Shown here: in pieces, positions 1 through 64,000 of the stretch
Layout of the letters: each line of letters opens with the position of its first letter
Numbering within the stretch: the stretch's first letter is position 1
Notes under the pieces: generated by a model
Databases searched by the model: none
What the model saw: only the letters and a program-made list of their open reading frames with translations
Told to the model about the DNA's origin: nothing
Position numbers and translations under genes: made by a program
Origin: Betaproteobacteria bacterium
GTDB taxonomy: Bacteria > Pseudomonadota > Gammaproteobacteria > Burkholderiales > WYBJ01
NCBI GenBank assembly: GCA_009377585.1
Contig: WHTS01000015.1
Location: forward strand, 1 to 64,000
Direction of reading: 5' to 3'
Length of the DNA: 64,000 nucleotides

Positions 1-1474
1 CCGCGGTCTTCGATGCGGCGGCGCGGGCGGAGGCAGCGGTCCATGCCGATCCGCGTACGGCCTGTTTCTATGCGCGGCGCACGCTCGAACTCGCGGTGCG
101 CTGGGCGTACACGTTCGATCCGGCACTCAAGCTGCCCTACCAGGACAGTCTTTCGGCGTTGATTCACGAGCCGAGCTTCAAGCAGGCCGCCGGCGAGGCG
201 GTGTTCAGCAAGGCGCGCGTGATCAACACGCTCGGCAACCAGGCCGTGCACGGCCATCGCGCGATTGTGTCCAACGATGCGCTCGTCGCGCTGCGCGAGC
301 TGTTCCATGTCTGCTACTGGCTCGCGCGCACCTATGGCCGCGCGGACCGGCCGCCGCCGGGACTCGCGTTCAATGCGGCGCTGCTGCCGAAGCCGGCGCC
401 CGCCGCGGTGCAAACAGCAGAGCAATTGCAGCGGCTGGAAGCGAGTCTGCACGAGCGCGACGAGAAGCTCGCGGCGCTGCTCTCAAACAAGGCGGTGCTC
501 GATGAGGAGCTGCAGCGCCTGCGCGCCGAGGTGGCTGCGGCGAAGAAGGCCGCCGCTGCACAGCCCGACACGCACGACTACTCCGAAACTGAGACGCGCG
601 ACTATTTCATCGATCTCCTGCTCAAGGAGGCCGGCTGGCCGCTCGCTCAGGCTCGCGATCGCGAGTTCGAAGTCAGCGGCATGCCCAACCAGAAGGAACA
701 GGGCTTCGTCGACTACGTTCTGTGGGGCGACGACGGCAAGCCGCTGGGCCTGGTGGAGGCCAAGCGCACTCGCCGCGACGCACGGGTCGGCCAGCAGCAG
801 GCGAAGCTCTACGCCGACTGCCTGGAGCACCAGTTCGGGCAACGGCCGATCATCTTCTATACCAACGGCTATGAACACTGGCGCTGGGACGACACGCACT
901 ATCCGCCGCGCCGTGTGCAGGGATTCTTCAAAAAGGCCGAGCTGGAACTCATGATCCAGCGCCGCGGCACGCGCCGGCCGCTGGGTGAAGCGACCATTGA
1001 CGGCAAGATCGTCGAACGCCACTACCAGATCTGTTCGCGCCGGGGCAGCACAAGGAACAGTTCTACCTCTTCGACTACTGCCAGAACCTCGAATACTTCA
1101 GCCAGGACATTCCGGCCACCGACGGAGCGTTGACCGAATCGCTCGGTAAGCGCCTGTTCAAAACGCGGCTCGAACTGATCGCGGAGCTGGACCAGCGGCA
1201 AGCGACTGAATCGCCGCTCAAAGCCGCGGAGATCAGAGATGCGGGGCTCGGTCATCCCGAGTCCGAGCCGGAAGTGCGGGCGCAAGTTGCCGCGCTGCTG
1301 CGAACCGAAGTTGCCGCGATGAACCTCGACAATTTCGTTGTCCGACCTCGTCGCAAGCTGATCGAGAAGTACCGGAACTCCGAGGCGTGACCAGATGGTC
1401 TCTTCAGCTCGGCGCAGATTGATGACCTGGTGCGTGTATTGGAGGCTGTGCGGGCGACGGCGATCGCTGCGTAA
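1..1474 (+). pseudogene. hsdR: Type I restriction enzyme R subunit (HsdR) remnant, 5' end outside window
   Basis: The reading frame enters from outside the window and encodes a DUF4145-like region (nt 3-380), a short coiled segment, and an HSDR_N nuclease domain with a PD-(D/E)xK core (VDYVLW near nt 708, then VEAKRT near 753). Near nt 1026-1035 the text jumps, with a frame change, from ERHYQ to LFAPGQHKEQFYLFDY, which normally lies far downstream in HsdR. The whole SF2 helicase motor is therefore gone. This second piece stops at a TGA (1388-1390). The same frame then resumes with DGLFSSAQIDDLVRVLEA and ends at a TAA (1472-1474), which resembles the usual HsdR C-terminus. Intact HsdR proteins are about 1,000-1,200 residues, so this is a relic of two internal deletions and cannot translocate DNA. 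No hsdM or hsdS lies in the window. Confidence 0.8.
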
Positions 1475-1550
1475 TCGCTATCGACAGTGTAGGCAAAGTG
1501 CGGCGAGCGCCTGCTCTAAGAGAGCCGCACGGCCCCGTTCATTTTCATCT

Positions 1551-2423
1551 CTATGAAATGGGCCGTGTCGCCCGGCATCCTGGATAGCCCGAGCAACCCC
1601 AGAACTCATTGCCGGCCTTCGCTCCGCGCTTCGCGGTGCGCCGGACCATCGGTTTTCCGCAGGCGGGACAGTGCGGCTGGGAGACTGAGCTGAGCTCCGG
1701 AATCGATGGTGTTTGAACGACGCTCGAAGATGCAGCGGACTTCCGCATGGAGACGGACCTCGCCGGTTCGAGCAGCGTGTGAAGCTTCGGCGCGTCGAGC
1801 AGGTGGATGTTGCGGCCATCGGCAAACCCGTGCGCGGATTTTGTGAATCGCCCCGAAGTCACGACGAAACCGCCCGTCGCTCCGCTCGCCGCCATCACGC
1901 CATAGAGTTCTCGCACGACTTCCACACCGACGCTGAACGCCCGCCACTGCTTGCATTGGACGAGGAATCTTTCGCGGTCCCTGGTGAGAACCAGATCGAT
2001 TCCTCCGTCCGCTCCACCACCCCCGGTCTCTTCCACCTTGTAGCCCTGAAGCCGAAACGCTTCGCCCACCAGCATCTCGAACTCGGCCCAAGTCATTCCA
2101 TTCGCCACACGCGTCGCTTCGGCACGTGCGGCGTCACTGGCCAGGTCTTGTCGCTTCTTCCGGCGCACAGCTGAAACCAAGGCCCCGGCCAAGCAAATAA
2201 GCGGCAAGACGTATTGACTGGCGGAGGCTAAACCGCGCAACACAGCGCTCGTCGCGAACGTCCCGATCTGCCCAGGTTGGGTCGGTGGAGCAATCGGCTG
2301 CGAGGCGAAGCTGTGCAGAAGCAAGTAGAGGATGGGCGCCAGCGTTAAAGCAACCCACCACGGGACCGACGCCGCAAGATCCAACAACGCGTATGCCGTG
2401 CCGTTCCTGGCCCGTCTTGCCAT
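1551..2423 (-). CDS. Membrane-anchored Mrr-type restriction endonuclease with C-terminal topoisomerase zinc finger
   Basis: The 290-residue protein has two predicted membrane helices (about residues 19-40 and 68-88), a basic RRKKR stop-transfer, an Mrr_cat nuclease domain (about 108-225) and a C-terminal four-cysteine zinc ribbon (CPAC...GCSGYPGC) of the topoisomerase I type. The nuclease core is visible as GGIDLVL (Asp143) and QCKQW (Gln156, Lys158), the D-QxK variant of the PD-(D/E)xK fold. Mrr-family enzymes cleave modified or foreign DNA, and the zinc ribbon probably binds DNA. I chose the ATG at 2423 because the protein from there starts just before the first helix; 42 extra in-frame codons upstream look non-coding. 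It lies convergent with the hsdR relic, which suggests a former restriction locus. Membrane-tethered Mrr-like proteins are common, but their substrates are unknown. Confidence 0.8.
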   Translation of the reverse strand: MARRARNGTAYALLDLAASVPWWVALTLAPILYLLLHSFASQPIAPPTQPGQIGTFATSAVLRGLASASQYVLPLICLAGALVSAVRRKKRQDLASDAARAEATRVANGMTWAEFEMLVGEAFRLQGYKVEETGGGGADGGIDLVLTRDRERFLVQCKQWRAFSVGVEVVRELYGVMAASGATGGFVVTSGRFTKSAHGFADGRNIHLLDAPKLHTLLEPARSVSMRKSAASSSVVQTPSIPELSSVSQPHCPACGKPMVRRTAKRGAKAGNEFWGCSGYPGCRATRPIS

Positions 2424-2846
2424 GTATTGAGCTCTCTCGGCCTCTTTCGTGGTCGCCGTGTGCCCACTTGCCAAGAACATTAGCGGCCAATGGATCGATC
2501 CATTGAGCAGTGATGGTTTCATCGCAGATTCGCATGATGCCACGAGCACAAACGATCACCGAACGCCACGGACCAGGTCTCGCGAGGGGATCGTCCGATC
2601 GATTCAACCAGCCTGCTCGATCTTGCGCATCGTCCACCTGTCCCGACTGGCACAGAGATCGTTGTTCTTACTCACCAGTCGCTTGCTTAGTCGACAGATT
2701 CCCTAGAATTGCTTCCTGTAGCCATAGCTGAATGTGTCGCCCCACTTACTGACTCCTGAGTAAATGGGCTAAAAATGTAGCAAAATGCGCTACGTGAGAT
2801 CCCTGGCCCATCATCTCTTTGGGCAGACGCGTTCCGACGTTCTGAA
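2424..2846. other. Gene-free stretch upstream of the Mrr-like gene
   Basis: I see no convincing coding sequence here on either strand; the open frames are short and have no recognisable family signature. The stretch holds a perfect 18-bp palindrome (2488-2505) and a GTAGC/GCTAC inverted repeat (2777-2793) about 55 bp before the small ORF at 2847. It presumably carries the divergent promoters of the Mrr-like gene and the rightward gene pair, but no strong -35/-10 pair stands out. Confidence 0.4.
2488..2505. repeat. Perfect 18-bp palindrome (CAATGGATC-GATCCATTG)
   Basis: The two 9-bp halves are exact reverse complements with no spacer, 65 bp upstream of the chosen start of the Mrr-like gene. 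The position would suit an operator or a dimeric protein site, but no regulator is identifiable. Confidence 0.5.
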
Positions 2847-2996
2847 ATGCGCTGCTGCTCCAACTGCAAGAGCGCTGTCACACGCATCAGCGCTGAAACG
2901 CGCCTCGTTGCCGCGTACAAGGCAGGCAAAGATTACGGTTACATTCAGTTTCTCGTCGCGAACCGCTTGGCCGACTCCTCCAACCGAAAGGGCTGA
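2847..2996 (+). CDS. Small cysteine-rich hypothetical protein (49 aa), coupled to the next gene
   Basis: This 49-codon frame starts at an ATG and reads MRCCSNCKSAVTRISAETRL and onward to LADSSNRKG, then stops at 2994-2996, three bases before the ATG of the next gene. Its composition (mixed charged, aromatic and hydrophobic residues with a CCxxC start) looks like a real protein, unlike the Arg/Ser/Pro-rich text in the other frames here. I recognise no family. The tight spacing suggests translational coupling with the beta-sandwich protein at 3000. It is short and lacks a strong Shine-Dalgarno, so it could be chance. Confidence 0.35.
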   Translation: MRCCSNCKSAVTRISAETRLVAAYKAGKDYGYIQFLVANRLADSSNRKG

Positions 2997-2999
2997 CAG

Positions 3000-3650
3000 A
3001 TGCCGTCGAACAAGTACACCCGCCCCACGCATTCGCTGCCGCCCCCGATCCCGCCGCTGCTGCAGCCGCAGCCGCCGATCGCACCGTTGGTGCCGCCGGT
3101 GCATGTCGTCGATCTCATGACCGAAGCCGGGTCGGCGGCCTTCGGCGCAATATGGCGGGGCCGGGAAGCGAAGCTCGTCGAGTGTCCCGCGTTCACCGAT
3201 TCGCGGCCGGAATTCAAGACCACGTACGATGTGGAGCCCCACGCTGAATTGCTCGGCTTCGACGATTCGGAATGGGAGGTGGTCCCGCCTTCCGATCTCG
3301 GCGGCAAGCGCGGCGGCGGCATCGTATCGTTCTTCTGGTTTCGCACGGCGCTGACGATTCCAGCAAGCGCTTTGGGCTTCGAGACCGCCGGCGCGAAAGC
3401 GGTCTTGCGCGTCAACGTCGACGACTACGCGGAAGTATGGGTCAACGGCGAAATGCCACGCGCTGCTGGCCGCCCGAGCCCGGCGACCATCCAGGGATTC
3501 AACATGCCCAACCGCCTGGTGCTCGGCAGCAATCTCGTGTCGCCTGGCGACAGGTTCGAGATCGCCGTGTTTGCCATCAACGGGCCGATCTCGGCTGCGC
3601 CGGCCAACTTTCTCTGGTTCCGCGAGGCGAAAGTGGAGTTCTTCCGCTGA
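3000..3650 (+). CDS. Galactose-binding-like beta-sandwich protein (hypothetical)
   Basis: The 216-residue product begins with a proline-rich leader (about residues 1-36) and continues as a compact all-beta domain with DSEWEVVPP, VSFFWFRTALTIP, LRVNVDDYAEVWVNGE and FEIAVFAINGPIS. This is the pattern of the jelly-roll sugar-binding domain that precedes glycoside hydrolase family 2 enzymes and is also found joined to SMP-30/gluconolactonase proteins. No catalytic residues are apparent, so a carbohydrate- or ligand-binding role is inferred from fold only. There is no classical signal peptide. The gene begins three bases after the small ORF. It may be a stand-alone version of a domain usually fused to a gluconolactonase. 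Confidence 0.6.
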   Translation: MPSNKYTRPTHSLPPPIPPLLQPQPPIAPLVPPVHVVDLMTEAGSAAFGAIWRGREAKLVECPAFTDSRPEFKTTYDVEPHAELLGFDDSEWEVVPPSDLGGKRGGGIVSFFWFRTALTIPASALGFETAGAKAVLRVNVDDYAEVWVNGEMPRAAGRPSPATIQGFNMPNRLVLGSNLVSPGDRFEIAVFAINGPISAAPANFLWFREAKVEFFR

Positions 3651-3725
3651 TCGCTTTTGCTTCGGCGGTGTCTGCCAGTCTGAGCACGTGAAGCCGAGCG
3701 GATTGTCGAAGGGTTAGCGCGACGA

Positions 3726-3776
3726 CCACCCCCTCCACGCGTAGCGTGTCGAGCCCCTCCTCGTCGAGAAGGGGAA
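3726..3776 (+). repeat. Dispersed REP-like intergenic repeat, copy 1
   Basis: A CCACCCCCTCC block is followed by a CCCCTCCTCGTCGAG-AAGGGG inverted repeat. Related arrangements occur near 7176-7230 (degenerate) and, in inverse orientation, at 9983-10036. The copies sit only between genes, as bacterial REP-type elements do. Confidence 0.5.
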
Positions 3777-3826
3777 TCTTTCGCTACCTCGAATGCTGCA
3801 CGCCATCGCCGGCACTGCCGTCGGCG

Positions 3827-5269
3827 TTATCTCCGTTCCACAACCGGAGGCCGCCGCCCCCGAGCGGGCGACACCGCTTCGTAGGCGTGCGCAATCTGCA
3901 GCAGAAGCGCCTCCTCGAACGGCCGCCCGATCAATTGCATGCCGATCGGCAGGCCGGACTTCGTGAAGCCGCAGGGAACGCTGATTGCCGGCAAGCCGGT
4001 CCCGTTACTGGGGCTCGTGTTTCTCGATACGCTCCCCGAGCCGGGACCGCGCACGGGGTGCGTCTTGCCGCCCACGACGACGTTGTTGTCGGCGATGCGC
4101 GGGGCGGGAATCGGGGCCGTGGGCGTCACCAGAACGTCGACCTCCTGCAGCACGCGGGCGTGTTCTTCCTTGATGAGGCGCTGGACCTTCATCCCTTTCG
4201 CATAATCCGTTCCCAAAACGAACTGACCCGCCAGAGTGCGATAGAGAACATGGGGGCCGTAGTCCGCGCGGCCCTTCTTGATCAGCAGTTCGTGCGTGAC
4301 CACAGTGTCTGCCATGGTAGGAAGGCGCATGGCGCCCGCGTACTTCATCATCGGAAGCGACACTTTCCGTGATGTCATGCCGAGCGCTTCCAGCGCGACG
4401 ATGGCTTGCCGGACGGCGGCCTCGACCTCGGGATCGAGCATCTCGAAATAATGATTGGCGGGCACCCCGATCCGGAGTCCGCGGACGTCCTTCCCCAGGT
4501 GCTCGGTGTAGTCCGGAACGGGAACCGGCACGGTGCTCGGATCGAGCGGGTCGTAGCCGGCCATCACCTGCAACATCAGCGCGCAGTCGCGCACCGTTCG
4601 GGTCATGGGGCCGATGTGATCGCCGTTGTAGCTCGTCACCATGAGCCCGCGTTGGCTCACGCGGCCGAACGTCTGCTTCAGCCCCACGATCCCGCAGAAC
4701 GTTCCGGGCAGGCGCACCGAGCCGCCGAAGTCCGTGCCGAGCGATGCGAAGGTGACGCCGGAGGCCACGTTGGCGCCGCCGCCGCCGCTCGATCCGCCGG
4801 GTACGTGATCGAGGTTCCACGGATTGTGCACTGCCCCGTAGTGCATGTTGTTGGAGGTCATGCCGGCGGCGAATTCCTCCAGGTTCTCCTTGCCGACGAT
4901 GACCGCACCCGCCTGCTTGCAGCGCCGCACCACCTCGGCGTCTTCGTCCGGAACGTAATCCGCCAACACCTTCGAGCCGACCGTCGATCGAATGCCGGCG
5001 GTAGCGAGATTATCCTTGATGCCGATCGGAATTCCATGGAGAGGGCCGCGATACTCGCCGCGCATCAGGGCAGCCTCGGCCTCCTTCGCCTGACGCCTCG
5101 CCCCGTCGTAGAGGATGGTGATGAAGGAGTAGAGCAGGGGCTGCAGCCGCTCGGCTCTAGCGAGCGCCGCTTCGGTCAGCTCGACCGGCGAAACTTGCTT
5201 CTTTTGGATCGCAGCAGCGGCATCGGATAACGTGAGCTGTAGTAAATCGTCCGCGCTCATGGCCATCAC
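3827..5269 (-). CDS. Amidase signature family hydrolase (GatA/AtzE-like)
   Basis: The 480-residue protein matches the amidase signature family end to end. The Ser-cisSer-Lys triad is visible as Lys85 (GIKDN), Ser160 (PGGSSGG) and Ser184 (GTDFGGSVRLP), and the 75- and 24-residue spacings are those of the family. It should hydrolyse a linear amide or carbamoyl substrate in the cytoplasm; the substrate cannot be read from sequence. The start is a GTG at 5269 overlapping the stop of the small upstream gene, with alternative ATGs at 5266 and 5257. The upstream 60-residue GatC/AtzG-like partner argues for an AtzE-type heteromeric amidase rather than tRNA amidotransferase GatA, because no gatB is present. 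Confidence 0.85.
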   Translation of the reverse strand: MMAMSADDLLQLTLSDAAAAIQKKQVSPVELTEAALARAERLQPLLYSFITILYDGARRQAKEAEAALMRGEYRGPLHGIPIGIKDNLATAGIRSTVGSKVLADYVPDEDAEVVRRCKQAGAVIVGKENLEEFAAGMTSNNMHYGAVHNPWNLDHVPGGSSGGGGANVASGVTFASLGTDFGGSVRLPGTFCGIVGLKQTFGRVSQRGLMVTSYNGDHIGPMTRTVRDCALMLQVMAGYDPLDPSTVPVPVPDYTEHLGKDVRGLRIGVPANHYFEMLDPEVEAAVRQAIVALEALGMTSRKVSLPMMKYAGAMRLPTMADTVVTHELLIKKGRADYGPHVLYRTLAGQFVLGTDYAKGMKVQRLIKEEHARVLQEVDVLVTPTAPIPAPRIADNNVVVGGKTHPVRGPGSGSVSRNTSPSNGTGLPAISVPCGFTKSGLPIGMQLIGRPFEEALLLQIAHAYEAVSPARGRRPPVVERR

Positions 5270-5448
5270 TCCGCCACGCGCAGCAAACGGCTGGAGAAAA
5301 GCGCCGAGAGATCGAGCTCATCGAGCTGCTCCACGGCCGCGATGTAGTTCTCCAGTTCGGGCCATACGAGCTCGAGCTCCACGTCGGAGAGCGGGATGCC
5401 GTTGTAGTCCTTGATCATGGCTTTGAGCGTTTCGGGCGATAGCTTCAT
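5266..5448 (-). CDS. AtzG/GatC-like small amidase partner (60 aa)
   Basis: A 60-residue acidic helical protein starts with MKLSPETLKAMIKDYNGIPL and ends LFSSRLLRVAE. Its length, its position directly before an amidase with overlapping stop and start, and its helix pattern resemble GatC and AtzG, the small subunits that wrap around and stabilise their amidase. The start at 5448 was chosen because the 53 in-frame codons further upstream are Ser/Arg-rich and look untranslated. Function is inferred mainly from context. AtzG-type proteins accompany AtzE amidases in Burkholderiales-type catabolic clusters. Confidence 0.65.
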   Translation of the reverse strand: MKLSPETLKAMIKDYNGIPLSDVELELVWPELENYIAAVEQLDELDLSALFSSRLLRVAE

Positions 5449-5694
5449 ACGGTGCTCCCGACAGGTGGAGACGACATCGTACTCTGGGCGTGGACTGGCG
5501 GGGGAAGGTCGAACTATGTGCGATGCAAACGCGTCTGCTGTCGCGGAAGAAGGGCGAGACACGGCCGCGACGAAGCGGTTCGACCTGATGAGAACCGAGA
5601 CGTCCAACGTTGCCGCGCCACTCTAAGCCAATGGACGCCCGGCGCGCGAAAGCCGCATACTTCGCGCGACGCTTCACGAGAGACGCGACGTGCC

Positions 5695-6306
5695 ATGAAG
5701 CTCTACATCACCCCGGGCTCACCGTATGCCCGCATCGTGCGGATCGTAATCCTGGAGAAGGGCTTGCAGGACCGCGTGGAGATCGTATTCGCGCGGACGC
5801 GCCTCGCGGACAGCCCCTACTACCAGGTCAATCCTTCCGGACGCGTTCCTTACCTCGTGCGCGACGACGGCGTCGGCATGGAAGAGTCGGCGTTCATCTG
5901 CGACTATCTGGATCGCCTATCCGGTTCTTCGGGCCCGGACTTTCGCGGGCACGGGCAGGATTGGGAGGCGCGACGTCTGGAAGCGCTCGCCCGCAGCATG
6001 ATGGACGGGCTGGCGGTCTGGAGCCGCGAGCTCGGGCGCCCGCGTGACGAGCAATCGCCGACCGTGATCGCACACGAGCGCGCGCGCAGCGAACGCATGG
6101 CGGACTTGTGGGAGCGCGAGATCGATCGTCCATGGATGCACGGTCCCCTCGACCTGGCGCAGACTACGCTGGGTTGCGCGCTCGGGCTCGAAGCGAGGAT
6201 TGCGGATTTCCGCTGGCGCGACGGGCGGCCGAAGCTGTGCGCGTGGTACGGGCCGATTGCAGCAAGGCCGTCGTTCCAGGCGACGGTGCCGGTCGAGAGA
6301 CATTGA
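5695..6306 (+). CDS. Glutathione S-transferase family protein
   Basis: The 203-residue protein has an N-terminal thioredoxin-fold domain (MKLYITPGSPYARIVRIV, about residues 1-75) with the NPSGRVPYLV cis-proline segment and the EESAFICDYLD glutathione-binding turn. An all-helical C-terminal domain follows. In place of a catalytic Tyr/Ser/Cys near residue 10, a Ser9-Pro10 pair is present, as in many bacterial beta/theta-like GSTs. The likely role is conjugation or reduction of electrophiles with glutathione in the cytoplasm. I chose the ATG at 5695 since it opens the canonical first strand. It is divergent from the amidase pair, with a 246-bp intergenic gap. Confidence 0.8.
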   Translation: MKLYITPGSPYARIVRIVILEKGLQDRVEIVFARTRLADSPYYQVNPSGRVPYLVRDDGVGMEESAFICDYLDRLSGSSGPDFRGHGQDWEARRLEALARSMMDGLAVWSRELGRPRDEQSPTVIAHERARSERMADLWEREIDRPWMHGPLDLAQTTLGCALGLEARIADFRWRDGRPKLCAWYGPIAARPSFQATVPVERH

Positions 6307-6340
6307 CCGTGCCTTTTGGGTAACGGTCCGAAGAGCCGGC

Positions 6341-6457
6341 ATGGCTACGCCGCTTCAAAGACTGCGAAAAGCCGAGTCGGCGCCAAGGGCCCGCGCATGG
6401 ATGCTCGAGGCGTTGGATGCCGTCCTACAGGGTCGGGAAAGTGCAGAACATGGATGA
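6341..6457 (+). CDS. Small protein upstream of zeta toxin (38 aa, possible antitoxin)
   Basis: The 38-codon frame encodes MATPLQRLRKAESAPRARAW followed by MLEALDAVLQGRESAEHG. The helical, amphipathic C-terminal half and its position 15 bp before the zeta-type kinase suggest an antitoxin or regulatory peptide in the same transcript. It has no close resemblance to the classical epsilon antitoxin, so the role is inferred from location only. Confidence 0.5.
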   Translation: MATPLQRLRKAESAPRARAWMLEALDAVLQGRESAEHG

Positions 6458-6472
6458 CCCATCGCAAGGCGC

Positions 6473-7015
6473 ATGATGGCTAAGGCGAAGCGAAGGTCCG
6501 GTCGTCGACCGCGCTGCATTGTCATTGCCGGCCCGAACGGTGCGGGGAAAACGACGTTCGCTCGGGATTTTCTGCCGAAGGAAGCCAGCCTCATTCACTT
6601 CGTGAACGCCGATCTGATCGCAAGCGGTCTTTCGCCGCTCGCGCCTCGCGCAGCCGCATTGGCTGCAGGAAGGCTGGTCCTGGCCGAGATCGATCGCCTG
6701 GTGAGGGCACGCGAGAGTTTCGCGTTCGAGAGCACGTTGAGTGGTATTGGTTACGCTAGCCGCCTGCGGAAGATGAAGCGAGTTGGATATCGTATCGAAA
6801 TCGTCTACTTGAAGCTGCGCTCGCCTCGCCTGGCGATGGGACGCATAAGAACGCGTGTCAGGCAAGGCGGCCACAATGTCCCGAAGGCAGACGTGATCCG
6901 GCGTTTCGCGCGCGGTTGGCGGAACTTCGAACGCGTTTATCGTCCGCTCGCAGACCGGTGGTCGGTGTACGATAATTCGGCTTCGTCCCCATCTCTGGTG
7001 GAGCAGTTTCCGTGA
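6473..7015 (+). CDS. Zeta toxin family P-loop kinase
   Basis: The 180-residue protein carries a Walker A loop (GPNGAGKTT, residues 20-28), FVNADLIASGLSP with the catalytic-type Asp47, FESTLSG (84-90), and RIRTRVRQGGHNVP with the basic lid that precedes a conserved Arg-Phe pair. These are hallmarks of the zeta toxin family, whose studied members phosphorylate UDP-N-acetylglucosamine and poison cell-wall synthesis; this chromosomal branch is mostly uncharacterised and could use another substrate. The start could be the ATG at 6473 or at 6476. It is followed with a 4-base overlap by a 51-residue protein and preceded by a 38-residue one, forming a compact three-gene module. Confidence 0.85.
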   Translation: MMAKAKRRSGRRPRCIVIAGPNGAGKTTFARDFLPKEASLIHFVNADLIASGLSPLAPRAAALAAGRLVLAEIDRLVRARESFAFESTLSGIGYASRLRKMKRVGYRIEIVYLKLRSPRLAMGRIRTRVRQGGHNVPKADVIRRFARGWRNFERVYRPLADRWSVYDNSASSPSLVEQFP

Positions 7016-7167
7016 GTCGGAATGCCAAGCCGAAGCCGAACGAATTATCGAAAGCTGTCGCCCGTTCGCTCCGCCGTGCGGCCAAGCAGGCGCGCAAGAT
7101 CGCGAAGATGCACGGGACGCCGATCTACGTCATGAAGAACGGGAAGGTCGTCGCCGAGAAGCCGTAG
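7012..7167 (+). CDS. Small basic protein downstream of zeta toxin (51 aa)
   Basis: A GTG start overlaps the zeta stop codon by four bases. The 51-residue product has a basic helical N-terminal half (ARSLRRAAKQARKIAKMHG) and ends in the beta-hairpin-like TPIYVMKNGKVVAEKP. Short proteins with this GTPIYV...GKVV tail are often found directly after zeta-type toxin genes, so I read it as the cognate partner, perhaps the antitoxin. The translational overlap supports co-expression. No catalytic motif is present. Confidence 0.65.
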   Translation: MSRNAKPKPNELSKAVARSLRRAAKQARKIAKMHGTPIYVMKNGKVVAEKP

Positions 7168-7708
7168 CGGCTTTGGACCACCGACTCCCCGCATAGCGTG
7201 TTGCGCGCCTCCTTGGCAAAGAGGTGAATTGTTTTGAAGTCCACCACAAGCGCTGCGCTCCATCCCCGGCAACGCCCCGAATAGAGCCGTTCGAGCCGCG
7301 CCTGGAAAGTACGTGAAGGTCACCACGGCCAGCGAGCCGTTCAAAGCCCTCCGTACCGGCGCCGCTGCCACCTAATCGGCCGGCCGCTCGTCGGGTCGCC
7401 TGCAATGGTTGCCTGATTCAGGCGCGCGAGATATCGCCTGTCCCGGTTCATTCGACCCGGATAGGCGGAGCCATGCCACTGTCGCCCTGAAAGCGTTCGA
7501 GTTGCTTGACTGCTGCTGAAAACGGCAGATACTGCGAATGTCATAGCCGCCGCAGCACAATGGAATAGCATGTGATTCGTGATGCGTGTTGCCGTGGCGC
7601 CGAAGTACACACACCAAACATCGACGTTGGATGCGGAGGAAACACGATCGAGATGAGATGAAACAGGTTTAGCGCCCTATGGGGCGAACAACCGGAGGAG
7701 GATCAGAA
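7168..7708. other. Intergenic stretch with a degenerate REP-like repeat
   Basis: No supportable gene was found in these roughly 540 bases. They contain a degenerate copy of the dispersed repeat (about 7176-7230), a CGCCC-TAT-GGGGCG hairpin (about 7672-7685), and the purine-rich Shine-Dalgarno GGAGGAGG of the next gene at 7693-7700. Open frames on the minus strand have Arg/Ser-rich shadow composition. Confidence 0.4.
7176..7230 (+). repeat. Dispersed REP-like intergenic repeat, degenerate copy 2
   Basis: The order CACC...CTCCCCGCATAGCGTG...GCCTCCTTGGCAAAGAGG parallels copy 1 (3726-3776) and the inverse of copy 3 (9983-10036), but the palindromic arms have decayed. Confidence 0.35.
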
Positions 7709-8677
7709 ATGAAAGCTGGCTATCGTACCTGGCTCCTTTGTCTGATCTGCGGCTTGACGTGGCTCGCGCCGGCCGCGGCGCAATATCCCAACCGTCCGAT
7801 TCGCTTCGTCGTACCGTTCCCGCCCGGGGGCGGCACCGACACGATGGCGCGGGCGATCGGCACCCGCCTCGGTGAAGCGTTGGGGCAACAGATCGTGATC
7901 GACAACCGCGGAGGGGGCGGCGCCAACATCGGTGCGGCGCTCGCGGCGGCATCGCAACCCGATGGCCATACCTGGTTCCTCATGACCGGTACGCATACGG
8001 TCAACGCCACCCTCTATCGCAAGCTCGGCTACGACCTCGTCAAGGATTTCGTGCCGGTAACGCACCTCGGCGGTACGGCCTACGTCGTGGTCGTGCATCC
8101 TTCGATACCGGCGAAGTCGGTGAAGGAACTGGTCGCGCTCGCGAAGGCGCAGCCGGGTGAGCTCCGCCATTCGTCATCGGGCATCGGCAGCGGCCCGCAT
8201 CTCGCCGGCGAGCTCTTCAAGAACATGACGGGCGTCCACATGCTGCACGTGCCCTACAAGGGTGGCGGACCCTCGGTGCTGGCGCTGGTCGGGGGCGAGG
8301 CCAAGGTCGGGTTCACAACCACACCTTCATGCATCACCCAGCTCAAGGCGGGTCGATTGCGCGGGCTTGCGGTCAGCACGGCACAGCGCTCGCCTTTCCT
8401 GCCGGATCTGCCGACAGTCGCGGAAGCCGGCGTTCCGGGCTACGAGACCAGCGCCTGGTACGGGCTGGTGATGCCGACCGGCACGTCCAAGGAAATCGTC
8501 AGCCAAGTGAATGCGAAAACGGCCAAGGTCCTGACGCTGTCGGATGTGCGAGCGCGGCTCGATGCCACCGGGATGGTTCCCCAGACCAGCAGCCCGGAAG
8601 AGCTTAATGCGAAGATTCATGCCGAAGTTGCCAAGTGGGCGAAAGTGGTGAAGGCTCTCGGCTTGAAGGTTGACTGA
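7709..8677 (+). CDS. Bug/TctC-family tripartite tricarboxylate-type solute-binding receptor
   Basis: The 322-residue precursor has a signal peptide (WLLCLICGLTWLAPAAAQYP, cleavage likely after AAA). The mature Bug-family fold shows PNRPIRFVVPFPPGGGTD, the IDNRGGGGANIG loop, YRKLGYDLVKDFVPVT, and PYKGGGPSVLALVGGE. Such periplasmic receptors bind carboxylates or other small acids, sometimes for TctAB transport and often as orphan sensors. No tctA or tctB gene is nearby, so this is an orphan. The start at 7709 is set by the strong GGAGGAGG site eight bases upstream and by the signal peptide; ten extra in-frame codons precede it. Confidence 0.9.
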   Translation: MKAGYRTWLLCLICGLTWLAPAAAQYPNRPIRFVVPFPPGGGTDTMARAIGTRLGEALGQQIVIDNRGGGGANIGAALAAASQPDGHTWFLMTGTHTVNATLYRKLGYDLVKDFVPVTHLGGTAYVVVVHPSIPAKSVKELVALAKAQPGELRHSSSGIGSGPHLAGELFKNMTGVHMLHVPYKGGGPSVLALVGGEAKVGFTTTPSCITQLKAGRLRGLAVSTAQRSPFLPDLPTVAEAGVPGYETSAWYGLVMPTGTSKEIVSQVNAKTAKVLTLSDVRARLDATGMVPQTSSPEELNAKIHAEVAKWAKVVKALGLKVD

Positions 8678-8750
8678 ATCCCTGTCCGCCTTCGGCGAGC
8701 GACCATGGAGGGCAAAGAAACGCATCGAGCGCCTCGCACACGAACCCGTC

Positions 8751-9761
8751 TTACGGGGTAGGCAGCGCGGAACGCCCGCCAGCCGCACCGACCTCCCGGC
8801 GCGGCTCGCCGAAGAATTCCCGCATCAGGAAATCTTCCAGTCCGGCGTCATCGGCCGGGCGCGCGGAAAGCACGACATCGCGCCCGAGGCGATCCGATTC
8901 CCAGAGGAATTCGCCCGACTCGTGTTCGCGGATGATCGCGATCATGCGGCGGATGACGGCGTGCTCGATGTCGCGGTACTCGCCCTTGCGCACTTCGATC
9001 CGCTGACTCGTGTTGCGGCGGATCTCCTTGTTCCAGCCGAAGAAGAGAAATTCGGCGTTGCTGTAGTGCAGGCGCGTGATCTGGAAGATGCCGCCGCCCG
9101 GGTTGCGCGAGCCGCCGAAAACCGGCGTTCGCCCGAGACCGAGATTCCGAGCCACGATCTGGTTGCGCCTCGCCTCCTCGTCGGACTGGGTCGATTGCAC
9201 GCTCGATGGCGTTGGCGGCGAGGCCGATTCGCCGCGCGCACGCCGTCGCGCTTCGATGTACGAGGAAAGATCGCCGGCGCGGGGCGGTTCGGCTGGTTCC
9301 GGCGCGACCGGCTCGGGCGGCATAGCCGGCACAGCGGGCACAGCCGGTAACGTCGCCTCCGGGGCCGGCGGGGCGGTCATGATCGGGGGCGGCGCGGGTC
9401 GCTTGGAAGGCGCAGGCGCCGGAATGGACTTAGGCGGCGGTGGCTTCGCTGCCCGAGGCGCGGAGATCGCGGGACGCGATGGCGGCGTGCGCGGCGCGGA
9501 CGGCGGAACGAATGCGGGCTTGGGCACCGACACCGGCGCCTCGAGTGCCGGCCGTCTGGGCTCCAGCTCCACGGCGAGCGGCTCCGGATCCGCGAGGCGC
9601 GGCGCAAGTCGCAGCGGCGGCAGAAAGTACAGGACCGCAATATGAAGGAGCACGGACAGCAATACCGTGATCCACAACACAGGGACAGCCACGGTATCGC
9701 GACGCGGCGAAAAGGCCGCCGTTCCGGCGTCTATCGAGTACTCGGGCGGAAGAAGGTGCAA
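8751..9761 (-). CDS. Proline-rich single-pass membrane protein, TonB-like architecture (hypothetical)
   Basis: The 336-residue protein has a short cytoplasmic N-terminus, one hydrophobic segment (about residues 27-48), a long Pro/Ala-rich spacer (about 50-165) and a folded C-terminal part of about 130 residues. This layout resembles TonB/TolA periplasm-spanning proteins. The C-terminal region (IFQITRLHYSNAEFLFFGWN, then IRRMIAIIREHESGEF) does not show the TonB YP-motif. The assumed start is TTG at 9761; an internal GTG would also fit, and no ATG lies before the membrane segment. It ends facing the TctC gene. Function is unknown. Confidence 0.6.
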   Translation of the reverse strand: MHLLPPEYSIDAGTAAFSPRRDTVAVPVLWITVLLSVLLHIAVLYFLPPLRLAPRLADPEPLAVELEPRRPALEAPVSVPKPAFVPPSAPRTPPSRPAISAPRAAKPPPPKSIPAPAPSKRPAPPPIMTAPPAPEATLPAVPAVPAMPPEPVAPEPAEPPRAGDLSSYIEARRRARGESASPPTPSSVQSTQSDEEARRNQIVARNLGLGRTPVFGGSRNPGGGIFQITRLHYSNAEFLFFGWNKEIRRNTSQRIEVRKGEYRDIEHAVIRRMIAIIREHESGEFLWESDRLGRDVVLSARPADDAGLEDFLMREFFGEPRREVGAAGGRSALPTP

Positions 9762-9982
9762 CTTTGGAAGGCCTGTTTGAAGTCATTATGTCAGACCGCC
9801 GCGGCCAGCGTCGGTGCCTCGCTGCAGACGTTTGCGGCGGGCGAGATACCCGCCGTCCGCGGCCTTGTCGCTTCCGGCCCTCGCCACCCCCTCCTTGTGA
9901 CCCTCGTGACAGGAGGGGAAAGCTACACCTTGTCAACGCGCAACCGTTCTCGTAGGAAGAGGGGAAAGCACCAGCCCGCGAC

Positions 9983-10036
9983 TTCCCCTCCTTGACAAGG
10001 AGGGGCGGAACGCGACTGCGTCGCGGACGGGGTGGC
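9983..10036 (-). repeat. Dispersed REP-like intergenic repeat, copy 3 with perfect palindrome
   Basis: The arms CCCCTCCTTG (9985-9994) and CAAGGAGGGG (9996-10005) pair perfectly around one base. Read on the minus strand, the block continues as a CCACCCCGTCC start, matching copy 1 at 3726-3776. Confidence 0.55.
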
Positions 10037-10049
10037 CTTGTCAGGAGGG

Positions 10050-10225
10050 CGCGGACGATGGCCTCGAATTCCCCGGCACCGTACGTTCTCTATCGGGTGC
10101 GCATTCAGAGGGTTCGGCGAGCCCGCACGCGTCGGCTCCTTGTCGACTTTCCAGCAGATCCAGTAGCCCGGAAGCAGGACGGCTGGTGCCTCGTGGAAAA
10201 GCGCCCCGTACGCGACGGCAACGAC
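10050..10225 (-). pseudogene. Decayed tenA fragment (second copy)
   Basis: On the minus strand this stretch reads VAVAYGALFHEAPAVLLPG followed by YWICWKVDKEPTRAGSPNPL. That aligns almost residue by residue with AIAYGAPFHEALAALLPC and YWIYWEVGKQLTRAGSPNPL in the intact TenA gene at 40352-41077. The similarity is also evident at DNA level (for example GATCCAGTAGC and CCCGCACGCG shared). The active-site cysteine is replaced by glycine, and the frame breaks after SPNPL. Only about 60 codons survive, so it is non-functional. The two tenA copies lie on opposite sides of the giant gene. Confidence 0.8.
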
Positions 10226-10659
10226 ATCGGCATGCATGCCGATGAGCGCCCTGCAAGCGAGGGTCGAGCGATGTCATGGACTACGGAAAGCTCGATAGAC
10301 GTCGAGCCGACGAAGACTTCGCGCGCCCCAAGTATGGAAAAGGCATGCGGCCGCGCAGCGAGGCTGAAGAATGCCGGAGCCGGCCGCGCATGAGCGTTTT
10401 CGCGTTCGGCATCGTGCGAGCTCGAAAAACACCTTGACGTCGAGATACTTTACACATTCGAACAGCATTATTGCGCCATCATAGGGAGGGTCGCATACTC
10501 CTCGTGAGTCGAGGAGCGCTGATCGTCGACTGAACAACCGTCGATCCAACATTTGACATCGCGTCTGGTATGCAGGCTGGCTATTGATTGCAGGTCGTGC
10601 GAGCCGATAGGGTGAGCTCTATTGGCCCGCATTGATTTCACCGCCGGGGAGGTCGAGCG

Positions 10660-13600
10660 ATGAACCGACGAGCGCACGGCAATAATAGACTCGAACGGCA
10701 ACGTGGGTGGTGGCGTAATCCCTTCCCTTCGAGCGTGCGTCTGCTCGATCGGCTCGTTTCCCATGCAATCCGCACGCTGGGAAAAACTCAACCGCGCAGA
10801 GCCGTGTTCGAGACACTCGAGCCGCGCATTCTGCTTTCGGCGGACCCTCTGCAAGAGACGGGCGACGCGGCGCTGACGTCCTCGCTCACGGAGAACGACG
10901 CAGGCGGATTGAGCGTTTCTTACGACGAACCGGCGATCCGCTTGGCGCTCGACCAGGGCCCCATGGCGACAGATCACGGTGCGGCACCTGCAGGCGACGC
11001 AGTGCTCCGCAACGTTGCGGAGCTCGATGCGTTGCTCACCGAAGCGGCTGCCCGCATGAAGTACGAAAGCTCGCCTCGGATCGAGATCGCCGATCTCGCA
11101 GGCCCGTACCTCGCGCAATCCGCCGGCGACTGCATTCGCTTGGACATCGATGCAACAGGCTACGGCTGGTTCATCGATCCGACCCCGGCGGACGATGACG
11201 AATTCGCGTATGACGCAGCGCGTGACCAATGGATTGCGCGCGCCGACGGGGCCGCTGCGGGCAAGGTCGATCTGCTTTCGACTCTCATGCACGAAATCGG
11301 CCATCTGCGCGGAGAGCAGCACGCGACTTCGCATGCGCCAACAGGCGATGTGATGCAAGCGTACCTCGGGCCGGGATTGCGCGGATTTCATGAGGGGGGG
11401 TTCGACCCGATCGCTCGGAACGGGGACACGGCAACTCGCACGTTATCGATGCCGATGAGCCACGCCGAAGTCGAAGCGCTGACGATCACGCCGACCGTCA
11501 CCTGGACCGGGACGAGCGGCAGTTGGGAAACGGCTTCCAACTGGAGCACCGGGCTCGTACCGACCGCCAACGACGATGTTCTGATCGATACCGCCGGAAC
11601 GACACACACCATCTCGATTCAGAGCGGCGCCGCTGCACGTACTCTGCTCAGCAACGAGAATATCGTACTGCAATCGGGAAGCCTCACGATCGGTGCAGAA
11701 GCCGAGGTCAACGGCGCGCTGACGCTGAACGGGGGGACGCTCGGAGGAGCCGGTGCGGTGGTCCTGACCGGAACGTTCAACGTAACCGGACAGAGCTCCC
11801 TGAGCGGGCCGGGAACGCTCAGGACGCAGGGGACAGCCACGGTGAACCTGGCCGGCGGGCAGACGTTTCTGAGCATCAACGCCGGCAGGACCTGGGTGAA
11901 CGAAGGCGAGCTGACGGTCGCGGGCGACGATTGGATCTACTTCGGCTACACCTCGGGCGGCACGAACACGCTGACCAACGCGGCGGGTGCGACGCTCAAT
12001 CTGTCGAGCACGAACGCTGCGCCGCTGAACTTCTATACTGGCACGGCGGTGCTGAATAACGAGGGCGTGCTCAACCTGACGGTGCCGGGATCGCACGCGA
12101 TCCAGAGCAGCATCGCTTTCCACAACACCGGCACGGTGAACGTCGACGCGGGCACGCTGTCGATCGACGGCGACGGCACGGACAGCGGGCAGTATGCAGT
12201 CGCCTCCGGGGCGACGCTGGACTTCGGCGGCGGCACGCGCAACTTGAATGCAGGCACGAACATCACCGGCCTTGGCACGTTGGCCGTGAGCGGCGCGACG
12301 CTGAACGTCAACACCGAGCTGGACATCGGCACGACGGGCGCCGCGGTGCACGTGAGCTCCGGGACGCTGAACGTGAACACGGCGCAGAGCATCACGAATC
12401 TGGACCTGAGCGGTGGAACCGTCGGCGGCAGCGCTGCGCTCAGCGTGACCGGCACGTTCGATGTCACCGGGCATAGCTTTTTGAGCGGTCCGGGCGTGTT
12501 CACCACCGAAGGGGTGAGCACGGTGAACCTGAGCGGCGGGCAGACGTTCCTGAGCCTCAACGCCGGCAGGACCTGGGTGAACGAAGGTGAGCTGACGGTC
12601 GCGGGCGACGATTGGATCTACTTCGGCTACACCTCGGGCGGCACAAACACGCTGACCAACGCGGCGGGTGCGACGCTCAATCTGTCGAGCACGAACGCTA
12701 CGCCGCTGAACTTCTATACCGGCACCGCGGTTCTGAACAACGCGGGCACGCTCAACCTCACGGTGCCCGGCACGCACGCGATCTCCGGCAGCATCGCTTT
12801 TCACAACACCGGCACCGTGAACGTCGATGCGGGCACGCTCTCGATCGACGGCAGCGGCACGGATAGCGGCCAGTATGCCATCGACCTGGGGATGATCCTG
12901 GCCTTCAGGAGTGGCACGCGCAATCTGAATGAGAACACGAGCGTAACCGGCTTGGGAACGCTGGCCGTCACCGGAGGGACGGTGAACGTCAACAGCACCC
13001 TCGCGATCCCTACGCTGAATCTGAGCGGTGGAACGCTGAGCGGCAATGGCGAGTTGATCGTAACGGAAGTCTTCGATGCCACCGGACACGGTTTTCTGAG
13101 CGGGCCGGGAACGTTCAGGACGCAGGGCACAGCCACGGTGAACCTGGCCGGCGGGCAGACGTTTCTGAGCATCAACGCCGGCAAGACCTGGGTGAACGAA
13201 GGTGAGCTGACGGTTGCGGGCGACGACTCGATCTACTTCGGCTACACCTCGGGCGGCACGAACACGCTGACCAACGCGGCGGGTGCGACGCTGAATTTGT
13301 CGAGCACGAACGCTACGCCGCTGAACTTCTATACCGGCACGGCGGTTCTGAACAACGCTGGCACGCTCAATCTCACGGTGCCCGGCACGCACGCGATCTC
13401 CGGCAGCATCGCTTTCCACAACACCGGCACGGTGAACGTCGATACGGGCACGCTCTCGATCGACGGCGGTGGCACCGACAGCGGGCACTACTTGGTCGCC
13501 TCGGGCGCGACGCTGGACTTCGGCGGCGGCACGCGCAACTTGAATGCGGGCACGAACATCACCGGCCTGGGCACGTTGGCCGTCACCGGGGCGACGCTGA

Positions 13601-16600
13601 ACGTCAACACCGAGTTGGACATCGGCACGACCGGCGCCGCGGTCCACGTGAGTTCCGGGATGCTTAGTGTCAACACGGCGCAGAGCATCACGAATCTGGA
13701 CTTGAGCGGTGGAACGGTCGGCGGCAGCGCTGCGCTCAGCGTGACCGGCACGTTCGATGTCACCGGGCATAGCTTTTTGAGCGGTCCGGGCGTGTTCGCC
13801 ACCGAAGGGGTGAGCACGGTGAACCTGAGCGGCGGGCAGACATTCCTGAGCCTCAACGCCGGCAAGACCTGGGTGAACGAAGGCGAGCTGACGGTTGCGG
13901 GCGACGACGCGATCTACTTCGGCTATTCCAGCGGCGGGACGAACACGTTGACCAATGCAGCGGGCGCGACGCTCAATCTGTCGAGCACGACCGCGACGCC
14001 GCTGAACTTCTATACCGGCACGGCGGTTCTGAACAACGCAGGCACCCTCAACCTCACGGTGCCCGGCACGCACGCGATTGCCGGCAGCATCACTTTCCAC
14101 CACACCGGCACGGTGAACGTCGACGCGGGCACGCTCTCGATCGACGGCGGCGGCACGGACAGCGGGCAGTATGCAGTCGCCTCCGAGGCGACGCTGGGTT
14201 TCGGCGGCGGCACGCGCAACCTGGGTGCAGGCACCAACGTCACGGGCTCGGGTATGTTGGCCGTCACCGGAGCGACCGTCAACGCGAATAATCTGCTCGA
14301 GATCGCGAAAACCGGCACCGGCCTGCATGTCGGCAGCGGGGCCTTGAACATCGGCGCCGGCGTCCTGTCGGGACAGTTGGTGGCGGCGACGATCAGTGGC
14401 GGCGCGCTCAATTTCGACACGGCCGACCCGGTTATCTTGCCGAACGTGGTCATGAGCGGCGGGACGCTGGGCGGCACCGGTGACATCACGGTGACCGGCA
14501 CGTTCGATGTCACCGGGCATAGCTTTTTGAGCGGTCCGGGCGTGTTCGCCACCGAAGGGGTGAGCACGGTGAACCTGAGCGGCGGGCAGACATTCCTGAG
14601 CCTCAACGCCGGCAAGACCTGGGTGAACGAAGGCGAGCTGACGGTTGCGGGCGACGACGCGATCTACTTCGGCTATTCCAGCGGCGGGACGAACACGTTG
14701 ACCAATGCAGCGGGCGCGACGCTCAATCTGTCGAGCACGACCGCGACGCCGCTGAACTTCTATACCGGCACGGCGGTTCTGAACAACGCAGGCACCCTCA
14801 ACCTCACGGTGCCCGGCACGCACGCGATTGCCGGCAGCATCACTTTCCACCACACCGGCACGGTGAACGTCGACGCGGGCACGCTGAGTTACGCGAACTC
14901 TCTGGCGAACGCCGGCACCGTGAGTGTCGCAGCGGGTGCACGCTTGAGCGTCGTCGGCAACCTGATGACGAGCGAGCAAAGCACGATCCGCGTCGGTCTC
15001 GCCAATGCCTCGACCTTCGGCGTGGTAGCTGCGACCGGCTCCGCCAGTCTTGCCGGAACCCTGGCGGTGTCCCTCGAGGGCGGTTACCAGCCGCTCCTGG
15101 GCGAGATCTTCGACGTGTTGACCTACGCGAGCCGCACCGGCGCCTTCAGTGTCCTGCGCGGCGAGAGCCCTGACGCACAGGTGGACTTCAGCGTCGACAC
15201 GGCCACCGATCCAGGCGTCCTGAAGGTGACGAACGTCACCGTCAGCACCGTGCAGCCGGGAACCGACCTCGTACCCTCCGATTTTGGCGTCGCTGCGGGA
15301 TCGGAGCTGCAATCCGGAAACACGGTCACCGTGCAATGGACAATAGGCAATGCAGGAAGCGTGGCAGCCGCCACGGCCTGGACCGACCGGCTGGTCGTTC
15401 GCAATCTCGGGACGAATGAAGTCCTTGCCGACCTGCAGGTCCCTTACGACGTCGCCATCGAAGGCGCGCTCCCGGGCGGCGGCAGCATTCAGCGCCAGGC
15501 AACGTTTACGCTGCCACCGGGCAATCGCGGCGCGGGCAATTTGAGCTTCACGCTCACGCTGGACGTCGCCAACAGCGTGACGGAAACAAACCCGCAAGGG
15601 CTCGCCGAAATCAACAACGCGCTCGCGGCAAATCTCGCCTCTGCGCTCGCACCGTATCCCGATCTGGTCGTCACCGACGTGACTCCGACACCGGCGGCCG
15701 GTTGGCTTCCCGGCGACACCGTAAGTCTCACCTGGAAGACGCGCAACGACGGCGATGCGCCGACCACCGGCTCCTGGACAGAGACCGTGCGCGTGCGCAA
15801 TCTCACCACGGGACAAACGCTGCTCACGCTCGACGTTCCCTACGACGCCGCAGCCTCGGGGGACATCGGCGCAGGCGAGGTCCGCGATCGGACCGTGAGT
15901 CTCGTGCTTCCCGCCGGTGCGAGCGGGCGCATCGAATTCACGGTCAGCGCGGATTCGGCCTCCCAACTCTTCGAGAACAATCCCGCCGATACGGCGGAGA
16001 CCAACAATGCCGCGGCATCCGTGGTCCTCTCCGCGCCCGATCTCATCGTCGACGAGCTTGCAGCCAGCACCACGGCGCCGGTGACCGGCGATCTGATCAC
16101 GATCACGTGGGACGACGTCAACACCGGGAACACGCCGTTGGCGGGGGGCTGGTTCGACCGCATCCGCGTCGTCAATCAGACGACGAATACGGCCTTGCAC
16201 GACGAGCACGTGCGCTTCGATCTGCCCGCAGGTACGACGCTCGCGCCCGGGCGGGCGCTCGCACGCACCTACAGCTTCCGTCTCAGCGATGGGAGCGCGG
16301 GCGTGGGCAATCTGCAGATCCAGGTCACGGCGGATCAGAACGCCTCGGGAGCGGGCGCCGTCGTGGAAGCCAACGCCGCCGGAAACGCAGAGACCAACAA
16401 CAGCGCGGACATCGACGTCGTCGCGACGCTCGCCTCGTATTCCGATCTCACGGTGAGCGACGTGGCAGTCAATCCCGAGCTCGGCTGGCAGCCCGGGGAC
16501 GCCGTGACGGTGAGCTGGAAGACCCACAACCAAGGCGGCAAGGCGACGAGCGGTTCGTGGACCGAGACGTTGCGGGTGCGAAATCTCGCCACCGGACAGA

Positions 16601-19600
16601 CCCTGTTTACGATGGCGGTTCCTTATGACGCCGCGGTGTCAGGGGCGATCGATCCCGGCGCATCGCGCGATCGCGATACCACGCTGATCTGGCCCGACGG
16701 GACCCATGCCCTCGGGCTGTTCGAATTCACGGTCACGACCGATAGCAACGCGCAAGTCTTCGAGCACAACGCCTCCGGGACCGGGGAGACCAACAATACC
16801 GCTCAGCGCTCGCTGGTATCCGCACCCGATCTTCAAGTCGTGAATCTCTCGGCGCAGGCTCCGGCTCCGCAGGCGGGCGGCACCATCGTCCTGAGCTGGA
16901 ACGATCTCAATGCGGGGAATGCGGCGCCGAGCGGTGGCTGGTCGGATCGCATCGTCGTGCAGAACCTGACGACGAACGAAACGCTCGTCGAAGCGTTGCT
17001 GCCGTTCGTGCCGTTCGCCGGGAGCAACGGCAGCGCTCCGGGCGCCGGCGAATCGCGGCCGCGCAGCTTTTCGCTGACGCTGCCCGACGGAACCCGCGGC
17101 ACCGGCCAGATCGAAATTCAGGTGACAACCGATGCCGGCGCCCTCGTGCCGGAAGTCGACGCAAGCGGTGCGGGCGCCGAGGGCAACAACACGGCCATCC
17201 TGACGCTCACTTCCGCCGCTGTCGCCTACCCCGATTTGCGGGTGAGCGATTTGCAGTCCCCCGTATCCGCACGCGGCGGCGACGACGTTCTGCTCACCTG
17301 GACGGTGACCAACGCGGGTGCGGTTGCCGCGGCGCAGGGCTGGTCGGATCGAATCATCCTGAGCGACGATGCGACCATCGGCGATGCCGACGACATCACC
17401 CTCGGCACCTTCCTCCGCCCGAACGGATTGGCGCCGGGCACAGCCTACACCACGAGTCACTCGGTGGAGATTCCCGACCGGATCGCCGGGGCGTGGTTCC
17501 TGTCCGTCGTCGCCGATGCGCTCGGGCAGGTGGCCGAACCGGATACGCGTGCGGACAACACGCTCACGCCACCCGTGCCGATCGCACTGTCGGCGCCGTT
17601 CGCCGACTTGCAGCTCGAAGTGGCGACAGCGCCGGCCGAGATCATCGAAGGCGCGTCGGCCACGGTGTTGTGGCGCGTGGTCAATCGCGGCGACAGCGCG
17701 ACGGACATGAGCCAGTGGAAGGACGCGCTCTATCTGTCGGCCGATGAGGTGATCGACGCATCCGACCTGTTGCTCGGCCAGTTCCAGCACGACGGCGTGC
17801 TCGCGCTCGGCGCCTCCTATACGACGAGCGCGACCATCACGGCGCCCACCGGTATGCCGGGCACCTACCGGTTCCTGATGCTCATCGATTCGGTGGGTCA
17901 GGTCTACGAAGGCGCGTTCGAAGGCAACAACGCCGGCGCCACACTGAACCCGACGCAGATCCGCATAACGCCGGCCCCCGATCTCGAGGTGCAATCGGTC
18001 GAAGGTCCCCTCGAAGCCGTGACAGGCGCGCAAGTGGCCGTGACCTGGACCGTGGGCAATACGGGCGAGGCGCAGGCGCAATCGCCGTGGACCGATCGCA
18101 TCTATCTCAGTGCCGACGAGACGTTGACCGGCGCGGTGCAGATCGGTGCGCTGACCATCACGGAGCCGCTCGCGGACACCGGTTCGTATACCCGAACCTT
18201 GAACGTCACCCTGCCCGACCGTCCCGACGGCAGCTATCGCCTGATCGTCGTCTCCGACGCGGCGAACCAGGTGTTCGAGCAGGGCCGGGAGACGAACAAC
18301 CGCTCGAGTGCTGCGATCGCGATCCGGCATTCCGACCTCACCGTGGCGTCCGTTTCGGTTCCGCCTGCTCCCACGAGCGGCGATGCCATCGAAATCGGCT
18401 GGCGCATCGAGAATGCGGGCACCGATGCCGCAGAGGGGACGTGGCTCGACCGCGTCTATCTCACGTTGAACGGCCAGGTCGACAGCCAAGCGCGCGAGTT
18501 CGGCACGGTCGAGCACGCAGGGCCGTTGGCTGCGGGTGCGACATACGATGGCGCGCTGCAGGTCACGCTGCCGGTGGATTTGTCCGGCTCGTATCAGATC
18601 GTCGTGGTCTCCGACGTGGCCAACGCGGTCCACGAATTCGGCTTCGAGCAGAACAACCACCGCGCGGCTGCCCTGGAGATCGCGCTAGCGCCTTATGCGG
18701 ACCTGCAGATCGTGCAGGCTACCGGCCCATCCGGCGAGCTGATCGCGGATCCGGCGCGGATCACGGTGACGTGGACCGTTGCCAACGAAGGCACCGGAGC
18801 GGGCTTCGCAGCGGAGTGGAACGATACCGTCGTCGCCTCCGCGGATGCCGTCCTGGGCAACGCCGATGACATCATGCTCGGGCAATTCCGGCACTCGGGA
18901 GGGCTCGCGGCCGGCGTCGAGTACGAGCGCTCGGAAACCTTCTTTCTGCCGCCCGGGTTCACGGGGCGCTATACGCTGTTCGTGCGCACCGATGCGGCGG
19001 AAGAAGTGTTCGAGAACGGTTTGGAAGCGAACCACGCGCCGGCGGCCGCCGCGCCGCTCGACATCATGCCGATTGCCTACGCCGACCTGGCCATCAGCGA
19101 CGTGACTGCCGCTGCCACCGCCAAGTCGGGTGGGCCCTTGTCGGTTTCCTGGAAGGTTACCAACGAAGGCATCGGGCGCACCGACGCGAGCCGATGGTAC
19201 GACCAGGTCATCGTCTCGCGGGATCCCGCCGGAACGCAAATCGTGACCAGCGAGGCGTTCGAGCACCTCGGTGTATTGGGCGATGGCGAGCGGTACGAAC
19301 GCGACATCGACATCGACCTGCCCGAAGGCATCACCGGCACGGTGTATGTCACCGTCTCGACCGCCGGCCCGTTCGAATTCCTCTATACCGACAACAACCG
19401 CGGCCTCGCCGGGCCGGTGACCGTCACGCTCGCGCCGAGCGTCGACCTGCGCGTCAACGACATCGTTGCGCCGGCAGCCGCCTTCGAGGGCGACGAGATC
19501 GAGATCAGCTGGACGGTGGTCAACGACGGCGAAGTGACGGCGCTCGAGCGCTGGAGCGACAGCATCATCCTGCGCCGCGCCGGCGGCGCTGCCCTGCCGG

Positions 19601-22600
19601 TGATCCTCGGATCGTTCGTCTACGACCGCGGCCTCGAGCCCGGCAAGAGCTACACGCGCACGGAACGCTTGCGGCTGCCTTCGAAGCTCGAAGGCGCGTG
19701 GCAGGTCGAAGTGACGACCGACGTGGCGAATGTGGTCTACGAGCACGCAGCCGCTGCGAACAACAACATCCTGCTCGACGACGCCGCGCTCGCGGTCGAT
19801 CTGAAGCCGCGTCCCGATCTGCAAGTCGCAACGATCACGGCGCCCGCCAGCGTCTCTTCCGGCGGCACCGTGCAAGTGTCGTTCACCGTGTTCAACCGCG
19901 GCAGCGTCGCCACCACCAATCCGCGCTGGCAGGACAACGCCTATCTGTCGCTCGACGACAAGATCGGCGGCGACGATATTCTGATCGGCAGCATCCAGAA
20001 TGGATCGGCACTCGAGTCCGGGCAAGGATACAGCTCGCAGACCGGAACCGCGGTCGTGCCGCTTCGCTTTCGCGGCGACGGCTTCATCATCGTGCAGGCC
20101 GACGCGTCCGCATCGATCGAGGAGTATCCGAGCCAGTTCGAAGCGAACAACACGCGCGCGGTCGCGATCCACGTGGAGCCCGTGCCGCTCGCCGACCTGC
20201 TGACCAGCGAGGTGGTCGCGCCGGTCCAGGGTCTCTACGGCCAGGAGATCGAAGTCCGCTATCGCGTCACCAACGAGGGCTCCGCGCAGACCGACAAGGC
20301 GACCTGGACCGACACCATCTGGCTTGCGCGCGACAAGACCCGCCCCAACCCCGGGGGCAACGGCGCCATCCTGCTCGGCTCGGTGACGCACGAAGGCAGG
20401 CTCGAGCGCGACGAGAGCTACCTGGTCACCACGCGCGTGCGCGTTCCAAGCGTGATCGAGTCGGGTCTGTACTACATCACACCATGGACCGACGCCTACG
20501 ACGCGGTGTTCGAAGACACGCTCGCATCCAACATCAATCCGGACGATCCGAACGAGTTCGACAACAACAACTACAAGGCGCGGGCGATCGACATCATCGG
20601 CAACCCGATCCCGCCGCTGCCCGATCTCGTCGTCGCCTCGGTCACCACCGACGGACCCGCGAGCGCGGATGTCCCGTTGATCGTCACCTGGGTGGTCGAG
20701 AACACTGGCGAAGGCGATGCGGCGGATTGGATCGATACGGTGTGGCTATCCGATCAGTCGGATATGAACGCACCGAATGCGAAGACCTGGGCGCTGGGCA
20801 GTTTTCAGCGGGTCAGCGCGCTCGGCTCGCTCGAAGCGTACACGAACACCCAGACCTTCGAGCTATCGCCCGCCGCCAAAGGGCAGTATGTCATCGTCAA
20901 GGCCGACACTGCCTTCATACCCTCCGTGCAGGAGACCGACGAAAACAACAACACGACGGTCGTAAGCGCAGCCGTGGCCACCCCCCCGGCCGACCTGCGC
21001 GTCACGTCGATCACATCGCAGCCGGTCAACTATTCCGGCGAGAAAACGCGCATCACGTGGACCGTCGTCAACGAAGGCGGCGCAGTCTGGGGCGGCTCGC
21101 GGCTGTGGACCGACACCGTGTTCATCTCGCCCGATCCGACCTTCATTCCCAGCCGCGCGACCCCGCTCGGCACGTTCGTGCACGCGCTCGGCGACGGGCT
21201 CGCGCACGGCGAATCGTACACGCAGGATGTCGAGGTCACGCTGCCGGCGGGCATCGGCGGCGATTTCTTCCTCTACGTGTTCGCGGATGGCAGCAGCGGC
21301 GAAGACCTGAGCGGCGGCATCAATACGTTCTCACTCGGTTATTACGGCGTGCACGTCTGGGAGGAACTGAACGGAGCCAACGCCCTGCGCAGCGAGATCC
21401 CGGTGATCTACCGCGAGCCGGATCTGCAAGTGACGGCGATCACCGTTGCCGACGGCGAGATCGGCTCCGGCGACACGGTTCCGGTGACGGTGACGATCTC
21501 CAATCTCGGCACGCGCGCAACGCGCCAGTTCAGCTGGCTGGATCGGCTCTATCTGTCGGAAGATCCGTCGCTCGATCCGACCGACCTCGCGCTCGGGGAG
21601 TTCAAGCGTTTCGCTCCGTTGGAGGCCGGCGCGAGCTACAACCTGAACACAACGGTGCGGATGCCCGAAGGGGCGAGCGGGCCTTTTTACCTGATCGCCT
21701 ATGCCGACTCGGACGTCGAGGGCAGCACCGGCGCCGGCGCCCCGGCTCCCACGGAAGTATCCGGCGTGAGGCTGCGCCACGACGCCGTGCCGGAATTCCG
21801 CGACGAGGGCAACAACATCTCGGTGCGTGCGATCGACATCGTGCTGCGGCCGGCGGCCGACTTGCGCGTGAGCACGGTCATCGCGCCGCAGCGCGTGCTC
21901 GTCGGTCAGACGCTCGACGTGAGCTATACCGTTACCAATGCCGGCCCGGGCCCGACGCCACCGGACCAGACCAATTGGGAAGACCGCATTTATCTGTCTG
22001 CGGATCCATTCCTCGATCTCAACGCCGATCGGTATCTCGATCGCGTGCGCCACACGGGTGCGCTGGCGAACGGTGCGTCCTACCAGGTGCAGCACGCGAT
22101 CCGCCTGCCGCGCGACATCATCGGCGATTACTACGTGTTCGTGGTGACCGATCCGACGCGCAGCGGTGCACTGCGGGGTGCGGTGTACGAAGGCACGAGC
22201 GAGACGAACAACGCGACGCCCTCTGTGCAGCCGGTGTTGATCGAGTTGCCGCCGCCGTCTGACCTGGAAGTGAGCGACATCGACGTCGCCGGCGTCCTCA
22301 CCGCGGGCGAAACGGTGAACGTGGCGTTCACGGTCGTCAATAGCTCGGACTTCGCGGCCGAAGGGACGTGGGTCGATGCGGTGTACATCTCGGCCGACAG
22401 CGAATGGGACATCGGCGACCGGCTGATCGGCAAGGTGGAACATAGCGGTGGGCTCGCACCGCAGATGAGCTACACCGCGCAGCTCTCGGCCGCGCTGCCG
22501 CCGCTGAGGGAGGGGCAGTATCGGCTCATCGTGCGCACCGATGTCCTCAACGAGGTGTACGAAGGCGCGGCCGCCGCGCTCGACGAGCTCAATAACACCA

Positions 22601-25600
22601 CCCCATCGCCCGATCCGATCACCGTGCAGGTTCCCGAGTTGCACCTGGGCGTGCCGCTCGCGGCGACGCTCTCGCCAGGCCAGGTGCGGCTCTACAAGAT
22701 CGAAGTCGGGCAGAACGAAACGCTGCAGGTGAGCCTCACGACCACGCAGCAGTTGGCATCGAACGAAATATTCATTCGCTATGGCGAGGTGCCGGACGGC
22801 TTCGTCTTCGATGCGGCGTTCGAGAACCCACTGCAAGCCGATCAGGTCGCCACGATTCCCTCGACCCAGGCCGGCGTTTACTACGTCTTCGTGCGCGGGC
22901 AGTCGGGCCCCACGCCGAACGCGCCGATCACACTCACCGCGCGCACGCTGCCCTTCTCGATCACCGGTGTGACGCCGGACCAGGGCGGCGACAGCAAATG
23001 GGTCACCATGCGCATCCACGGCGCGCGCTTCCAGCAAGATGCGATCGTGAAGCTGGTGCGCCCCGGCGTCGAAGAGATCGAGCCGTCGCGATACGAGGTG
23101 ATCGACGCCACCACCATCATCGCGACCTTCGATTTCACCGGCCGCGATCGCGCGCTCTACGACGTGAAAGTCATCAATCCGGACGGGGCCGAGGCGATCG
23201 TTCCGTACCGCTATCTGGTCGAGCGGGCGTTGCCGATCGACGTCACCATCGGTCTCGGCGGCCCGCGTGTGCTGCCGGCCGGCAGCAGCGGCTTGTACGG
23301 GGTCTCGCTGCAAAGCCTCACCAACGTCGACACGCCTTACGTGTACTTCGAGTTCGGTGCGCCCGAGATCGGCGTCAACGCGGAGATTTTCGGGTTGCCG
23401 TTCGTGAGCTTCAACTCCAACGTGCGCGGTGCGCCGGATGGGCAGCGTGAAGACGTGCCGTGGGCAAGCCTCGATTCGGAGGTGAATACCACCGGATTCA
23501 TGATGGCCCCCGGTTATGCCCTCGACGTGGTCGCCGACGGCTATGTCGGGATGAGCTTCTCGGTGCTGACGTACGCCGGCTTGAAGGAGATGTTGGACCG
23601 CGACCCGGTCGCTTTGCGGCGCACGCTCACCGACGCATTGCCCAAGCCGTATTTCGAGGTCGATCCGCAAACCGGTCTCACGCCATTCGAAGCGCTGATG
23701 ACCCATCTGGAAGATCACATCACCACTGCGGAAGAGATCCTCGACGATTGCGACCCGCTCTACATCCCGTTCCGCTTCAACGTGATGGCGGCGGCCACGC
23801 CGATGACGCGCGCGGAGTTCGTCGAGCGCCAGAGCGGCGAAGCGCTGCGGCTGCGCGAAGCGATCCTCGCGGATCCAACCGCGAATGCAGTGCTCGTGAA
23901 TCTCGCCGCGGACGCGGACACGTGGGTCGCGAGCTACCTCGCCGCGCTGGAGGATTCCGGACTGCTGCGCCCGGAGAACGAGGCCCCGCCCATCCGGCTC
24001 GATCCGAAAGTCGTGAGCCGTCTCGGTGTGCTTGCCTCCGGTGTGCTCGTCGGCGCGGGCGGCGAGCAGTTCGTCACCAACTCCAGCCTGATCGCCTTTT
24101 TCGAGAAGCTGCACGCCTGGTACGGCGACGAGCCGGGCAAGATGGCGATCATCGATCACTACGATTTGCGCGAATCCGAGGAGTGCCCGCCCTACGAGAT
24201 CCCGGTTCCCGCATCGCCGTTGTTCGAGGACTACGACCTCGGCCTGTCGCATGGCACGTATTTCCAGGCCTTCAACGTCTTCTCTCCGTGGATGGGATTG
24301 CCTGCGACGGGCGCATTGCCGGAGTTCGCTTCCGTAGCCGCCAGCAACGAGCTCTCGGCGCTGACCTTCTCCGAGTTGCTCAACCAGGCGATCGCCGGTG
24401 CGCAGGCTGCGAGCATCACCGGACCGCAGGGTTTCGGCGAGAGCCAGTTCGTGCCCGCGCTCGAGTCCTTGCCCTACACCATCAGCTTCGAGAATGCCGC
24501 CGATTCCTCCACCTGGGCGAACGAGATCCGGATCGTGACGCAGCTGGACGAGGGATTGAATCCGCGCTCGTTCCGCCTGGGCGGTATCAAGATCGGGGAC
24601 ATCAACGTCTCGGTCCCGACCGATCGCGCGAGCTTCCAGGGCGATTTCGATCTGAGGAACAGCAAGGGCTTCGTCCTGCGCGTGAGCGCCGGCATCGACA
24701 CGGCGACCGCGACCGCCACGTGGCTGCTGCAGGCGATCGATCCGCTGACCGGCGAAGTGCTCGCCGATCCCACGCGCGGGTTGCTGGGCCCGAACAACGC
24801 GCAGGGCCGGGGCGCGGCATCGGTGAGTTATTCGGCCGCAGCCGCATTCGGCGCGCAGACGAGCAACGAGCTGCGGGCGCAGGCAAGTATCTTCTTCGAT
24901 ACGGCGGCGCCGGTCGAAACGCATGAGATCGTGCATCTGCTCGATGCCGAAGCGCCGGAGACGAGCCTCACCGCGACGCCCGTCGCCACCGGGCGTGCGG
25001 ATTACGAGGTGCGCTGGCAGGCAGCCGACGATCCCTTCGGCTCCGGGGTCAAGCACACCACGGTGTACGTCGCCGAAGACGGCGGGGATTGGAAGATCTG
25101 GCTGCGGCAAACAAACGAGACCTTCGGCATCTACGAAGGACGCGAAGGACACAGCTACGAATTCCTCGCGCTGTCGACCGATAACGCCGGTAATCGGGAA
25201 CGTCCTCCGGCCGATACGGCCGCGCCGGACGACGGCTCGCGCCCGAATCTCGGCACGCTGTTCCAGGTCGGTTCGACGACACAGGACATCGGCGATCCGC
25301 CGCCGCCGAGCGCTGATCCCTCGACCAATCCCTTGTTCGTCGAAGCCGAACAGGGCGTTCCGTCGCCGGATCCGCTCAATGCCTCCGAGTTTGCCGATAC
25401 GCTAAAGCCGTTCACGACAACGGCATTCGGTACCGGCATCCCGCAAAGCCATGCCGACATCGGCCCGCTTGCATTGTTGGTGCGTCCCGATGGCACGGTG
25501 ATCGCGAGCGGCGGGTTCAATCGCGGTCAGCTCTATCTGTTCGATCAGGACGGGGGTGAGGCGGGCAATCCGTTCGCGCAGCTGGACGAACCGATCTTCG

Positions 25601-28600
25601 ATCTCGCGCTCGACAAAACCGGCCGGCTATGGGCGAGCACCGGCGGCGGCGAGTTGGTGGAGCTCGATGCGACCACGGGCGAGATCCTGGGCCGTCACGG
25701 CGAGAGCATCACGCAGGCCATCGCTGCCGATCCTGCGACCGGCAAGCTCTATGTGTCCTCGGGCGACGGGGTCGAGATCTTCGATCCATCGAACAACAGC
25801 TTCACGCACTTCAGCGACCTGCGCGTGGACGACCTTGCCTTCGCCCCGACCGGCGAGCTCTGGGGCACGACCTGGCCGAAACGTGGCGACGTGGTGAAGT
25901 TCGACCAGCTCGGCCAGCCGCACGCCATGCTGCGCCTGGATACGCCGGTCGATTCGATCGCCTTCGGCGCCGCGGGCAGCGCCCTCGAGAACCTGCTCTT
26001 CATCTCCAACCACACCGAGATCGGCAGGCCGCATCTCGCCGCTCTGGTGATGGTCGACCTCACGACTCTGCGGACGGTCGACGTCGCCGTCGGCGGCCCG
26101 CAGGCCGAGACGCTCGCGGCGATGCCGGACGGGCGGCTGCTGATTGCGAACTCGCACCAGATCGATGTGCTGGCGCCGGTGATTGCGCCGATGGTCATCC
26201 AGGTGAATCCGCCCGACGAAGCGATCGTGCCGTTGCCGCTCGCGTCGGTGCGCGTGACGTTCGACCAGGACATGGCGGCCGTAGAAGCGTCGCGTCCGGA
26301 GTCCGTGGTCAACCCCGCGAACTACCGCCTCACGGTCGAGGGCGGCGCGGAAGTGGCGATCAAGGAGGTCCGCTACGACATCGCTGCGCGGACCGCGACG
26401 CTGCTGTTCGATCCGCTGGGCGGCGGAATCTACACGCTCACGGTGGAGCCGACGGTGCGCAGCCGCGTAGGGCTCGAGCTGGCGGAGCCCTATGTGACGC
26501 AGTTCGTCGCGGTCGAGGATTTCTCGGCGTTCGTGCAGATCGATTTCGAGCGCACGCGCTCGGATCGTCTCGACGGCACGGTATCCTATGATTTGCGGGT
26601 CACCAATGTCGGCGACTTCGATCTGCTGACGCCGCTCAAACTGGTGCTCGATCCCGCGCGCTATTTCCAGGGGCTGCCGGCCGGCACCTTCGACACCGCC
26701 GCGGATGGCCTGTGGCTGATCGACCTGGACGCAGGGCTGCCGAACGCTCGCCTGCAGCCCGGCGAATCGACAGTCACGCAGACGGTCACGTTCTCCAACC
26801 CGGGCAGCCAGCGCGCAGCAATCGGGCACGGCATCTACGCATTGCCCTATCCGAACACGGCGCCGGTGTTCGATTCGAATCCCATCACTCAAGCAACCCT
26901 CGGCGCCGAGTATCGCTACGACGCGAACGCCTCTGATCCGGACGGCGTCGCGGTTTCGCATCTGCTGCTCGAGGGGCCGCAAGGGATGGCCCTCGATCCC
27001 GGAACGGGCCTGCTGGTATGGACGCCGCCCGCGGGGATCACAGCGCAAGTCAGCGTGGTGCTGCGGGCCTACGATACACGCGGCGGCCATGCGACGCAGG
27101 CCTTCGCCATCGACGTCGCCGGCGGCAATCGTGCACCGGTGGTGAACGAGATTCCGGCCGAAGTGATCGGCGCCGAATCGCAGCGTATCCAGATCGGCCT
27201 CACAGCCTCGGATCCGGACGGCGATGCACTGACCTACTTCGCCGACCATCTCCCGCCCGGCGCGATCTTCGATCACGAGGCCCGGGTGATCGATTGGACG
27301 CCGGGATACGATGCGGCCGGCATCTATAGCGATGTGCAGTTGCTGGTGACGGATGGGATCAACACCGTCACGCGCTCCTTCACGCTCGTCATCGAGCCGC
27401 GCAACGCACCGCCCACGCTCACGGGGCCGGCGGACCGCACCATTCGCGAGGGCGACCCGGTGCGGTTCCAGCTGGGTGCCCAGGATCTCGACAACGACGT
27501 GCTGCGGTTCTTCACCAACTACCCGATTGCCGGTTCCTTCCTCGACCCGAATACGGGCGAATTCGAATGGGTGCCGGGATTCACGCAAGCGGGCACCTAT
27601 GCGATTTCATTCGGCGTTACCGATGAGGTGAACGTCACGCAGAAGGTGGTGACGCTCACTGTAACCAACGTCAACGCGCCGCCCGTGTTCGATGCGCTCG
27701 GCGACTGGAGCTTGTTCGAAGGCGAAACCCTCGCTTTCCGGCCGTTCGCTTTCGATCCGGACAACCCGGGGTTCGCGCCGCGCGATCGCGTGGGCACGCA
27801 GCTCACCCCGCAAGAAGGCACCGACCCCAGCGTGACCTATGCGGTGAGCGGCCTGCCGCCGGGTGCCACGTTCGACGCGGAAACGATCAGCTTCCGCTGG
27901 ACGCCCGACTTCGATGCCGCGGACGATTACGTGGTGCGATTCGTCGCCACCGACGACGGGAACGGCACGGGTACGCCGCGCTCAGCCACGATCGACGTGC
28001 CGATCCACGTGCGCAATGCCAATCGCGCGCCGGTGGCGCAGGTCATCGACAACATTGCCGTCGACCGCGGCGCCGTCGTCGATCTCGAGCTTGCCTTCCC
28101 GGATCCGGACGGCAACCCGGTCGTGTTGAGTGCGGCTGGCTTGCCGCGCTTTGCCGCGCTGACGAGCAACGGCGACGGCACCGGGCTGCTCCATATTGCG
28201 CCGGAGGCGGACGATCGGGGCGACTATGTCGTCACCATCACGGCGACCGACGACGGAGACGGGCCAAAGGCGCAGCTGTCGGCCTCTCGACAGTTCGTCA
28301 TCACCGCGAACTCCCCCGCCGAGGCCCCGCGTCTGCAGTACACCGGCGACAAGGTCGCACTCGTCGGACAGAAGCTCGAGTTCTTCGTCCGTGCGACCGA
28401 TCTCGATCAGGATCTACTGACCTTCGCGGCCGAGAACCTGCCCGCCGGGGCCACGTTGGTCCCCGCGGTTCAATACGGCACGGCCCGTTTCGAATGGACG
28501 CCGACGGCCGCCGACCACGGCACGCACACCCTGACCTTCAAAGTGCACGACGACGGCAACGCGGGCGCGGGCACGCCCGCAGAGGACACGCAGACGATCG

Positions 28601-31600
28601 ACATCGTCGTGCGCGATACCAACGCAGCCCCGATCCTGCTGCCGGTCGGCAATTTGACCGTCGCCGAAGGGTCGCTGCTCGAAGTGCAGCTGGAGGTGCT
28701 CGATACCGACGGCGATCCGATCACCTTTTCGGCCGCGAATCTGCCGCCGGCGGCAACGCTGGATCCGATCACCGGGCTGCTGCGCTACGCGCCGAATCTG
28801 CTTGCCGAGGGCAGCTACCTCGACGTCATCCTCACCGCGTCCGACGGCCAGGCAAGCAGCCAGGAGACGATCCGCATCGACGTTTCCCGCACCAACCAGG
28901 CGCCGATCCTCGCCGGCATTCCGCCGTTGGGAGGCCAGGAGGACCAACTGCTCGGCTTTTTCCTGGTAGCCAGCGACTTCGACGGCGACGCGATCGTCTT
29001 CCGCGCGACCAGCCCGCTGCCGCAGGGGGTGCACTTCGACGTCTCCAACGGGCATTTCGAGTGGAAGCCCAACTTCGATCAGGCGGGCGAGTACGTGCTG
29101 ACGTTCGAGGCGGCCGATGCGGCGGGCGCGAAGGATGCCCTCGCCGTCGCCGTTCGCATCGACGACGTCAATCGCGCGCCGGTGGTGACACTGGCCGATC
29201 ATCGCGTCCTGCTCGGCGAGGAGTTGAGGTTCACCATTGGCGGCTCCGATCCGGACAAAAGCGAAACGTTGACGTTCGCGGCGGACGGCCTGCCCGAGGG
29301 TGCGAGCCTGCATGCGCAGACAGGTGTGTTCTTCTGGAGACCGGGTCCGGGCCAGGCGGGGGATCACCTCGTTCTCGTCAATCTGAGCGACGGCAAGACC
29401 ACGACCGTCAAGCCGCTGGTGATTCGTGCCAGCGTGGAGCCGGTTGCACCGGATGTGACGATCGAGCTGACGCCGAGCTTCCCTGCCTTCCCGGGACAGT
29501 CGGTGACGGTCACGGTGCTCGCCGACAGCTTCTCGGCCATTGCGACGCGCTCGCTCACGGTCGATGGGCAGGCCGTTGCGCTCGACGAGCGCGGTCGCGC
29601 GGTCGTTACGCCGAGCGCGCCCGGGCAGATCGTGCTGATCGCACAGGCGACCGATGTCGACGGCTTCACGGCAACGGTCGAGCGATTGATCAAGGTGCGC
29701 GACCCGGCGGATACCACGGCGCCGACCGTGTCGCTGTCCACTGCACTGACTGCGGCCTTGATCCGCACGGCGGTCGATGTCATCGGCACCGTGGCCGACC
29801 AGAATCTCGATGCCTGGTCGCTCGAGATCGCGCGCGCCGGAAGCAACGCGTTCATGCCGCTCGCGGGAGGCAGCAGCGCGCCCGGGGCAGACGCCGTGTT
29901 GGCAGAGCTCGATCCGTGCACCTTCGCCAACGGTTTCTATCGGCTGCGCCTCTCCGCCACGGACATCGCCGGACGCTCTGCGGTGTTCGAGCTGCTGGTG
30001 GAAATCGCCTCGGCCGACAAGGTCGGTCGCTATGCGCGCACCGAAACCGATTTCTCTGCCGTGCTCGCGGGTCACACCATCGATTTCGTGCGCCGCTACG
30101 ACTCGCTGAGCGCCGACGTGGCAGGATCGTTCGGCAACGGTTGGCAGCTCGCGCTGCGCGACGTCGATTTTGCGACCGACGTGGCGAGCGCGATCAGTCC
30201 GATTCGTGTCGATTCGCGTGTGTATCTGACGCTTCCCGACGGTCAGCGCGGTGGCTTCACCTTCGCGCCGGTGCTGCACGAGGGGCAGGGCTACAAGTGG
30301 CATGCGCCCACGTGGGTCGCGGATCCCGGCATCGGCTGGACGCTGGAGTCGATCGGCGCCAAGCTGCTACGCGCGGGCGATCGCTTCTACGATCTCGAGA
30401 CCGGCGCGCCCTACAACCCGGTCGGCATGGAACCGGCGCGCGCGCAGTTCATGCTCACGGCGCCCGACGGCACCCGCTATCGGCTGAACGCGGCGGATGG
30501 GATTACCCAGATCGAGTTCGCCGACGGAATGGTGCTGCAGGTGAGCGATAGCGGGATCGTGGCGCAAGGCGGGGAGGCGTTGCGCTTCAGGCTGGACGCC
30601 ACGGGCCGAATCGCGCGCGCGATCGCGCCCGACGGCACGCAGTTCGTCTATAGCTACGATGCCGCGGGTCATCTCGTAGGGGCGCGCAACCTCCAATCGG
30701 GCGAGTCGTCTCGCTACGCATACGAGGCGGGAGGTAAGGGACGGCTCATGCTGGCGAGCGGGCCCAGCGGCGGCGCGGTGATCGACTACGCGGCGGGGGC
30801 GGCGGTGTCGACGGTAACGGCCGACCTCGGGACGGCGCTCCGCTACCTGGCGACGCCTCATACCGGTAGCATGGGTGCCCGAGAAAGCGCGCACTTTAGC
30901 TTGGTCGTGCGCGAGAGCGAGATTGCTGCGGCGGCGGGGGGCGCCGCGCTGATCGGAGTGGTGCTCGAAGCCGAGCCGGGCAGCACGCTCGCCCCGGCGA
31001 TTCCTCGAATCGAGGGGCTCGACCCAATTGCATCCGGGGTGGACGCCACGCGCGCCTTTGCGCTGTTTCGGATCGACACGGCGGGCTTGAAGCTTGTTTC
31101 CCTCGCCGGCGCCAACGCCAGCACCGACGGTGGCTACAGCTTGAAGATCTTCGCCATCGGCGATGCGAATCGGGATGCCATTGTCGATGCGCTGGACGTT
31201 GACATTCTTGCCGCGGCTTCGGACACCACCGAAGGCGATCCCGGCTACGTCGAGGCGGCCGATTTCAATTTCGATGGCAGCGTCGACGCGGTCGACCGGC
31301 AGCTGCTGTTCCAGGCGCTCGGCTACTCGCCGAATCGTCCGCCGACGATCACAACCCCGAACGTCAAGACCCACGTCGGCCTCCCCGCCACGGGGCGCCT
31401 CGATGGGCTGCTGAACGACCCTGAGGGCGATAGCGTGTTCGTACGCGTTATCGGCACGAGTCATGGCAGCGCCCAGCTTGCGAGTGACGGCAGGTCCGTG
31501 CAATTCATTCCGGAAGCGGGTTTCAGCGGGATTGCGAGCTTCACGCTGGTTGCCGACGACGGCTACGGCGCTTCGCAGCCTGGCATCATCAGCGTGAACA

Positions 31601-34600
31601 TCAGCGATGCGCCGCTGGAGCGCATTCACGTCGAGCTTCCAAACTTTCTCTGGATAGGCGACGAGCTCGTGTTCGACGTTACCGGCGATTTCTCGGACGA
31701 AGTGGGCGTCCTCCTGCCCGTATCGTATCTGTCGATCACTTCGACAAACCCGGGAATCATCGGTATCACGGCAGACGGTGCGCTGCGTGCTTTCGCAGAG
31801 GGGTACTCCATCGTCGAGATCTCGGCGCAGGGCCGGTCGCGGATCGCGGCGGTGAACGCCTTCCCGCGCTTCCCCGATACAGGGGAGCAGGATGCAGGCG
31901 AAGCGCTCCCGACCCTGCCGCAACTCGCTCTGTTTCCGCATGCAGTCACCGTGGCGGCCGGTAGGGGCACTCGGCAACTGCTGATCAAGACAAGCGACGG
32001 TGTCGACCTTGCGGTTCCGAGTGCCGGAACCATCTACATCGTCGCCAATCCCGATGTGGTATCGGTGAGCGATTCAGGTTTGGTGACGGGACTCCTACCG
32101 GGCTTCAGCGAGATCACGGTCATCAACGGCGGTGCGAGCGAAGTGGTGATGGTCGCCGTAGACGCGCCGGATCCCAGCGGTTCGGCGGTCGGCGCGCAAG
32201 GTGGGGTCGTCGGCAACGACGAAGTCAGCATCGCCATCGCGCCGGGCGATCTCGATCACGAAGTGCCCGTCACCGTGCAACGCTTGGCGCTGGACGCGCT
32301 GCCCGTCGCATTGCCGGATCTGTTCACCGGGCTCGGCGCGTTCGAGCTCGATCTCGCAGGACAAACGCTCGACACACCCGCACAGCTTGCCCTTCGTCCT
32401 GCTGCCGCCGCGGCACCCGGCACGCCCGTCGAAATCATGCTCCTCACCAAGCTGCCGGAGGCCGACGGCAGTTTCCGCGACCTGTGGCTGCTGGTCGAAA
32501 GCGGGGTGGTCGACGATCATGGCATGGTGCGGACCAGCTCGCCGCCTTACCCTGGCATTCACGTGTCGGGAACTTACTCGATCGTTCAGGCGCAGTCGAC
32601 GCGTCGCCTGATCGCGTCTCCCGGCATAGATACGGCGGCGATCTTCATCCAGTCTGCGGGTTCTGCCTACGGCGTCGCCGCCGGTTCGCTACCCATGCCA
32701 GTGCCACAAAGCGATGCCTTTACCGTCGTGGTGCGCGTCTACGGCAGTGGCGGCTATTCGGAGCAGGTCACGGCGGTTGCGGCGAACTCCGACCTGGATG
32801 CCATCAGCATCGATCTCGCGCCACCGGCGGTTAACTACACTACGCACACGCCGCGGATCAGCAGCGTCCAGGTCGATCCCGGCGCCAGTGGGACGACGCT
32901 GCTCATCAGTGGCGAGAACTTCGCCGTTCCCGGAATGGCGGGAATCGTCGTTCCGGAGGTGACTCTGGAGATCAAGCAGGCGGGGCAGACGACGCCGCTC
33001 GTCGTCCCGGTGCCCGGCTCCAACGTCGTCGCCAACAGCCTTACCGTCAACCTGCCCGCCAATGTGCCGCTCGCGCTTGCGGAGCTCACGCTGGTACGCA
33101 AGATAACCGTGGCGGGAGTCGGTCCGGGCGGGGTGCTCAATTCGAGCTCGCAGGTGTTTCGCAGCCAGCCGTTCAAGATCACGCAGGCGAGCTCGAGTGT
33201 GGTCGTGGGCGCCTCGGCGGCAGCCGTGGAGATCCTCTCTCCAGAGGGCGGCCAGCGACTGTTTTCGATTCCCCTGAACAACGGGGCCCAGGTGGAGCGT
33301 CGCGGCAGCGTGGTCGTGACGGCGGACGGCACCCGCGCTTATGCCGCCCTGAAGTCCGGCGGAGTCGCGGTAATCGACCTGCTGACGTATCGGGACATCC
33401 ACCACGTCAAGGTACTCGCCGGCTTCTCCAGTCTTCCGGTGTTCGACGCGATGACGGTCGATCCGGCCGGCCGCTATCTCTATGCTGCCGCCGGTGCCGA
33501 CCAGATCTACGTCATCGACATCGTCAGGGCGATGAGCGATCCATTCAATGCGGCAGAGCAGGTCATCACGCTCACCTCGAGCGATCCGTTCAGCGGCATC
33601 ACCGGACTCGCGATCAGCGCCGATGGACGGCGAATGTACGTCACGGCAGCGCGCACGCAGCTTTATCGCGCTGGCGCCGAACCCGGCTGGTACGAGGGCG
33701 GCCGGACGGCCGGCAGCATCCTCGTGATCAACGTCGATCCGCTCGACCGCCCGGTCTCTGGCGAGCCGCCAGACGCACGCGGCTGGCGCCAGCAGATTGC
33801 CGAGATCGATCCTGCTCCGAGCGGCAGTTCGGAGTCGGGTGTGTACCCGACCGGCATCGTCGCGACGCCCAATCCGCATCGGCTGATGTTCGCGAACATG
33901 CTGGACAACACCAACGGCGTGATGCGCCTTGTCATCGAGGACGACAACCCGGCATCGTTCAGCGCGACCGTCGAAGCCATAGAGACCATCATCGATCACC
34001 CGCGGCGCATCGACCTTTCCATCCACAATCCGCGGGCGATCGCGGTGCTGCCGGACTTTTCCTTCGCCTTCGTGCTGGACTACGGGCAGCCGGTGTTCCC
34101 GCTTTCCTTCAATGCCACTTCGACGGCGGACCTCGACACGAGGGAGTGGGGCGCGAAGGTCGGCGTGATCAAGGATCCCTTCGGGCCGAGCCCGGAGTAC
34201 CTGGGCGCAACCACGCCCGTGCCCTACGGATTTGCGGACCGGCTCGCCCTGAGCATCGACGGCAAGCTGCTCTACGCGGCGTATCGCGGCGTGAACACCG
34301 AGCTGACCTTCGACGTGGAGCAGCTCGTGCTCGCGGCGACCTCCACGTCGGAATTCATTCGCGAGCGCAATCCTCTGGACCGCCTGGATGTGAACCTGGA
34401 CGGCATTGCCGATTACAACATCAATCGTCCGGGCGTGATTCTGCCAGGGGTGACAGGTCTCGCGACGGCCGGAATTCCGGGCGGCTCGACGGTTCTCGCC
34501 GCCACCCCGACGAAGCTCTTCGGCGACGTCGTCGAAGTGGATCTCGCCAGTTTGCTCGGCGCGCCCGCGGGCGCAACCTTCTTTCTTCTCCCGGATACCT

Positions 34601-37600
34601 TCCTCAATGGCACCGTGGCGACCGTCCGGTACGCGGGACTCACGCTGGCCGATCAGCGCGAGCGCGTGATGCAGTCGCTCGACGGCAGATTGTTCCCCGG
34701 CTCGGCCACGTTCGAGACGAGCGGCACGTTCTACCTGCTACCCACGGTCGATCCCGCGCAGGTCCGCGGGCTGCGTCCCGGCGAGCGGCTCGCGCCCAGC
34801 GTGGCGCGTGGTGTCGTCGGCTGGGTGTCCGCGGATGGCACTACGTTCGAGCGCGGCCTGATCGAAGTCCCGCTGAGCGAGGGCTCCGCGGCGACGCCCG
34901 GCTTCACGTCGATGACGTTGTCTTCGAGCGTCGGCGATCCGGACGAAAATCCCGCCAACCGGCCGCTCGACGTCTACCGCGTTCAGCAGCGGTTGCGTTA
35001 TTTCGGCTATCCGGGCTGGGGCGGCCAAGTGGAGAACCCGTCGGCCGCGGCGATCGCCACTCGCACCGGCAGCTTGGGCTCGCCGCCGTATCCGGGCCGG
35101 TCGGCCGGACAGATCGATTTCAAGCTGACCGGACGCGCGCAGCCGGACAGGACGGTCGGTACGCGCCAGTACGACGACCCGTTCGTCGAGGCGATCAAAC
35201 TGTTCCAGGCCGCAATATTCACGACTGGCGCCAACCGGTCCGATCGCGGCAATCCCTACCGCGAGAATCTCGGCTACGGGGGCGCGCTCGCGGGCGGACT
35301 CGTCGACGCCCAGACGCGCTCGTGGCTCAATGCGACGAACGCGCCGCAGTGGCGCAATATCGACCTCGCGAGCCCGTACTACAGGTTTGCCGGCTGGTTC
35401 GCAAACAGTGCTGCCTTCACGCCGCTCGGCGACAACGAGGCCTACGGAACGACATGGGCGATCGATCTGATCGAACGTGCCACCTCCGGGCAGTCGAACC
35501 GCTCGGGGCATCGGGTGATCGCTGTGAGCAATTTCTACGGCGATACGATCGGGACGATGTTTCACTCCACGCACAAGGGTGGCTTGGACATCGACTTCAT
35601 GGTCGACGGCAATGAGGCGGAGAACTGGACGGGGTTGCGCGTCATCGACATTGACAGCACTCTCGCCAGCCTGACGCGCATCTCCACGCTCACGAACAGT
35701 CCGGATGCCACCATTAACGCGCTTGCCATCGCCGTCGACGCAAGCATCGAAGCGAAGAAGCAGTTCTACACAGCCGAGTTCTCGGCAATCACGGATCAGA
35801 ATGTGATCGATCTCATCGCCGAGATCGGAGAGGCGAGCATCGTTCGCCTGCACGACGACGAGCGCAGACTGGTCGAGGACATGGTCGATTTCGAGCAGGC
35901 GGCAACTGCTCTCGGGCTCCAAGTCTATCTGGGCATTTCGTACACAACGATCGAACGCATCGTCGAGGAAATTGCCGGCCAGGCAGTGAACAACGAAGGC
36001 GGACATCGGAATCACTTTCACGCCTACGTGTTCAGGGACGCCACCTATATGCCGGTTCCGGCGCCGGCGCCGCTGCTCGCCGATGGGTTGTCCGGCAGCG
36101 CGTTAAACCCCGCCGAGAACTTGCAAGCCGTCCCCGACGATCTGCTCGATCAGGCGATGGACGCCTGGGGCGGCATCGTGGATGCCGGCATCGCCGCGGC
36201 CTCTGGCATCCATGTCGCGATCTCGGATCTGGACAGCGGCGTCCTGGCGATGACCATGGCCACTCAGAGTGCCGGGCCGTGGAGCATACTGGTCGATCGC
36301 GATGCCGCAGGCCTGGGCTGGTTCGTCGATTCCACGCCAGGTTTGAACGAGGAGTTCGCGCCAGCCGCCGGCACGACGCTCGACGCGGCTGCTGGCAGCG
36401 TCGCCGACGGGCGCTACGACCTGCTGACGGTGCTGGCGCACGAGCTTGGGCATGTGTTCGGCTACGCCGACGAGCCACGGATCGGCGGCCGGGAATCGAT
36501 CATGACGGCAGACCTCGCGCCCGGCATACGCCGCTTGCCGGCTGCGGCGTCGTTGCTGCCGCAAGAGGTGTCGAGCGCTGATCCGCCGGCGGGTGTGACA
36601 TCCAGCGCTGCCATTGCAGGTGAATTCGAAACCCCCGCACTCGCGCTGCAGCCGGTCGACGACGTGATCGCCGCCACCGGCGAAGACCTTGTCGACCGCG
36701 GTTCCTTGCCGGGTGCATTGCTGTTAAGCGACGCCCTGGACAGCACCGTTTCGATGACGGCGACCGCGACCGGCGTACAGAACGGCACCTTCTCGGTCGC
36801 AAGCCCGGATCAATCCGGCTTCGGCTGGTCGGTCCGCGGCAGCGCGGAGGTGAGCAACGGCACCGGCGTGCTGCGCGAAGATCCGCGGCTCGTTTCGCGC
36901 CTGACGCAGACCGTGATCGTCCCGACCGGTGCGGTCGGGCTCGCCTTTGATCTGCTCGATGCCGATTTCGATGCTCTCGGCGGCGGACCGGTCGACGCGT
37001 TCGAGTTTGCGTTGCTCGATGCGGCAACCATGGCTTCGGTTTCCGGCGAGGTCGGGCTCACGCATAGCGATGCGGCGCTCAACATTCAGGCCGACGGCCG
37101 CATCTATCGCTCGACCGGAGTCAGCTTGATCGGGATTGCCGGCGATACGCTGTCTGCCGCGATCGCTTCCCCCATCACCGTTACCCTCGATCTCGCCGGT
37201 CTGGATGCGGGGCAGGCTTTGACGTTGTACTTCGACCTGCTCGGCTTCGGCAGTACCGGCAGCGCGGTGACGATCGACAACGTCCGCTTTCTGACCGAAG
37301 GCGGCAACACCGCTCCGGTCGCGGAAGACGACACGGCCGATGTCGCCGAAGACGGCAGTGTCGCGATCGACGTGCTGGCGAACGACGCGGATGCCGAGGG
37401 GGATGCGCTGACGGTGGAGATCGTCACCGGGCCCGAGTACGGCAGTGCGATCATCGAAGACGACGGGACGGTGACTTACACGCCACAAGCGAACTTCTTC
37501 GGCGCCGATACGTTCGCGTACCGACTGTTCGACGACCAGGCGTCGAGCAACGTCGCCACGGTGGCGATCGATGTAAGCGCGGTGAACGATGCGCCGAGCG

Positions 37601-39420
37601 CGGAGCCGCTGAGCGTCGAGACCGACGAAGATACGAGCGCCGTCATTGACCTGGCCGCGGCGGTGAACGACATCGATACGGGTGCGGCAGCGCTTTCGAT
37701 CGAGATCGTCACCGCGCCCGCGCACGGCGCGCTCTCGGCAAACGCGGACGGCACGTTCACGTATACGCCGGATGTGAACTACTTCGGGTCGGACGCTTTC
37801 ACCTACCGGGCGAGCGATGGCAGCCTCGCGTCCGACGTGGCGAGCGTCGGAGTATCGGTCGCACCCGTCAACGATGCGCCCGTGGCCGATGACGAAAGCT
37901 ACGTGCTGTTCGAAGGCCAGGCGCTCAACGTGGCCGCGAGCGAAGGCGTGCTCGCCGGCGACATCGATCCGGACGGCGATGCGCTGAGCGTCTCGTTCTT
38001 CACCGATCCGCAGCATGGCACGGTGCAGGTGTTCGACGACGGTTCGTTCATCTACACGCCGCAGGCCGGCTTCCAGGGCAGCGACGGCTTCAGCTACCGC
38101 GTCATGGACGGTTTCGGCGGCGAGGCGGTCGGCACGGTCGCGCTCGAGGTGCAGCCGGTCGAGGGACCGCTGCAGGTCGTCTCGTTCGATCCGGACTGCA
38201 ACAGCTTTGCCGTGCGCTTCAACGACAGTTTCGATCCGAGCGTAATAAGTCTGTACGTCAGCGCACCCGACGTGATCGTGCGCGGAGCGGCCTCCGGAGT
38301 AATCGCGGGCTCGCTCATCCACGACGCCGACGGCAAAGGCTTCCGGTTCCTGAAGAACGGCAGCCCATTCGCGTCGGATGCCTACACGGTGACGCTCGAG
38401 AGCGGCCCATCCGCCTTCACCCATACCACCCGCGGCGATCTCGACGGCGACGTTGACGATGCGGCGGGCGGCGACTACATCACGACGTTCTCGGTGGCGC
38501 CGCCGACCGCGATCAAGGTCGGTCTACCCGATTTCATGCGCGGGCCGGGGCAGGACGTGGACGTCCCCGCGGCGCTCGGGCAGGGCTTACCGCTCACGCT
38601 CACCAGCGCGGGCGAGGTCACCTCGGTGGTGCTGGAGATCGCATACGACCCGGCGTATCTGGAGATCGTCGGGGCCGAAGCAGCGGCGGGCCTGCCCGCA
38701 GGCAGCACTGTCGTCTTCGATACTACCCAGCCCGGGCTTGCACGCATCCGTATCGAAACATCGACGACGATCGCCGCAGGCACGGTGACGCTGCTCAGCC
38801 TGGAAGCGCACGTGCCGCTCGCGGCAACCTACGAGGCGCGCCATTACATCGACATAGGAGCGGTCGAGATCAACGGCCAGCTGGTCGAATGCGCCGACGA
38901 CGATGCGTTCCACCTGGTCGGGTACCTGGGGGATGCAAACGCGAGCGAAGCATACGAGATCGAGGACGTGCAGCTCATCCTGAAGATTCCGGGGCGAGCC
39001 GCGAACGGCTTCCCGGCCTGGGCCGACATCAATCCGCTGATGGTGGCCGATATCGACGAAAACCGCTTCATCACAGCGGCCGATGCGGCGCGCGTCAATC
39101 TGGAGCGATCGGGGATGGATCGGCCGGAGATTCCGCCGCTGCCGGATCGCGCCCTGGTCGAGGCCGCTCGTGCGGCGCAGCTCGTCCTGGATGCCGAGCC
39201 GTTTTCCGCTGTGCGCATGGGCGGCGAGGAGGCCGACAAGGTCAAGACGCTCGATGTGCCGTTCATCGACTTCCGTGCAGCCGGTCCTTTGGGCGCCTCG
39301 TTGCCCGAAAGCGCGCAATGGAAGCGCGTTTTCGTCACCGAGGGGGCGAGCGGGAAGAATCCGAACAGCATGCTCAAGGTGACGCTGCCGGTGGCGCCGG
39401 CTGCGACGGCCGTGATCTGA
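10660..39420 (+). CDS. Giant LEPR-XLL multidomain exported protein (9,586 aa) with CARDB, cadherin-like, cohesin, dockerin and metallopeptidase-like modules
   Basis: One frame of 28.8 kb encodes about 1 MDa. Domains by approximate residue: LEPR-XLL motif (ETLEPRILLSADPL, 47-64); metzincin-like site HEIGHLRGEQH (211-221); strand-loop repeat array (275-1515); 19 CARDB-like beta-sandwich repeats (1535-3990); PPC-like (3993-4098); IPT/TIG (4099-4190); unassigned (4192-4750); beta-propeller (4934-5170); nine He_PIG/cadherin-like repeats (5396-6257); RHS-type beta segment (6456-6740); dockerin-like loops (6834-6894); Ig-like and second IPT domains (6894-7504); second propeller (7511-7967); peptidoglycan-binding-like plus LAS/MepA-like peptidase with HKGGLDIDF and NHFHAYV (about 8096-8467); second HExxH site, HELGHVFGYAD (8594-8604); three cadherin-like repeats (8881-9168); cohesin-like (9284-9424); dockerin-like (9423-9486). 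The Shine-Dalgarno GGGGAGG lies eight bases before the ATG. No RTX repeats, C-terminal anchor or dedicated secretion genes were seen. The role is inferred to be a surface adhesin or scaffold. Confidence 0.9.
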   Translation: MNRRAHGNNRLERQRGWWRNPFPSSVRLLDRLVSHAIRTLGKTQPRRAVFETLEPRILLSADPLQETGDAALTSSLTENDAGGLSVSYDEPAIRLALDQGPMATDHGAAPAGDAVLRNVAELDALLTEAAARMKYESSPRIEIADLAGPYLAQSAGDCIRLDIDATGYGWFIDPTPADDDEFAYDAARDQWIARADGAAAGKVDLLSTLMHEIGHLRGEQHATSHAPTGDVMQAYLGPGLRGFHEGGFDPIARNGDTATRTLSMPMSHAEVEALTITPTVTWTGTSGSWETASNWSTGLVPTANDDVLIDTAGTTHTISIQSGAAARTLLSNENIVLQSGSLTIGAEAEVNGALTLNGGTLGGAGAVVLTGTFNVTGQSSLSGPGTLRTQGTATVNLAGGQTFLSINAGRTWVNEGELTVAGDDWIYFGYTSGGTNTLTNAAGATLNLSSTNAAPLNFYTGTAVLNNEGVLNLTVPGSHAIQSSIAFHNTGTVNVDAGTLSIDGDGTDSGQYAVASGATLDFGGGTRNLNAGTNITGLGTLAVSGATLNVNTELDIGTTGAAVHVSSGTLNVNTAQSITNLDLSGGTVGGSAALSVTGTFDVTGHSFLSGPGVFTTEGVSTVNLSGGQTFLSLNAGRTWVNEGELTVAGDDWIYFGYTSGGTNTLTNAAGATLNLSSTNATPLNFYTGTAVLNNAGTLNLTVPGTHAISGSIAFHNTGTVNVDAGTLSIDGSGTDSGQYAIDLGMILAFRSGTRNLNENTSVTGLGTLAVTGGTVNVNSTLAIPTLNLSGGTLSGNGELIVTEVFDATGHGFLSGPGTFRTQGTATVNLAGGQTFLSINAGKTWVNEGELTVAGDDSIYFGYTSGGTNTLTNAAGATLNLSSTNATPLNFYTGTAVLNNAGTLNLTVPGTHAISGSIAFHNTGTVNVDTGTLSIDGGGTDSGHYLVASGATLDFGGGTRNLNAGTNITGLGTLAVTGATLNVNTELDIGTTGAAVHVSSGMLSVNTAQSITNLDLSGGTVGGSAALSVTGTFDVTGHSFLSGPGVFATEGVSTVNLSGGQTFLSLNAGKTWVNEGELTVAGDDAIYFGYSSGGTNTLTNAAGATLNLSSTTATPLNFYTGTAVLNNAGTLNLTVPGTHAIAGSITFHHTGTVNVDAGTLSIDGGGTDSGQYAVASEATLGFGGGTRNLGAGTNVTGSGMLAVTGATVNANNLLEIAKTGTGLHVGSGALNIGAGVLSGQLVAATISGGALNFDTADPVILPNVVMSGGTLGGTGDITVTGTFDVTGHSFLSGPGVFATEGVSTVNLSGGQTFLSLNAGKTWVNEGELTVAGDDAIYFGYSSGGTNTLTNAAGATLNLSSTTATPLNFYTGTAVLNNAGTLNLTVPGTHAIAGSITFHHTGTVNVDAGTLSYANSLANAGTVSVAAGARLSVVGNLMTSEQSTIRVGLANASTFGVVAATGSASLAGTLAVSLEGGYQPLLGEIFDVLTYASRTGAFSVLRGESPDAQVDFSVDTATDPGVLKVTNVTVSTVQPGTDLVPSDFGVAAGSELQSGNTVTVQWTIGNAGSVAAATAWTDRLVVRNLGTNEVLADLQVPYDVAIEGALPGGGSIQRQATFTLPPGNRGAGNLSFTLTLDVANSVTETNPQGLAEINNALAANLASALAPYPDLVVTDVTPTPAAGWLPGDTVSLTWKTRNDGDAPTTGSWTETVRVRNLTTGQTLLTLDVPYDAAASGDIGAGEVRDRTVSLVLPAGASGRIEFTVSADSASQLFENNPADTAETNNAAASVVLSAPDLIVDELAASTTAPVTGDLITITWDDVNTGNTPLAGGWFDRIRVVNQTTNTALHDEHVRFDLPAGTTLAPGRALARTYSFRLSDGSAGVGNLQIQVTADQNASGAGAVVEANAAGNAETNNSADIDVVATLASYSDLTVSDVAVNPELGWQPGDAVTVSWKTHNQGGKATSGSWTETLRVRNLATGQTLFTMAVPYDAAVSGAIDPGASRDRDTTLIWPDGTHALGLFEFTVTTDSNAQVFEHNASGTGETNNTAQRSLVSAPDLQVVNLSAQAPAPQAGGTIVLSWNDLNAGNAAPSGGWSDRIVVQNLTTNETLVEALLPFVPFAGSNGSAPGAGESRPRSFSLTLPDGTRGTGQIEIQVTTDAGALVPEVDASGAGAEGNNTAILTLTSAAVAYPDLRVSDLQSPVSARGGDDVLLTWTVTNAGAVAAAQGWSDRIILSDDATIGDADDITLGTFLRPNGLAPGTAYTTSHSVEIPDRIAGAWFLSVVADALGQVAEPDTRADNTLTPPVPIALSAPFADLQLEVATAPAEIIEGASATVLWRVVNRGDSATDMSQWKDALYLSADEVIDASDLLLGQFQHDGVLALGASYTTSATITAPTGMPGTYRFLMLIDSVGQVYEGAFEGNNAGATLNPTQIRITPAPDLEVQSVEGPLEAVTGAQVAVTWTVGNTGEAQAQSPWTDRIYLSADETLTGAVQIGALTITEPLADTGSYTRTLNVTLPDRPDGSYRLIVVSDAANQVFEQGRETNNRSSAAIAIRHSDLTVASVSVPPAPTSGDAIEIGWRIENAGTDAAEGTWLDRVYLTLNGQVDSQAREFGTVEHAGPLAAGATYDGALQVTLPVDLSGSYQIVVVSDVANAVHEFGFEQNNHRAAALEIALAPYADLQIVQATGPSGELIADPARITVTWTVANEGTGAGFAAEWNDTVVASADAVLGNADDIMLGQFRHSGGLAAGVEYERSETFFLPPGFTGRYTLFVRTDAAEEVFENGLEANHAPAAAAPLDIMPIAYADLAISDVTAAATAKSGGPLSVSWKVTNEGIGRTDASRWYDQVIVSRDPAGTQIVTSEAFEHLGVLGDGERYERDIDIDLPEGITGTVYVTVSTAGPFEFLYTDNNRGLAGPVTVTLAPSVDLRVNDIVAPAAAFEGDEIEISWTVVNDGEVTALERWSDSIILRRAGGAALPVILGSFVYDRGLEPGKSYTRTERLRLPSKLEGAWQVEVTTDVANVVYEHAAAANNNILLDDAALAVDLKPRPDLQVATITAPASVSSGGTVQVSFTVFNRGSVATTNPRWQDNAYLSLDDKIGGDDILIGSIQNGSALESGQGYSSQTGTAVVPLRFRGDGFIIVQADASASIEEYPSQFEANNTRAVAIHVEPVPLADLLTSEVVAPVQGLYGQEIEVRYRVTNEGSAQTDKATWTDTIWLARDKTRPNPGGNGAILLGSVTHEGRLERDESYLVTTRVRVPSVIESGLYYITPWTDAYDAVFEDTLASNINPDDPNEFDNNNYKARAIDIIGNPIPPLPDLVVASVTTDGPASADVPLIVTWVVENTGEGDAADWIDTVWLSDQSDMNAPNAKTWALGSFQRVSALGSLEAYTNTQTFELSPAAKGQYVIVKADTAFIPSVQETDENNNTTVVSAAVATPPADLRVTSITSQPVNYSGEKTRITWTVVNEGGAVWGGSRLWTDTVFISPDPTFIPSRATPLGTFVHALGDGLAHGESYTQDVEVTLPAGIGGDFFLYVFADGSSGEDLSGGINTFSLGYYGVHVWEELNGANALRSEIPVIYREPDLQVTAITVADGEIGSGDTVPVTVTISNLGTRATRQFSWLDRLYLSEDPSLDPTDLALGEFKRFAPLEAGASYNLNTTVRMPEGASGPFYLIAYADSDVEGSTGAGAPAPTEVSGVRLRHDAVPEFRDEGNNISVRAIDIVLRPAADLRVSTVIAPQRVLVGQTLDVSYTVTNAGPGPTPPDQTNWEDRIYLSADPFLDLNADRYLDRVRHTGALANGASYQVQHAIRLPRDIIGDYYVFVVTDPTRSGALRGAVYEGTSETNNATPSVQPVLIELPPPSDLEVSDIDVAGVLTAGETVNVAFTVVNSSDFAAEGTWVDAVYISADSEWDIGDRLIGKVEHSGGLAPQMSYTAQLSAALPPLREGQYRLIVRTDVLNEVYEGAAAALDELNNTTPSPDPITVQVPELHLGVPLAATLSPGQVRLYKIEVGQNETLQVSLTTTQQLASNEIFIRYGEVPDGFVFDAAFENPLQADQVATIPSTQAGVYYVFVRGQSGPTPNAPITLTARTLPFSITGVTPDQGGDSKWVTMRIHGARFQQDAIVKLVRPGVEEIEPSRYEVIDATTIIATFDFTGRDRALYDVKVINPDGAEAIVPYRYLVERALPIDVTIGLGGPRVLPAGSSGLYGVSLQSLTNVDTPYVYFEFGAPEIGVNAEIFGLPFVSFNSNVRGAPDGQREDVPWASLDSEVNTTGFMMAPGYALDVVADGYVGMSFSVLTYAGLKEMLDRDPVALRRTLTDALPKPYFEVDPQTGLTPFEALMTHLEDHITTAEEILDDCDPLYIPFRFNVMAAATPMTRAEFVERQSGEALRLREAILADPTANAVLVNLAADADTWVASYLAALEDSGLLRPENEAPPIRLDPKVVSRLGVLASGVLVGAGGEQFVTNSSLIAFFEKLHAWYGDEPGKMAIIDHYDLRESEECPPYEIPVPASPLFEDYDLGLSHGTYFQAFNVFSPWMGLPATGALPEFASVAASNELSALTFSELLNQAIAGAQAASITGPQGFGESQFVPALESLPYTISFENAADSSTWANEIRIVTQLDEGLNPRSFRLGGIKIGDINVSVPTDRASFQGDFDLRNSKGFVLRVSAGIDTATATATWLLQAIDPLTGEVLADPTRGLLGPNNAQGRGAASVSYSAAAAFGAQTSNELRAQASIFFDTAAPVETHEIVHLLDAEAPETSLTATPVATGRADYEVRWQAADDPFGSGVKHTTVYVAEDGGDWKIWLRQTNETFGIYEGREGHSYEFLALSTDNAGNRERPPADTAAPDDGSRPNLGTLFQVGSTTQDIGDPPPPSADPSTNPLFVEAEQGVPSPDPLNASEFADTLKPFTTTAFGTGIPQSHADIGPLALLVRPDGTVIASGGFNRGQLYLFDQDGGEAGNPFAQLDEPIFDLALDKTGRLWASTGGGELVELDATTGEILGRHGESITQAIAADPATGKLYVSSGDGVEIFDPSNNSFTHFSDLRVDDLAFAPTGELWGTTWPKRGDVVKFDQLGQPHAMLRLDTPVDSIAFGAAGSALENLLFISNHTEIGRPHLAALVMVDLTTLRTVDVAVGGPQAETLAAMPDGRLLIANSHQIDVLAPVIAPMVIQVNPPDEAIVPLPLASVRVTFDQDMAAVEASRPESVVNPANYRLTVEGGAEVAIKEVRYDIAARTATLLFDPLGGGIYTLTVEPTVRSRVGLELAEPYVTQFVAVEDFSAFVQIDFERTRSDRLDGTVSYDLRVTNVGDFDLLTPLKLVLDPARYFQGLPAGTFDTAADGLWLIDLDAGLPNARLQPGESTVTQTVTFSNPGSQRAAIGHGIYALPYPNTAPVFDSNPITQATLGAEYRYDANASDPDGVAVSHLLLEGPQGMALDPGTGLLVWTPPAGITAQVSVVLRAYDTRGGHATQAFAIDVAGGNRAPVVNEIPAEVIGAESQRIQIGLTASDPDGDALTYFADHLPPGAIFDHEARVIDWTPGYDAAGIYSDVQLLVTDGINTVTRSFTLVIEPRNAPPTLTGPADRTIREGDPVRFQLGAQDLDNDVLRFFTNYPIAGSFLDPNTGEFEWVPGFTQAGTYAISFGVTDEVNVTQKVVTLTVTNVNAPPVFDALGDWSLFEGETLAFRPFAFDPDNPGFAPRDRVGTQLTPQEGTDPSVTYAVSGLPPGATFDAETISFRWTPDFDAADDYVVRFVATDDGNGTGTPRSATIDVPIHVRNANRAPVAQVIDNIAVDRGAVVDLELAFPDPDGNPVVLSAAGLPRFAALTSNGDGTGLLHIAPEADDRGDYVVTITATDDGDGPKAQLSASRQFVITANSPAEAPRLQYTGDKVALVGQKLEFFVRATDLDQDLLTFAAENLPAGATLVPAVQYGTARFEWTPTAADHGTHTLTFKVHDDGNAGAGTPAEDTQTIDIVVRDTNAAPILLPVGNLTVAEGSLLEVQLEVLDTDGDPITFSAANLPPAATLDPITGLLRYAPNLLAEGSYLDVILTASDGQASSQETIRIDVSRTNQAPILAGIPPLGGQEDQLLGFFLVASDFDGDAIVFRATSPLPQGVHFDVSNGHFEWKPNFDQAGEYVLTFEAADAAGAKDALAVAVRIDDVNRAPVVTLADHRVLLGEELRFTIGGSDPDKSETLTFAADGLPEGASLHAQTGVFFWRPGPGQAGDHLVLVNLSDGKTTTVKPLVIRASVEPVAPDVTIELTPSFPAFPGQSVTVTVLADSFSAIATRSLTVDGQAVALDERGRAVVTPSAPGQIVLIAQATDVDGFTATVERLIKVRDPADTTAPTVSLSTALTAALIRTAVDVIGTVADQNLDAWSLEIARAGSNAFMPLAGGSSAPGADAVLAELDPCTFANGFYRLRLSATDIAGRSAVFELLVEIASADKVGRYARTETDFSAVLAGHTIDFVRRYDSLSADVAGSFGNGWQLALRDVDFATDVASAISPIRVDSRVYLTLPDGQRGGFTFAPVLHEGQGYKWHAPTWVADPGIGWTLESIGAKLLRAGDRFYDLETGAPYNPVGMEPARAQFMLTAPDGTRYRLNAADGITQIEFADGMVLQVSDSGIVAQGGEALRFRLDATGRIARAIAPDGTQFVYSYDAAGHLVGARNLQSGESSRYAYEAGGKGRLMLASGPSGGAVIDYAAGAAVSTVTADLGTALRYLATPHTGSMGARESAHFSLVVRESEIAAAAGGAALIGVVLEAEPGSTLAPAIPRIEGLDPIASGVDATRAFALFRIDTAGLKLVSLAGANASTDGGYSLKIFAIGDANRDAIVDALDVDILAAASDTTEGDPGYVEAADFNFDGSVDAVDRQLLFQALGYSPNRPPTITTPNVKTHVGLPATGRLDGLLNDPEGDSVFVRVIGTSHGSAQLASDGRSVQFIPEAGFSGIASFTLVADDGYGASQPGIISVNISDAPLERIHVELPNFLWIGDELVFDVTGDFSDEVGVLLPVSYLSITSTNPGIIGITADGALRAFAEGYSIVEISAQGRSRIAAVNAFPRFPDTGEQDAGEALPTLPQLALFPHAVTVAAGRGTRQLLIKTSDGVDLAVPSAGTIYIVANPDVVSVSDSGLVTGLLPGFSEITVINGGASEVVMVAVDAPDPSGSAVGAQGGVVGNDEVSIAIAPGDLDHEVPVTVQRLALDALPVALPDLFTGLGAFELDLAGQTLDTPAQLALRPAAAAAPGTPVEIMLLTKLPEADGSFRDLWLLVESGVVDDHGMVRTSSPPYPGIHVSGTYSIVQAQSTRRLIASPGIDTAAIFIQSAGSAYGVAAGSLPMPVPQSDAFTVVVRVYGSGGYSEQVTAVAANSDLDAISIDLAPPAVNYTTHTPRISSVQVDPGASGTTLLISGENFAVPGMAGIVVPEVTLEIKQAGQTTPLVVPVPGSNVVANSLTVNLPANVPLALAELTLVRKITVAGVGPGGVLNSSSQVFRSQPFKITQASSSVVVGASAAAVEILSPEGGQRLFSIPLNNGAQVERRGSVVVTADGTRAYAALKSGGVAVIDLLTYRDIHHVKVLAGFSSLPVFDAMTVDPAGRYLYAAAGADQIYVIDIVRAMSDPFNAAEQVITLTSSDPFSGITGLAISADGRRMYVTAARTQLYRAGAEPGWYEGGRTAGSILVINVDPLDRPVSGEPPDARGWRQQIAEIDPAPSGSSESGVYPTGIVATPNPHRLMFANMLDNTNGVMRLVIEDDNPASFSATVEAIETIIDHPRRIDLSIHNPRAIAVLPDFSFAFVLDYGQPVFPLSFNATSTADLDTREWGAKVGVIKDPFGPSPEYLGATTPVPYGFADRLALSIDGKLLYAAYRGVNTELTFDVEQLVLAATSTSEFIRERNPLDRLDVNLDGIADYNINRPGVILPGVTGLATAGIPGGSTVLAATPTKLFGDVVEVDLASLLGAPAGATFFLLPDTFLNGTVATVRYAGLTLADQRERVMQSLDGRLFPGSATFETSGTFYLLPTVDPAQVRGLRPGERLAPSVARGVVGWVSADGTTFERGLIEVPLSEGSAATPGFTSMTLSSSVGDPDENPANRPLDVYRVQQRLRYFGYPGWGGQVENPSAAAIATRTGSLGSPPYPGRSAGQIDFKLTGRAQPDRTVGTRQYDDPFVEAIKLFQAAIFTTGANRSDRGNPYRENLGYGGALAGGLVDAQTRSWLNATNAPQWRNIDLASPYYRFAGWFANSAAFTPLGDNEAYGTTWAIDLIERATSGQSNRSGHRVIAVSNFYGDTIGTMFHSTHKGGLDIDFMVDGNEAENWTGLRVIDIDSTLASLTRISTLTNSPDATINALAIAVDASIEAKKQFYTAEFSAITDQNVIDLIAEIGEASIVRLHDDERRLVEDMVDFEQAATALGLQVYLGISYTTIERIVEEIAGQAVNNEGGHRNHFHAYVFRDATYMPVPAPAPLLADGLSGSALNPAENLQAVPDDLLDQAMDAWGGIVDAGIAAASGIHVAISDLDSGVLAMTMATQSAGPWSILVDRDAAGLGWFVDSTPGLNEEFAPAAGTTLDAAAGSVADGRYDLLTVLAHELGHVFGYADEPRIGGRESIMTADLAPGIRRLPAAASLLPQEVSSADPPAGVTSSAAIAGEFETPALALQPVDDVIAATGEDLVDRGSLPGALLLSDALDSTVSMTATATGVQNGTFSVASPDQSGFGWSVRGSAEVSNGTGVLREDPRLVSRLTQTVIVPTGAVGLAFDLLDADFDALGGGPVDAFEFALLDAATMASVSGEVGLTHSDAALNIQADGRIYRSTGVSLIGIAGDTLSAAIASPITVTLDLAGLDAGQALTLYFDLLGFGSTGSAVTIDNVRFLTEGGNTAPVAEDDTADVAEDGSVAIDVLANDADAEGDALTVEIVTGPEYGSAIIEDDGTVTYTPQANFFGADTFAYRLFDDQASSNVATVAIDVSAVNDAPSAEPLSVETDEDTSAVIDLAAAVNDIDTGAAALSIEIVTAPAHGALSANADGTFTYTPDVNYFGSDAFTYRASDGSLASDVASVGVSVAPVNDAPVADDESYVLFEGQALNVAASEGVLAGDIDPDGDALSVSFFTDPQHGTVQVFDDGSFIYTPQAGFQGSDGFSYRVMDGFGGEAVGTVALEVQPVEGPLQVVSFDPDCNSFAVRFNDSFDPSVISLYVSAPDVIVRGAASGVIAGSLIHDADGKGFRFLKNGSPFASDAYTVTLESGPSAFTHTTRGDLDGDVDDAAGGDYITTFSVAPPTAIKVGLPDFMRGPGQDVDVPAALGQGLPLTLTSAGEVTSVVLEIAYDPAYLEIVGAEAAAGLPAGSTVVFDTTQPGLARIRIETSTTIAAGTVTLLSLEAHVPLAATYEARHYIDIGAVEINGQLVECADDDAFHLVGYLGDANASEAYEIEDVQLILKIPGRAANGFPAWADINPLMVADIDENRFITAADAARVNLERSGMDRPEIPPLPDRALVEAARAAQLVLDAEPFSAVRMGGEEADKVKTLDVPFIDFRAAGPLGASLPESAQWKRVFVTEGASGKNPNSMLKVTLPVAPAATAVI
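13741..14135 (+). repeat. Perfect 395-bp direct repeat, copy A
   Basis: Base-by-base comparison shows identity with 14491-14885, including synonymous positions. The flanking repeat units have diverged, which marks this as a recent duplication or gene conversion inside the giant gene. Confidence 0.9.
14491..14885 (+). repeat. Perfect 395-bp direct repeat, copy B
   Basis: Identical to 13741-14135 at a 750-bp (250-codon) offset. Recombination between the copies would add or delete 250 residues without changing frame. Confidence 0.9.
15262..22635 (+). repeat. Nineteen CARDB-like domain repeats in the giant gene
   Basis: Units start with (Y/A/P)-x-DLxVxxV and contain G-D-x-V-x-(V/L)-x-W-x-V-x-N-x-G, a W-x-D-x-(I/V) strand and a terminal NN pair. 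Starts were seen near 15262, 15655, 16033, 16438, 16825, 17227, 17602, 17975, 18328, 18694, 19078, 19438, 19810, 20190, 20619, 20988, 21415, 21853 and 22255. Unit length is about 350-440 bp, and copies are clearly diverged. Confidence 0.85.
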
Positions 39421-39468
39421 GCACTTGTTCACGCTTCGAGAATGAGCTTGGCGTCGGGAATTTTTACA

Positions 39469-39487
39469 CTGCAACAAGTGGTTGCAG
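39469..39487. other. Small hairpin between giant gene and cohesin gene
   Basis: CTGCAAC and GTTGCAG form a 7-bp stem around AAGTG about 50 bp after the giant gene. A T-run precedes rather than follows the stem on the plus strand, so it is not a standard intrinsic terminator. It could attenuate or separate expression of the two genes. Confidence 0.35.
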
Positions 39488-39589
39488 AGCCTTTAGGCCA
39501 GTTGCATACTGGCGGAACGCAAGCGCGCAGCAGGCAATCTGCGCCGCGATCGATGCGCGAGTATCGATGGATGCCCCGAGGGAGATGAA

Positions 39590-40252
39590 GTGAAAGCAAA
39601 ACTGCGCTATGCAATCGGCATTGGGCTCACGGTCATAAGCGCGACGGTAGCGGCGTCGCCGATCTTCAGTGTATCCGCTGGCAGTGGGTTTCGCGGCGAT
39701 CCCATTGTGGTTTCGCTGAAAGACCTGACCACTGATGGATCCACCGACGGGCTGATCGGAGCAACGGTGTTCGTTACGTTCCAGCCCGATCGGCTGAAGT
39801 ATGTTTCATCGAGCTATGGCGATCTTCAGTTGTTGGGGGATATTTTCGAGATCGACGTCAATCAAGTACTTGGCAGCGCGACGCTGGGTATCTTTTCGAG
39901 TGGCATCGAGCAGGATCCGAATAGCGGTACATTGCTCGATGTGAGCTTCGAAATTCTGGGCGACGCACCGTTCGGACCGACGCCGGTCAGTTTCCGCTGT
40001 GTGCCCTTTGATCCTCTAATAGATGTGGGAGCGGTGACCGATCAGGATTCCGCCAACAGCCTTTGCCGGCCGTTGGATCCTTTTACCGGGGCAATGTCGC
40101 TCGATTACGCGATTCCGCCGACCACCGGAGACGTCAACGTGCTTGCGCAGACGGCGCAGGTGCCGGTATCGGGCACCACATCGCTCGCACTACTCGGTCT
40201 CGGGCTCATGGCCTGGATGCGGCGCAAGCAGGTCAAGGACTCGGTATCCTAG
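39590..40252 (+). CDS. Secreted cohesin-like protein with PEP-CTERM-like sorting tail
   Basis: The 220-residue precursor has a signal peptide (MKAKLRYAIGIGLTVISATVAASP). A cohesin-type beta-sandwich follows (FSVSAGSGFRGDPIVVSL, GATVFVTFQPDRLKYVS, GTLLDVSFEIL, about residues 25-165). The C-terminal tripartite signal VPVSGTTSLALLGLGLMAW plus MRRKQ resembles PEP-CTERM, although the Pro-Glu-Pro is degenerate. Such tails are removed by exosortase, and the protein is then exported to the surface or the exopolysaccharide matrix. The start is GTG with a GAGGGAG ribosome site six bases upstream. It lies 169 bp behind the giant gene, which itself carries dockerin-like modules, so a binding partnership is plausible but unproven. 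No exosortase gene is in the window. Confidence 0.75.
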   Translation: MKAKLRYAIGIGLTVISATVAASPIFSVSAGSGFRGDPIVVSLKDLTTDGSTDGLIGATVFVTFQPDRLKYVSSSYGDLQLLGDIFEIDVNQVLGSATLGIFSSGIEQDPNSGTLLDVSFEILGDAPFGPTPVSFRCVPFDPLIDVGAVTDQDSANSLCRPLDPFTGAMSLDYAIPPTTGDVNVLAQTAQVPVSGTTSLALLGLGLMAWMRRKQVKDSVS

Positions 40253-40351
40253 GGTTAGCTACGAGTCCGGCCGTTCCCACCACTGCGTTGAATTCGGCGC
40301 CGACCGCGTCGGCACGCAAGCGCCGGTGCGTGTCGTGAGTCTCATGATCGT

Positions 40352-41077
40352 TCAGGGAGCAGCCGGCGTGGGCTCGAACGGCCATTGCTCGCACCGGTAA
40401 CCCATGTCCCAGAACATCCACTCGTAGCGGCTCGTCGCTCGGAAATGCCGGCGCATGGCGTTGCGCTCGGCTTCGCCAAGCCCGGCAGCAACCTCGTTGG
40501 TCGTCGCCAGCACCGCGGCCACGATAGTGCCGAATTCCTCCGATCCGTAGGTCGCTATCCAGCGCGCATAAAGCGGATTCGGCGACCCCGCACGCGTCAG
40601 CTGCTTGCCGACTTCCCAGTAGATCCAGTAGCACGGCAGGAGTGCAGCGAGCGCTTCGTGAAATGGCGCTCCGTATGCAATCGCAAGCAAATAGTGGGTG
40701 TACGCCAGGTTGGTGGGTGCCAGCGGGGTAGCGATCACGGCTTCGGTCGTGAGACCAAACTCCTGGAAGAAGCCCTCGTGCAGTGTCCGCTCGACCCGAA
40801 GCGCGCCCGCGGCGTGTTCGGCCAGCATGACGATCCAGTCGTCCTTGGGCGCGCGCGCCGCGGCGATCGCGAGCGCGCGGGCGAACTCGCGCAGGTAGAG
40901 CGCATCCTGCACGGCGTAGAACTCGAAGCGCTCGCGCTCCAGCGATCCGTCGGTTAGCCCGGCGATGAACGGGTGGCGCAGGATCGCAGCGTAGATCGGC
41001 TCGATCGAGTGCCAGAGCTCGTCCGTGAACAGCTTCGTTTCTATACGCTCAGCCAAAGTAACCCCCGTGCGTTCCAT
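40352..41077 (-). CDS. tenA: TenA family thiaminase II/aminopyrimidine aminohydrolase
   Basis: The 241-residue protein has the all-helical TenA/haem-oxygenase-like fold. It contains the catalytic-type residues Asp58 (VQDALYL), Cys149 (LLPCYWIYWEVG) and the C-terminal YEWMFWDMGY segment bearing the conserved Glu. TenA hydrolyses base-degraded thiamine products such as aminomethyl-HMP to hydroxymethylpyrimidine, feeding the salvage pathway. The adjacent thiD gene, same strand and 68 bp upstream, would phosphorylate that product, so the pair forms a salvage operon. The start at 41077 was chosen because the 67 codons upstream in frame are Arg/Gly-rich antisense text. A broken second copy lies at 10050-10225. 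Confidence 0.9.
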   Translation of the reverse strand: MERTGVTLAERIETKLFTDELWHSIEPIYAAILRHPFIAGLTDGSLERERFEFYAVQDALYLREFARALAIAAARAPKDDWIVMLAEHAAGALRVERTLHEGFFQEFGLTTEAVIATPLAPTNLAYTHYLLAIAYGAPFHEALAALLPCYWIYWEVGKQLTRAGSPNPLYARWIATYGSEEFGTIVAAVLATTNEVAAGLGEAERNAMRRHFRATSRYEWMFWDMGYRCEQWPFEPTPAAP

Positions 41078-41145
41078 TCGACAACAGCCGCGCCGATGCT
41101 TCGCCCTCGCAAACTTTCGATCGTCTCGGCGCCGTGCGCCGCATC

Positions 41146-41958
41146 CTATGGGTGTTGCCTCCAGAAGTGATCGAGCACCGCCACGTGGCTGCGGCCCGGA
41201 CGAGTCGCGTGCCGCAACGCACCGTGCACGTAGTCGGTCGCCGCGGTGCACGCGTCGGGGAGCGAAGCACCCCGACACAGGTTGGCGGCGATCGCCGACG
41301 CGAGCGTGCAGCCGGTGCCATGACCCTCGACATCGAGGCGGTCGTGCGTGAATGCGGCCGAGTCCCGACCGTCGTGAAATCGATCGACCATCCTGCCGGA
41401 GCCCTTCAAATGGCCGCCCTTCAGCAACGTCGCCCGCGCGCCCAGCACCAGCAGCTCGTCCAGGGCGGCATCGGCGGCCGCAGCGTGCTCGATCGGATGG
41501 CCGAGCAGCAGCTCGGCCTCGGGAATGTTCGGCGTCACGATCGTCGCCAACGGCAGCAGCCGCGCACGCAACGCATCGAGCGCATCCGGCTCCAGCAGCC
41601 GCGCACCGCTGGTCGCCACCATGACCGGGTCGAGCACGATATGCGACGGCACATGATGCTCCAGCGCATCGGCAACCGCGCCGATGATCGCCGCGTTGGC
41701 CAGCATGCCGAGCTTCACCGCGCCGATCCGGAAATCGTCGAAGCAGGCGTCGATCTGGGCGCGCAGGAACGACACCGGCGGCACGTGTACCGCAGTCACG
41801 ACCCGCGTGTTCTGAGCGGTCAGGGCGGCGAACGCGGACAAGCCGTGCACGTCGTGCGCGGCGAAGGTCTTGAGGTCGGCCTGGATGCCGGCGCCTCCGC
41901 CGGAGTCGGAACCGGCGATCGTGAGGGCAGCTACGGGGCGGTTATCCAAGCTCGACAT
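41146..41958 (-). CDS. thiD: Hydroxymethylpyrimidine/phosphomethylpyrimidine kinase
   Basis: The 270-residue ribokinase-fold enzyme shows the family's N-terminal [19 protein letters not shown], the [13 protein letters not shown] substrate loop, LLKGGH, and the C-terminal anion hole [16 protein letters not shown] with the catalytic Asp/Gly-Thr-Gly pattern. It phosphorylates HMP and HMP-phosphate to HMP-pyrophosphate for thiamine synthesis. It sits directly upstream of tenA in the same direction, consistent with pyrimidine salvage. Length and ends match ThiD; no thiE is fused or adjacent. Its upstream side abuts a 116-bp mobile-type repeat. Confidence 0.93.
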
Positions 41959-41990
41959 GAACGGGCACCGTTTGGGCGATCAGCGCATTC

Positions 41991-42106
41991 TATCGAGCGT
42001 TCCCTATTTCATGTCACGCTCGTCCCTCACCCCCAACCCCTCTCCCGGGGGGAGAGGGGAGCGTCGCGTCCGTATTGGACTGTCGTCCAATACGGAACGA
42101 TCAATA
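41991..42106 (+). repeat. 116-bp MITE/REP-like element, copy A
   Basis: This element is an exact reverse complement of 43303-43418. It contains two internal inverted repeats: CCCCTCTCCC/GGGAGAGGGG and an 11-bp stem CCGTATTGGAC/GTCCAATACGG around TGTC. It lies 33 bp upstream of the thiD start. Confidence 0.9.
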
Positions 42107-42195
42107 ATCACAAGGGCGGGTCTTGCATCTTGCGTGTGAGAACATGGAGGGGTCGCGCCTATAATCATCGGACGCTGCGAGCGGGAGGAGACCGA

Positions 42196-43188
42196 ATGAA
42201 GGCCATCCGCATCACCCATACCGGGGGACCGGAAGTCCTGGAGTACGTCGAGTTGCCGACGCCGGAGCCCGGCGCGGACGAGGTTCTGGTGAAGGCGCAC
42301 GCGATCGGCGTCTGCATGCCCGAGACATACGTGCGCAAGGGCACCTATCGCTGGATGCCGAAGCTCCCCGCGATCCCCGGCATCGAGATGAGCGGGACGA
42401 TCGTGAAGACCGGTGCCGGGGTGCGCACACTCCGCGTCGGTCAGCCGGTGTTCGTCTCCGCGCGCGAGTTCGAGGAGCGCGCCGGCTGCTATGCCGAGTA
42501 CGTGAAGGCGCCGGAGCACAAGATCTATCCCGTGCCGGAGAACGTCGATCTCGACCAGGTGGCGGGGCTCGCGAACTATCAGGTCGCATGGCATCTGCTG
42601 AACAGCGCGCTGAAGGGCTTTGAGTACGAGTCCGTTCTGGTGATGGCGGCTGCAGGTGGTGTCGGTACGGCGCTGGTGCAGCTCGCCAAGGCCGCCGGCA
42701 AACACGTCATCGGCGTGGTCAGCACCGAGGCGCGAGGCGCTTTCGCTCGCGCGCAAGGCGCCGACGCAATCGTCGACCGAACGCAAGGCGACATCGTGCC
42801 GCAGGTCCGGCAACTGACCAGTGGGTGCGGCGTGGACCTGATCCTGACGATCGCGGGCGGCAGCGGGATGATCTCGCTGTTCGATTGTCTCGATCGCTTC
42901 GGCATGCTGATGCTCTACGGGCGCATGGGAGGCCCGCCGCAAGGCGATCTCGCCGCCGCCGTCGAGAAGGCCCCCGTGCGCAGCCTGGCCTATCGATACT
43001 TCTCCATTCATACCCTGGACGATTGGCCCGAGCTGCGCGCGCGCGCCACCAACGCGCTGATTCGCATGCTGCAGGACGGCACGATCAAGGTGCCGATCTA
43101 CGACCGCATTCCCTTGGCGGAGGCCGCACGCGCGCATCGCGTGTTCGAGTCCGGCGAGGTCATGGGCAAGCTCATCATGAAGCCCTAA
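42196..43188 (+). CDS. Zinc-free MDR-family NAD(P)H:quinone oxidoreductase-like protein
   Basis: The 330-residue protein starts MKAIRITHTGGPEVLEYVEL and has the GroES-like N-terminal domain, a PAIPGIEMSGTIVKTG strand and the Rossmann nucleotide site AAAGGVGTALVQLAKAAGKHVIG. The structural-zinc cysteine cluster and the catalytic zinc ligands of alcohol dehydrogenases are absent, so it belongs with quinone oxidoreductase/zeta-crystallin enzymes that reduce quinones or enones with NADPH. The ATG at 42196 follows a strong GGGAGGAG site. The gene sits alone between two inverted 116-bp repeats, an unusual arrangement that may have moved it as a unit. Confidence 0.85.
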   Translation: MKAIRITHTGGPEVLEYVELPTPEPGADEVLVKAHAIGVCMPETYVRKGTYRWMPKLPAIPGIEMSGTIVKTGAGVRTLRVGQPVFVSAREFEERAGCYAEYVKAPEHKIYPVPENVDLDQVAGLANYQVAWHLLNSALKGFEYESVLVMAAAGGVGTALVQLAKAAGKHVIGVVSTEARGAFARAQGADAIVDRTQGDIVPQVRQLTSGCGVDLILTIAGGSGMISLFDCLDRFGMLMLYGRMGGPPQGDLAAAVEKAPVRSLAYRYFSIHTLDDWPELRARATNALIRMLQDGTIKVPIYDRIPLAEAARAHRVFESGEVMGKLIMKP

Positions 43189-43214
43189 AGGAACCGCTGA
43201 TTATCCTATTCTGA

Positions 43215-43287
43215 CGTCACTCCCGCGCACGCGGGAGTCCAGCGAATTCAAGTGCATCCTGGATTCCCGTTTCCACGGGAATGACGT
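43215..43287. repeat. BIME-like pair of REP hairpins
   Basis: Two hairpins, ACTCCCGCG-CA-CGCGGGAGT and ATTCCCGT-TTCC-ACGGGAAT, are oppositely oriented around a short spacer. The outer sequences (GTCA and TGAC, then CCAG and CTGG) also pair. This is the common proteobacterial GTCATTCCCGCG family, located just after the oxidoreductase gene. Confidence 0.75.
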
Positions 43288-43302
43288 TTTTCAGAGCATC
43301 CC

Positions 43303-43418
43303 TATTGATCGTTCCGTATTGGACGACAGTCCAATACGGACGCGACGCTCCCCTCTCCCCCCGGGAGAGGGGTTGGGGGTGAGGGACGAGCGTGACATGA
43401 AATAGGGAACGCTCGATA
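43303..43418 (-). repeat. 116-bp MITE/REP-like element, copy B (inverted)
   Basis: Exact reverse complement of 41991-42106 over all 116 bases. Together the copies enclose about 1.2 kb carrying one gene. It lies just outside the 3' end of the LLM oxidoreductase gene (stop at 43428). Confidence 0.9.
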
Positions 43419-43427
43419 AACCGCCTG

Positions 43428-44378
43428 TCAGCGGAAGCTCGGAATGACCTGCGTTGCCACCAGCTCCATCTGACGGTACGCATCCTGCTCGTCCTTGGCG
43501 AGGAACGCGAGGTTGATGTGCCGTACGCCGGCGTCGATGCGATCCTGGATTCCCTTGATGCAGTCCTGAACGGTGCCGGTAAGGCACAATCCCTTGGCGA
43601 CGTCCTCGGCGCTGCGCTGGGCCGTGGCGTACTTGCCGAGATTCTTCACCGCCACTGCCAGAGCTTCCCTGCGATCCTCCGAGATCGAGGTCGGCTGCGC
43701 GACGCCGAAGCGGAAATTCGCCAAGTCGCGTCCCGCAGCCTGGGCCTCCGTGCGTATCGTCTCGTTGCTTTCTTTCAGGCGCCGCACGGTGAAGAGATAG
43801 GGATACCAGCCGTCGCCCAGCGTCGCGGCGCGCTTCATGGCGGCGTCGCTTCGACCTGCGATCCAGATCGGCGGACAGGGCTTCTGCACCGGCTGCGGCA
43901 GCAGGGTTGCATCCTCGAACTGATAGAACTCGCCCTTGTGCGTCACGTGCTGCTCGGTCCATAGCCGGCGCAGCAGCGGCAGCATCTCGTTGGTGCGCCG
44001 CCCGCGCGTTTCCACCGGCACGTTGAGGATGTCGTATTCGATGCGCGTGCTGCGCTGGCCGCTGATGCCGATGCCGAAATCGAGCCGGCCATTGGCGATG
44101 CGGTCGACCGTGGCGACGAGCTTCGCCAGCATCACCGGATGGTAGAGCGGCGCGATCACGATTCCGCTCATGACCCGCACTTGCCGGGTCGCCGCGGCTG
44201 CCGCCGCCAGCACCGGCAGCGACAGGATGCGCGGAATCGGCGGGTTGCCGTCCTGGACGTGCTCGCCGGCAACGAGCCGATCGTAGCCGAATGCTTCGGC
44301 CCGTTGTGCGAACTCCGCGACATGATGCGGCTCGGCCTGATTCAGCGAGCAACCGAAGGTGATCGTAGCAGTGGCCAT
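43428..44378 (-). CDS. LLM-class flavin-dependent oxidoreductase
   Basis: The 316-residue protein is a luciferase-like monooxygenase fold enzyme: TITFGCSLNQAEPHHVAEFA at the N-terminus, YDRLVAGEHV, the VMSGIVIAPLYHPVMLAK barrel strand, GRLDFGIGISG, and PPIWIAGRSDAAMKRAATLGDGWYPY near the C-terminal half. Relatives use FMN or F420 to oxidise organic substrates or to cleave C-S or C-N bonds. The F420 versus FMN choice cannot be made from sequence by eye. Start at 44378 is supported by the GGAGGAAA site just upstream on the minus strand. The gene is divergent from the interrupted alpha/beta hydrolase. Confidence 0.85.
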   Translation of the reverse strand: MATATITFGCSLNQAEPHHVAEFAQRAEAFGYDRLVAGEHVQDGNPPIPRILSLPVLAAAAAATRQVRVMSGIVIAPLYHPVMLAKLVATVDRIANGRLDFGIGISGQRSTRIEYDILNVPVETRGRRTNEMLPLLRRLWTEQHVTHKGEFYQFEDATLLPQPVQKPCPPIWIAGRSDAAMKRAATLGDGWYPYLFTVRRLKESNETIRTEAQAAGRDLANFRFGVAQPTSISEDRREALAVAVKNLGKYATAQRSAEDVAKGLCLTGTVQDCIKGIQDRIDAGVRHINLAFLAKDEQDAYRQMELVATQVIPSFR

Positions 44379-44598
44379 GGCGCTTTCCTCCACCAGCATG
44401 AATCCGGTGGGAAGTCTAGCATCGAAGCAGCCGTGGCCTCGGCCGCGCGTCGACACGCCCGCTGCCTCGCGGCCAGGCGCTTATCGAAAACCGGATGAGC
44501 TCGAAGAAGAGGCATTGCTATTTGCGTGCAGGAGGGACCCGGTATGCCGAGTCGATGCAATAATCAGGATCTCACCAAGCAAAAGAACGGGAGGCGTC

Positions 44599-45756
44599 AT
44601 GTTCTACCCGGGCAACTGGACCGACAGCTTCGCCGACAACCACCAGTATTCGAATGCAACCCTCATTACCAAGGGCATGGCGCCATGGAATGCCGTGGCG
44701 CTGGGCGAGATCGACGAGGTCGTGCAGCGCCTGCACCAGCGCACGCATTCCGACGACGCCTGGTGGGAAGAGTGGTGCGCCCTCGCGGCCCGGATCGAAG
44801 CCTTCGCCGACACCGCGGCGGCTGCAGGCAGGCACGCCACGGCGGGCAACTGCTATCTGCGCGCAGCCAACTACTACTACACGGCCGAGCGCATGGTGGC
44901 TCCGGGCGAGAAGAAGCTCGACACCTATCGCAAGAGCCTGCGCTGCGCGCACGAAGGCCTCGAGCGCCGTTACCCCAACGTGGAGCGGGTCGACGTCCCC
45001 TATGAAGACAGGTCGCTCGCCGCCTATTTCATGAAGTCGCCGCATGCCAAGGGACGCGCGCCCACGCTGGTCTTGTTCGACGGACTCGACAACTGCAAGG
45101 AGATGAGCGTGCTCTTCGCCGGTGTCGAGCTCGCGTTTCGCGGAATGCATACCCTCGCCATCGACGGACCGGGACAAGGCGAATCGTTGCGGCTGCGAAA
45201 TATTCCCTCGCGCTATGACTACGAGGCGGCGGGCACGCCGGCATACGAGTACGTCGCGAGTCGCGCCGACGTGGATCCTGCACGCGTCGCGATCGGCGCA
45301 TACAGCGCCGGCGGCTACTATGCCCCGCGCGCTGCCGCGTTCGAGAAGCGCTATGCGGCCTGCATTGCCTGGGGGCCGCACTACGACTATCACGCCAATT
45401 GGGAGAAGCGCTGGGCGGCGATGAAGCAGGATGGCAAGGGCGTCGCGACGTCGCATTTCCAGCTGCCGTGGGTGATGGGGGTCGCGGACATGGATGCGGC
45501 GATGTAGAAGCTGAAGAAGTTCACCTTGCACGGCGTGGCGGACAAGATCACCTGTCCCATGCTGATCACCATGGGCGCGGAAGACAAGCTGGTGACGCGC
45601 GATGTGGCCGAGCAGTTGTACGGTGCCGTCGGATCGAAGGACAAGACGCTCAAGATTTTCTCGCGCGAGGACGGCGGCTTCGAGCATTGCCAGGCGGACA
45701 ACCGCCAGGTCGGCATCGACTACGTTGCGGACTGGCTGGAAGCGCGCTTGAAGTAG
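44599..45756 (+). pseudogene. Alpha/beta hydrolase interrupted by an in-frame TAG
   Basis: From the ATG at 44599 (site GGGAGG) the frame encodes a 302-residue part with a helical N-terminal cap, LVLFDGLDNCKEMSVLFAG, IDGPGQGES and the nucleophile elbow GAYSAGGYY (Ser236). A TAG follows at 45505-45507. The same frame then continues with KLKKFTLHGVADKITCPMLI, the acid GAEDKLVT (Asp329) and the histidine FEHCQADNR (His363), ending at 45756. The intact product would be 385 residues, like the FrsA/DUF1100 and pseudooxynicotine-hydrolase-like esterases. A single GAG-to-TAG change explains the break, which removes the acid and histidine of the triad. A sequencing error is possible. It lies just upstream of the tctC pseudogene. 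Confidence 0.75.
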
Positions 45757-45787
45757 TCCCTTTCGCTTTGACCCCGGAGGAGAAGTC

Positions 45788-46365
45788 ATGACGCGATTGA
45801 TGTCGTCCTGTGCGCTTGCCCTGTCGCTCGTTGTCAGTGCGGCGGCACTCGGCCAGCCGTTCCCGAATCGGCCGATCCGCATGGTCGTGCCGTTCGAGCC
45901 GGGCGGCTCGATGGATGCGGTGGGGCGCTCCCTGGTCGAGCCTTGGGGGACCAACCTCAAGCAGCAGATCGTGATCGACAATCGCGGTGGCGCGGGCGGA
46001 ACGGTGGGAACCGCGATCGTCGCCAAGGCCACACCCGACGGTCATACCATCCTGTACGCCAACCTCGGCCCGCTTTCGATCGGGCCGTCCCTATACCGCA
46101 AGCTCGGTTACGACCTGTTCCGGGATCTCGCACCGGTGTCGCTGGTGGGAATCTCGCCGATCATCCTGTTCGTCTCGACCGCACTGCCTGTGAAGTCGGT
46201 GAAACGCTCGTCGCCGCGCTCGCCACACCGGAGCTGCGCGCGCGGCTCGCGGCTTACAACGTCGAGCCGATCGGCAGCAGCCCGGAGGAGCTCGGCCGCT
46301 TTCTTCGCGTCGAGTACGAGAAGTGGAACAAGGTGATCAAGAGCGTGGGCATAACGCCGCAATGA
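45788..46365 (+). pseudogene. Bug/TctC-family receptor with internal deletion
   Basis: An N-terminal part with signal peptide (LMSSCALALSLVVSAAALGQ) and the Bug core PNRPIRMVVPFEPGGSMD, IDNRGGAGGTVG and YRKLGYDLFRDLAPVSLVG is intact up to VKSVK near nt 46203. The sequence then shifts frame into TLVAALATPELRARLAAYNV and SPEELGRFLRVEYEKWNKVI, the normal Bug C-terminus, ending at 46365. About 130-150 residues of the ligand-binding fold are missing, so the product would not bind ligand. It follows the hydrolase by about 30 bp, the usual hydrolase-receptor pairing of Burkholderiales gene clusters; both genes are decayed. Confidence 0.85.
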
Positions 46366-46515
46366 TCACGCGCGTCGATTCGATGCGATAGCACTTCACG
46401 AGCTGGGCGCTGTTGCTTCATAAAGTCTTCGGCATCGATAGGGCGCATTGTCCGTGCAACAGCACTAGCGCGGTCAGGCGTCAGTCGGTGCGCGCGCTCG
46501 GCAATGACCGCCGAT

Positions 46516-46977
46516 TCATGCTTTGGCCTGCTGCCTGTTGGTACCGCTCCCGGGCGCCCAAAGCCATCGATAGGCAATGCTGAAGACGAGCCAGTACACG
46601 AGACTCAGCACGAGCGTAACGGCCGCTGCAATGTGGCCTCGATTGAGGAGGAACGGATCGGCGCCGACGAGCGGCCAGAGCACGACCATCAGGATGAGCC
46701 AGCATACGAGCGCGAACAACAGCCCGCTGACCAGAAAAGACCGGATGGGAATCTTCGGCGCGAGAAATGCGTACAGGTTGCTGCAAATGAAGATACCGAG
46801 AACGAGGAAAGCGAGCCAGCCGCAAAAGACGTGATTCGGTTCTCCCAGCAGCGCTGCCAGCATCTTGCCGATTTCAACGTTGGGCAGGCCATGAACGGCA
46901 TTGTTCATGAGCAGCATCGAACCGATCACGAGGGTTGCAATCAAACCTGCCGCAGATGCGGCCTTCACCTTTTCCAT
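46516..46977 (-). CDS. Four-helix integral membrane protein (DUF6789-like, hypothetical)
   Basis: The 153-residue protein has four hydrophobic segments (about residues 8-26, 50-72, 80-102 and 115-138) with few charged residues between them and a short polar tail. It resembles small DUF6789-type inner-membrane proteins of proteobacteria, whose role is unknown. The ATG at 46977 has a GGAGG site upstream on the minus strand. It is divergent from the Wadjet operon, with 238 bp between them that presumably carries both promoters. Confidence 0.7.
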   Translation of the reverse strand: MEKVKAASAAGLIATLVIGSMLLMNNAVHGLPNVEIGKMLAALLGEPNHVFCGWLAFLVLGIFICSNLYAFLAPKIPIRSFLVSGLLFALVCWLILMVVLWPLVGADPFLLNRGHIAAAVTLVLSLVYWLVFSIAYRWLWAPGSGTNRQQAKA

Positions 46978-47215
46978 ATTTGCTTCAGCCTCCGTTTACG
47001 CTCACGATTTCGTTGCCCGAGAAAATTTGATTTGACCTACCCAGCGAGGTTCCGGTTTTTTGCCACGTCAAAGCAAGTTCGCGGCGGGGCGTACGGAGCC
47101 AGCCGGACGAGTGACTACCTGATGGCGCGCAAACGCCCGCGACCGAGCCTGCGTATCGCCCGCAATCGAGCACGACCACTCCCCGCCGCTTTCACCCTGA
47201 CGTATCCTTCCTGGC

Positions 47216-48670
47216 GTGACCCTCGACTACGCCACCCTCGAAGCGCTGCGCAGCCACCACCCGGCGTGGCGGCTGCTACGCTCGGACCACGCGGCGCTGG
47301 TCGCGAGCTTCCTGCACCGGACCTTCGTTGCCCCGAACGTGCGCGTGATGGCGGCGGCGGATCTCGCCGAAGCGCTCGAAGACACGCTTTTCGCTCTGCG
47401 CGAGCGGCTCGGGCCCGATGCGTTTCCGCGCCCGGCGGCCGAGTACCTGAACGAGTGGGCGAGCCCCGAGCGCGGGTGGCTGCGCAAGTACTATGGTCCG
47501 GATTCGGACGAGCCGCTGTTCGATCTTACCCCCGCGACCGAAAAGGCCATCGCCTGGCTCGCAATGCTCACCGAGCGCGCCTTCGTCGGCACCGAATCCC
47601 GGCTGTTGACGTTGTTCGAGCTGCTGCGCCAGATGAGTGCGGGCGCGGAGGCGGACCCGGACAAGCGCATCGAGGAGCTGCGCCGGCGTCGCGACGAGAT
47701 CGACGCGGAGATCGCGCGCGTCGCAGCCGGTGAGGTGGCGCTGCTCGACGACACGGCGCTCAAGGATCGCTTCCAGCAGTTCATGCAGCTCGCGCGCGAG
47801 CTGCTGACCGACTTCCGTGAAGTCGAGGACAACTTCCGCCAGCTCGACCGGCGCGTGCGCGAGCGCATCGCGCTGTGGGAAGGCGGCAAGGGCGCGCTGC
47901 TGGAGCGAATCATGGGCGAGCGCGACGCCATCGCCGATTCCGATCAGGGCAAGAGCTTCCGCGCATTCTGGGATTTCCTCATGTCGAGCCGGCGCCAGGA
48001 GGAGCTCTCGGCGCTGCTCGATCGCGTGCTCGCGTTGGCGCCGATCGCCGATCAGAATCCCGACCCGCGCACTCGGCGCGTGCACTACGACTGGCTCGAG
48101 GCCGGCGAGCATACGCAGCGCACCGTCGCCCAGCTCTCGCAGCAGCTGCGGCGCTTTCTCGACGATCAGGCATGGCTGGAAAACCGTCGTATCATGGACA
48201 TCCTGCGCGGGATCGAGGCAAGGGCGCTGGCTTTGCGCGATACGCCGCCGCACGGCGAAACCATGTCGATCGCCGAGTCGTCCGCGGCCATCGAGCTGCC
48301 GCTGGAGCGGCCGCTGTACAGCCCGGCGGTCAAGCCGGTGATCGCCGATATCGCGTTGGAATCGGGCGATGCCGATCTCGATCCCGCGGCGCTCTATGCG
48401 CAGGTGGTGGTGGACCGGGCGCAGCTTGCGCACAACATCCGCCAGGCGCTGCAGGCGCGATCGCAGGTGACGCTGCATGAGCTTGTGCAAGCGCAGCCGC
48501 TCGTGCACGGCCTGGCCGAGCTGGTGGCCTATCTGCAGCTGGGAAGCGAAGCATTCAGGACGGCAGTGGACGAGGACACGACCGAAGTGATCGCCTGGCA
48601 TGCCGCGGGCCGCGACGGGGTCCAGACCACGCGGCAAGCACGCCTGCCGCGCATCATCTTCATGCGTTGA
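47216..48670 (+). CDS. jetA: Wadjet type I protein JetA (DUF3375)
   Basis: The 484-residue protein begins with GTG and TLDYATLEALRSHHPAWRLL, the typical opening of DUF3375. Winged-helix/kleisin-like segments and a coiled region (RIEELRRRRDEIDAEIARV) follow. In type I Wadjet, JetA is the kleisin that bridges the JetC SMC heads. It is the first of four tightly packed genes: a 2-bp gap to jetB, an 8-bp overlap jetB/jetC and a 4-bp overlap jetC/jetD. Wadjet complexes extrude loops on small circular DNA and cleave it, restricting plasmids. The acidic, coiled composition and operon order make the assignment secure. Confidence 0.93.
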   Translation: MTLDYATLEALRSHHPAWRLLRSDHAALVASFLHRTFVAPNVRVMAAADLAEALEDTLFALRERLGPDAFPRPAAEYLNEWASPERGWLRKYYGPDSDEPLFDLTPATEKAIAWLAMLTERAFVGTESRLLTLFELLRQMSAGAEADPDKRIEELRRRRDEIDAEIARVAAGEVALLDDTALKDRFQQFMQLARELLTDFREVEDNFRQLDRRVRERIALWEGGKGALLERIMGERDAIADSDQGKSFRAFWDFLMSSRRQEELSALLDRVLALAPIADQNPDPRTRRVHYDWLEAGEHTQRTVAQLSQQLRRFLDDQAWLENRRIMDILRGIEARALALRDTPPHGETMSIAESSAAIELPLERPLYSPAVKPVIADIALESGDADLDPAALYAQVVVDRAQLAHNIRQALQARSQVTLHELVQAQPLVHGLAELVAYLQLGSEAFRTAVDEDTTEVIAWHAAGRDGVQTTRQARLPRIIFMR

Positions 48671-48672
48671 CC

Positions 48673-49323
48673 ATGGACGAGATTGCTGCGAGCAGCACGG
48701 CACCGGCGGCGAGCCCCGACCTGTCGGCGCTCGCGGTCACGCTGCTCAAGGGCGTGATGTACCGCGAAAGCGATGAGAAGCTGTGGAGCGCGCTCATGGA
48801 TCTGCAGGCGCGCGTGCGCGACTACGTGGCGGTGCTCGGGCTGGATCTCGTGCTCGACGAGGCGGAGGGCTATGCGTTCCTGCGCAGCCGCCCCGATCCC
48901 GGCGATGACGAAGCGGCACCGAGGCTGCCGCGGCTCGTCGCCCGCCGTCCGCTCTCGTTTCCGGTGAGCCTGCTGCTCGCGCTCCTGCGCAAGAAGCTCG
49001 CGGAGTTCGATGCGGGCGGCGCCGACACCCGGCTGATGCTCTCGCGCGACGACATCGTCGAGCTGGTGCGCGTATTCCTGCCGGTGAGCAGCAACGAGGC
49101 GAGGCTCATCGATCAGATCGAGACCCATATCAACCGGGTGGCGGACCTGGGATTCCTGCGCCGCCTGAAAACCACCAGCGGTCCGCCGAGCTTCGAAGTG
49201 CGCCGGATCCTCAAGGCCTTCGTCGACGCGCAGTGGCTGGCCGAATTCGATGCACGCCTGGCGGTCTATCAGCGCCAGCTCGCCGGGGGCGAGACGCAGA
49301 CCGAAGGCGCGAACGATGAATGA
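48673..49323 (+). CDS. jetB: Wadjet type I protein JetB (DUF4194)
   Basis: The 216-residue protein has the DUF4194 pattern of two winged-helix domains: [40 protein letters not shown], an [22 protein letters not shown] segment, then [19 protein letters not shown]. JetB corresponds to the KITE subunits that bind the kleisin JetA in SMC-like complexes. The ATG at 48673 lies two bases after the jetA stop; a TTG at 48667 is the only in-frame alternative. The last eight bases overlap the jetC start, indicating coupled translation and fixed stoichiometry. Confidence 0.93.
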
Positions 49324-52300
49324 GCCGCGCGTGCTCGGTCTCGACTTCGTCGCCGACGACAGCCTGGTCGGCTTTCGCCTCGAGCGTCTCGAAGTATTCA
49401 ACTGGGGCACCTTCGACAAGCGCGTCTGGACCCTTGCGCTCGGCGGCCGCAATGCGCTGCTGACCGGCGACATCGGCTCGGGCAAGTCGACCCTGGTCGA
49501 TGCCATCACCACGCTGCTCATCCCCGCGCACCGGGTGGCCTACAACAAGGCGGCCGGGGCGGAAAGCCGCGAGCGCACGCTGCGCTCCTACGTGCTCGGC
49601 CACTACAAATCCGAGCGCAATGAAGTCACCGGCGCGGCCAAACCCGTGTCGCTGCGCGATCCCAACAGCTACTCGGCGATCCTGGGCGTGTTCCGCAACG
49701 CTGCCTACGACCAGACCGTCACGCTCGCGCAGGTCTTCTGGATGAAGGAGCCCCAGGGCCAGCCCGAGCGGCTCTACGCGTGCGCGGAACGCGAGCTTTC
49801 CATTGCCGAGGACTTCGCCCAATTCGGTACCGATATCGCCCAGCTGCGCAGGCGATTGCGTGCGCGCAAGGTCGAGGTCGAAACGACGTTTCCGAAGTAT
49901 GCGGCGTGGTTCCGGCGCCGCCTCGGCATCGAAAACGAGCAAGCCCTGGAGCTCTTCCACCAGACCGTTTCCATGAAATCGGTGGGCAACCTGACCGATT
50001 TCGTGCGCGCCCACATGCTCGAGGCGCTCGACGTGGGGTCTCGCATCGAGGCACTGATCGGACACTTCAACGATCTCAACCGGGCGCACGAGGCCGTGCT
50101 CAAGGCCAAGCGCCAGGTCGAGCTGTTGACGCCGCTGGTGGCCGATTGCGACCGGCACGGCGAGCTTGCGGCCGAGATCGAGCAGATGCGTGCCTGCCGC
50201 GAGGCGTTGAAGCCCTACTTCGCGGGCTTGAAGCTCGCCTTGCTCGACCGGCGGCTGCAGCTCCTCGCCGAAGATCGCGCGCGCCTAGATGCCCAAAAAG
50301 CGCGGCGCGAGGAAGAACGCGATCGGCAACGCGCCGACGTGGGTCGGTTGCAGCGCGCCGCGGCCGAGCAGGGCGGCGATCGGCTGGAGCAACTGGCGGG
50401 GCAGATACGTGACCAGGAGCGCGAACGCGATCGGCGCCGGCAGCGCGCCGATCGCTATGCGGACCTCATGCGAGCGCTCGGCGAGACGGTGGCCGGCGAC
50501 GAGAGCGTTTTTCTCGCGCAGAAGAACCTCCTGGGCGAGCGGCGCGAGCGCCTCGGCGACCAGGAAGGCCAGCTGCAGAACCGGATCACCGAATGGGGCG
50601 TGTCGCTGCGCGAGGGCAAGCGCGAGCACGATGCGCTCAAGGCGGAGATCGCAAGCCTGAAGGCCCGGCGCAACAACATCCCCCTGGCGCAGGTCGCGAT
50701 GCGCGAGGCCCTGTGTGCTGCCTTGCACCTCGACGAGGAGGCGATGCCGTTCGCCGGCGAGCTCATCCAGGTGCGCGACGAGGCCGCCGACTGGGAAGGC
50801 GCGATCGAGCGTGTGCTGCACAACTTCGGCCTGTCGCTGCTCGTGCCCGAAGCGCACTACGCCGACGTGGCGGCCTGGGTGGACCGCACGCATCTCGCCG
50901 CTCGCCTGGTCTACTTCCGTGTGCGCCCGCCGCGTGCGGCGGATGCTCCGCAGCCGCATCCCGATTCACTGGTGCGCAGGCTCGCCGTCAAACCCGACTC
51001 GGCGTTCTACGGCTGGCTCGAACGCGAGCTCGGCCATCGCTTCGACTACGCCTGCTGCCAGACGCAGGAGCAGTTCCGGCGCGAGGTGCGCGCGCTTACC
51101 CGCGCCGGCCAGGTCAAAGCGCCGGGCGAGCGGCACGAGAAGGACGACCGGCACCGGCTCGAAGATCGCAGCCGCTACGTGCTGGGCTGGAGCAACACGG
51201 CCAAGATCGCCGCGCTGGATTCGCAGCGCCGAGCGCTGGAGCGGCGCCTGGGCGATATCGCTCACGAGATCGCCCAGGCGCAAGCCGAACAATCGAAGCT
51301 GCGCCAGCAGCTCGAAGCGCTGGTTGCGGCGGCGCAGTTTCAGGATTTCCACGAGATGGATTGGCAGGTCTGCGCGACGACGATCGCTCACCTGCAAGAC
51401 GAAAAGGCGCGTCTCGAAGCGGCCAGCGATGCACTGCGCGAGCTCACTGCCCAGCTCGATTCGGCGCGCGCCACGCTCGCAGCGACCGAACAGGCGCTGT
51501 CGGCGATCGACAAGGAACTGGGCAGTGTCGAAGCCAAGGCCGAAGCCGCGCAGATGCTGCGCGTGGATACCGCGCTGCTGGTGACGGAAATCGCAGACGA
51601 GCTGCGTACGCGACTCGAAGCGCTGCGCGCGCAAGCGCTCGGCGAGCATCAGCTCTCGGTCGAATCCTGCGACAACCGCGAGCGCGACTTGCGCGACGGC
51701 TTGCAGACGCGCATGGACGCCGAGGCGAAACGGCTGGAGCGCCTCGCGGAGCGCATCATCAAGGCGATGGCAGCCTTCAAGGAGGCCTACAAGCTGGAGA
51801 CGGCCGAGTTCGATGCGGCCCTCGAAGCGGCTTTCGAATATCGCGGGCTCCTCGCGCGCCTTGATGCCGACGACCTGCCGCGCTTCGAGGCCCGCTTCAA
51901 GGAGCTGCTCAACGTCAACACCATCAACGAGATCGCCAATTTCAATGCGGTGCTCGCGCGCGAGCGCGAAACGATTCGAGAACGCATCGGGCGCATCAAC
52001 CAGTCGCTCGATCAGATCGATTACAACCCCGGGCGCTTCATCGTGCTCGAATCGCAGCCGAGCCTGGATGCGGAGACCCGTGACTTCCAGGCGGATCTGC
52101 GGGCATGCACCGAAGGCGCGCTGACCGGCTCCGACGATGCGCAGTACTCGGAAGTGAAGTTCCTGCAGGTGAAAGCGATCATCGATCGCTTCCGCGGGCG
52201 CGAAGGGCTCTCGGAGCTGGACAAGCGCTGGAGCGCCAAGGTGACCGACGTGCGCAACTGGTTCCTGTTCGCCGCGAGCGAGCGCTGGCGGGAAGACAGG

Positions 52301-52678
52301 AGCGAGTACGAGCACTACTCCGACTCGGGCGGCAAGTCGGGTGGGCAGAAGGAGAAGCTCGCGTACACGATTCTCGCCGCGAGCCTCGCCTATCAGTTCG
52401 GGCTCGAATGGGGCGCGGTGCGCTCGCGCTCGTTTCGCTTCGTCGTGATCGACGAGGCGTTCGGCCGCGGTTCGGACGATTCGGCGCAATACGGGCTGAC
52501 GCTGTTCCAGAAGATGAATTTGCAGCTCCTGATCGTCACGCCGCTGCAGAAGATCCACATCATCGAGCCCTTCGTCGCCGCCGTGGGCTTCGTCCACAAC
52601 GAGGGCGGGCAGGCGTCGATGCTGCGCAACCTCACCATCGAGGAGTATCGCGCCCGCCGCGCCGAGTTCGCCGCATGA
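49316..52678 (+). CDS. jetC: Wadjet type I protein JetC (MukB/SMC-like ATPase)
   Basis: The 1,120-residue SMC-like protein has an N-terminal head with Walker [10 protein letters not shown] (residues 51-59), two long coiled-coil arms either side of a central hinge-like region (about 450-650), and a C-terminal head. The C-terminal head carries the ABC signature-type [19 protein letters not shown] (from about 1004) and Walker [12 protein letters not shown] (about 1041-1051). JetC is the loop-extruding motor of the anti-plasmid complex. I chose ATG 49316 because the protein from there matches the family's N-terminus ([12 protein letters not shown]); upstream codons are in the jetB shadow. All ATPase motifs look intact. 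Confidence 0.95.
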
Positions 52679-53862
52679 GCTGGACGACACCGGGCGATCT
52701 CAAGGCCCAGCTGCGGCGCCTGTGGGAGCGTGGCGAGCTGCTGCGTGACGATGATGCGGCGCGGCCGCGCTTTCCGCTGCGGCTCACGTTGAAAACGCCC
52801 GGGTCGGCGGAGCTCGCGACGCAGTTCGAGGCCGTGCGGGCCTGGATCGCGGAGCTCACCGCGCTCGCGCAGATCCGGATCGAATGGCGCGAGCTTAACC
52901 ATCGCGTACTGGGCCCGCAGCGCGTGCCGCTGTCGGTCTGGGTCGACGACCGAGACACGGCGCTCGCTTTCATCGGCAAACGCGCCGAAGCTGCGCGCTA
53001 CGACGCGCTGCTCGAGTTGGCGCGCGGGCGACAAGAGGAGCTGCTGCCCTGGCTCGCTCGCCGTCCGCTGCAGGCGCTCGCCCTGGCCGAGGACTTCGAG
53101 CGGCTGCTGGGCGTGGTTGCGTGGATCGTTCGGCATCCGCAGCCCGGCGTGTATCTGCGCCAGGTCGATGTCCGCGGCGTGCACAGCAAGCTCATCGAGC
53201 AGAACCGTGGCGTGCTTTCGGAGTGGCTCGATCTCGTCCTGCCAGCCGCGGCGATCCGCGCCGAACGCTCGGGCAGCGCGCAGTTTTCCGAGCGCTACGG
53301 TTTCCTCGGCAAGCCCGTCCGTATCCGTTTTCGGGTGCTCGACTCGCGCCTCGCCCTGCTTGCCGGGCCGACGTGTCCGGACGTGACGCTGGATGCCGAT
53401 AGCTTCGCCCGGCTGCAGGCGCCGATAAGGCGCGCCTTCATCACCGAGAACGAGATCAATTTTCTGGCCTTCCCGCCGGTGGCAGAGGCGATCGTCGTCT
53501 TCGGCGCGGGTTACGGCTGGGAGGCGCTCGGCAAGGCGCGCTGGCTGGAACGCTGCGCTCTGCACTACTGGGGCGACATCGACACGCACGGCTTCGCCAT
53601 CCTCGACCGGTTGCGCGAACACTTTCCTCGCGTCGAATCGTTTCTGATGGACCGCGCCACGCTTCTCGCGCACGAAGCGTCGTGGGGCGAGGAAAACGAT
53701 CCGGTCGTGCACGATCTCGCACGGCTCACCGAAGCCGAGCGCGCGCTCTACGACGAGTTGCGCGACAACCGTATCCGCAAAGGCTTGCGCCTGGAGCAGG
53801 AGCGGGTCGGGTTCGCCTGGATGAGCGCTGCGCTCGAAAGGCTCGTGCACGAAAACGATTAA
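52675..53862 (+). CDS. jetD: Wadjet type I nuclease JetD (DUF3322/DUF2220, Toprim-like)
   Basis: The 395-residue protein starts with an ATG overlapping the jetC stop by four bases. Its N-terminal DUF3322-like half (residues 1 to about 190) has an arm for complex docking. Its C-terminal DUF2220 half has the Toprim-like acidic residues in [12 protein letters not shown] and [16 protein letters not shown] (Glu, then Asp-x-Asp), as in topoisomerase VI A subunits. JetD is the nuclease that cuts the plasmid once the JetABC motor has loaded. Acidic residues are present, so the system looks active. A long perfect hairpin begins six bases after the stop. Confidence 0.93.
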
Positions 53863-53867
53863 ACAGC

Positions 53868-53940
53868 GGGGGTCAGGTCTTGCTTGTTGCATGAACGACG
53901 TTGCACTCGGGCTGGATGCAACAAGCAAGACCTGACCCCC
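53868..53940. repeat. Hairpin element with perfect 25-bp arms after jetD
   Basis: The arms 53868-53892 and 53916-53940 are exact reverse complements around a 23-base loop. The terminal GGGGGTCAGGTCTTGC matches a family of imperfect-palindrome elements often seen near REP-associated tyrosine transposases, though none is encoded here. It could stabilise or end the jet transcript, but no T-run follows. Confidence 0.85.
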
Positions 53941-54032
53941 CGAGACGCTCCATCCTTTGGCCGATGATTTCGCCCGCTCCCCGGTAGAGACTTGCGACCG
54001 GCTGCTTGGCCGCAAGCTCAAAGGAGAAGCGG

Positions 54033-54986
54033 ATGAATCGTCTTGTCGTGTTCGCGATCGCCATCGCGGTCGCTTTCTTGTCCGGCTGTGCGCTCCCCGG
54101 TAGCAGGGGGCGCGCCGAGCTTCTCAATCCCCGGCCGATCCACGTGTCGGCGGATCCGGCCAGTGACGCTGCGAAGGCCGAAAACATTCCGGCAGACAGC
54201 TACTACAAGGCGCTCGAGCTCGCGCGCACGACGTACTCGGAGGCATCTGCGACCAGAAAGGATGCCGGTGCGATCGCCAACTACGTCGACGAGGGAATAG
54301 GCCTGGTCAATGCCTACTGCCTGCGTTGGTTTCATCGCATCGACGATGTACGGCGGCAGGTCGACCTGGAAGGCAGGGACTGGAACATCGTGCGTCAGTT
54401 GGGAACCGCGATTCTGGGAATCGCGGGCGCCAACTCGAACTGGGTGGCTGCCTACGGCGCGGGCAACACGGCCTACGAGGGCGTGCTGCAGAACTTCAAC
54501 GATTCGATCGTCGCCGGCCCGACCACCAAGAAAATCAAGGGCCGCGTGTTCGCATTGCTGGAGGAATCTGCGAGCGTTCTGCGTACGCAAGGCGCCGAGG
54601 GCTCGCTGCCGTTCCCGGAAGCGTACAGCCGCCTCGAGCGCCATGCCGACATCTGCACCTTCAGCACCATTCGCGAGCTGCTGGACTCGTCGCTTGCCCA
54701 GACACAATCCACGATCGACGCGAAAACGGGCGAGATCCGCAGCAAGCCGCGCGAGCTGGACGTGCTATCCGAGCCGGAGGTGACGGATCGCGCGGCAGCG
54801 ACTCTGAAGATTATCGCGTTGCTGCGGGATGGAGATCTGGAAAAGACTCGAGCCGCATTGGCCTTGCTCGGTCTCGTCGACGTGCCGCAGGACAATCTCG
54901 ACGAAGCCAGAGAGTCGCTGCGCAAGAGCTACCGCGAACGCCTGCGCGATCGTGCCCTCGCCGCGAAGATCAAGGCGCAGCTCTGA
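54033..54986 (+). CDS. Outer-membrane-type lipoprotein, hypothetical
   Basis: The 317-residue precursor has a lipoprotein signal peptide: MNRLVVFAIAIAVAFLSGCA, with the lipobox L-S-G-C at Cys19. The mature part is helical and rich in Ala, Arg and Leu, with no known domain that I recognise. A DNIxNxxDEG-like NYVDEGIGLVNAYC segment lies early in the chain. An AAAGGAGAAG ribosome site sits just upstream of the ATG at 54033. It is followed by a small unknown gene and a cell-wall hydrolase in the same direction, which suggests a co-expressed envelope-related group. Confidence 0.75.
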   Translation: MNRLVVFAIAIAVAFLSGCALPGSRGRAELLNPRPIHVSADPASDAAKAENIPADSYYKALELARTTYSEASATRKDAGAIANYVDEGIGLVNAYCLRWFHRIDDVRRQVDLEGRDWNIVRQLGTAILGIAGANSNWVAAYGAGNTAYEGVLQNFNDSIVAGPTTKKIKGRVFALLEESASVLRTQGAEGSLPFPEAYSRLERHADICTFSTIRELLDSSLAQTQSTIDAKTGEIRSKPRELDVLSEPEVTDRAAATLKIIALLRDGDLEKTRAALALLGLVDVPQDNLDEARESLRKSYRERLRDRALAAKIKAQL

Positions 54987-55030
54987 TTCTGCAGTCCGTT
55001 CGATGCCCGATTCCCGACAGGAGACTTGTC

Positions 55031-55321
55031 ATGTCCGAATACCTGATGAAGGTCAGCGGTTCGAAAACACTGGCACAGATCGAAAACGGCATCGCATCCG
55101 AAGAGGCGCTGGCCTCGAGGTTTCTGCGAAGCCAGCTCGCCGCCGTCGACGGTGAGATCACCAACGTCGTGACGTTCGTCGAGCTGGACGAGCTCCCGGC
55201 GGACGTCCGGGTCGTGCGCGGCGATGCGCCGCCGCCCGATGGCTTCGTGCGGCAGTGGAGCGGCGTGATGCTGGTCGAGGACAGGAACACGGTTGTAACC
55301 GTGTATCGCAAGAACGGTTGA
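55031..55321 (+). CDS. Small hypothetical protein (96 aa)
   Basis: The 96-residue product (MSEYLMKVSGSKTLAQIENG onward) is predicted to be soluble and mixed alpha/beta, with a C-terminal strand-rich part (GVMLVEDRNTVVTVYRKNG). I do not recognise a family. An AGGAG site lies ten bases before the ATG. It sits 44 bp after the lipoprotein stop and 16 bp before the hydrolase start, so it is probably in the same operon and may act with them. Confidence 0.6.
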   Translation: MSEYLMKVSGSKTLAQIENGIASEEALASRFLRSQLAAVDGEITNVVTFVELDELPADVRVVRGDAPPPDGFVRQWSGVMLVEDRNTVVTVYRKNG

Positions 55322-55337
55322 GAAGCGAGGAACCCTC

Positions 55338-56939
55338 ATGGCCAAGCTGCCCGCTTCGAAGATCGAATCCATCGCCAGAGGTACGTCGCAGGGCGTATGG
55401 ATCTGGCGTCTTGCGCGCATCCGCCCCGATTACCTCGACATGCTCGTTCGCGTGGGCTGCCATCGCGTCTATCTCAAATGCTTCGATGATCGCTCGGGCA
55501 ACGGCGCGCGCGATTTCTTCTGGGCGTTCCAGTGCACGCCGGAGATCATCGAGAAGTTTCTCGAACGAGGGATTGGCGTCGTGGGTTGGGGCTACCACTT
55601 CGACGAGCGTACGTCGATTCCTGTCGGCGCTGAAGTCGAGGCGATCGGAATGGCGATGGATTGCGGACTCGACGGCTACATCTTCGACGTCGAGGCCGAA
55701 GTGAAAGCGGCTTCGGCCAGAGAGCCGCTGAGCGAGCTGCTACGGTCGGTGCGCGAGGCGACCGGCGACAAGTTCGTCGGCTACACCTCGTTCGGCAATC
55801 CTGCTTTTCACCGGGAAGTGCCGTGGCGGCTGCTCGACGAGCATTGCGACATCGCATTCCCGCAGGTCTACTTCGAGAAGTGGACGTTCGGCGCGAGCGA
55901 CGACGCCGAAGTGCAAGCCGCGCTGCAGGCGCACCGGGACATGGAGCTTCGATCGCCTGTCTTGCCCATCTGGGGCAGCGAGGAGGACGCAGCGCAGCCG
56001 GCCCCGGCGGCCCGGCTGCAGAGCTATCTCACCCGCTTTCCGGGCTCTTCGATCTTTCGCGTGCCGAACGTCGGCCAGAAGGGCGAGGCGTGGAGCCTGG
56101 ATTACGCCGGTGGTAGCCCGCTGCCTCACTTTCCCGAAGACGGCACCACGTTCGATCCGGCGGCGCTCGTTCTGCCCCGGTTCACCGAGGAGCTCAGACG
56201 CGGCCCGAAAGGTCCGCCGAGTCGCGTCGAGCGGGTGAAGCTCGTTCAGCGTGCGCTTGCGGCGCGGGGTTTCGACCCAGGGCCGATCGATGGCGAGTTC
56301 GGTCAGGATACGGAAAGCGCGGTTCGGCGCTTCCAGATCGTCAATGCGCTCACGCCGGATGGCGCTGTCGGTCCCAAAACCTGGGTGGCCCTCGGCGGCA
56401 CGCTGCCGCCGACCTCGAATGTCCCGCCGGACTTCGCAAGCGCATCGCGGGAACGGCTTGCGAGTATCGCCGACGCCGAGGCGCAGCTCGGACTGATGTG
56501 GACCGGGCCTGACTCCGCGGCCGAGAAGTATCTGCAGCCGCTGCGCGAGCCGATGCGCCGGCTCGGTCACATCGGTGCGGCGCCCGTCTTCTACAATTGG
56601 TGTGCGGCCTTCGTAACGTTCTGCGCACGCCAGGCAGGCTACGCGATTCCCGATCGGCCCGACGGACGAAGTGCGACCATGGCATTGGTGGAAACATGGA
56701 AGGCCTGGGCGAAGTCGGAACGACGCTGGTTCACGCCCGACTTGGCGCCTCCTCAACGCGGCGATATCGTCTGCTTCGAATGGTTCGACGACGACAGGAC
56801 GCTGGATCACATCGGCGTCGTGCTCGAAGGCTCGGGCAACGGCGTAACGCTCACGACCGCCGAGGGAAATCGCAACAACAAGACGGTGAAGGGCGGCCGC
56901 AATCTCGCCAACGTGGCTGGGATCGTTCGATTGGCGTGA
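55338..56939 (+). CDS. Three-domain cell-wall hydrolase: glycoside-hydrolase-like, peptidoglycan-binding, CHAP
   Basis: The 533-residue protein has a TIM-barrel-like N-terminal domain (about 15-270, with YLKCFDD, GVVGWGYHF, YIFDVEAEVK and IAFPQVYF strands). A PG_binding_1 module follows (about 295-353, VQRALAARGFDPGPIDGEFG). The C-terminal CHAP amidase/endopeptidase domain has the catalytic Cys422 (YNWCAAFV), His491 (LDHIGVVLE) and a following acidic/Asn region (TAEGN). CHAP enzymes cut peptidoglycan cross-links. No signal peptide is visible, so export would need another route or lysis, as for phage or toxin effectors. No phage genes are near. Its neighbour is a lipoprotein. Confidence 0.8.
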   Translation: MAKLPASKIESIARGTSQGVWIWRLARIRPDYLDMLVRVGCHRVYLKCFDDRSGNGARDFFWAFQCTPEIIEKFLERGIGVVGWGYHFDERTSIPVGAEVEAIGMAMDCGLDGYIFDVEAEVKAASAREPLSELLRSVREATGDKFVGYTSFGNPAFHREVPWRLLDEHCDIAFPQVYFEKWTFGASDDAEVQAALQAHRDMELRSPVLPIWGSEEDAAQPAPAARLQSYLTRFPGSSIFRVPNVGQKGEAWSLDYAGGSPLPHFPEDGTTFDPAALVLPRFTEELRRGPKGPPSRVERVKLVQRALAARGFDPGPIDGEFGQDTESAVRRFQIVNALTPDGAVGPKTWVALGGTLPPTSNVPPDFASASRERLASIADAEAQLGLMWTGPDSAAEKYLQPLREPMRRLGHIGAAPVFYNWCAAFVTFCARQAGYAIPDRPDGRSATMALVETWKAWAKSERRWFTPDLAPPQRGDIVCFEWFDDDRTLDHIGVVLEGSGNGVTLTTAEGNRNNKTVKGGRNLANVAGIVRLA

Positions 56940-56991
56940 TGGCAGCGAACAGGCAGGGCGTCCGGAACATCCCGATCGCCCGCACCGATCC

Positions 56992-57888
56992 TCAGGGTTC
57001 GAGCGCCCGGGTTACGTCGTCGAACAGCTCGTCCACGGCCAGCCGGCGCGGAATAAGCCCTTGCCGATAGGTATAGGCCAGGGCGACGTCGAGACTGCGC
57101 CGCAGCGCTTCGACGCCGAGCGGGATGGGATCGATCTCGCCCGGCGCGGGTGCTCCGGCGGCCCGCTTGCTCTGCGCCAACAGTCGGAACACTTCCCCAA
57201 CCGCCTGCGGGTTAGATTTCGACAGCGATTCCTTGATCACCACCATGTGGTTCAACTGCAGCGCACGGTTTCGCTTCTGCCAGTCCGCGCCGGCGGCGAG
57301 CGGATCGGGAATCACGGGTTGGAGGCGAGGATCGTGCGGCACGCTGGCGAGAATTGCAGCGTCCAGCTCGCCGGCGAGCAGCATCGCCGTCGCGTCCTTG
57401 CCTTCCGCGGCCCGCTCGACCGTGGGCGGGTCGCGGTACTCGGCGACATGCGGCTCTTCGAAGCTCACCCAGCGCACACGATCGAGATCCAGTCCGTAGT
57501 CGTCGGCCAGGACGCCGCGGACCCAGGTGACCGTCGTCACCGAGTAGGCGCGTATGCCCACCCGCCGTCCGGCCAGATCGCCCGGACGAAGTGGGCCGCG
57601 TTCGGCGTTGTACACGAGGTAGGGATGCTGGCAGCGCGAAAACAATACGGCGGGCAACAGCACGAGCGGCTTTCCGTATGCCTTGGCCATGATGTAGGTC
57701 ACGAGGGCGAGCTCGGCAACATCGAACTCGAGTTGGCGCACGACGCGCTTGAACGCGGTGTGCGGCGCCTTCACGTCGGCGAAATCGAGCACGAGGCCGG
57801 GCGAGCGCACCTCGCCGCGCTTCAGCGCAAGCGTGCCCGGATAGTCGCCGAGTAGTGTCGACAAGCGGGTCGGTTCACGGTCAGACAT
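56992..57888 (-). CDS. Periplasmic-binding-fold protein, 4,5-dihydroxyphthalate decarboxylase-like
   Basis: The 298-residue protein has the two-lobed fold of NMT1/SsuA-like binding proteins and 4,5-dihydroxyphthalate decarboxylase (DHP family): FDVAELALVTYIMAKAYGKP, LAGRRVGIRAYSVTTVTWVRG, EGKDATAMLLAGELDAAILAS. It has no signal peptide, which favours a cytoplasmic enzyme or sensor over a transport receptor. The start at 57888 follows a GGGAGG site; ten more codons lie upstream in frame. It lies 74 bp downstream of the selenoprotein gene on the same strand, so they are probably co-transcribed. Substrate is unknown. Confidence 0.7.
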   Translation of the reverse strand: MSDREPTRLSTLLGDYPGTLALKRGEVRSPGLVLDFADVKAPHTAFKRVVRQLEFDVAELALVTYIMAKAYGKPLVLLPAVLFSRCQHPYLVYNAERGPLRPGDLAGRRVGIRAYSVTTVTWVRGVLADDYGLDLDRVRWVSFEEPHVAEYRDPPTVERAAEGKDATAMLLAGELDAAILASVPHDPRLQPVIPDPLAAGADWQKRNRALQLNHMVVIKESLSKSNPQAVGEVFRLLAQSKRAAGAPAPGEIDPIPLGVEALRRSLDVALAYTYRQGLIPRRLAVDELFDDVTRALEP

Positions 57889-57962
57889 CGATAGCCTCCC
57901 TTTGCGTTGCGCGAACATGTACGGTACGTCGGCATGACCTCTGCCGTCATCGTCGAGTCTCT

Positions 57963-59681
57963 TCAGGAAGGAGGCCGATCATTACTCGGCACCCGGATCT
58001 TCTTGCCAACGGGATAGCCGAGAAATGCGTTGTGCGCGAAAACGTAGGCGTTGTTGCGCAGCTCGTCGCCGCTGACTGCGATCATGTAGTCCTCGGGCTT
58101 CCATACGATCGGCACCATCCGGTTCGGATCCTCCGATTCCAGGAAGTGCTTGGGGATGCGGCCTTCCTTCACATCATCGGTGAGATTCCAGACACCGCGG
58201 ATGTTCCAGTCGCGCAGCTGGCGCTCGAAATCCCACGCCGGCCTGCGCGCATGCTCGAAGAGATAACGCTTCACGTCGAGCTTCGACCAGCCGGCCTTGG
58301 CGAGCGTGCGGGCGAGGATCGGGCTCAACACGACCAGCGGGCGTAGCGTCCCCATGCCATGGCTGGTGGTGAAGGTGACCTGCCAGTTGTTGAAGCGCTG
58401 CACCGAATCGGCGACGTAGGGCAGGAGCTCTTCCGGCGTGCTGCCGGAGACCGAGGAGAGCGACCCGCCGCCGGTGTAGCGCGCCACCGTGACGGTGTTG
58501 TCGCCGGCGACGTATCCCATCTCGACGCTGTTGGGCTCCCAGCCGATCTCCCGCAGAACGTCCTCGTTCTCGGCCAGCACCACGCGCCAGGTGTTGCCAA
58601 AGGTCGCCTTGTCGGTGCGATGCGGCAGGAAGCCGGCGACATTGCGCAGGTACAGCCGCCAGAAGCGCCCGATGGAGGTGTTCGGCAGGAAGCCATCACG
58701 CAGCGCGCCTTGCGTGTAATTGAAGCCGAGCTGCTTGATGATGGGACCATTGAGAATGATGAGCGTGTCGCCGCCTGGTGTGTTGCCGCTGTGCTCGACG
58801 CCATAGCGCGAATCGCACATCGCTTCGATCAGCGCGACCAGGATCGGCATGTGCTCGGGGCGGCAGCCGGCCATGACGCCGTTGACGGCGATGCTCCATA
58901 CGGTGGCCGCGCGGTTGTCGGGCAGCAGCACGCCGAGCATCTCGTCGGGCTTGTGGTCGCTGTGGCGCAGGAAAGTTTCGACCGCCTCGTGCGTCGGCGG
59001 AATGACCGGAAGCCCGTCGGAGTAGTCGTTCTCGACGAAGAACTGGTTCACCGCATTGAGTCCGCCACGAAAGACGACGTCGTGCGGGCCGGGCTCGGCA
59101 GGATCGCCCCTGGCGGCGCTGGCAGCGGTCAGGTTCTGGATGACGCCGTCGAGCGTCACGTCGAGGATATTGCGTTCGATTTCTTCCCGGCTCTGCGTGC
59201 CGATATGACCGGGCACCAGCGCGAGCGGGATGTTGGGCATGCCCAGCCCCACGGAGGTCGCACCGGCCTGGCGCATGAATCCTTCGCATACAAGCGACGA
59301 GGAAGGAATGCCGGCCGCTTCGCATACCGCACTCGCCCGCAACACGGCGGGCGTGCAGCTGCCTCAACACGCCATCCCGGAGATGACGGCATCGACCCCG
59401 AGCTCTTTGAAACGCTGCGGCAAGGCCGCGAGCGCCGCCTTTTCATCCCCGCCGTGCGTGCTGCCGAACTCGCGCCAGCTGACGAAGCGCACTTCCGGAA
59501 AGCGCGACCGGATGCCCTTCTCCAGCAGATCGAACACCACGTCGCCCTTGAAGAGCTGGTCCCAGAGCTCCGCGATGGTCTTGCCTTCGAGGCGGTCGAG
59601 TCGTGGCGCCAATGCGCGCTGTTGCATCTGGCGCGGCGCGCGCGGCCAGAGCACTTCGTAATAACCGTCGTTCGGTGTCAT
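57963..59681 (-). CDS. UGSC-family selenoprotein (Sec encoded by in-frame UGA)
   Basis: The frame reads from ATG at 59681 through 105 codons to VISGMAC, then TGA (59364-59366), then GSCTPAVLRASAVCEAAG and on, in the same frame, to 57963. Read with selenocysteine the product is 572 residues and contains C-U-G-S-C-T, the UGSC motif of a known (seleno)protein family whose members have Sec or Cys at this place. A SECIS-like hairpin lies at the right distance downstream (59329-59356). Both halves are uninterrupted and conserved in style, which argues against a nonsense pseudogene. The N-terminal UGSC domain covers about residues 30-185, followed by a 380-residue C-terminal region without a family I recognise. 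Redox chemistry at U106 is inferred. No sel genes are in the window, so selA/B/C/D must lie elsewhere. Confidence 0.85.
59329..59356 (-). promoter_or_regulatory. Bacterial SECIS element of the UGSC selenoprotein mRNA
   Basis: On the minus strand, 17 bases after the UGA, the loop CGTGTT is closed by GCCCGC/GCGGGC (6 bp), then GCAC/GTGC with a GA bulge (outer 4 bp). The apical loop has G at its second position, and the UGA-to-loop distance is in the 16-37 base range used to recognise bSECIS elements. The hairpin is also coding, as expected in bacteria. Confidence 0.8.
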
Positions 59682-59840
59682 GATCGATGTGTGTCCTCTT
59701 GCTTCGGTTCAAAACGGTAGCATGGCGCCGATGGTCGGGGCCTGCGGGAATGCCTTGATGCGCTTCTCGGGGCTCGGTCCGATTATCTCCGATTGGAGGC
59801 AGCATCATGCCGGCAGGCGCGCACGGGGCCATTGTGTCAG

Positions 59841-59878
59841 GTCCATATAAGGACTATATTCAGTCCTCATTGTGAGGA
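59841..59878. promoter_or_regulatory. Overlapping palindromes, probable Phd-type operator
   Basis: GTCC-ATATAA-GGAC (59841-59854), AGGACT-ATATTC-AGTCCT (59850-59867) and TCCTCA-TTG-TGAGGA (59864-59878) overlap in an AT-rich patch just upstream of the antitoxin ATG at 59886. Phd/YefM proteins autoregulate by binding such sites, so this is the likely operator-promoter region. The last palindrome also contains the GAGGA ribosome site. Confidence 0.65.
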
Positions 59879-59885
59879 ATCGACG

Positions 59886-60155
59886 ATGAAGTACTCGACC
59901 CATATCAAACCCATCAGCTACCTGAAGGCCCATGCAGCCGAAGTTCTGCATAGGCTGGCAGAGGAACGCACACCGCTCGTAATTACCCAGAACGGGGAGG
60001 CCAAGGCCGTAATGCAGGACGTTGCGAGTTATGAGTCGATTCAGGAAACGCTTGCATTGCTGAAGATCCTGGCGCTCGGAAATCGACAGATCGAACAAGG
60101 AAACCTGGCGCCGGCGGCGAAGGTCATCGAGCGCATCCGTAAACGGAAGGCGTAG
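59886..60155 (+). CDS. Phd/YefM-family antitoxin
   Basis: The 89-residue protein has the Phd fold: MKYSTHIKPISYLKAHAAEV, then LVITQNGEAKAVMQDVASYE (the strand-turn typical of YefM/Phd DNA-binding dimers), and a charged C-terminal helix that should wrap the toxin. The ATG was chosen over 31 upstream codons because it aligns with the family's N-terminus and has GAGGA upstream. The toxin gene begins three bases after its stop. Upstream palindromes are the likely autoregulatory operator. Confidence 0.88.
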   Translation: MKYSTHIKPISYLKAHAAEVLHRLAEERTPLVITQNGEAKAVMQDVASYESIQETLALLKILALGNRQIEQGNLAPAAKVIERIRKRKA

Positions 60156-60158
60156 CCC

Positions 60159-60488
60159 GTGCGCTATGAAGTCCTGCTGACCCAGGATGCGCAGAACGAT
60201 CTCGAGGAGCTTCACGAGTACATTGCCGAGCGCGACAGTCCCGAGCGCGCGGAGCACGTCCTGGACGGGATCGAAGCAGCGTTGGCAGATCTCGCGGCGT
60301 TTCCGGCACGCGGCCCGCATCCCAAGGAACTCCTGGCGCTCGGTATCCGGGAGTTTCGTCAGACCTACTTCAAACCCTATCGGATCGTCTATCGTGTCGA
60401 CGGCTCGCGCGTCTACGTGTACCTGATTGCAGATGGGCGGCGAGACCTGCAGACGTTGCTCGCGCGCAGAATGTTCGGCGCAGGATGA
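60159..60488 (+). CDS. RelE/ParE-superfamily toxin
   Basis: The 109-residue protein starts with GTG and shows the ParE/RelE pattern: YEVLLTQDAQNDLEELHEYI, a central FPARGPHPKELLAL segment, FRQTYFKPYRIVYRV and VYVYLIADGRRDLQTLL. Its partner is the Phd-type antitoxin immediately upstream. Family members are either gyrase poisons (ParE) or ribosome-dependent mRNA nucleases (RelE). The C-terminal sequence lacks a clear RelE catalytic Tyr/Lys/Arg set, so I cannot choose. Confidence 0.85.
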   Translation: MRYEVLLTQDAQNDLEELHEYIAERDSPERAEHVLDGIEAALADLAAFPARGPHPKELLALGIREFRQTYFKPYRIVYRVDGSRVYVYLIADGRRDLQTLLARRMFGAG

Positions 60489-60609
60489 ATTTGCCCCGGT
60501 GGAGGGAACAGTCGGGTCGAACGGGCTGCCGGGCGGTCTGCCCCGGCTTCCGTGGCGGCATTCTTGCATTCTCCGAATCCGGAGCGTATAAATGCCGTAA
60601 CCGGAGTCC

Positions 60610-61053
60610 ATGATGAGCGCCAGGCCCCTTGCCTATCCCGCCAGCAGCTTCGACCGAACCCCGCTGGTCGACCTCAATTCGAAAGCCGAGCGGGAGCGCT
60701 TGTCGCGCTCGGCGCTGCAAGGGTTCTTCAAGCTGGTCGAGCGCTGGAAGCTGCGCGACGAGGACGCGCGCGAGCTCCTCGGCGGCCTCTCCAGCAGTGC
60801 CTACTACGAATGGAAGAAGAACCCGCAGCGGGTTCTGGAAGTCGACCGCATCACCCGCATCTCTTACCTCGTCGGCATCTACAAGGCGCTGCACATTCTG
60901 TACGGCGACAAACTGGCCGACGAGTGGATGAAGCTTCCCAACAGGAACGCGATCTTCGGCGGCAGAACGCCGCTCGACTACACCATGGCCGGCGGCCTGC
61001 TGGCAATGCAGACCGTGCGCAAGCTCCTCGATGCGCGCCGAGGCGGTGCGTGA
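60610..61053 (+). CDS. MbcA/ParS/Xre antitoxin of a RES toxin (DUF2384)
   Basis: The 147-residue protein matches the MbcA/ParS/Xre family: an N-terminal helix-turn-helix-like part (LQGFFKLVERWKLRDEDARE), LLGGLSSSAYYEWKKNPQRV, and the DUF2384 C-terminus (ADEWMKLPNRNAIFGGRTPL), the segment that blocks the toxin active site. A GTG start of the RES gene overlaps its stop. Two adjacent ATGs (60610, 60613) are possible starts, with GGAG just upstream. The DNA-binding half suggests autoregulation. Confidence 0.88.
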   Translation: MMSARPLAYPASSFDRTPLVDLNSKAERERLSRSALQGFFKLVERWKLRDEDARELLGGLSSSAYYEWKKNPQRVLEVDRITRISYLVGIYKALHILYGDKLADEWMKLPNRNAIFGGRTPLDYTMAGGLLAMQTVRKLLDARRGGA

Positions 61054-61778
61054 GCTCGCCGCTGCCGAAAACGACGCTGCTGCGCCGGTTCGATACCTGC
61101 CGTCTCATTCCATCGCGATTCGCACCGCGCGAGGATTCGGTGCTTGCCGGCATCGCCGAGAGCGAGGCGCACCTCGCCGACCTGTTCGATCTGGACAACG
61201 CAACCAACGAGCGCCTGCGCGGCGAACGCGGGCTGCTGCCGGGCATCGGCGTGGAGGAGCTCGTGTTCGGCGTGCCCAACTTCCGCATCGTCAACGCGGC
61301 ATTCACTTACGCTCGCCCGGAGGGCGCGCGCTTCAGCGGCTCAGACCGAGGCGCATGGTACTGCTCGATCGAAGCCGAGACGGCGCTGGCCGAAGTGGCC
61401 TTCCACAAATCGGTCGAATACCAGGAGATCGGACGCTTCGACGACAGTGTCACGTACGAAGCGATGCTGGCGGATTTCAGCAGCGAGTTTCACGAACTGC
61501 GCGGCGATTCGCGCTTTACCTCGTGCCTCGATCCGAAGCGCTACGTCGCCTCCCAGCGCCTCGCCACGCGCTTGCTGGAGGCCGGTTCGCTCGGCGTCGT
61601 GTACCCGAGCGTCCGCCAAGCGAAGGGCACCAACCTCGCGTGCTTCCGGCCGGCGCTGGTCGGCAACGTGAGGCGGAGCGACACCTGGCGGCTCACCTGG
61701 TCGGGAACGCCGACGCCCCGGATCGAGCGCGAGAAGGCTCCGGTCCGACGCCGTGCGCGGCCTCGGCCCACGCATTGA
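61050..61778 (+). CDS. RES-domain toxin
   Basis: The 242-residue protein has the RES-type pattern: RFSGSDRGAWYCSIEAETAL followed by AEVAFH, an FHELRGD segment, and LACFRPALVGNVRR near the end of the domain. RES toxins such as MbcT degrade NAD or modify a phosphoribosyl-pyrophosphate enzyme, stopping growth. The GTG at 61050 overlaps the antitoxin stop by four bases, marking a coupled pair. The C-terminal tail is Arg/Pro-rich and may be poorly conserved. The next gene starts within about 80 bp. Confidence 0.87.
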   Translation: MSSPLPKTTLLRRFDTCRLIPSRFAPREDSVLAGIAESEAHLADLFDLDNATNERLRGERGLLPGIGVEELVFGVPNFRIVNAAFTYARPEGARFSGSDRGAWYCSIEAETALAEVAFHKSVEYQEIGRFDDSVTYEAMLADFSSEFHELRGDSRFTSCLDPKRYVASQRLATRLLEAGSLGVVYPSVRQAKGTNLACFRPALVGNVRRSDTWRLTWSGTPTPRIEREKAPVRRRARPRPTH

Positions 61779-61856
61779 CGGATGGAAATGCGGCTGACAA
61801 GCCGCTTCCCGCGATACGCTCCCGACGACCTACGCACATCCGCGAACAAGACTTCG

Positions 61857-62420
61857 ATGATCGACCTCTGGCTGGAAATGCACGCCCAGACGCATCACAA
61901 CGCGCAGGGCATTGCGTCCGGCCACTACGATGTGGCGCTCACGCCCTATGGGCGCGAGCAGGCGCAAACGCTCTTGCGCCAGCGCTATGCGCAGCAGAAC
62001 TTCGATGCGGCTTATGCATCGAACACTCAGCGCGCGTACGACACGGCCTACCTCATGTTCGCGGATCGGCCGATTTCGTTGCTCCAGGACGCGCGGCTAC
62101 GCGAATGCGATTACGGCATCTACGAGGGCCGCCCGAGACAGGAGATGGAGGCCGCCCGCATGGCCGCGATCCATGCGCCGTATCCCAACGGCGAGAGCTA
62201 CGACCAGGTCGTGCAACGGATGCGAAGCTTTCTAACCGACGTCGCCGAGCGCCACGGCGGCCACAGCCTCATGCTCATCGGCCACGCGGCCACGCTGTTC
62301 TCGCTGGAGCACTTGGCGCACGACCGGCCGCTCGATGCGACGGTGGGCATGTGGCCCGAACGGCCGTGGCGGTATGCGTTGTCCTCGAATGGCCTGGTTC
62401 TGCGGCCGCACACGCGCTGA
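61857..62420 (+). CDS. Histidine phosphatase superfamily protein with altered RHG motif
   Basis: The 187-residue protein has the histidine phosphatase layout: LWLEMHAQTHHNAQG, LTPYGREQAQTLL, LRECDYGIYEG and HSLMLIGHAAT. The catalytic histidine in the first motif is present, but the Arg that precedes it (RH) is Met, so phosphate binding may be weakened; the second conserved His (GHAA) remains. The nearest upstream in-frame ATG (61782) would add 25 residues that look disordered, so I start at 61857. It lies close behind the RES toxin on the same strand and may be co-transcribed. Substrate is unknown. Confidence 0.75.
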   Translation: MIDLWLEMHAQTHHNAQGIASGHYDVALTPYGREQAQTLLRQRYAQQNFDAAYASNTQRAYDTAYLMFADRPISLLQDARLRECDYGIYEGRPRQEMEAARMAAIHAPYPNGESYDQVVQRMRSFLTDVAERHGGHSLMLIGHAATLFSLEHLAHDRPLDATVGMWPERPWRYALSSNGLVLRPHTR

Positions 62421-62454
62421 GCGCCCGGGTTGTCGCGTCGGCGGGAATCGATGG

Positions 62455-63492
62455 CTACTCGTCAGCGTAGATCTTTACGATCGGGTCGCCATCCGGCCCG
62501 ACATGCCCTCGGTACATGCCCGCGGTATTGAACGGCATGGCAAAGCGGCCGTTGCGATCGAGCGCGATCACGCCCCCGGTACCGCCGAGCGATGCGAGCT
62601 GCTCGTGCACCACGTGCTTCGCGGCGCGCTCGACCGTCCAGCGCCGATGCTCGATGAGCGCCGAGACAGAGAAAGCGGCCAGCGTGCGCATGAAGTACTC
62701 ACCTTCGCCCGTGCCGGAAACGGCGACCGTCGCATTGTTCGCATAAGTTCCGGCGCCGATCGTCGGCGTGTCGCCCACGCGTCCGCTCATCTTGTCGTTG
62801 CGCCCGCCGGTCGAGGTGGCCGCGGCGAGATTGCCGTTTGCGTCCAGTGCCACCGCGCCGACCGTTCCATGCTTGTCGGACTCGGTGGCCGGATCGCGCT
62901 GCTGCGCGGCGGCCGCGTGCCGCACGCGTTGCAGCGCATCGAAGCGGCGCTCGGTGTAAAAGTAATCGGGCTCGACGATCGCGAGGCCATGTGCGCGCGC
63001 GAGCGCCTCTGCGCCGTGCCCGGCCAGCATGACATGCCGGGTTTGCTCCATGACGAGCCGCGCCAGCAGCACCGGATTCTTGACCGTCGTGACGAGCGTC
63101 GCGGCGCCTGCGCGCAGCATTGCGCCGTCCATGACCGCGGCCTCCAGCTCGTTGCTGCCCTCGGCCGTGAAGACCGCTCCGCGCCCGGCGTTGAAGAGCG
63201 GATCGTCCTCGAGCACGCACACGGCCGCGGCCACGGCGTCGAGGCTGCTCCCGCCGCGAGCCAGGATCTCGCGGCCCGCCGCCAGCGCGGTCGTCATGCC
63301 GTCGCGGTAGGCACGCTCCGTTGCCGGCGTCATGTCCGAGCGCTCGATGACGCCCGCGCCGCCGTGCACGAGGAGCACGAAAGCCCTGCCCTTGCCGCTC
63401 ACGGAGTCCGCCCGCTTGGTCGCGGCAGATGAGTGTGCGCCTTCGTTCATCGTCATCCGCGGAGTGCGGCCCAAACCAGCGCGTGGCGACAT
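62455..63492 (-). CDS. Isoaspartyl peptidase/L-asparaginase (Ntn hydrolase, plant type)
   Basis: The 345-residue protein matches type 2 asparaginases: VLLVHGGAGVIERSD near the start, LDAVAAAVCVLEDDPLFNAGRG, and the autocatalytic nucleophile threonine in KHGTVGAVALD, with TSTGGRNDKMSGRVGDTP following. Family members self-cleave before that Thr to give active alpha and beta chains, and release Asp from isoaspartyl peptides or Asn. The ATG at 63492 directly follows the upstream gene's stop (TAG-ATG), but ATGs at 63456 or 63450 would remove a disordered leader. No signal peptide is visible. It probably shares a transcript with the lactonase-like gene. Confidence 0.9.
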   Translation of the reverse strand: MSPRAGLGRTPRMTMNEGAHSSAATKRADSVSGKGRAFVLLVHGGAGVIERSDMTPATERAYRDGMTTALAAGREILARGGSSLDAVAAAVCVLEDDPLFNAGRGAVFTAEGSNELEAAVMDGAMLRAGAATLVTTVKNPVLLARLVMEQTRHVMLAGHGAEALARAHGLAIVEPDYFYTERRFDALQRVRHAAAAQQRDPATESDKHGTVGAVALDANGNLAAATSTGGRNDKMSGRVGDTPTIGAGTYANNATVAVSGTGEGEYFMRTLAAFSVSALIEHRRWTVERAAKHVVHEQLASLGGTGGVIALDRNGRFAMPFNTAGMYRGHVGPDGDPIVKIYADE

Positions 63493-64000
63493 CTACGGGC
63501 GGCCGACGATGCCCATCCAGTATTGCGTCCTCGTGTTCGACTCCACGTCGTAGGTACGTGCGTGATCGAGCTTGCCATCCGCGCGGACGCGAAACACGCT
63601 GAGCGAGGCCGGCACGGTTTTCACCGCCGAGCCCTCGCGAACCTTGGTGGGCTTGATGCTTGCTGCAACCATGAGTCGTCCGCTCGGATCGAACGCGAAC
63701 GTGCGCACGTGGTAGGAGCGCGTGTCGGCGTGCTGGATGAGCTTGGGCTCGCCGCTCGCGGGATCGATCGCGAACACCGCAATGCTGTTCTCGCCGCCGC
63801 CGAATACCTTCTGCCCCTCGTGCTCCACGGTGTAGTCGGCGCGGTTGGCGACGTAGACGAAGCGGCCGTTGGGATGCACGTGGATGGCGCCGGCGAGCTG
63901 GCGCGGTCTTGCGTTAGCGCGATCGGCCAGCATATCGCAGGTAAACGCTGCCGCCGGTTCGATGCGGTCGTCCGGATAGCGGAACATGTAAAGCTGGCTG
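63493..64000 (-). CDS. Lactonase-family seven-bladed beta-propeller (partial, cut at window edge)
   Basis: The frame enters from beyond 64000 and ends with TAG at 63493-63495. The readable 169 or so residues show blade repeats such as IHVHPNGRFVYVANRADYTV, ENSIAVFAIDPASGEPKLIQ, RTFAFDPSGRLMVAASI and LSVFRVRADGKL, characteristic of 6-phosphogluconolactonase/YncE-like lactonase propellers. The N-terminal half is missing here, so length, signal peptide and catalytic residues cannot be judged. It ends immediately before the asparaginase start on the same strand. Confidence 0.8.
   Translation of the reverse strand, partial: SQLYMFRYPDDRIEPAAAFTCDMLADRANARPRQLAGAIHVHPNGRFVYVANRADYTVEHEGQKVFGGGENSIAVFAIDPASGEPKLIQHADTRSYHVRTFAFDPSGRLMVAASIKPTKVREGSAVKTVPASLSVFRVRADGKLDHARTYDVESNTRTQYWMGIVGRP

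Follow-up and report, generated by a model that had tools for sequence, protein, structure and literature searches.

In 2008, UGSC was described as a selenoprotein that can be fused to an uncharacterised domain (the fusion UGSC/Unknown_1), and a thioredoxin-like fold was proposed for it (PMC2398784). An ISME J survey of 2016 counts 33 UGSC selenoproteins in 26 organisms from 5,207 genomes (PMC5029168), UGSC with a UAG Sec codon is reported for some bacteria (PMC5330540), and a 2026 review places UGSC among the selenoproteins with largely uncharacterised functions. The initial annotation of the locus described here held that the family was known by motif only. The family is better known than this, as a curated Pfam family exists and the fusion had been published. 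We assume that the C-terminal domain of our protein is the same as Unknown_1. The other systems closest to this locus are GrdB, the selenoprotein B of glycine, betaine and sarcosine reductase, and PrdB.

The gene studied here lies on the minus strand of the window, that is, the whole 64-kb stretch of DNA that was analysed. It belongs to a known family and represents a known kind of fusion, and it is a member of an unusual expansion. Our main reading, to which we give a probability of about 0.6, is that its product would be a GrdB/PrdB-like cytoplasmic Sec reductase that acts on small organic acids and consists of two modules, the partner module being of a new type. The features of the locus are as follows.

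57963..59681, minus strand: UGSC/C-terminal fusion selenoprotein gene (ATG at 59681, 572 aa, Sec106, stop TGA 57965-57963)
59160..59657, minus strand: UGSC domain, residues 9-174 (Pfam match; predicted Rossmann-like alpha/beta, with Sec directly after beta strand 98-104)
59364..59366, minus strand: Sec codon TGA, residue 106, within C-U-G-S-C-T (residues 105-110)
59355..59357, minus strand: Cys109, candidate resolving Cys of U-x-x-C
59334..59353, minus strand: SECIS apical hairpin, 7-bp stem and loop CGUGUU
57984..59075, minus strand: C-terminal domain, about residues 203-566, elsewhere a separate gene beside short UGSC genes
56995..57888, minus strand: downstream gene with weak NMT1-like similarity, after a 78-nt gap

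The minus-strand frame from ATG 59681 to the stop at 57963 contains a single internal TGA and is otherwise open. The translated context of codon 106 is M...GMAC-TGA-GSCTPAVLRAS.... The Pfam UGSC model (PF24696) spans the TGA and matches residues 9-174 with 95.5 bits, against a gathering cut-off of 25. Across 54 fusions, with Sec read as C, positions 106 and 107 (G) do not vary and C109 is at least 90% conserved. Sequence comparison confirmed the broken-looking gene as one predicted intact UGSC-family selenoprotein.

No family in Pfam or NCBIfam matched the residues from about 190 onward, and 21 separate C-terminal proteins gave chance-level families only when compared with the same two collections. 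The UGSC and C-terminal domains are fused in this gene and its close relatives. A separate C-terminal gene was found alongside all 16 of the short UGSC Sec genes (15 from one cluster, plus L099:2346 added by hand), on the same strand and 0-329 bases off. Residue 84 of the C-terminal domain, Cys273 of the protein, is the same in all 45 C-terminal sequences compared, and its conservation in the 54 fusions is 90% or more. A structure model of the C-terminal domain had a pLDDT of 86.0. The top 23 Foldseek rows for this model were fumarate hydratase, all from Leishmania major (best E 1.1e-3), and VIA-align matched it to the M. jannaschii fumarate hydratase with Z 5.1 and rmsd 5.0 over 181 residues. 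The resemblance of the modelled domain to fumarate hydratase is weak, and we regard it as a lead only. It would fit an enzyme of the lyase or hydratase type built from two modules, one using Sec as metal ligand or nucleophile and the other, the C-terminal domain, resembling class I fumarases and acting on di- or tricarboxylates. Some UGSC neighbours (MmgE/PrpD, CoA transferase, CoA ligase and enoyl-CoA hydratase) are consistent with such an enzyme. However, the TM-scores of about 0.2 and the Z of about 5 lie in the range of common arrangements. Class I fumarases have a three-Cys iron-sulfur site, whereas the C-terminal domain has one invariant Cys only and therefore no conserved site of this kind. 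We consider the lyase or hydratase unlikely and prefer the GrdB/PrdB-like reductase. When the PDB was searched by sequence, none of the profiles used (UGSC, C-terminal, GrdB-like and fusion) found a credible relative.

The AlphaFold2 model of the fusion reached a pLDDT of 91.8 and a pTM of 0.91. Its UGSC part has the order E35-40, H46-60, E65-67, H80-94, E98-104, H109-122, E127-132, H133-145, E153-156 and H165-185 (E, strand; H, helix), that is, five alternating strand-helix units, with Sec directly after strand 98-104. The VIA-align rows over the UGSC part are Rossmann-like folds, for example PurE (Z 10.1, rmsd 2.9, 123 residues), and no thioredoxin occurs among the matches listed by Foldseek and VIA-align. 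The UGSC domain is predicted from this model to be Rossmann-like and not thioredoxin-like. An alternative is that UGSC is a thioredoxin-fold thiol/selenol oxidoreductase, such as a peroxide or disulfide reductase, with the C-terminal domain as an accessory redox domain. U-x-x-C does look like the CxxC of thioredoxins, but the five strand-helix units of the confident model, the Rossmann-like VIA-align rows and the curated-model matches, which fall on GrdB/PrdB, all argue against this oxidoreductase, which we find marginally less probable than the lyase.

For the GrdB/PrdB-like reading, the 54 fusions were compared with NCBIfam. Four matched TIGR04483 PrdB (best E 2.4e-4) and two matched TIGR01917 GrdB (best 1.2e-5); most had no GrdB/PrdB match. 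In L147, a paralogue from the same genome, residues 86-164 correspond to positions 316-391 of the 431-position model TIGR01917, and residues 84-164 match the C-terminal part of five GrdB/PrdB-type models with E from 2e-4 to 1e-2. We take this C-terminal part to be the one that holds the Sec of the GrdB/PrdB family. When all UGSC domains were aligned by hhalign with 11 GrdB-like proteins (one of them a UGA-bearing protein of this genome), the probability was 84.5% (E 6.9e-6), and none of ten control families exceeded 2.1%; with smaller alignments the probability was only 3-36%. The U/C and C columns of UGSC and GrdB-like proteins were superposed in the hhalign alignment. The best GrdB/PrdB scores in NCBIfam were about 20 bits, compared with curated cut-offs of 65 to 800 (602 for TIGR01917, 300 for TIGR04483). 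PF07355 (cut-off 22) matched neither the 572-aa protein at E 0.1 nor 14 short UGSC proteins at E 10. Matches to PF07355 occur in only four of 249 genomes of the phylum and in seven of the eight UGSC-bearing genomes among 60 relatives. Searches for GrdA and GrdE/PrdA gave no match in this genome, and the same searches matched no control genome either. Judged by these profile comparisons, the UGSC domain is likely, not proven, to be distantly related to the GrdB/PrdB Sec domain.

A hairpin had been placed downstream of the TGA in the initial annotation, and such a hairpin is present. By counting, the 7-bp stem CGCCCGC/GCGGGCG begins 11 bases past the TGA, at 59353, and the loop CGUGUU (59346-59341) begins 17 bases past it. 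The spacing of 17 bases given earlier is right as the TGA-to-loop distance and wrong as the distance to the stem. The minimum free energy (MFE) structure has a 6-bp inner stem, a 2-nt bulge and a further 7 + 3 pairs. The inner stem, the 6-base loop and its G at position 2 were as first described, and the outer stem exceeds the 4 bp originally proposed. Bacterial SECIS loops carry a G within their first two bases. For the 45 nt that run from the TGA, the MFE is −24.4 kcal/mol, and 5 of 200 shuffles folded equally well. An Rfam scan of 55000-62000 with E up to 5 gave no SECIS, and two sub-cut-off matches elsewhere.

The same 45 nt were folded in 96 UGSC Sec genes. The median was −22.2 kcal/mol, in-frame windows sampled elsewhere in the same genes gave −12.5, and the Sec window was in the lowest 5% of fold energies in 69 of the 96. 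The 94 distinct windows from these genes form two hairpin classes, apart from 4 that fit neither. Class 1 comprises 70 windows, this gene included, with mostly CGUGUU as loop; class 2 comprises 20 windows with an 8-bp stem and the three-base loop GUN. Class 2 shows covariation, with changes on both sides of the stem: pairing was seen in 158 of 160 cells, compared with a shuffle mean of 145.8 (maximum 153) and at most 82 in slid versions. One class 2 pair occurs as G-C in 14 cases and as C-G in 6, and one gene has A-T in place of a G-C pair, both altered bases being the third of their codons. For class 1, 444 of 490 cells were paired against a shuffle mean of 442, with almost no pair changes; because this class is too conserved for covariation, it is the codon test that counts here. 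In 68 genes with C-T-P-A-V-L-R-A, which are related and do not count as 68 independent events, Leu is TTG in 65 (11% elsewhere in the same genes), Arg is CGG in 68 (17% elsewhere), Pro is CCC in 66 (29% elsewhere) and Ala is GCC in 68 (34% elsewhere). In the same 68 genes there is no fixed choice for the Ala codon that has its third base immediately beyond the 6-bp inner stem (23/33/9/3). It is clear that selection acts on the RNA itself in the hairpin.

Residue 106 is TGA in 133 of 134 tblastn alignments to fetched homologue loci, a set in which some loci are present twice. In a survey of 100 relatives, with 31 candidates scored per genome, at least 109 loci in 11 genomes exceeded the PF24696 cut-off, and 107 of the 109 listed carry an in-frame TGA. 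Since independent genomes have the TGA at the same position, a read error is ruled out. The genome (6.76 Mb, 242 contigs, 99.4% complete, 4.85% contamination) contains selA, selB, the tRNA-Sec gene and selD, all over their cut-offs. selA is located at C118:10812-11927 and is adjoined by selB (TIGR00475, 442 bits, cut-off 242). The tRNA-Sec gene (selC) is at C118:15068-15158 (75 bits; also called by ARAGORN), and selD, at C2:81361-82290, has an in-frame TGA of its own. SelA was found in 31 of 100 related genomes, own included, and all 11 UGSC-bearing genomes are among the 31; the resulting p of 6e-7 assumes independence of the genomes, and four of the 11 are from one genus and so not independent. 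The central claim of the initial annotation, a UGSC-family selenoprotein with a SECIS hairpin, is borne out by the agreement of homologues, machinery and hairpin. That TGA106 is a genuine stop codon or marks a pseudogene, leaving two separate proteins, as the 105-aa and 460-aa ORFs of a mechanical ORF list would have it, is highly improbable and was dropped together with the read error, given the TGAs of the homologues, the synonymous codons fixed in the hairpin, the complete Sec machinery and the conserved domain that continues across the TGA.

On contig C118 (L002 4805-10163), selA, selB, a thioredoxin-reductase-like flavoprotein gene and the tRNA-Sec gene stand in a row. This flavoprotein may be a general reductant of Sec proteins. 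In a relative (G060, C81:26413-29084), UGSC, a separate C-terminal gene and SelA are adjacent, hinting that the module can travel with the Sec machinery.

PF24696 matches 24 loci in this genome, 23 of them with an in-frame TGA, and three genomes of the same genus have at least 16, at least 19 and at least 24 UGSC loci. Fourteen fusion paralogues of this genome share 27-67% identity with the 572-residue protein and, with identity this low, are not strain duplicates. Hairpins were read at 20 of the 23 TGA loci (all except C161:4624, C44:11571 and C21:4598). Seventeen fit one of the classes; L146, L147 and L148 fit neither, each having some downstream stem. Among these 20 genes, all 8 class 2 pairs are present in 10 and 7 pairs in one. 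The sole Cys (TGC) UGSC fusion of the genome (L144 7792-9387), with C-G-T-S replacing U-G-S-C, is flanked by two TGA-bearing UGSC loci on contig C44. It retains 5 of the 8 class 2 pairs and folds at −15.4 kcal/mol, as a single case. About two dozen copies in one genome is far above the 1-2 per genome implied by the 2016 survey (PMC5029168). Another report gives whole selenoproteomes of 57 and 63 genes (PMC13188914), so the total number of selenoproteins here is probably no record; the number for a single family, not the total, is the unusual feature. In the available parts of the literature on UGSC, we found no report of a UGSC expansion, of a Rossmann-like or GrdB-like resemblance, or of the C-terminal domain as a second module. 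This gene is also present on several MAG contigs whose titles name Bordetella parapertussis or Chitinophaga pinensis (L032, L038-L041, L034), and these titles look like wrong automatic labels.

The downstream gene (57888-56995) had been labelled as 4,5-dihydroxyphthalate-decarboxylase-like and proposed as a partner. No match supports the name; NMT1 was matched at 14.9 bits, under the cut-off of 20.5. No relative of the gene was found with E up to 1 among 798 genes called around UGSC loci, and it was rejected as a conserved partner. Co-transcription of the fusion gene and the NMT1-like gene is possible.

Operon-like neighbours were found for 58 of 97 UGSC Sec genes. The 111 such neighbours include 30 Bug/TctC-type binding proteins, 21 UGSC or C-terminal genes and 10 thioredoxin-reductase-like genes, all approximate counts from genes called with a simple codon-usage script. 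Of the 60 neighbours outside the Bug and UGSC clusters, the 58 other than two TGA-bearing ones were scanned. The 10 thioredoxin-reductase-like genes lie directly downstream of UGSC genes, at −19 to +96 nt, and all have CxxC. Their UGSC genes are 63-94% identical to one another, so the linkage represents one subfamily and not ten independent cases. The fusion gene at 57963-59681 has no neighbour of this kind. A relative of these genes, 38-47% identical, lies between selB and the tRNA-Sec gene. Two of the flavoproteins scored 209 and 237 bits, under the thioredoxin-reductase cut-off of 343. Bug genes number at least 150 among the matches listed for this genome (454 candidates). Taking one gene per kb, their share of all genes is no less than 2% and no more than about 7%, compared with 6 of 24 operon-like neighbours of UGSC in the same genome. 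'Bug' here denotes one cluster, whose own-genome members overlap PF03401 matches where coordinates were compared. The abundance of Bug genes in the genome anyway is a point against the reductase model.

In the proposed mechanism, UGA codon 106 would be read as Sec by SelB and tRNA-Sec, directed by the downstream hairpin. The N-terminal UGSC domain would share ancestry with the Sec domain of glycine/proline reductase selenoprotein B but have diverged from it, and the C-terminal domain would be its partner module, which is part of the same protein here and has a gene of its own next to the UGSC gene in other loci. The substrate, which Bug-type uptake systems would deliver and which is probably a small organic acid, would be bound at the module interface and attacked by Sec106. 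Cys109 would then resolve the selenyl intermediate with formation of an Se-S bond. The selenol would be regenerated by a thioredoxin-reductase-like flavoprotein that draws on NAD(P)H. The codon, the selected hairpin, the Sec genes, the pairing of modules and the copy numbers come from computation; we infer the substrate class, reaction, electron donor and cytoplasmic location. A wider and rather speculative extension is that, in this groundwater and freshwater lineage of Burkholderiales, glycine/proline-reductase-type Sec chemistry has diversified into about two dozen parallel two-module reductases per genome, many beside Bug and catabolic genes, which would cleave organic acids at C-N, C-O or similar bonds. 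In this view the C-terminal module would be a partner of a new type and might carry the substrate on or near the conserved Cys273. Ordinary annotation likely breaks UGSC genes because each is split by a TGA, and such a metabolism is therefore easily overlooked. The link to selenoprotein B, the paired partner domain and the reductase gene give UGSC a testable biochemistry.

Other features of the window were also noted. A single open frame of about 9,538 residues occupies 10804-39417 on the plus strand. Its two outer 4,000-residue pieces contain CARDB, bacterial Ig, cadherin-like and dockerin domains, and the product is probably a giant surface or secreted repeat protein. At 47216-53859 (plus strand), a DUF3375 gene, a 218-aa gene, an SbcC/Rad50-like ATPase gene and a 395-aa gene stand in a row, which resembles a Wadjet (JetABCD-type) anti-plasmid system; two of the four genes have a domain basis. 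Two toxin-antitoxin-like pairs are found at 59793-61775 (plus strand): a small putative antitoxin followed by a ParE toxin gene, and an Xre/MbcA/ParS antitoxin followed by a RES-domain gene.

Within its own genome, the protein can be compared with a GrdB/PrdB-like selenoprotein (L154 706-1986, minus strand), which has an in-frame TGA (U-P-N-C-T-C) and a C-terminal extension. Both have the TGA in a U-x-x-C motif. L154 is the one PF07355 match of the genome, with 43.7 bits against a cut-off of 22, and no C-terminal UGSC-partner domain was seen in its alignment. Compared with the GrdB-like proteins of the lineage, U-x-x-C is aligned Sec/Cys on Sec and Cys on Cys, followed by E-x-x-G-x-P. With GrdB and PrdB at large (PF07355, TIGR01917, TIGR01918 and TIGR04483), UGSC shares weak but repeated profile matches; its scores are far under every curated cut-off, and its partner domain is different. 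With the UGSC family (PF24696, NF041046; the GOS selenoproteome, PMC2398784), it shares the U-G-S-C motif, a Pfam-level match, and the TGA with SECIS. It differs in scoring only 45.5 bits on NF041046, under the equivalog cut-off of 125, which three paralogues of the same genome exceed (125.6, 127.6 and 128.6 bits). It differs further in that its subgroup has T-P-A-V-L-R-A after the motif and a hairpin class of its own, and in being one of 24 loci in one genome.
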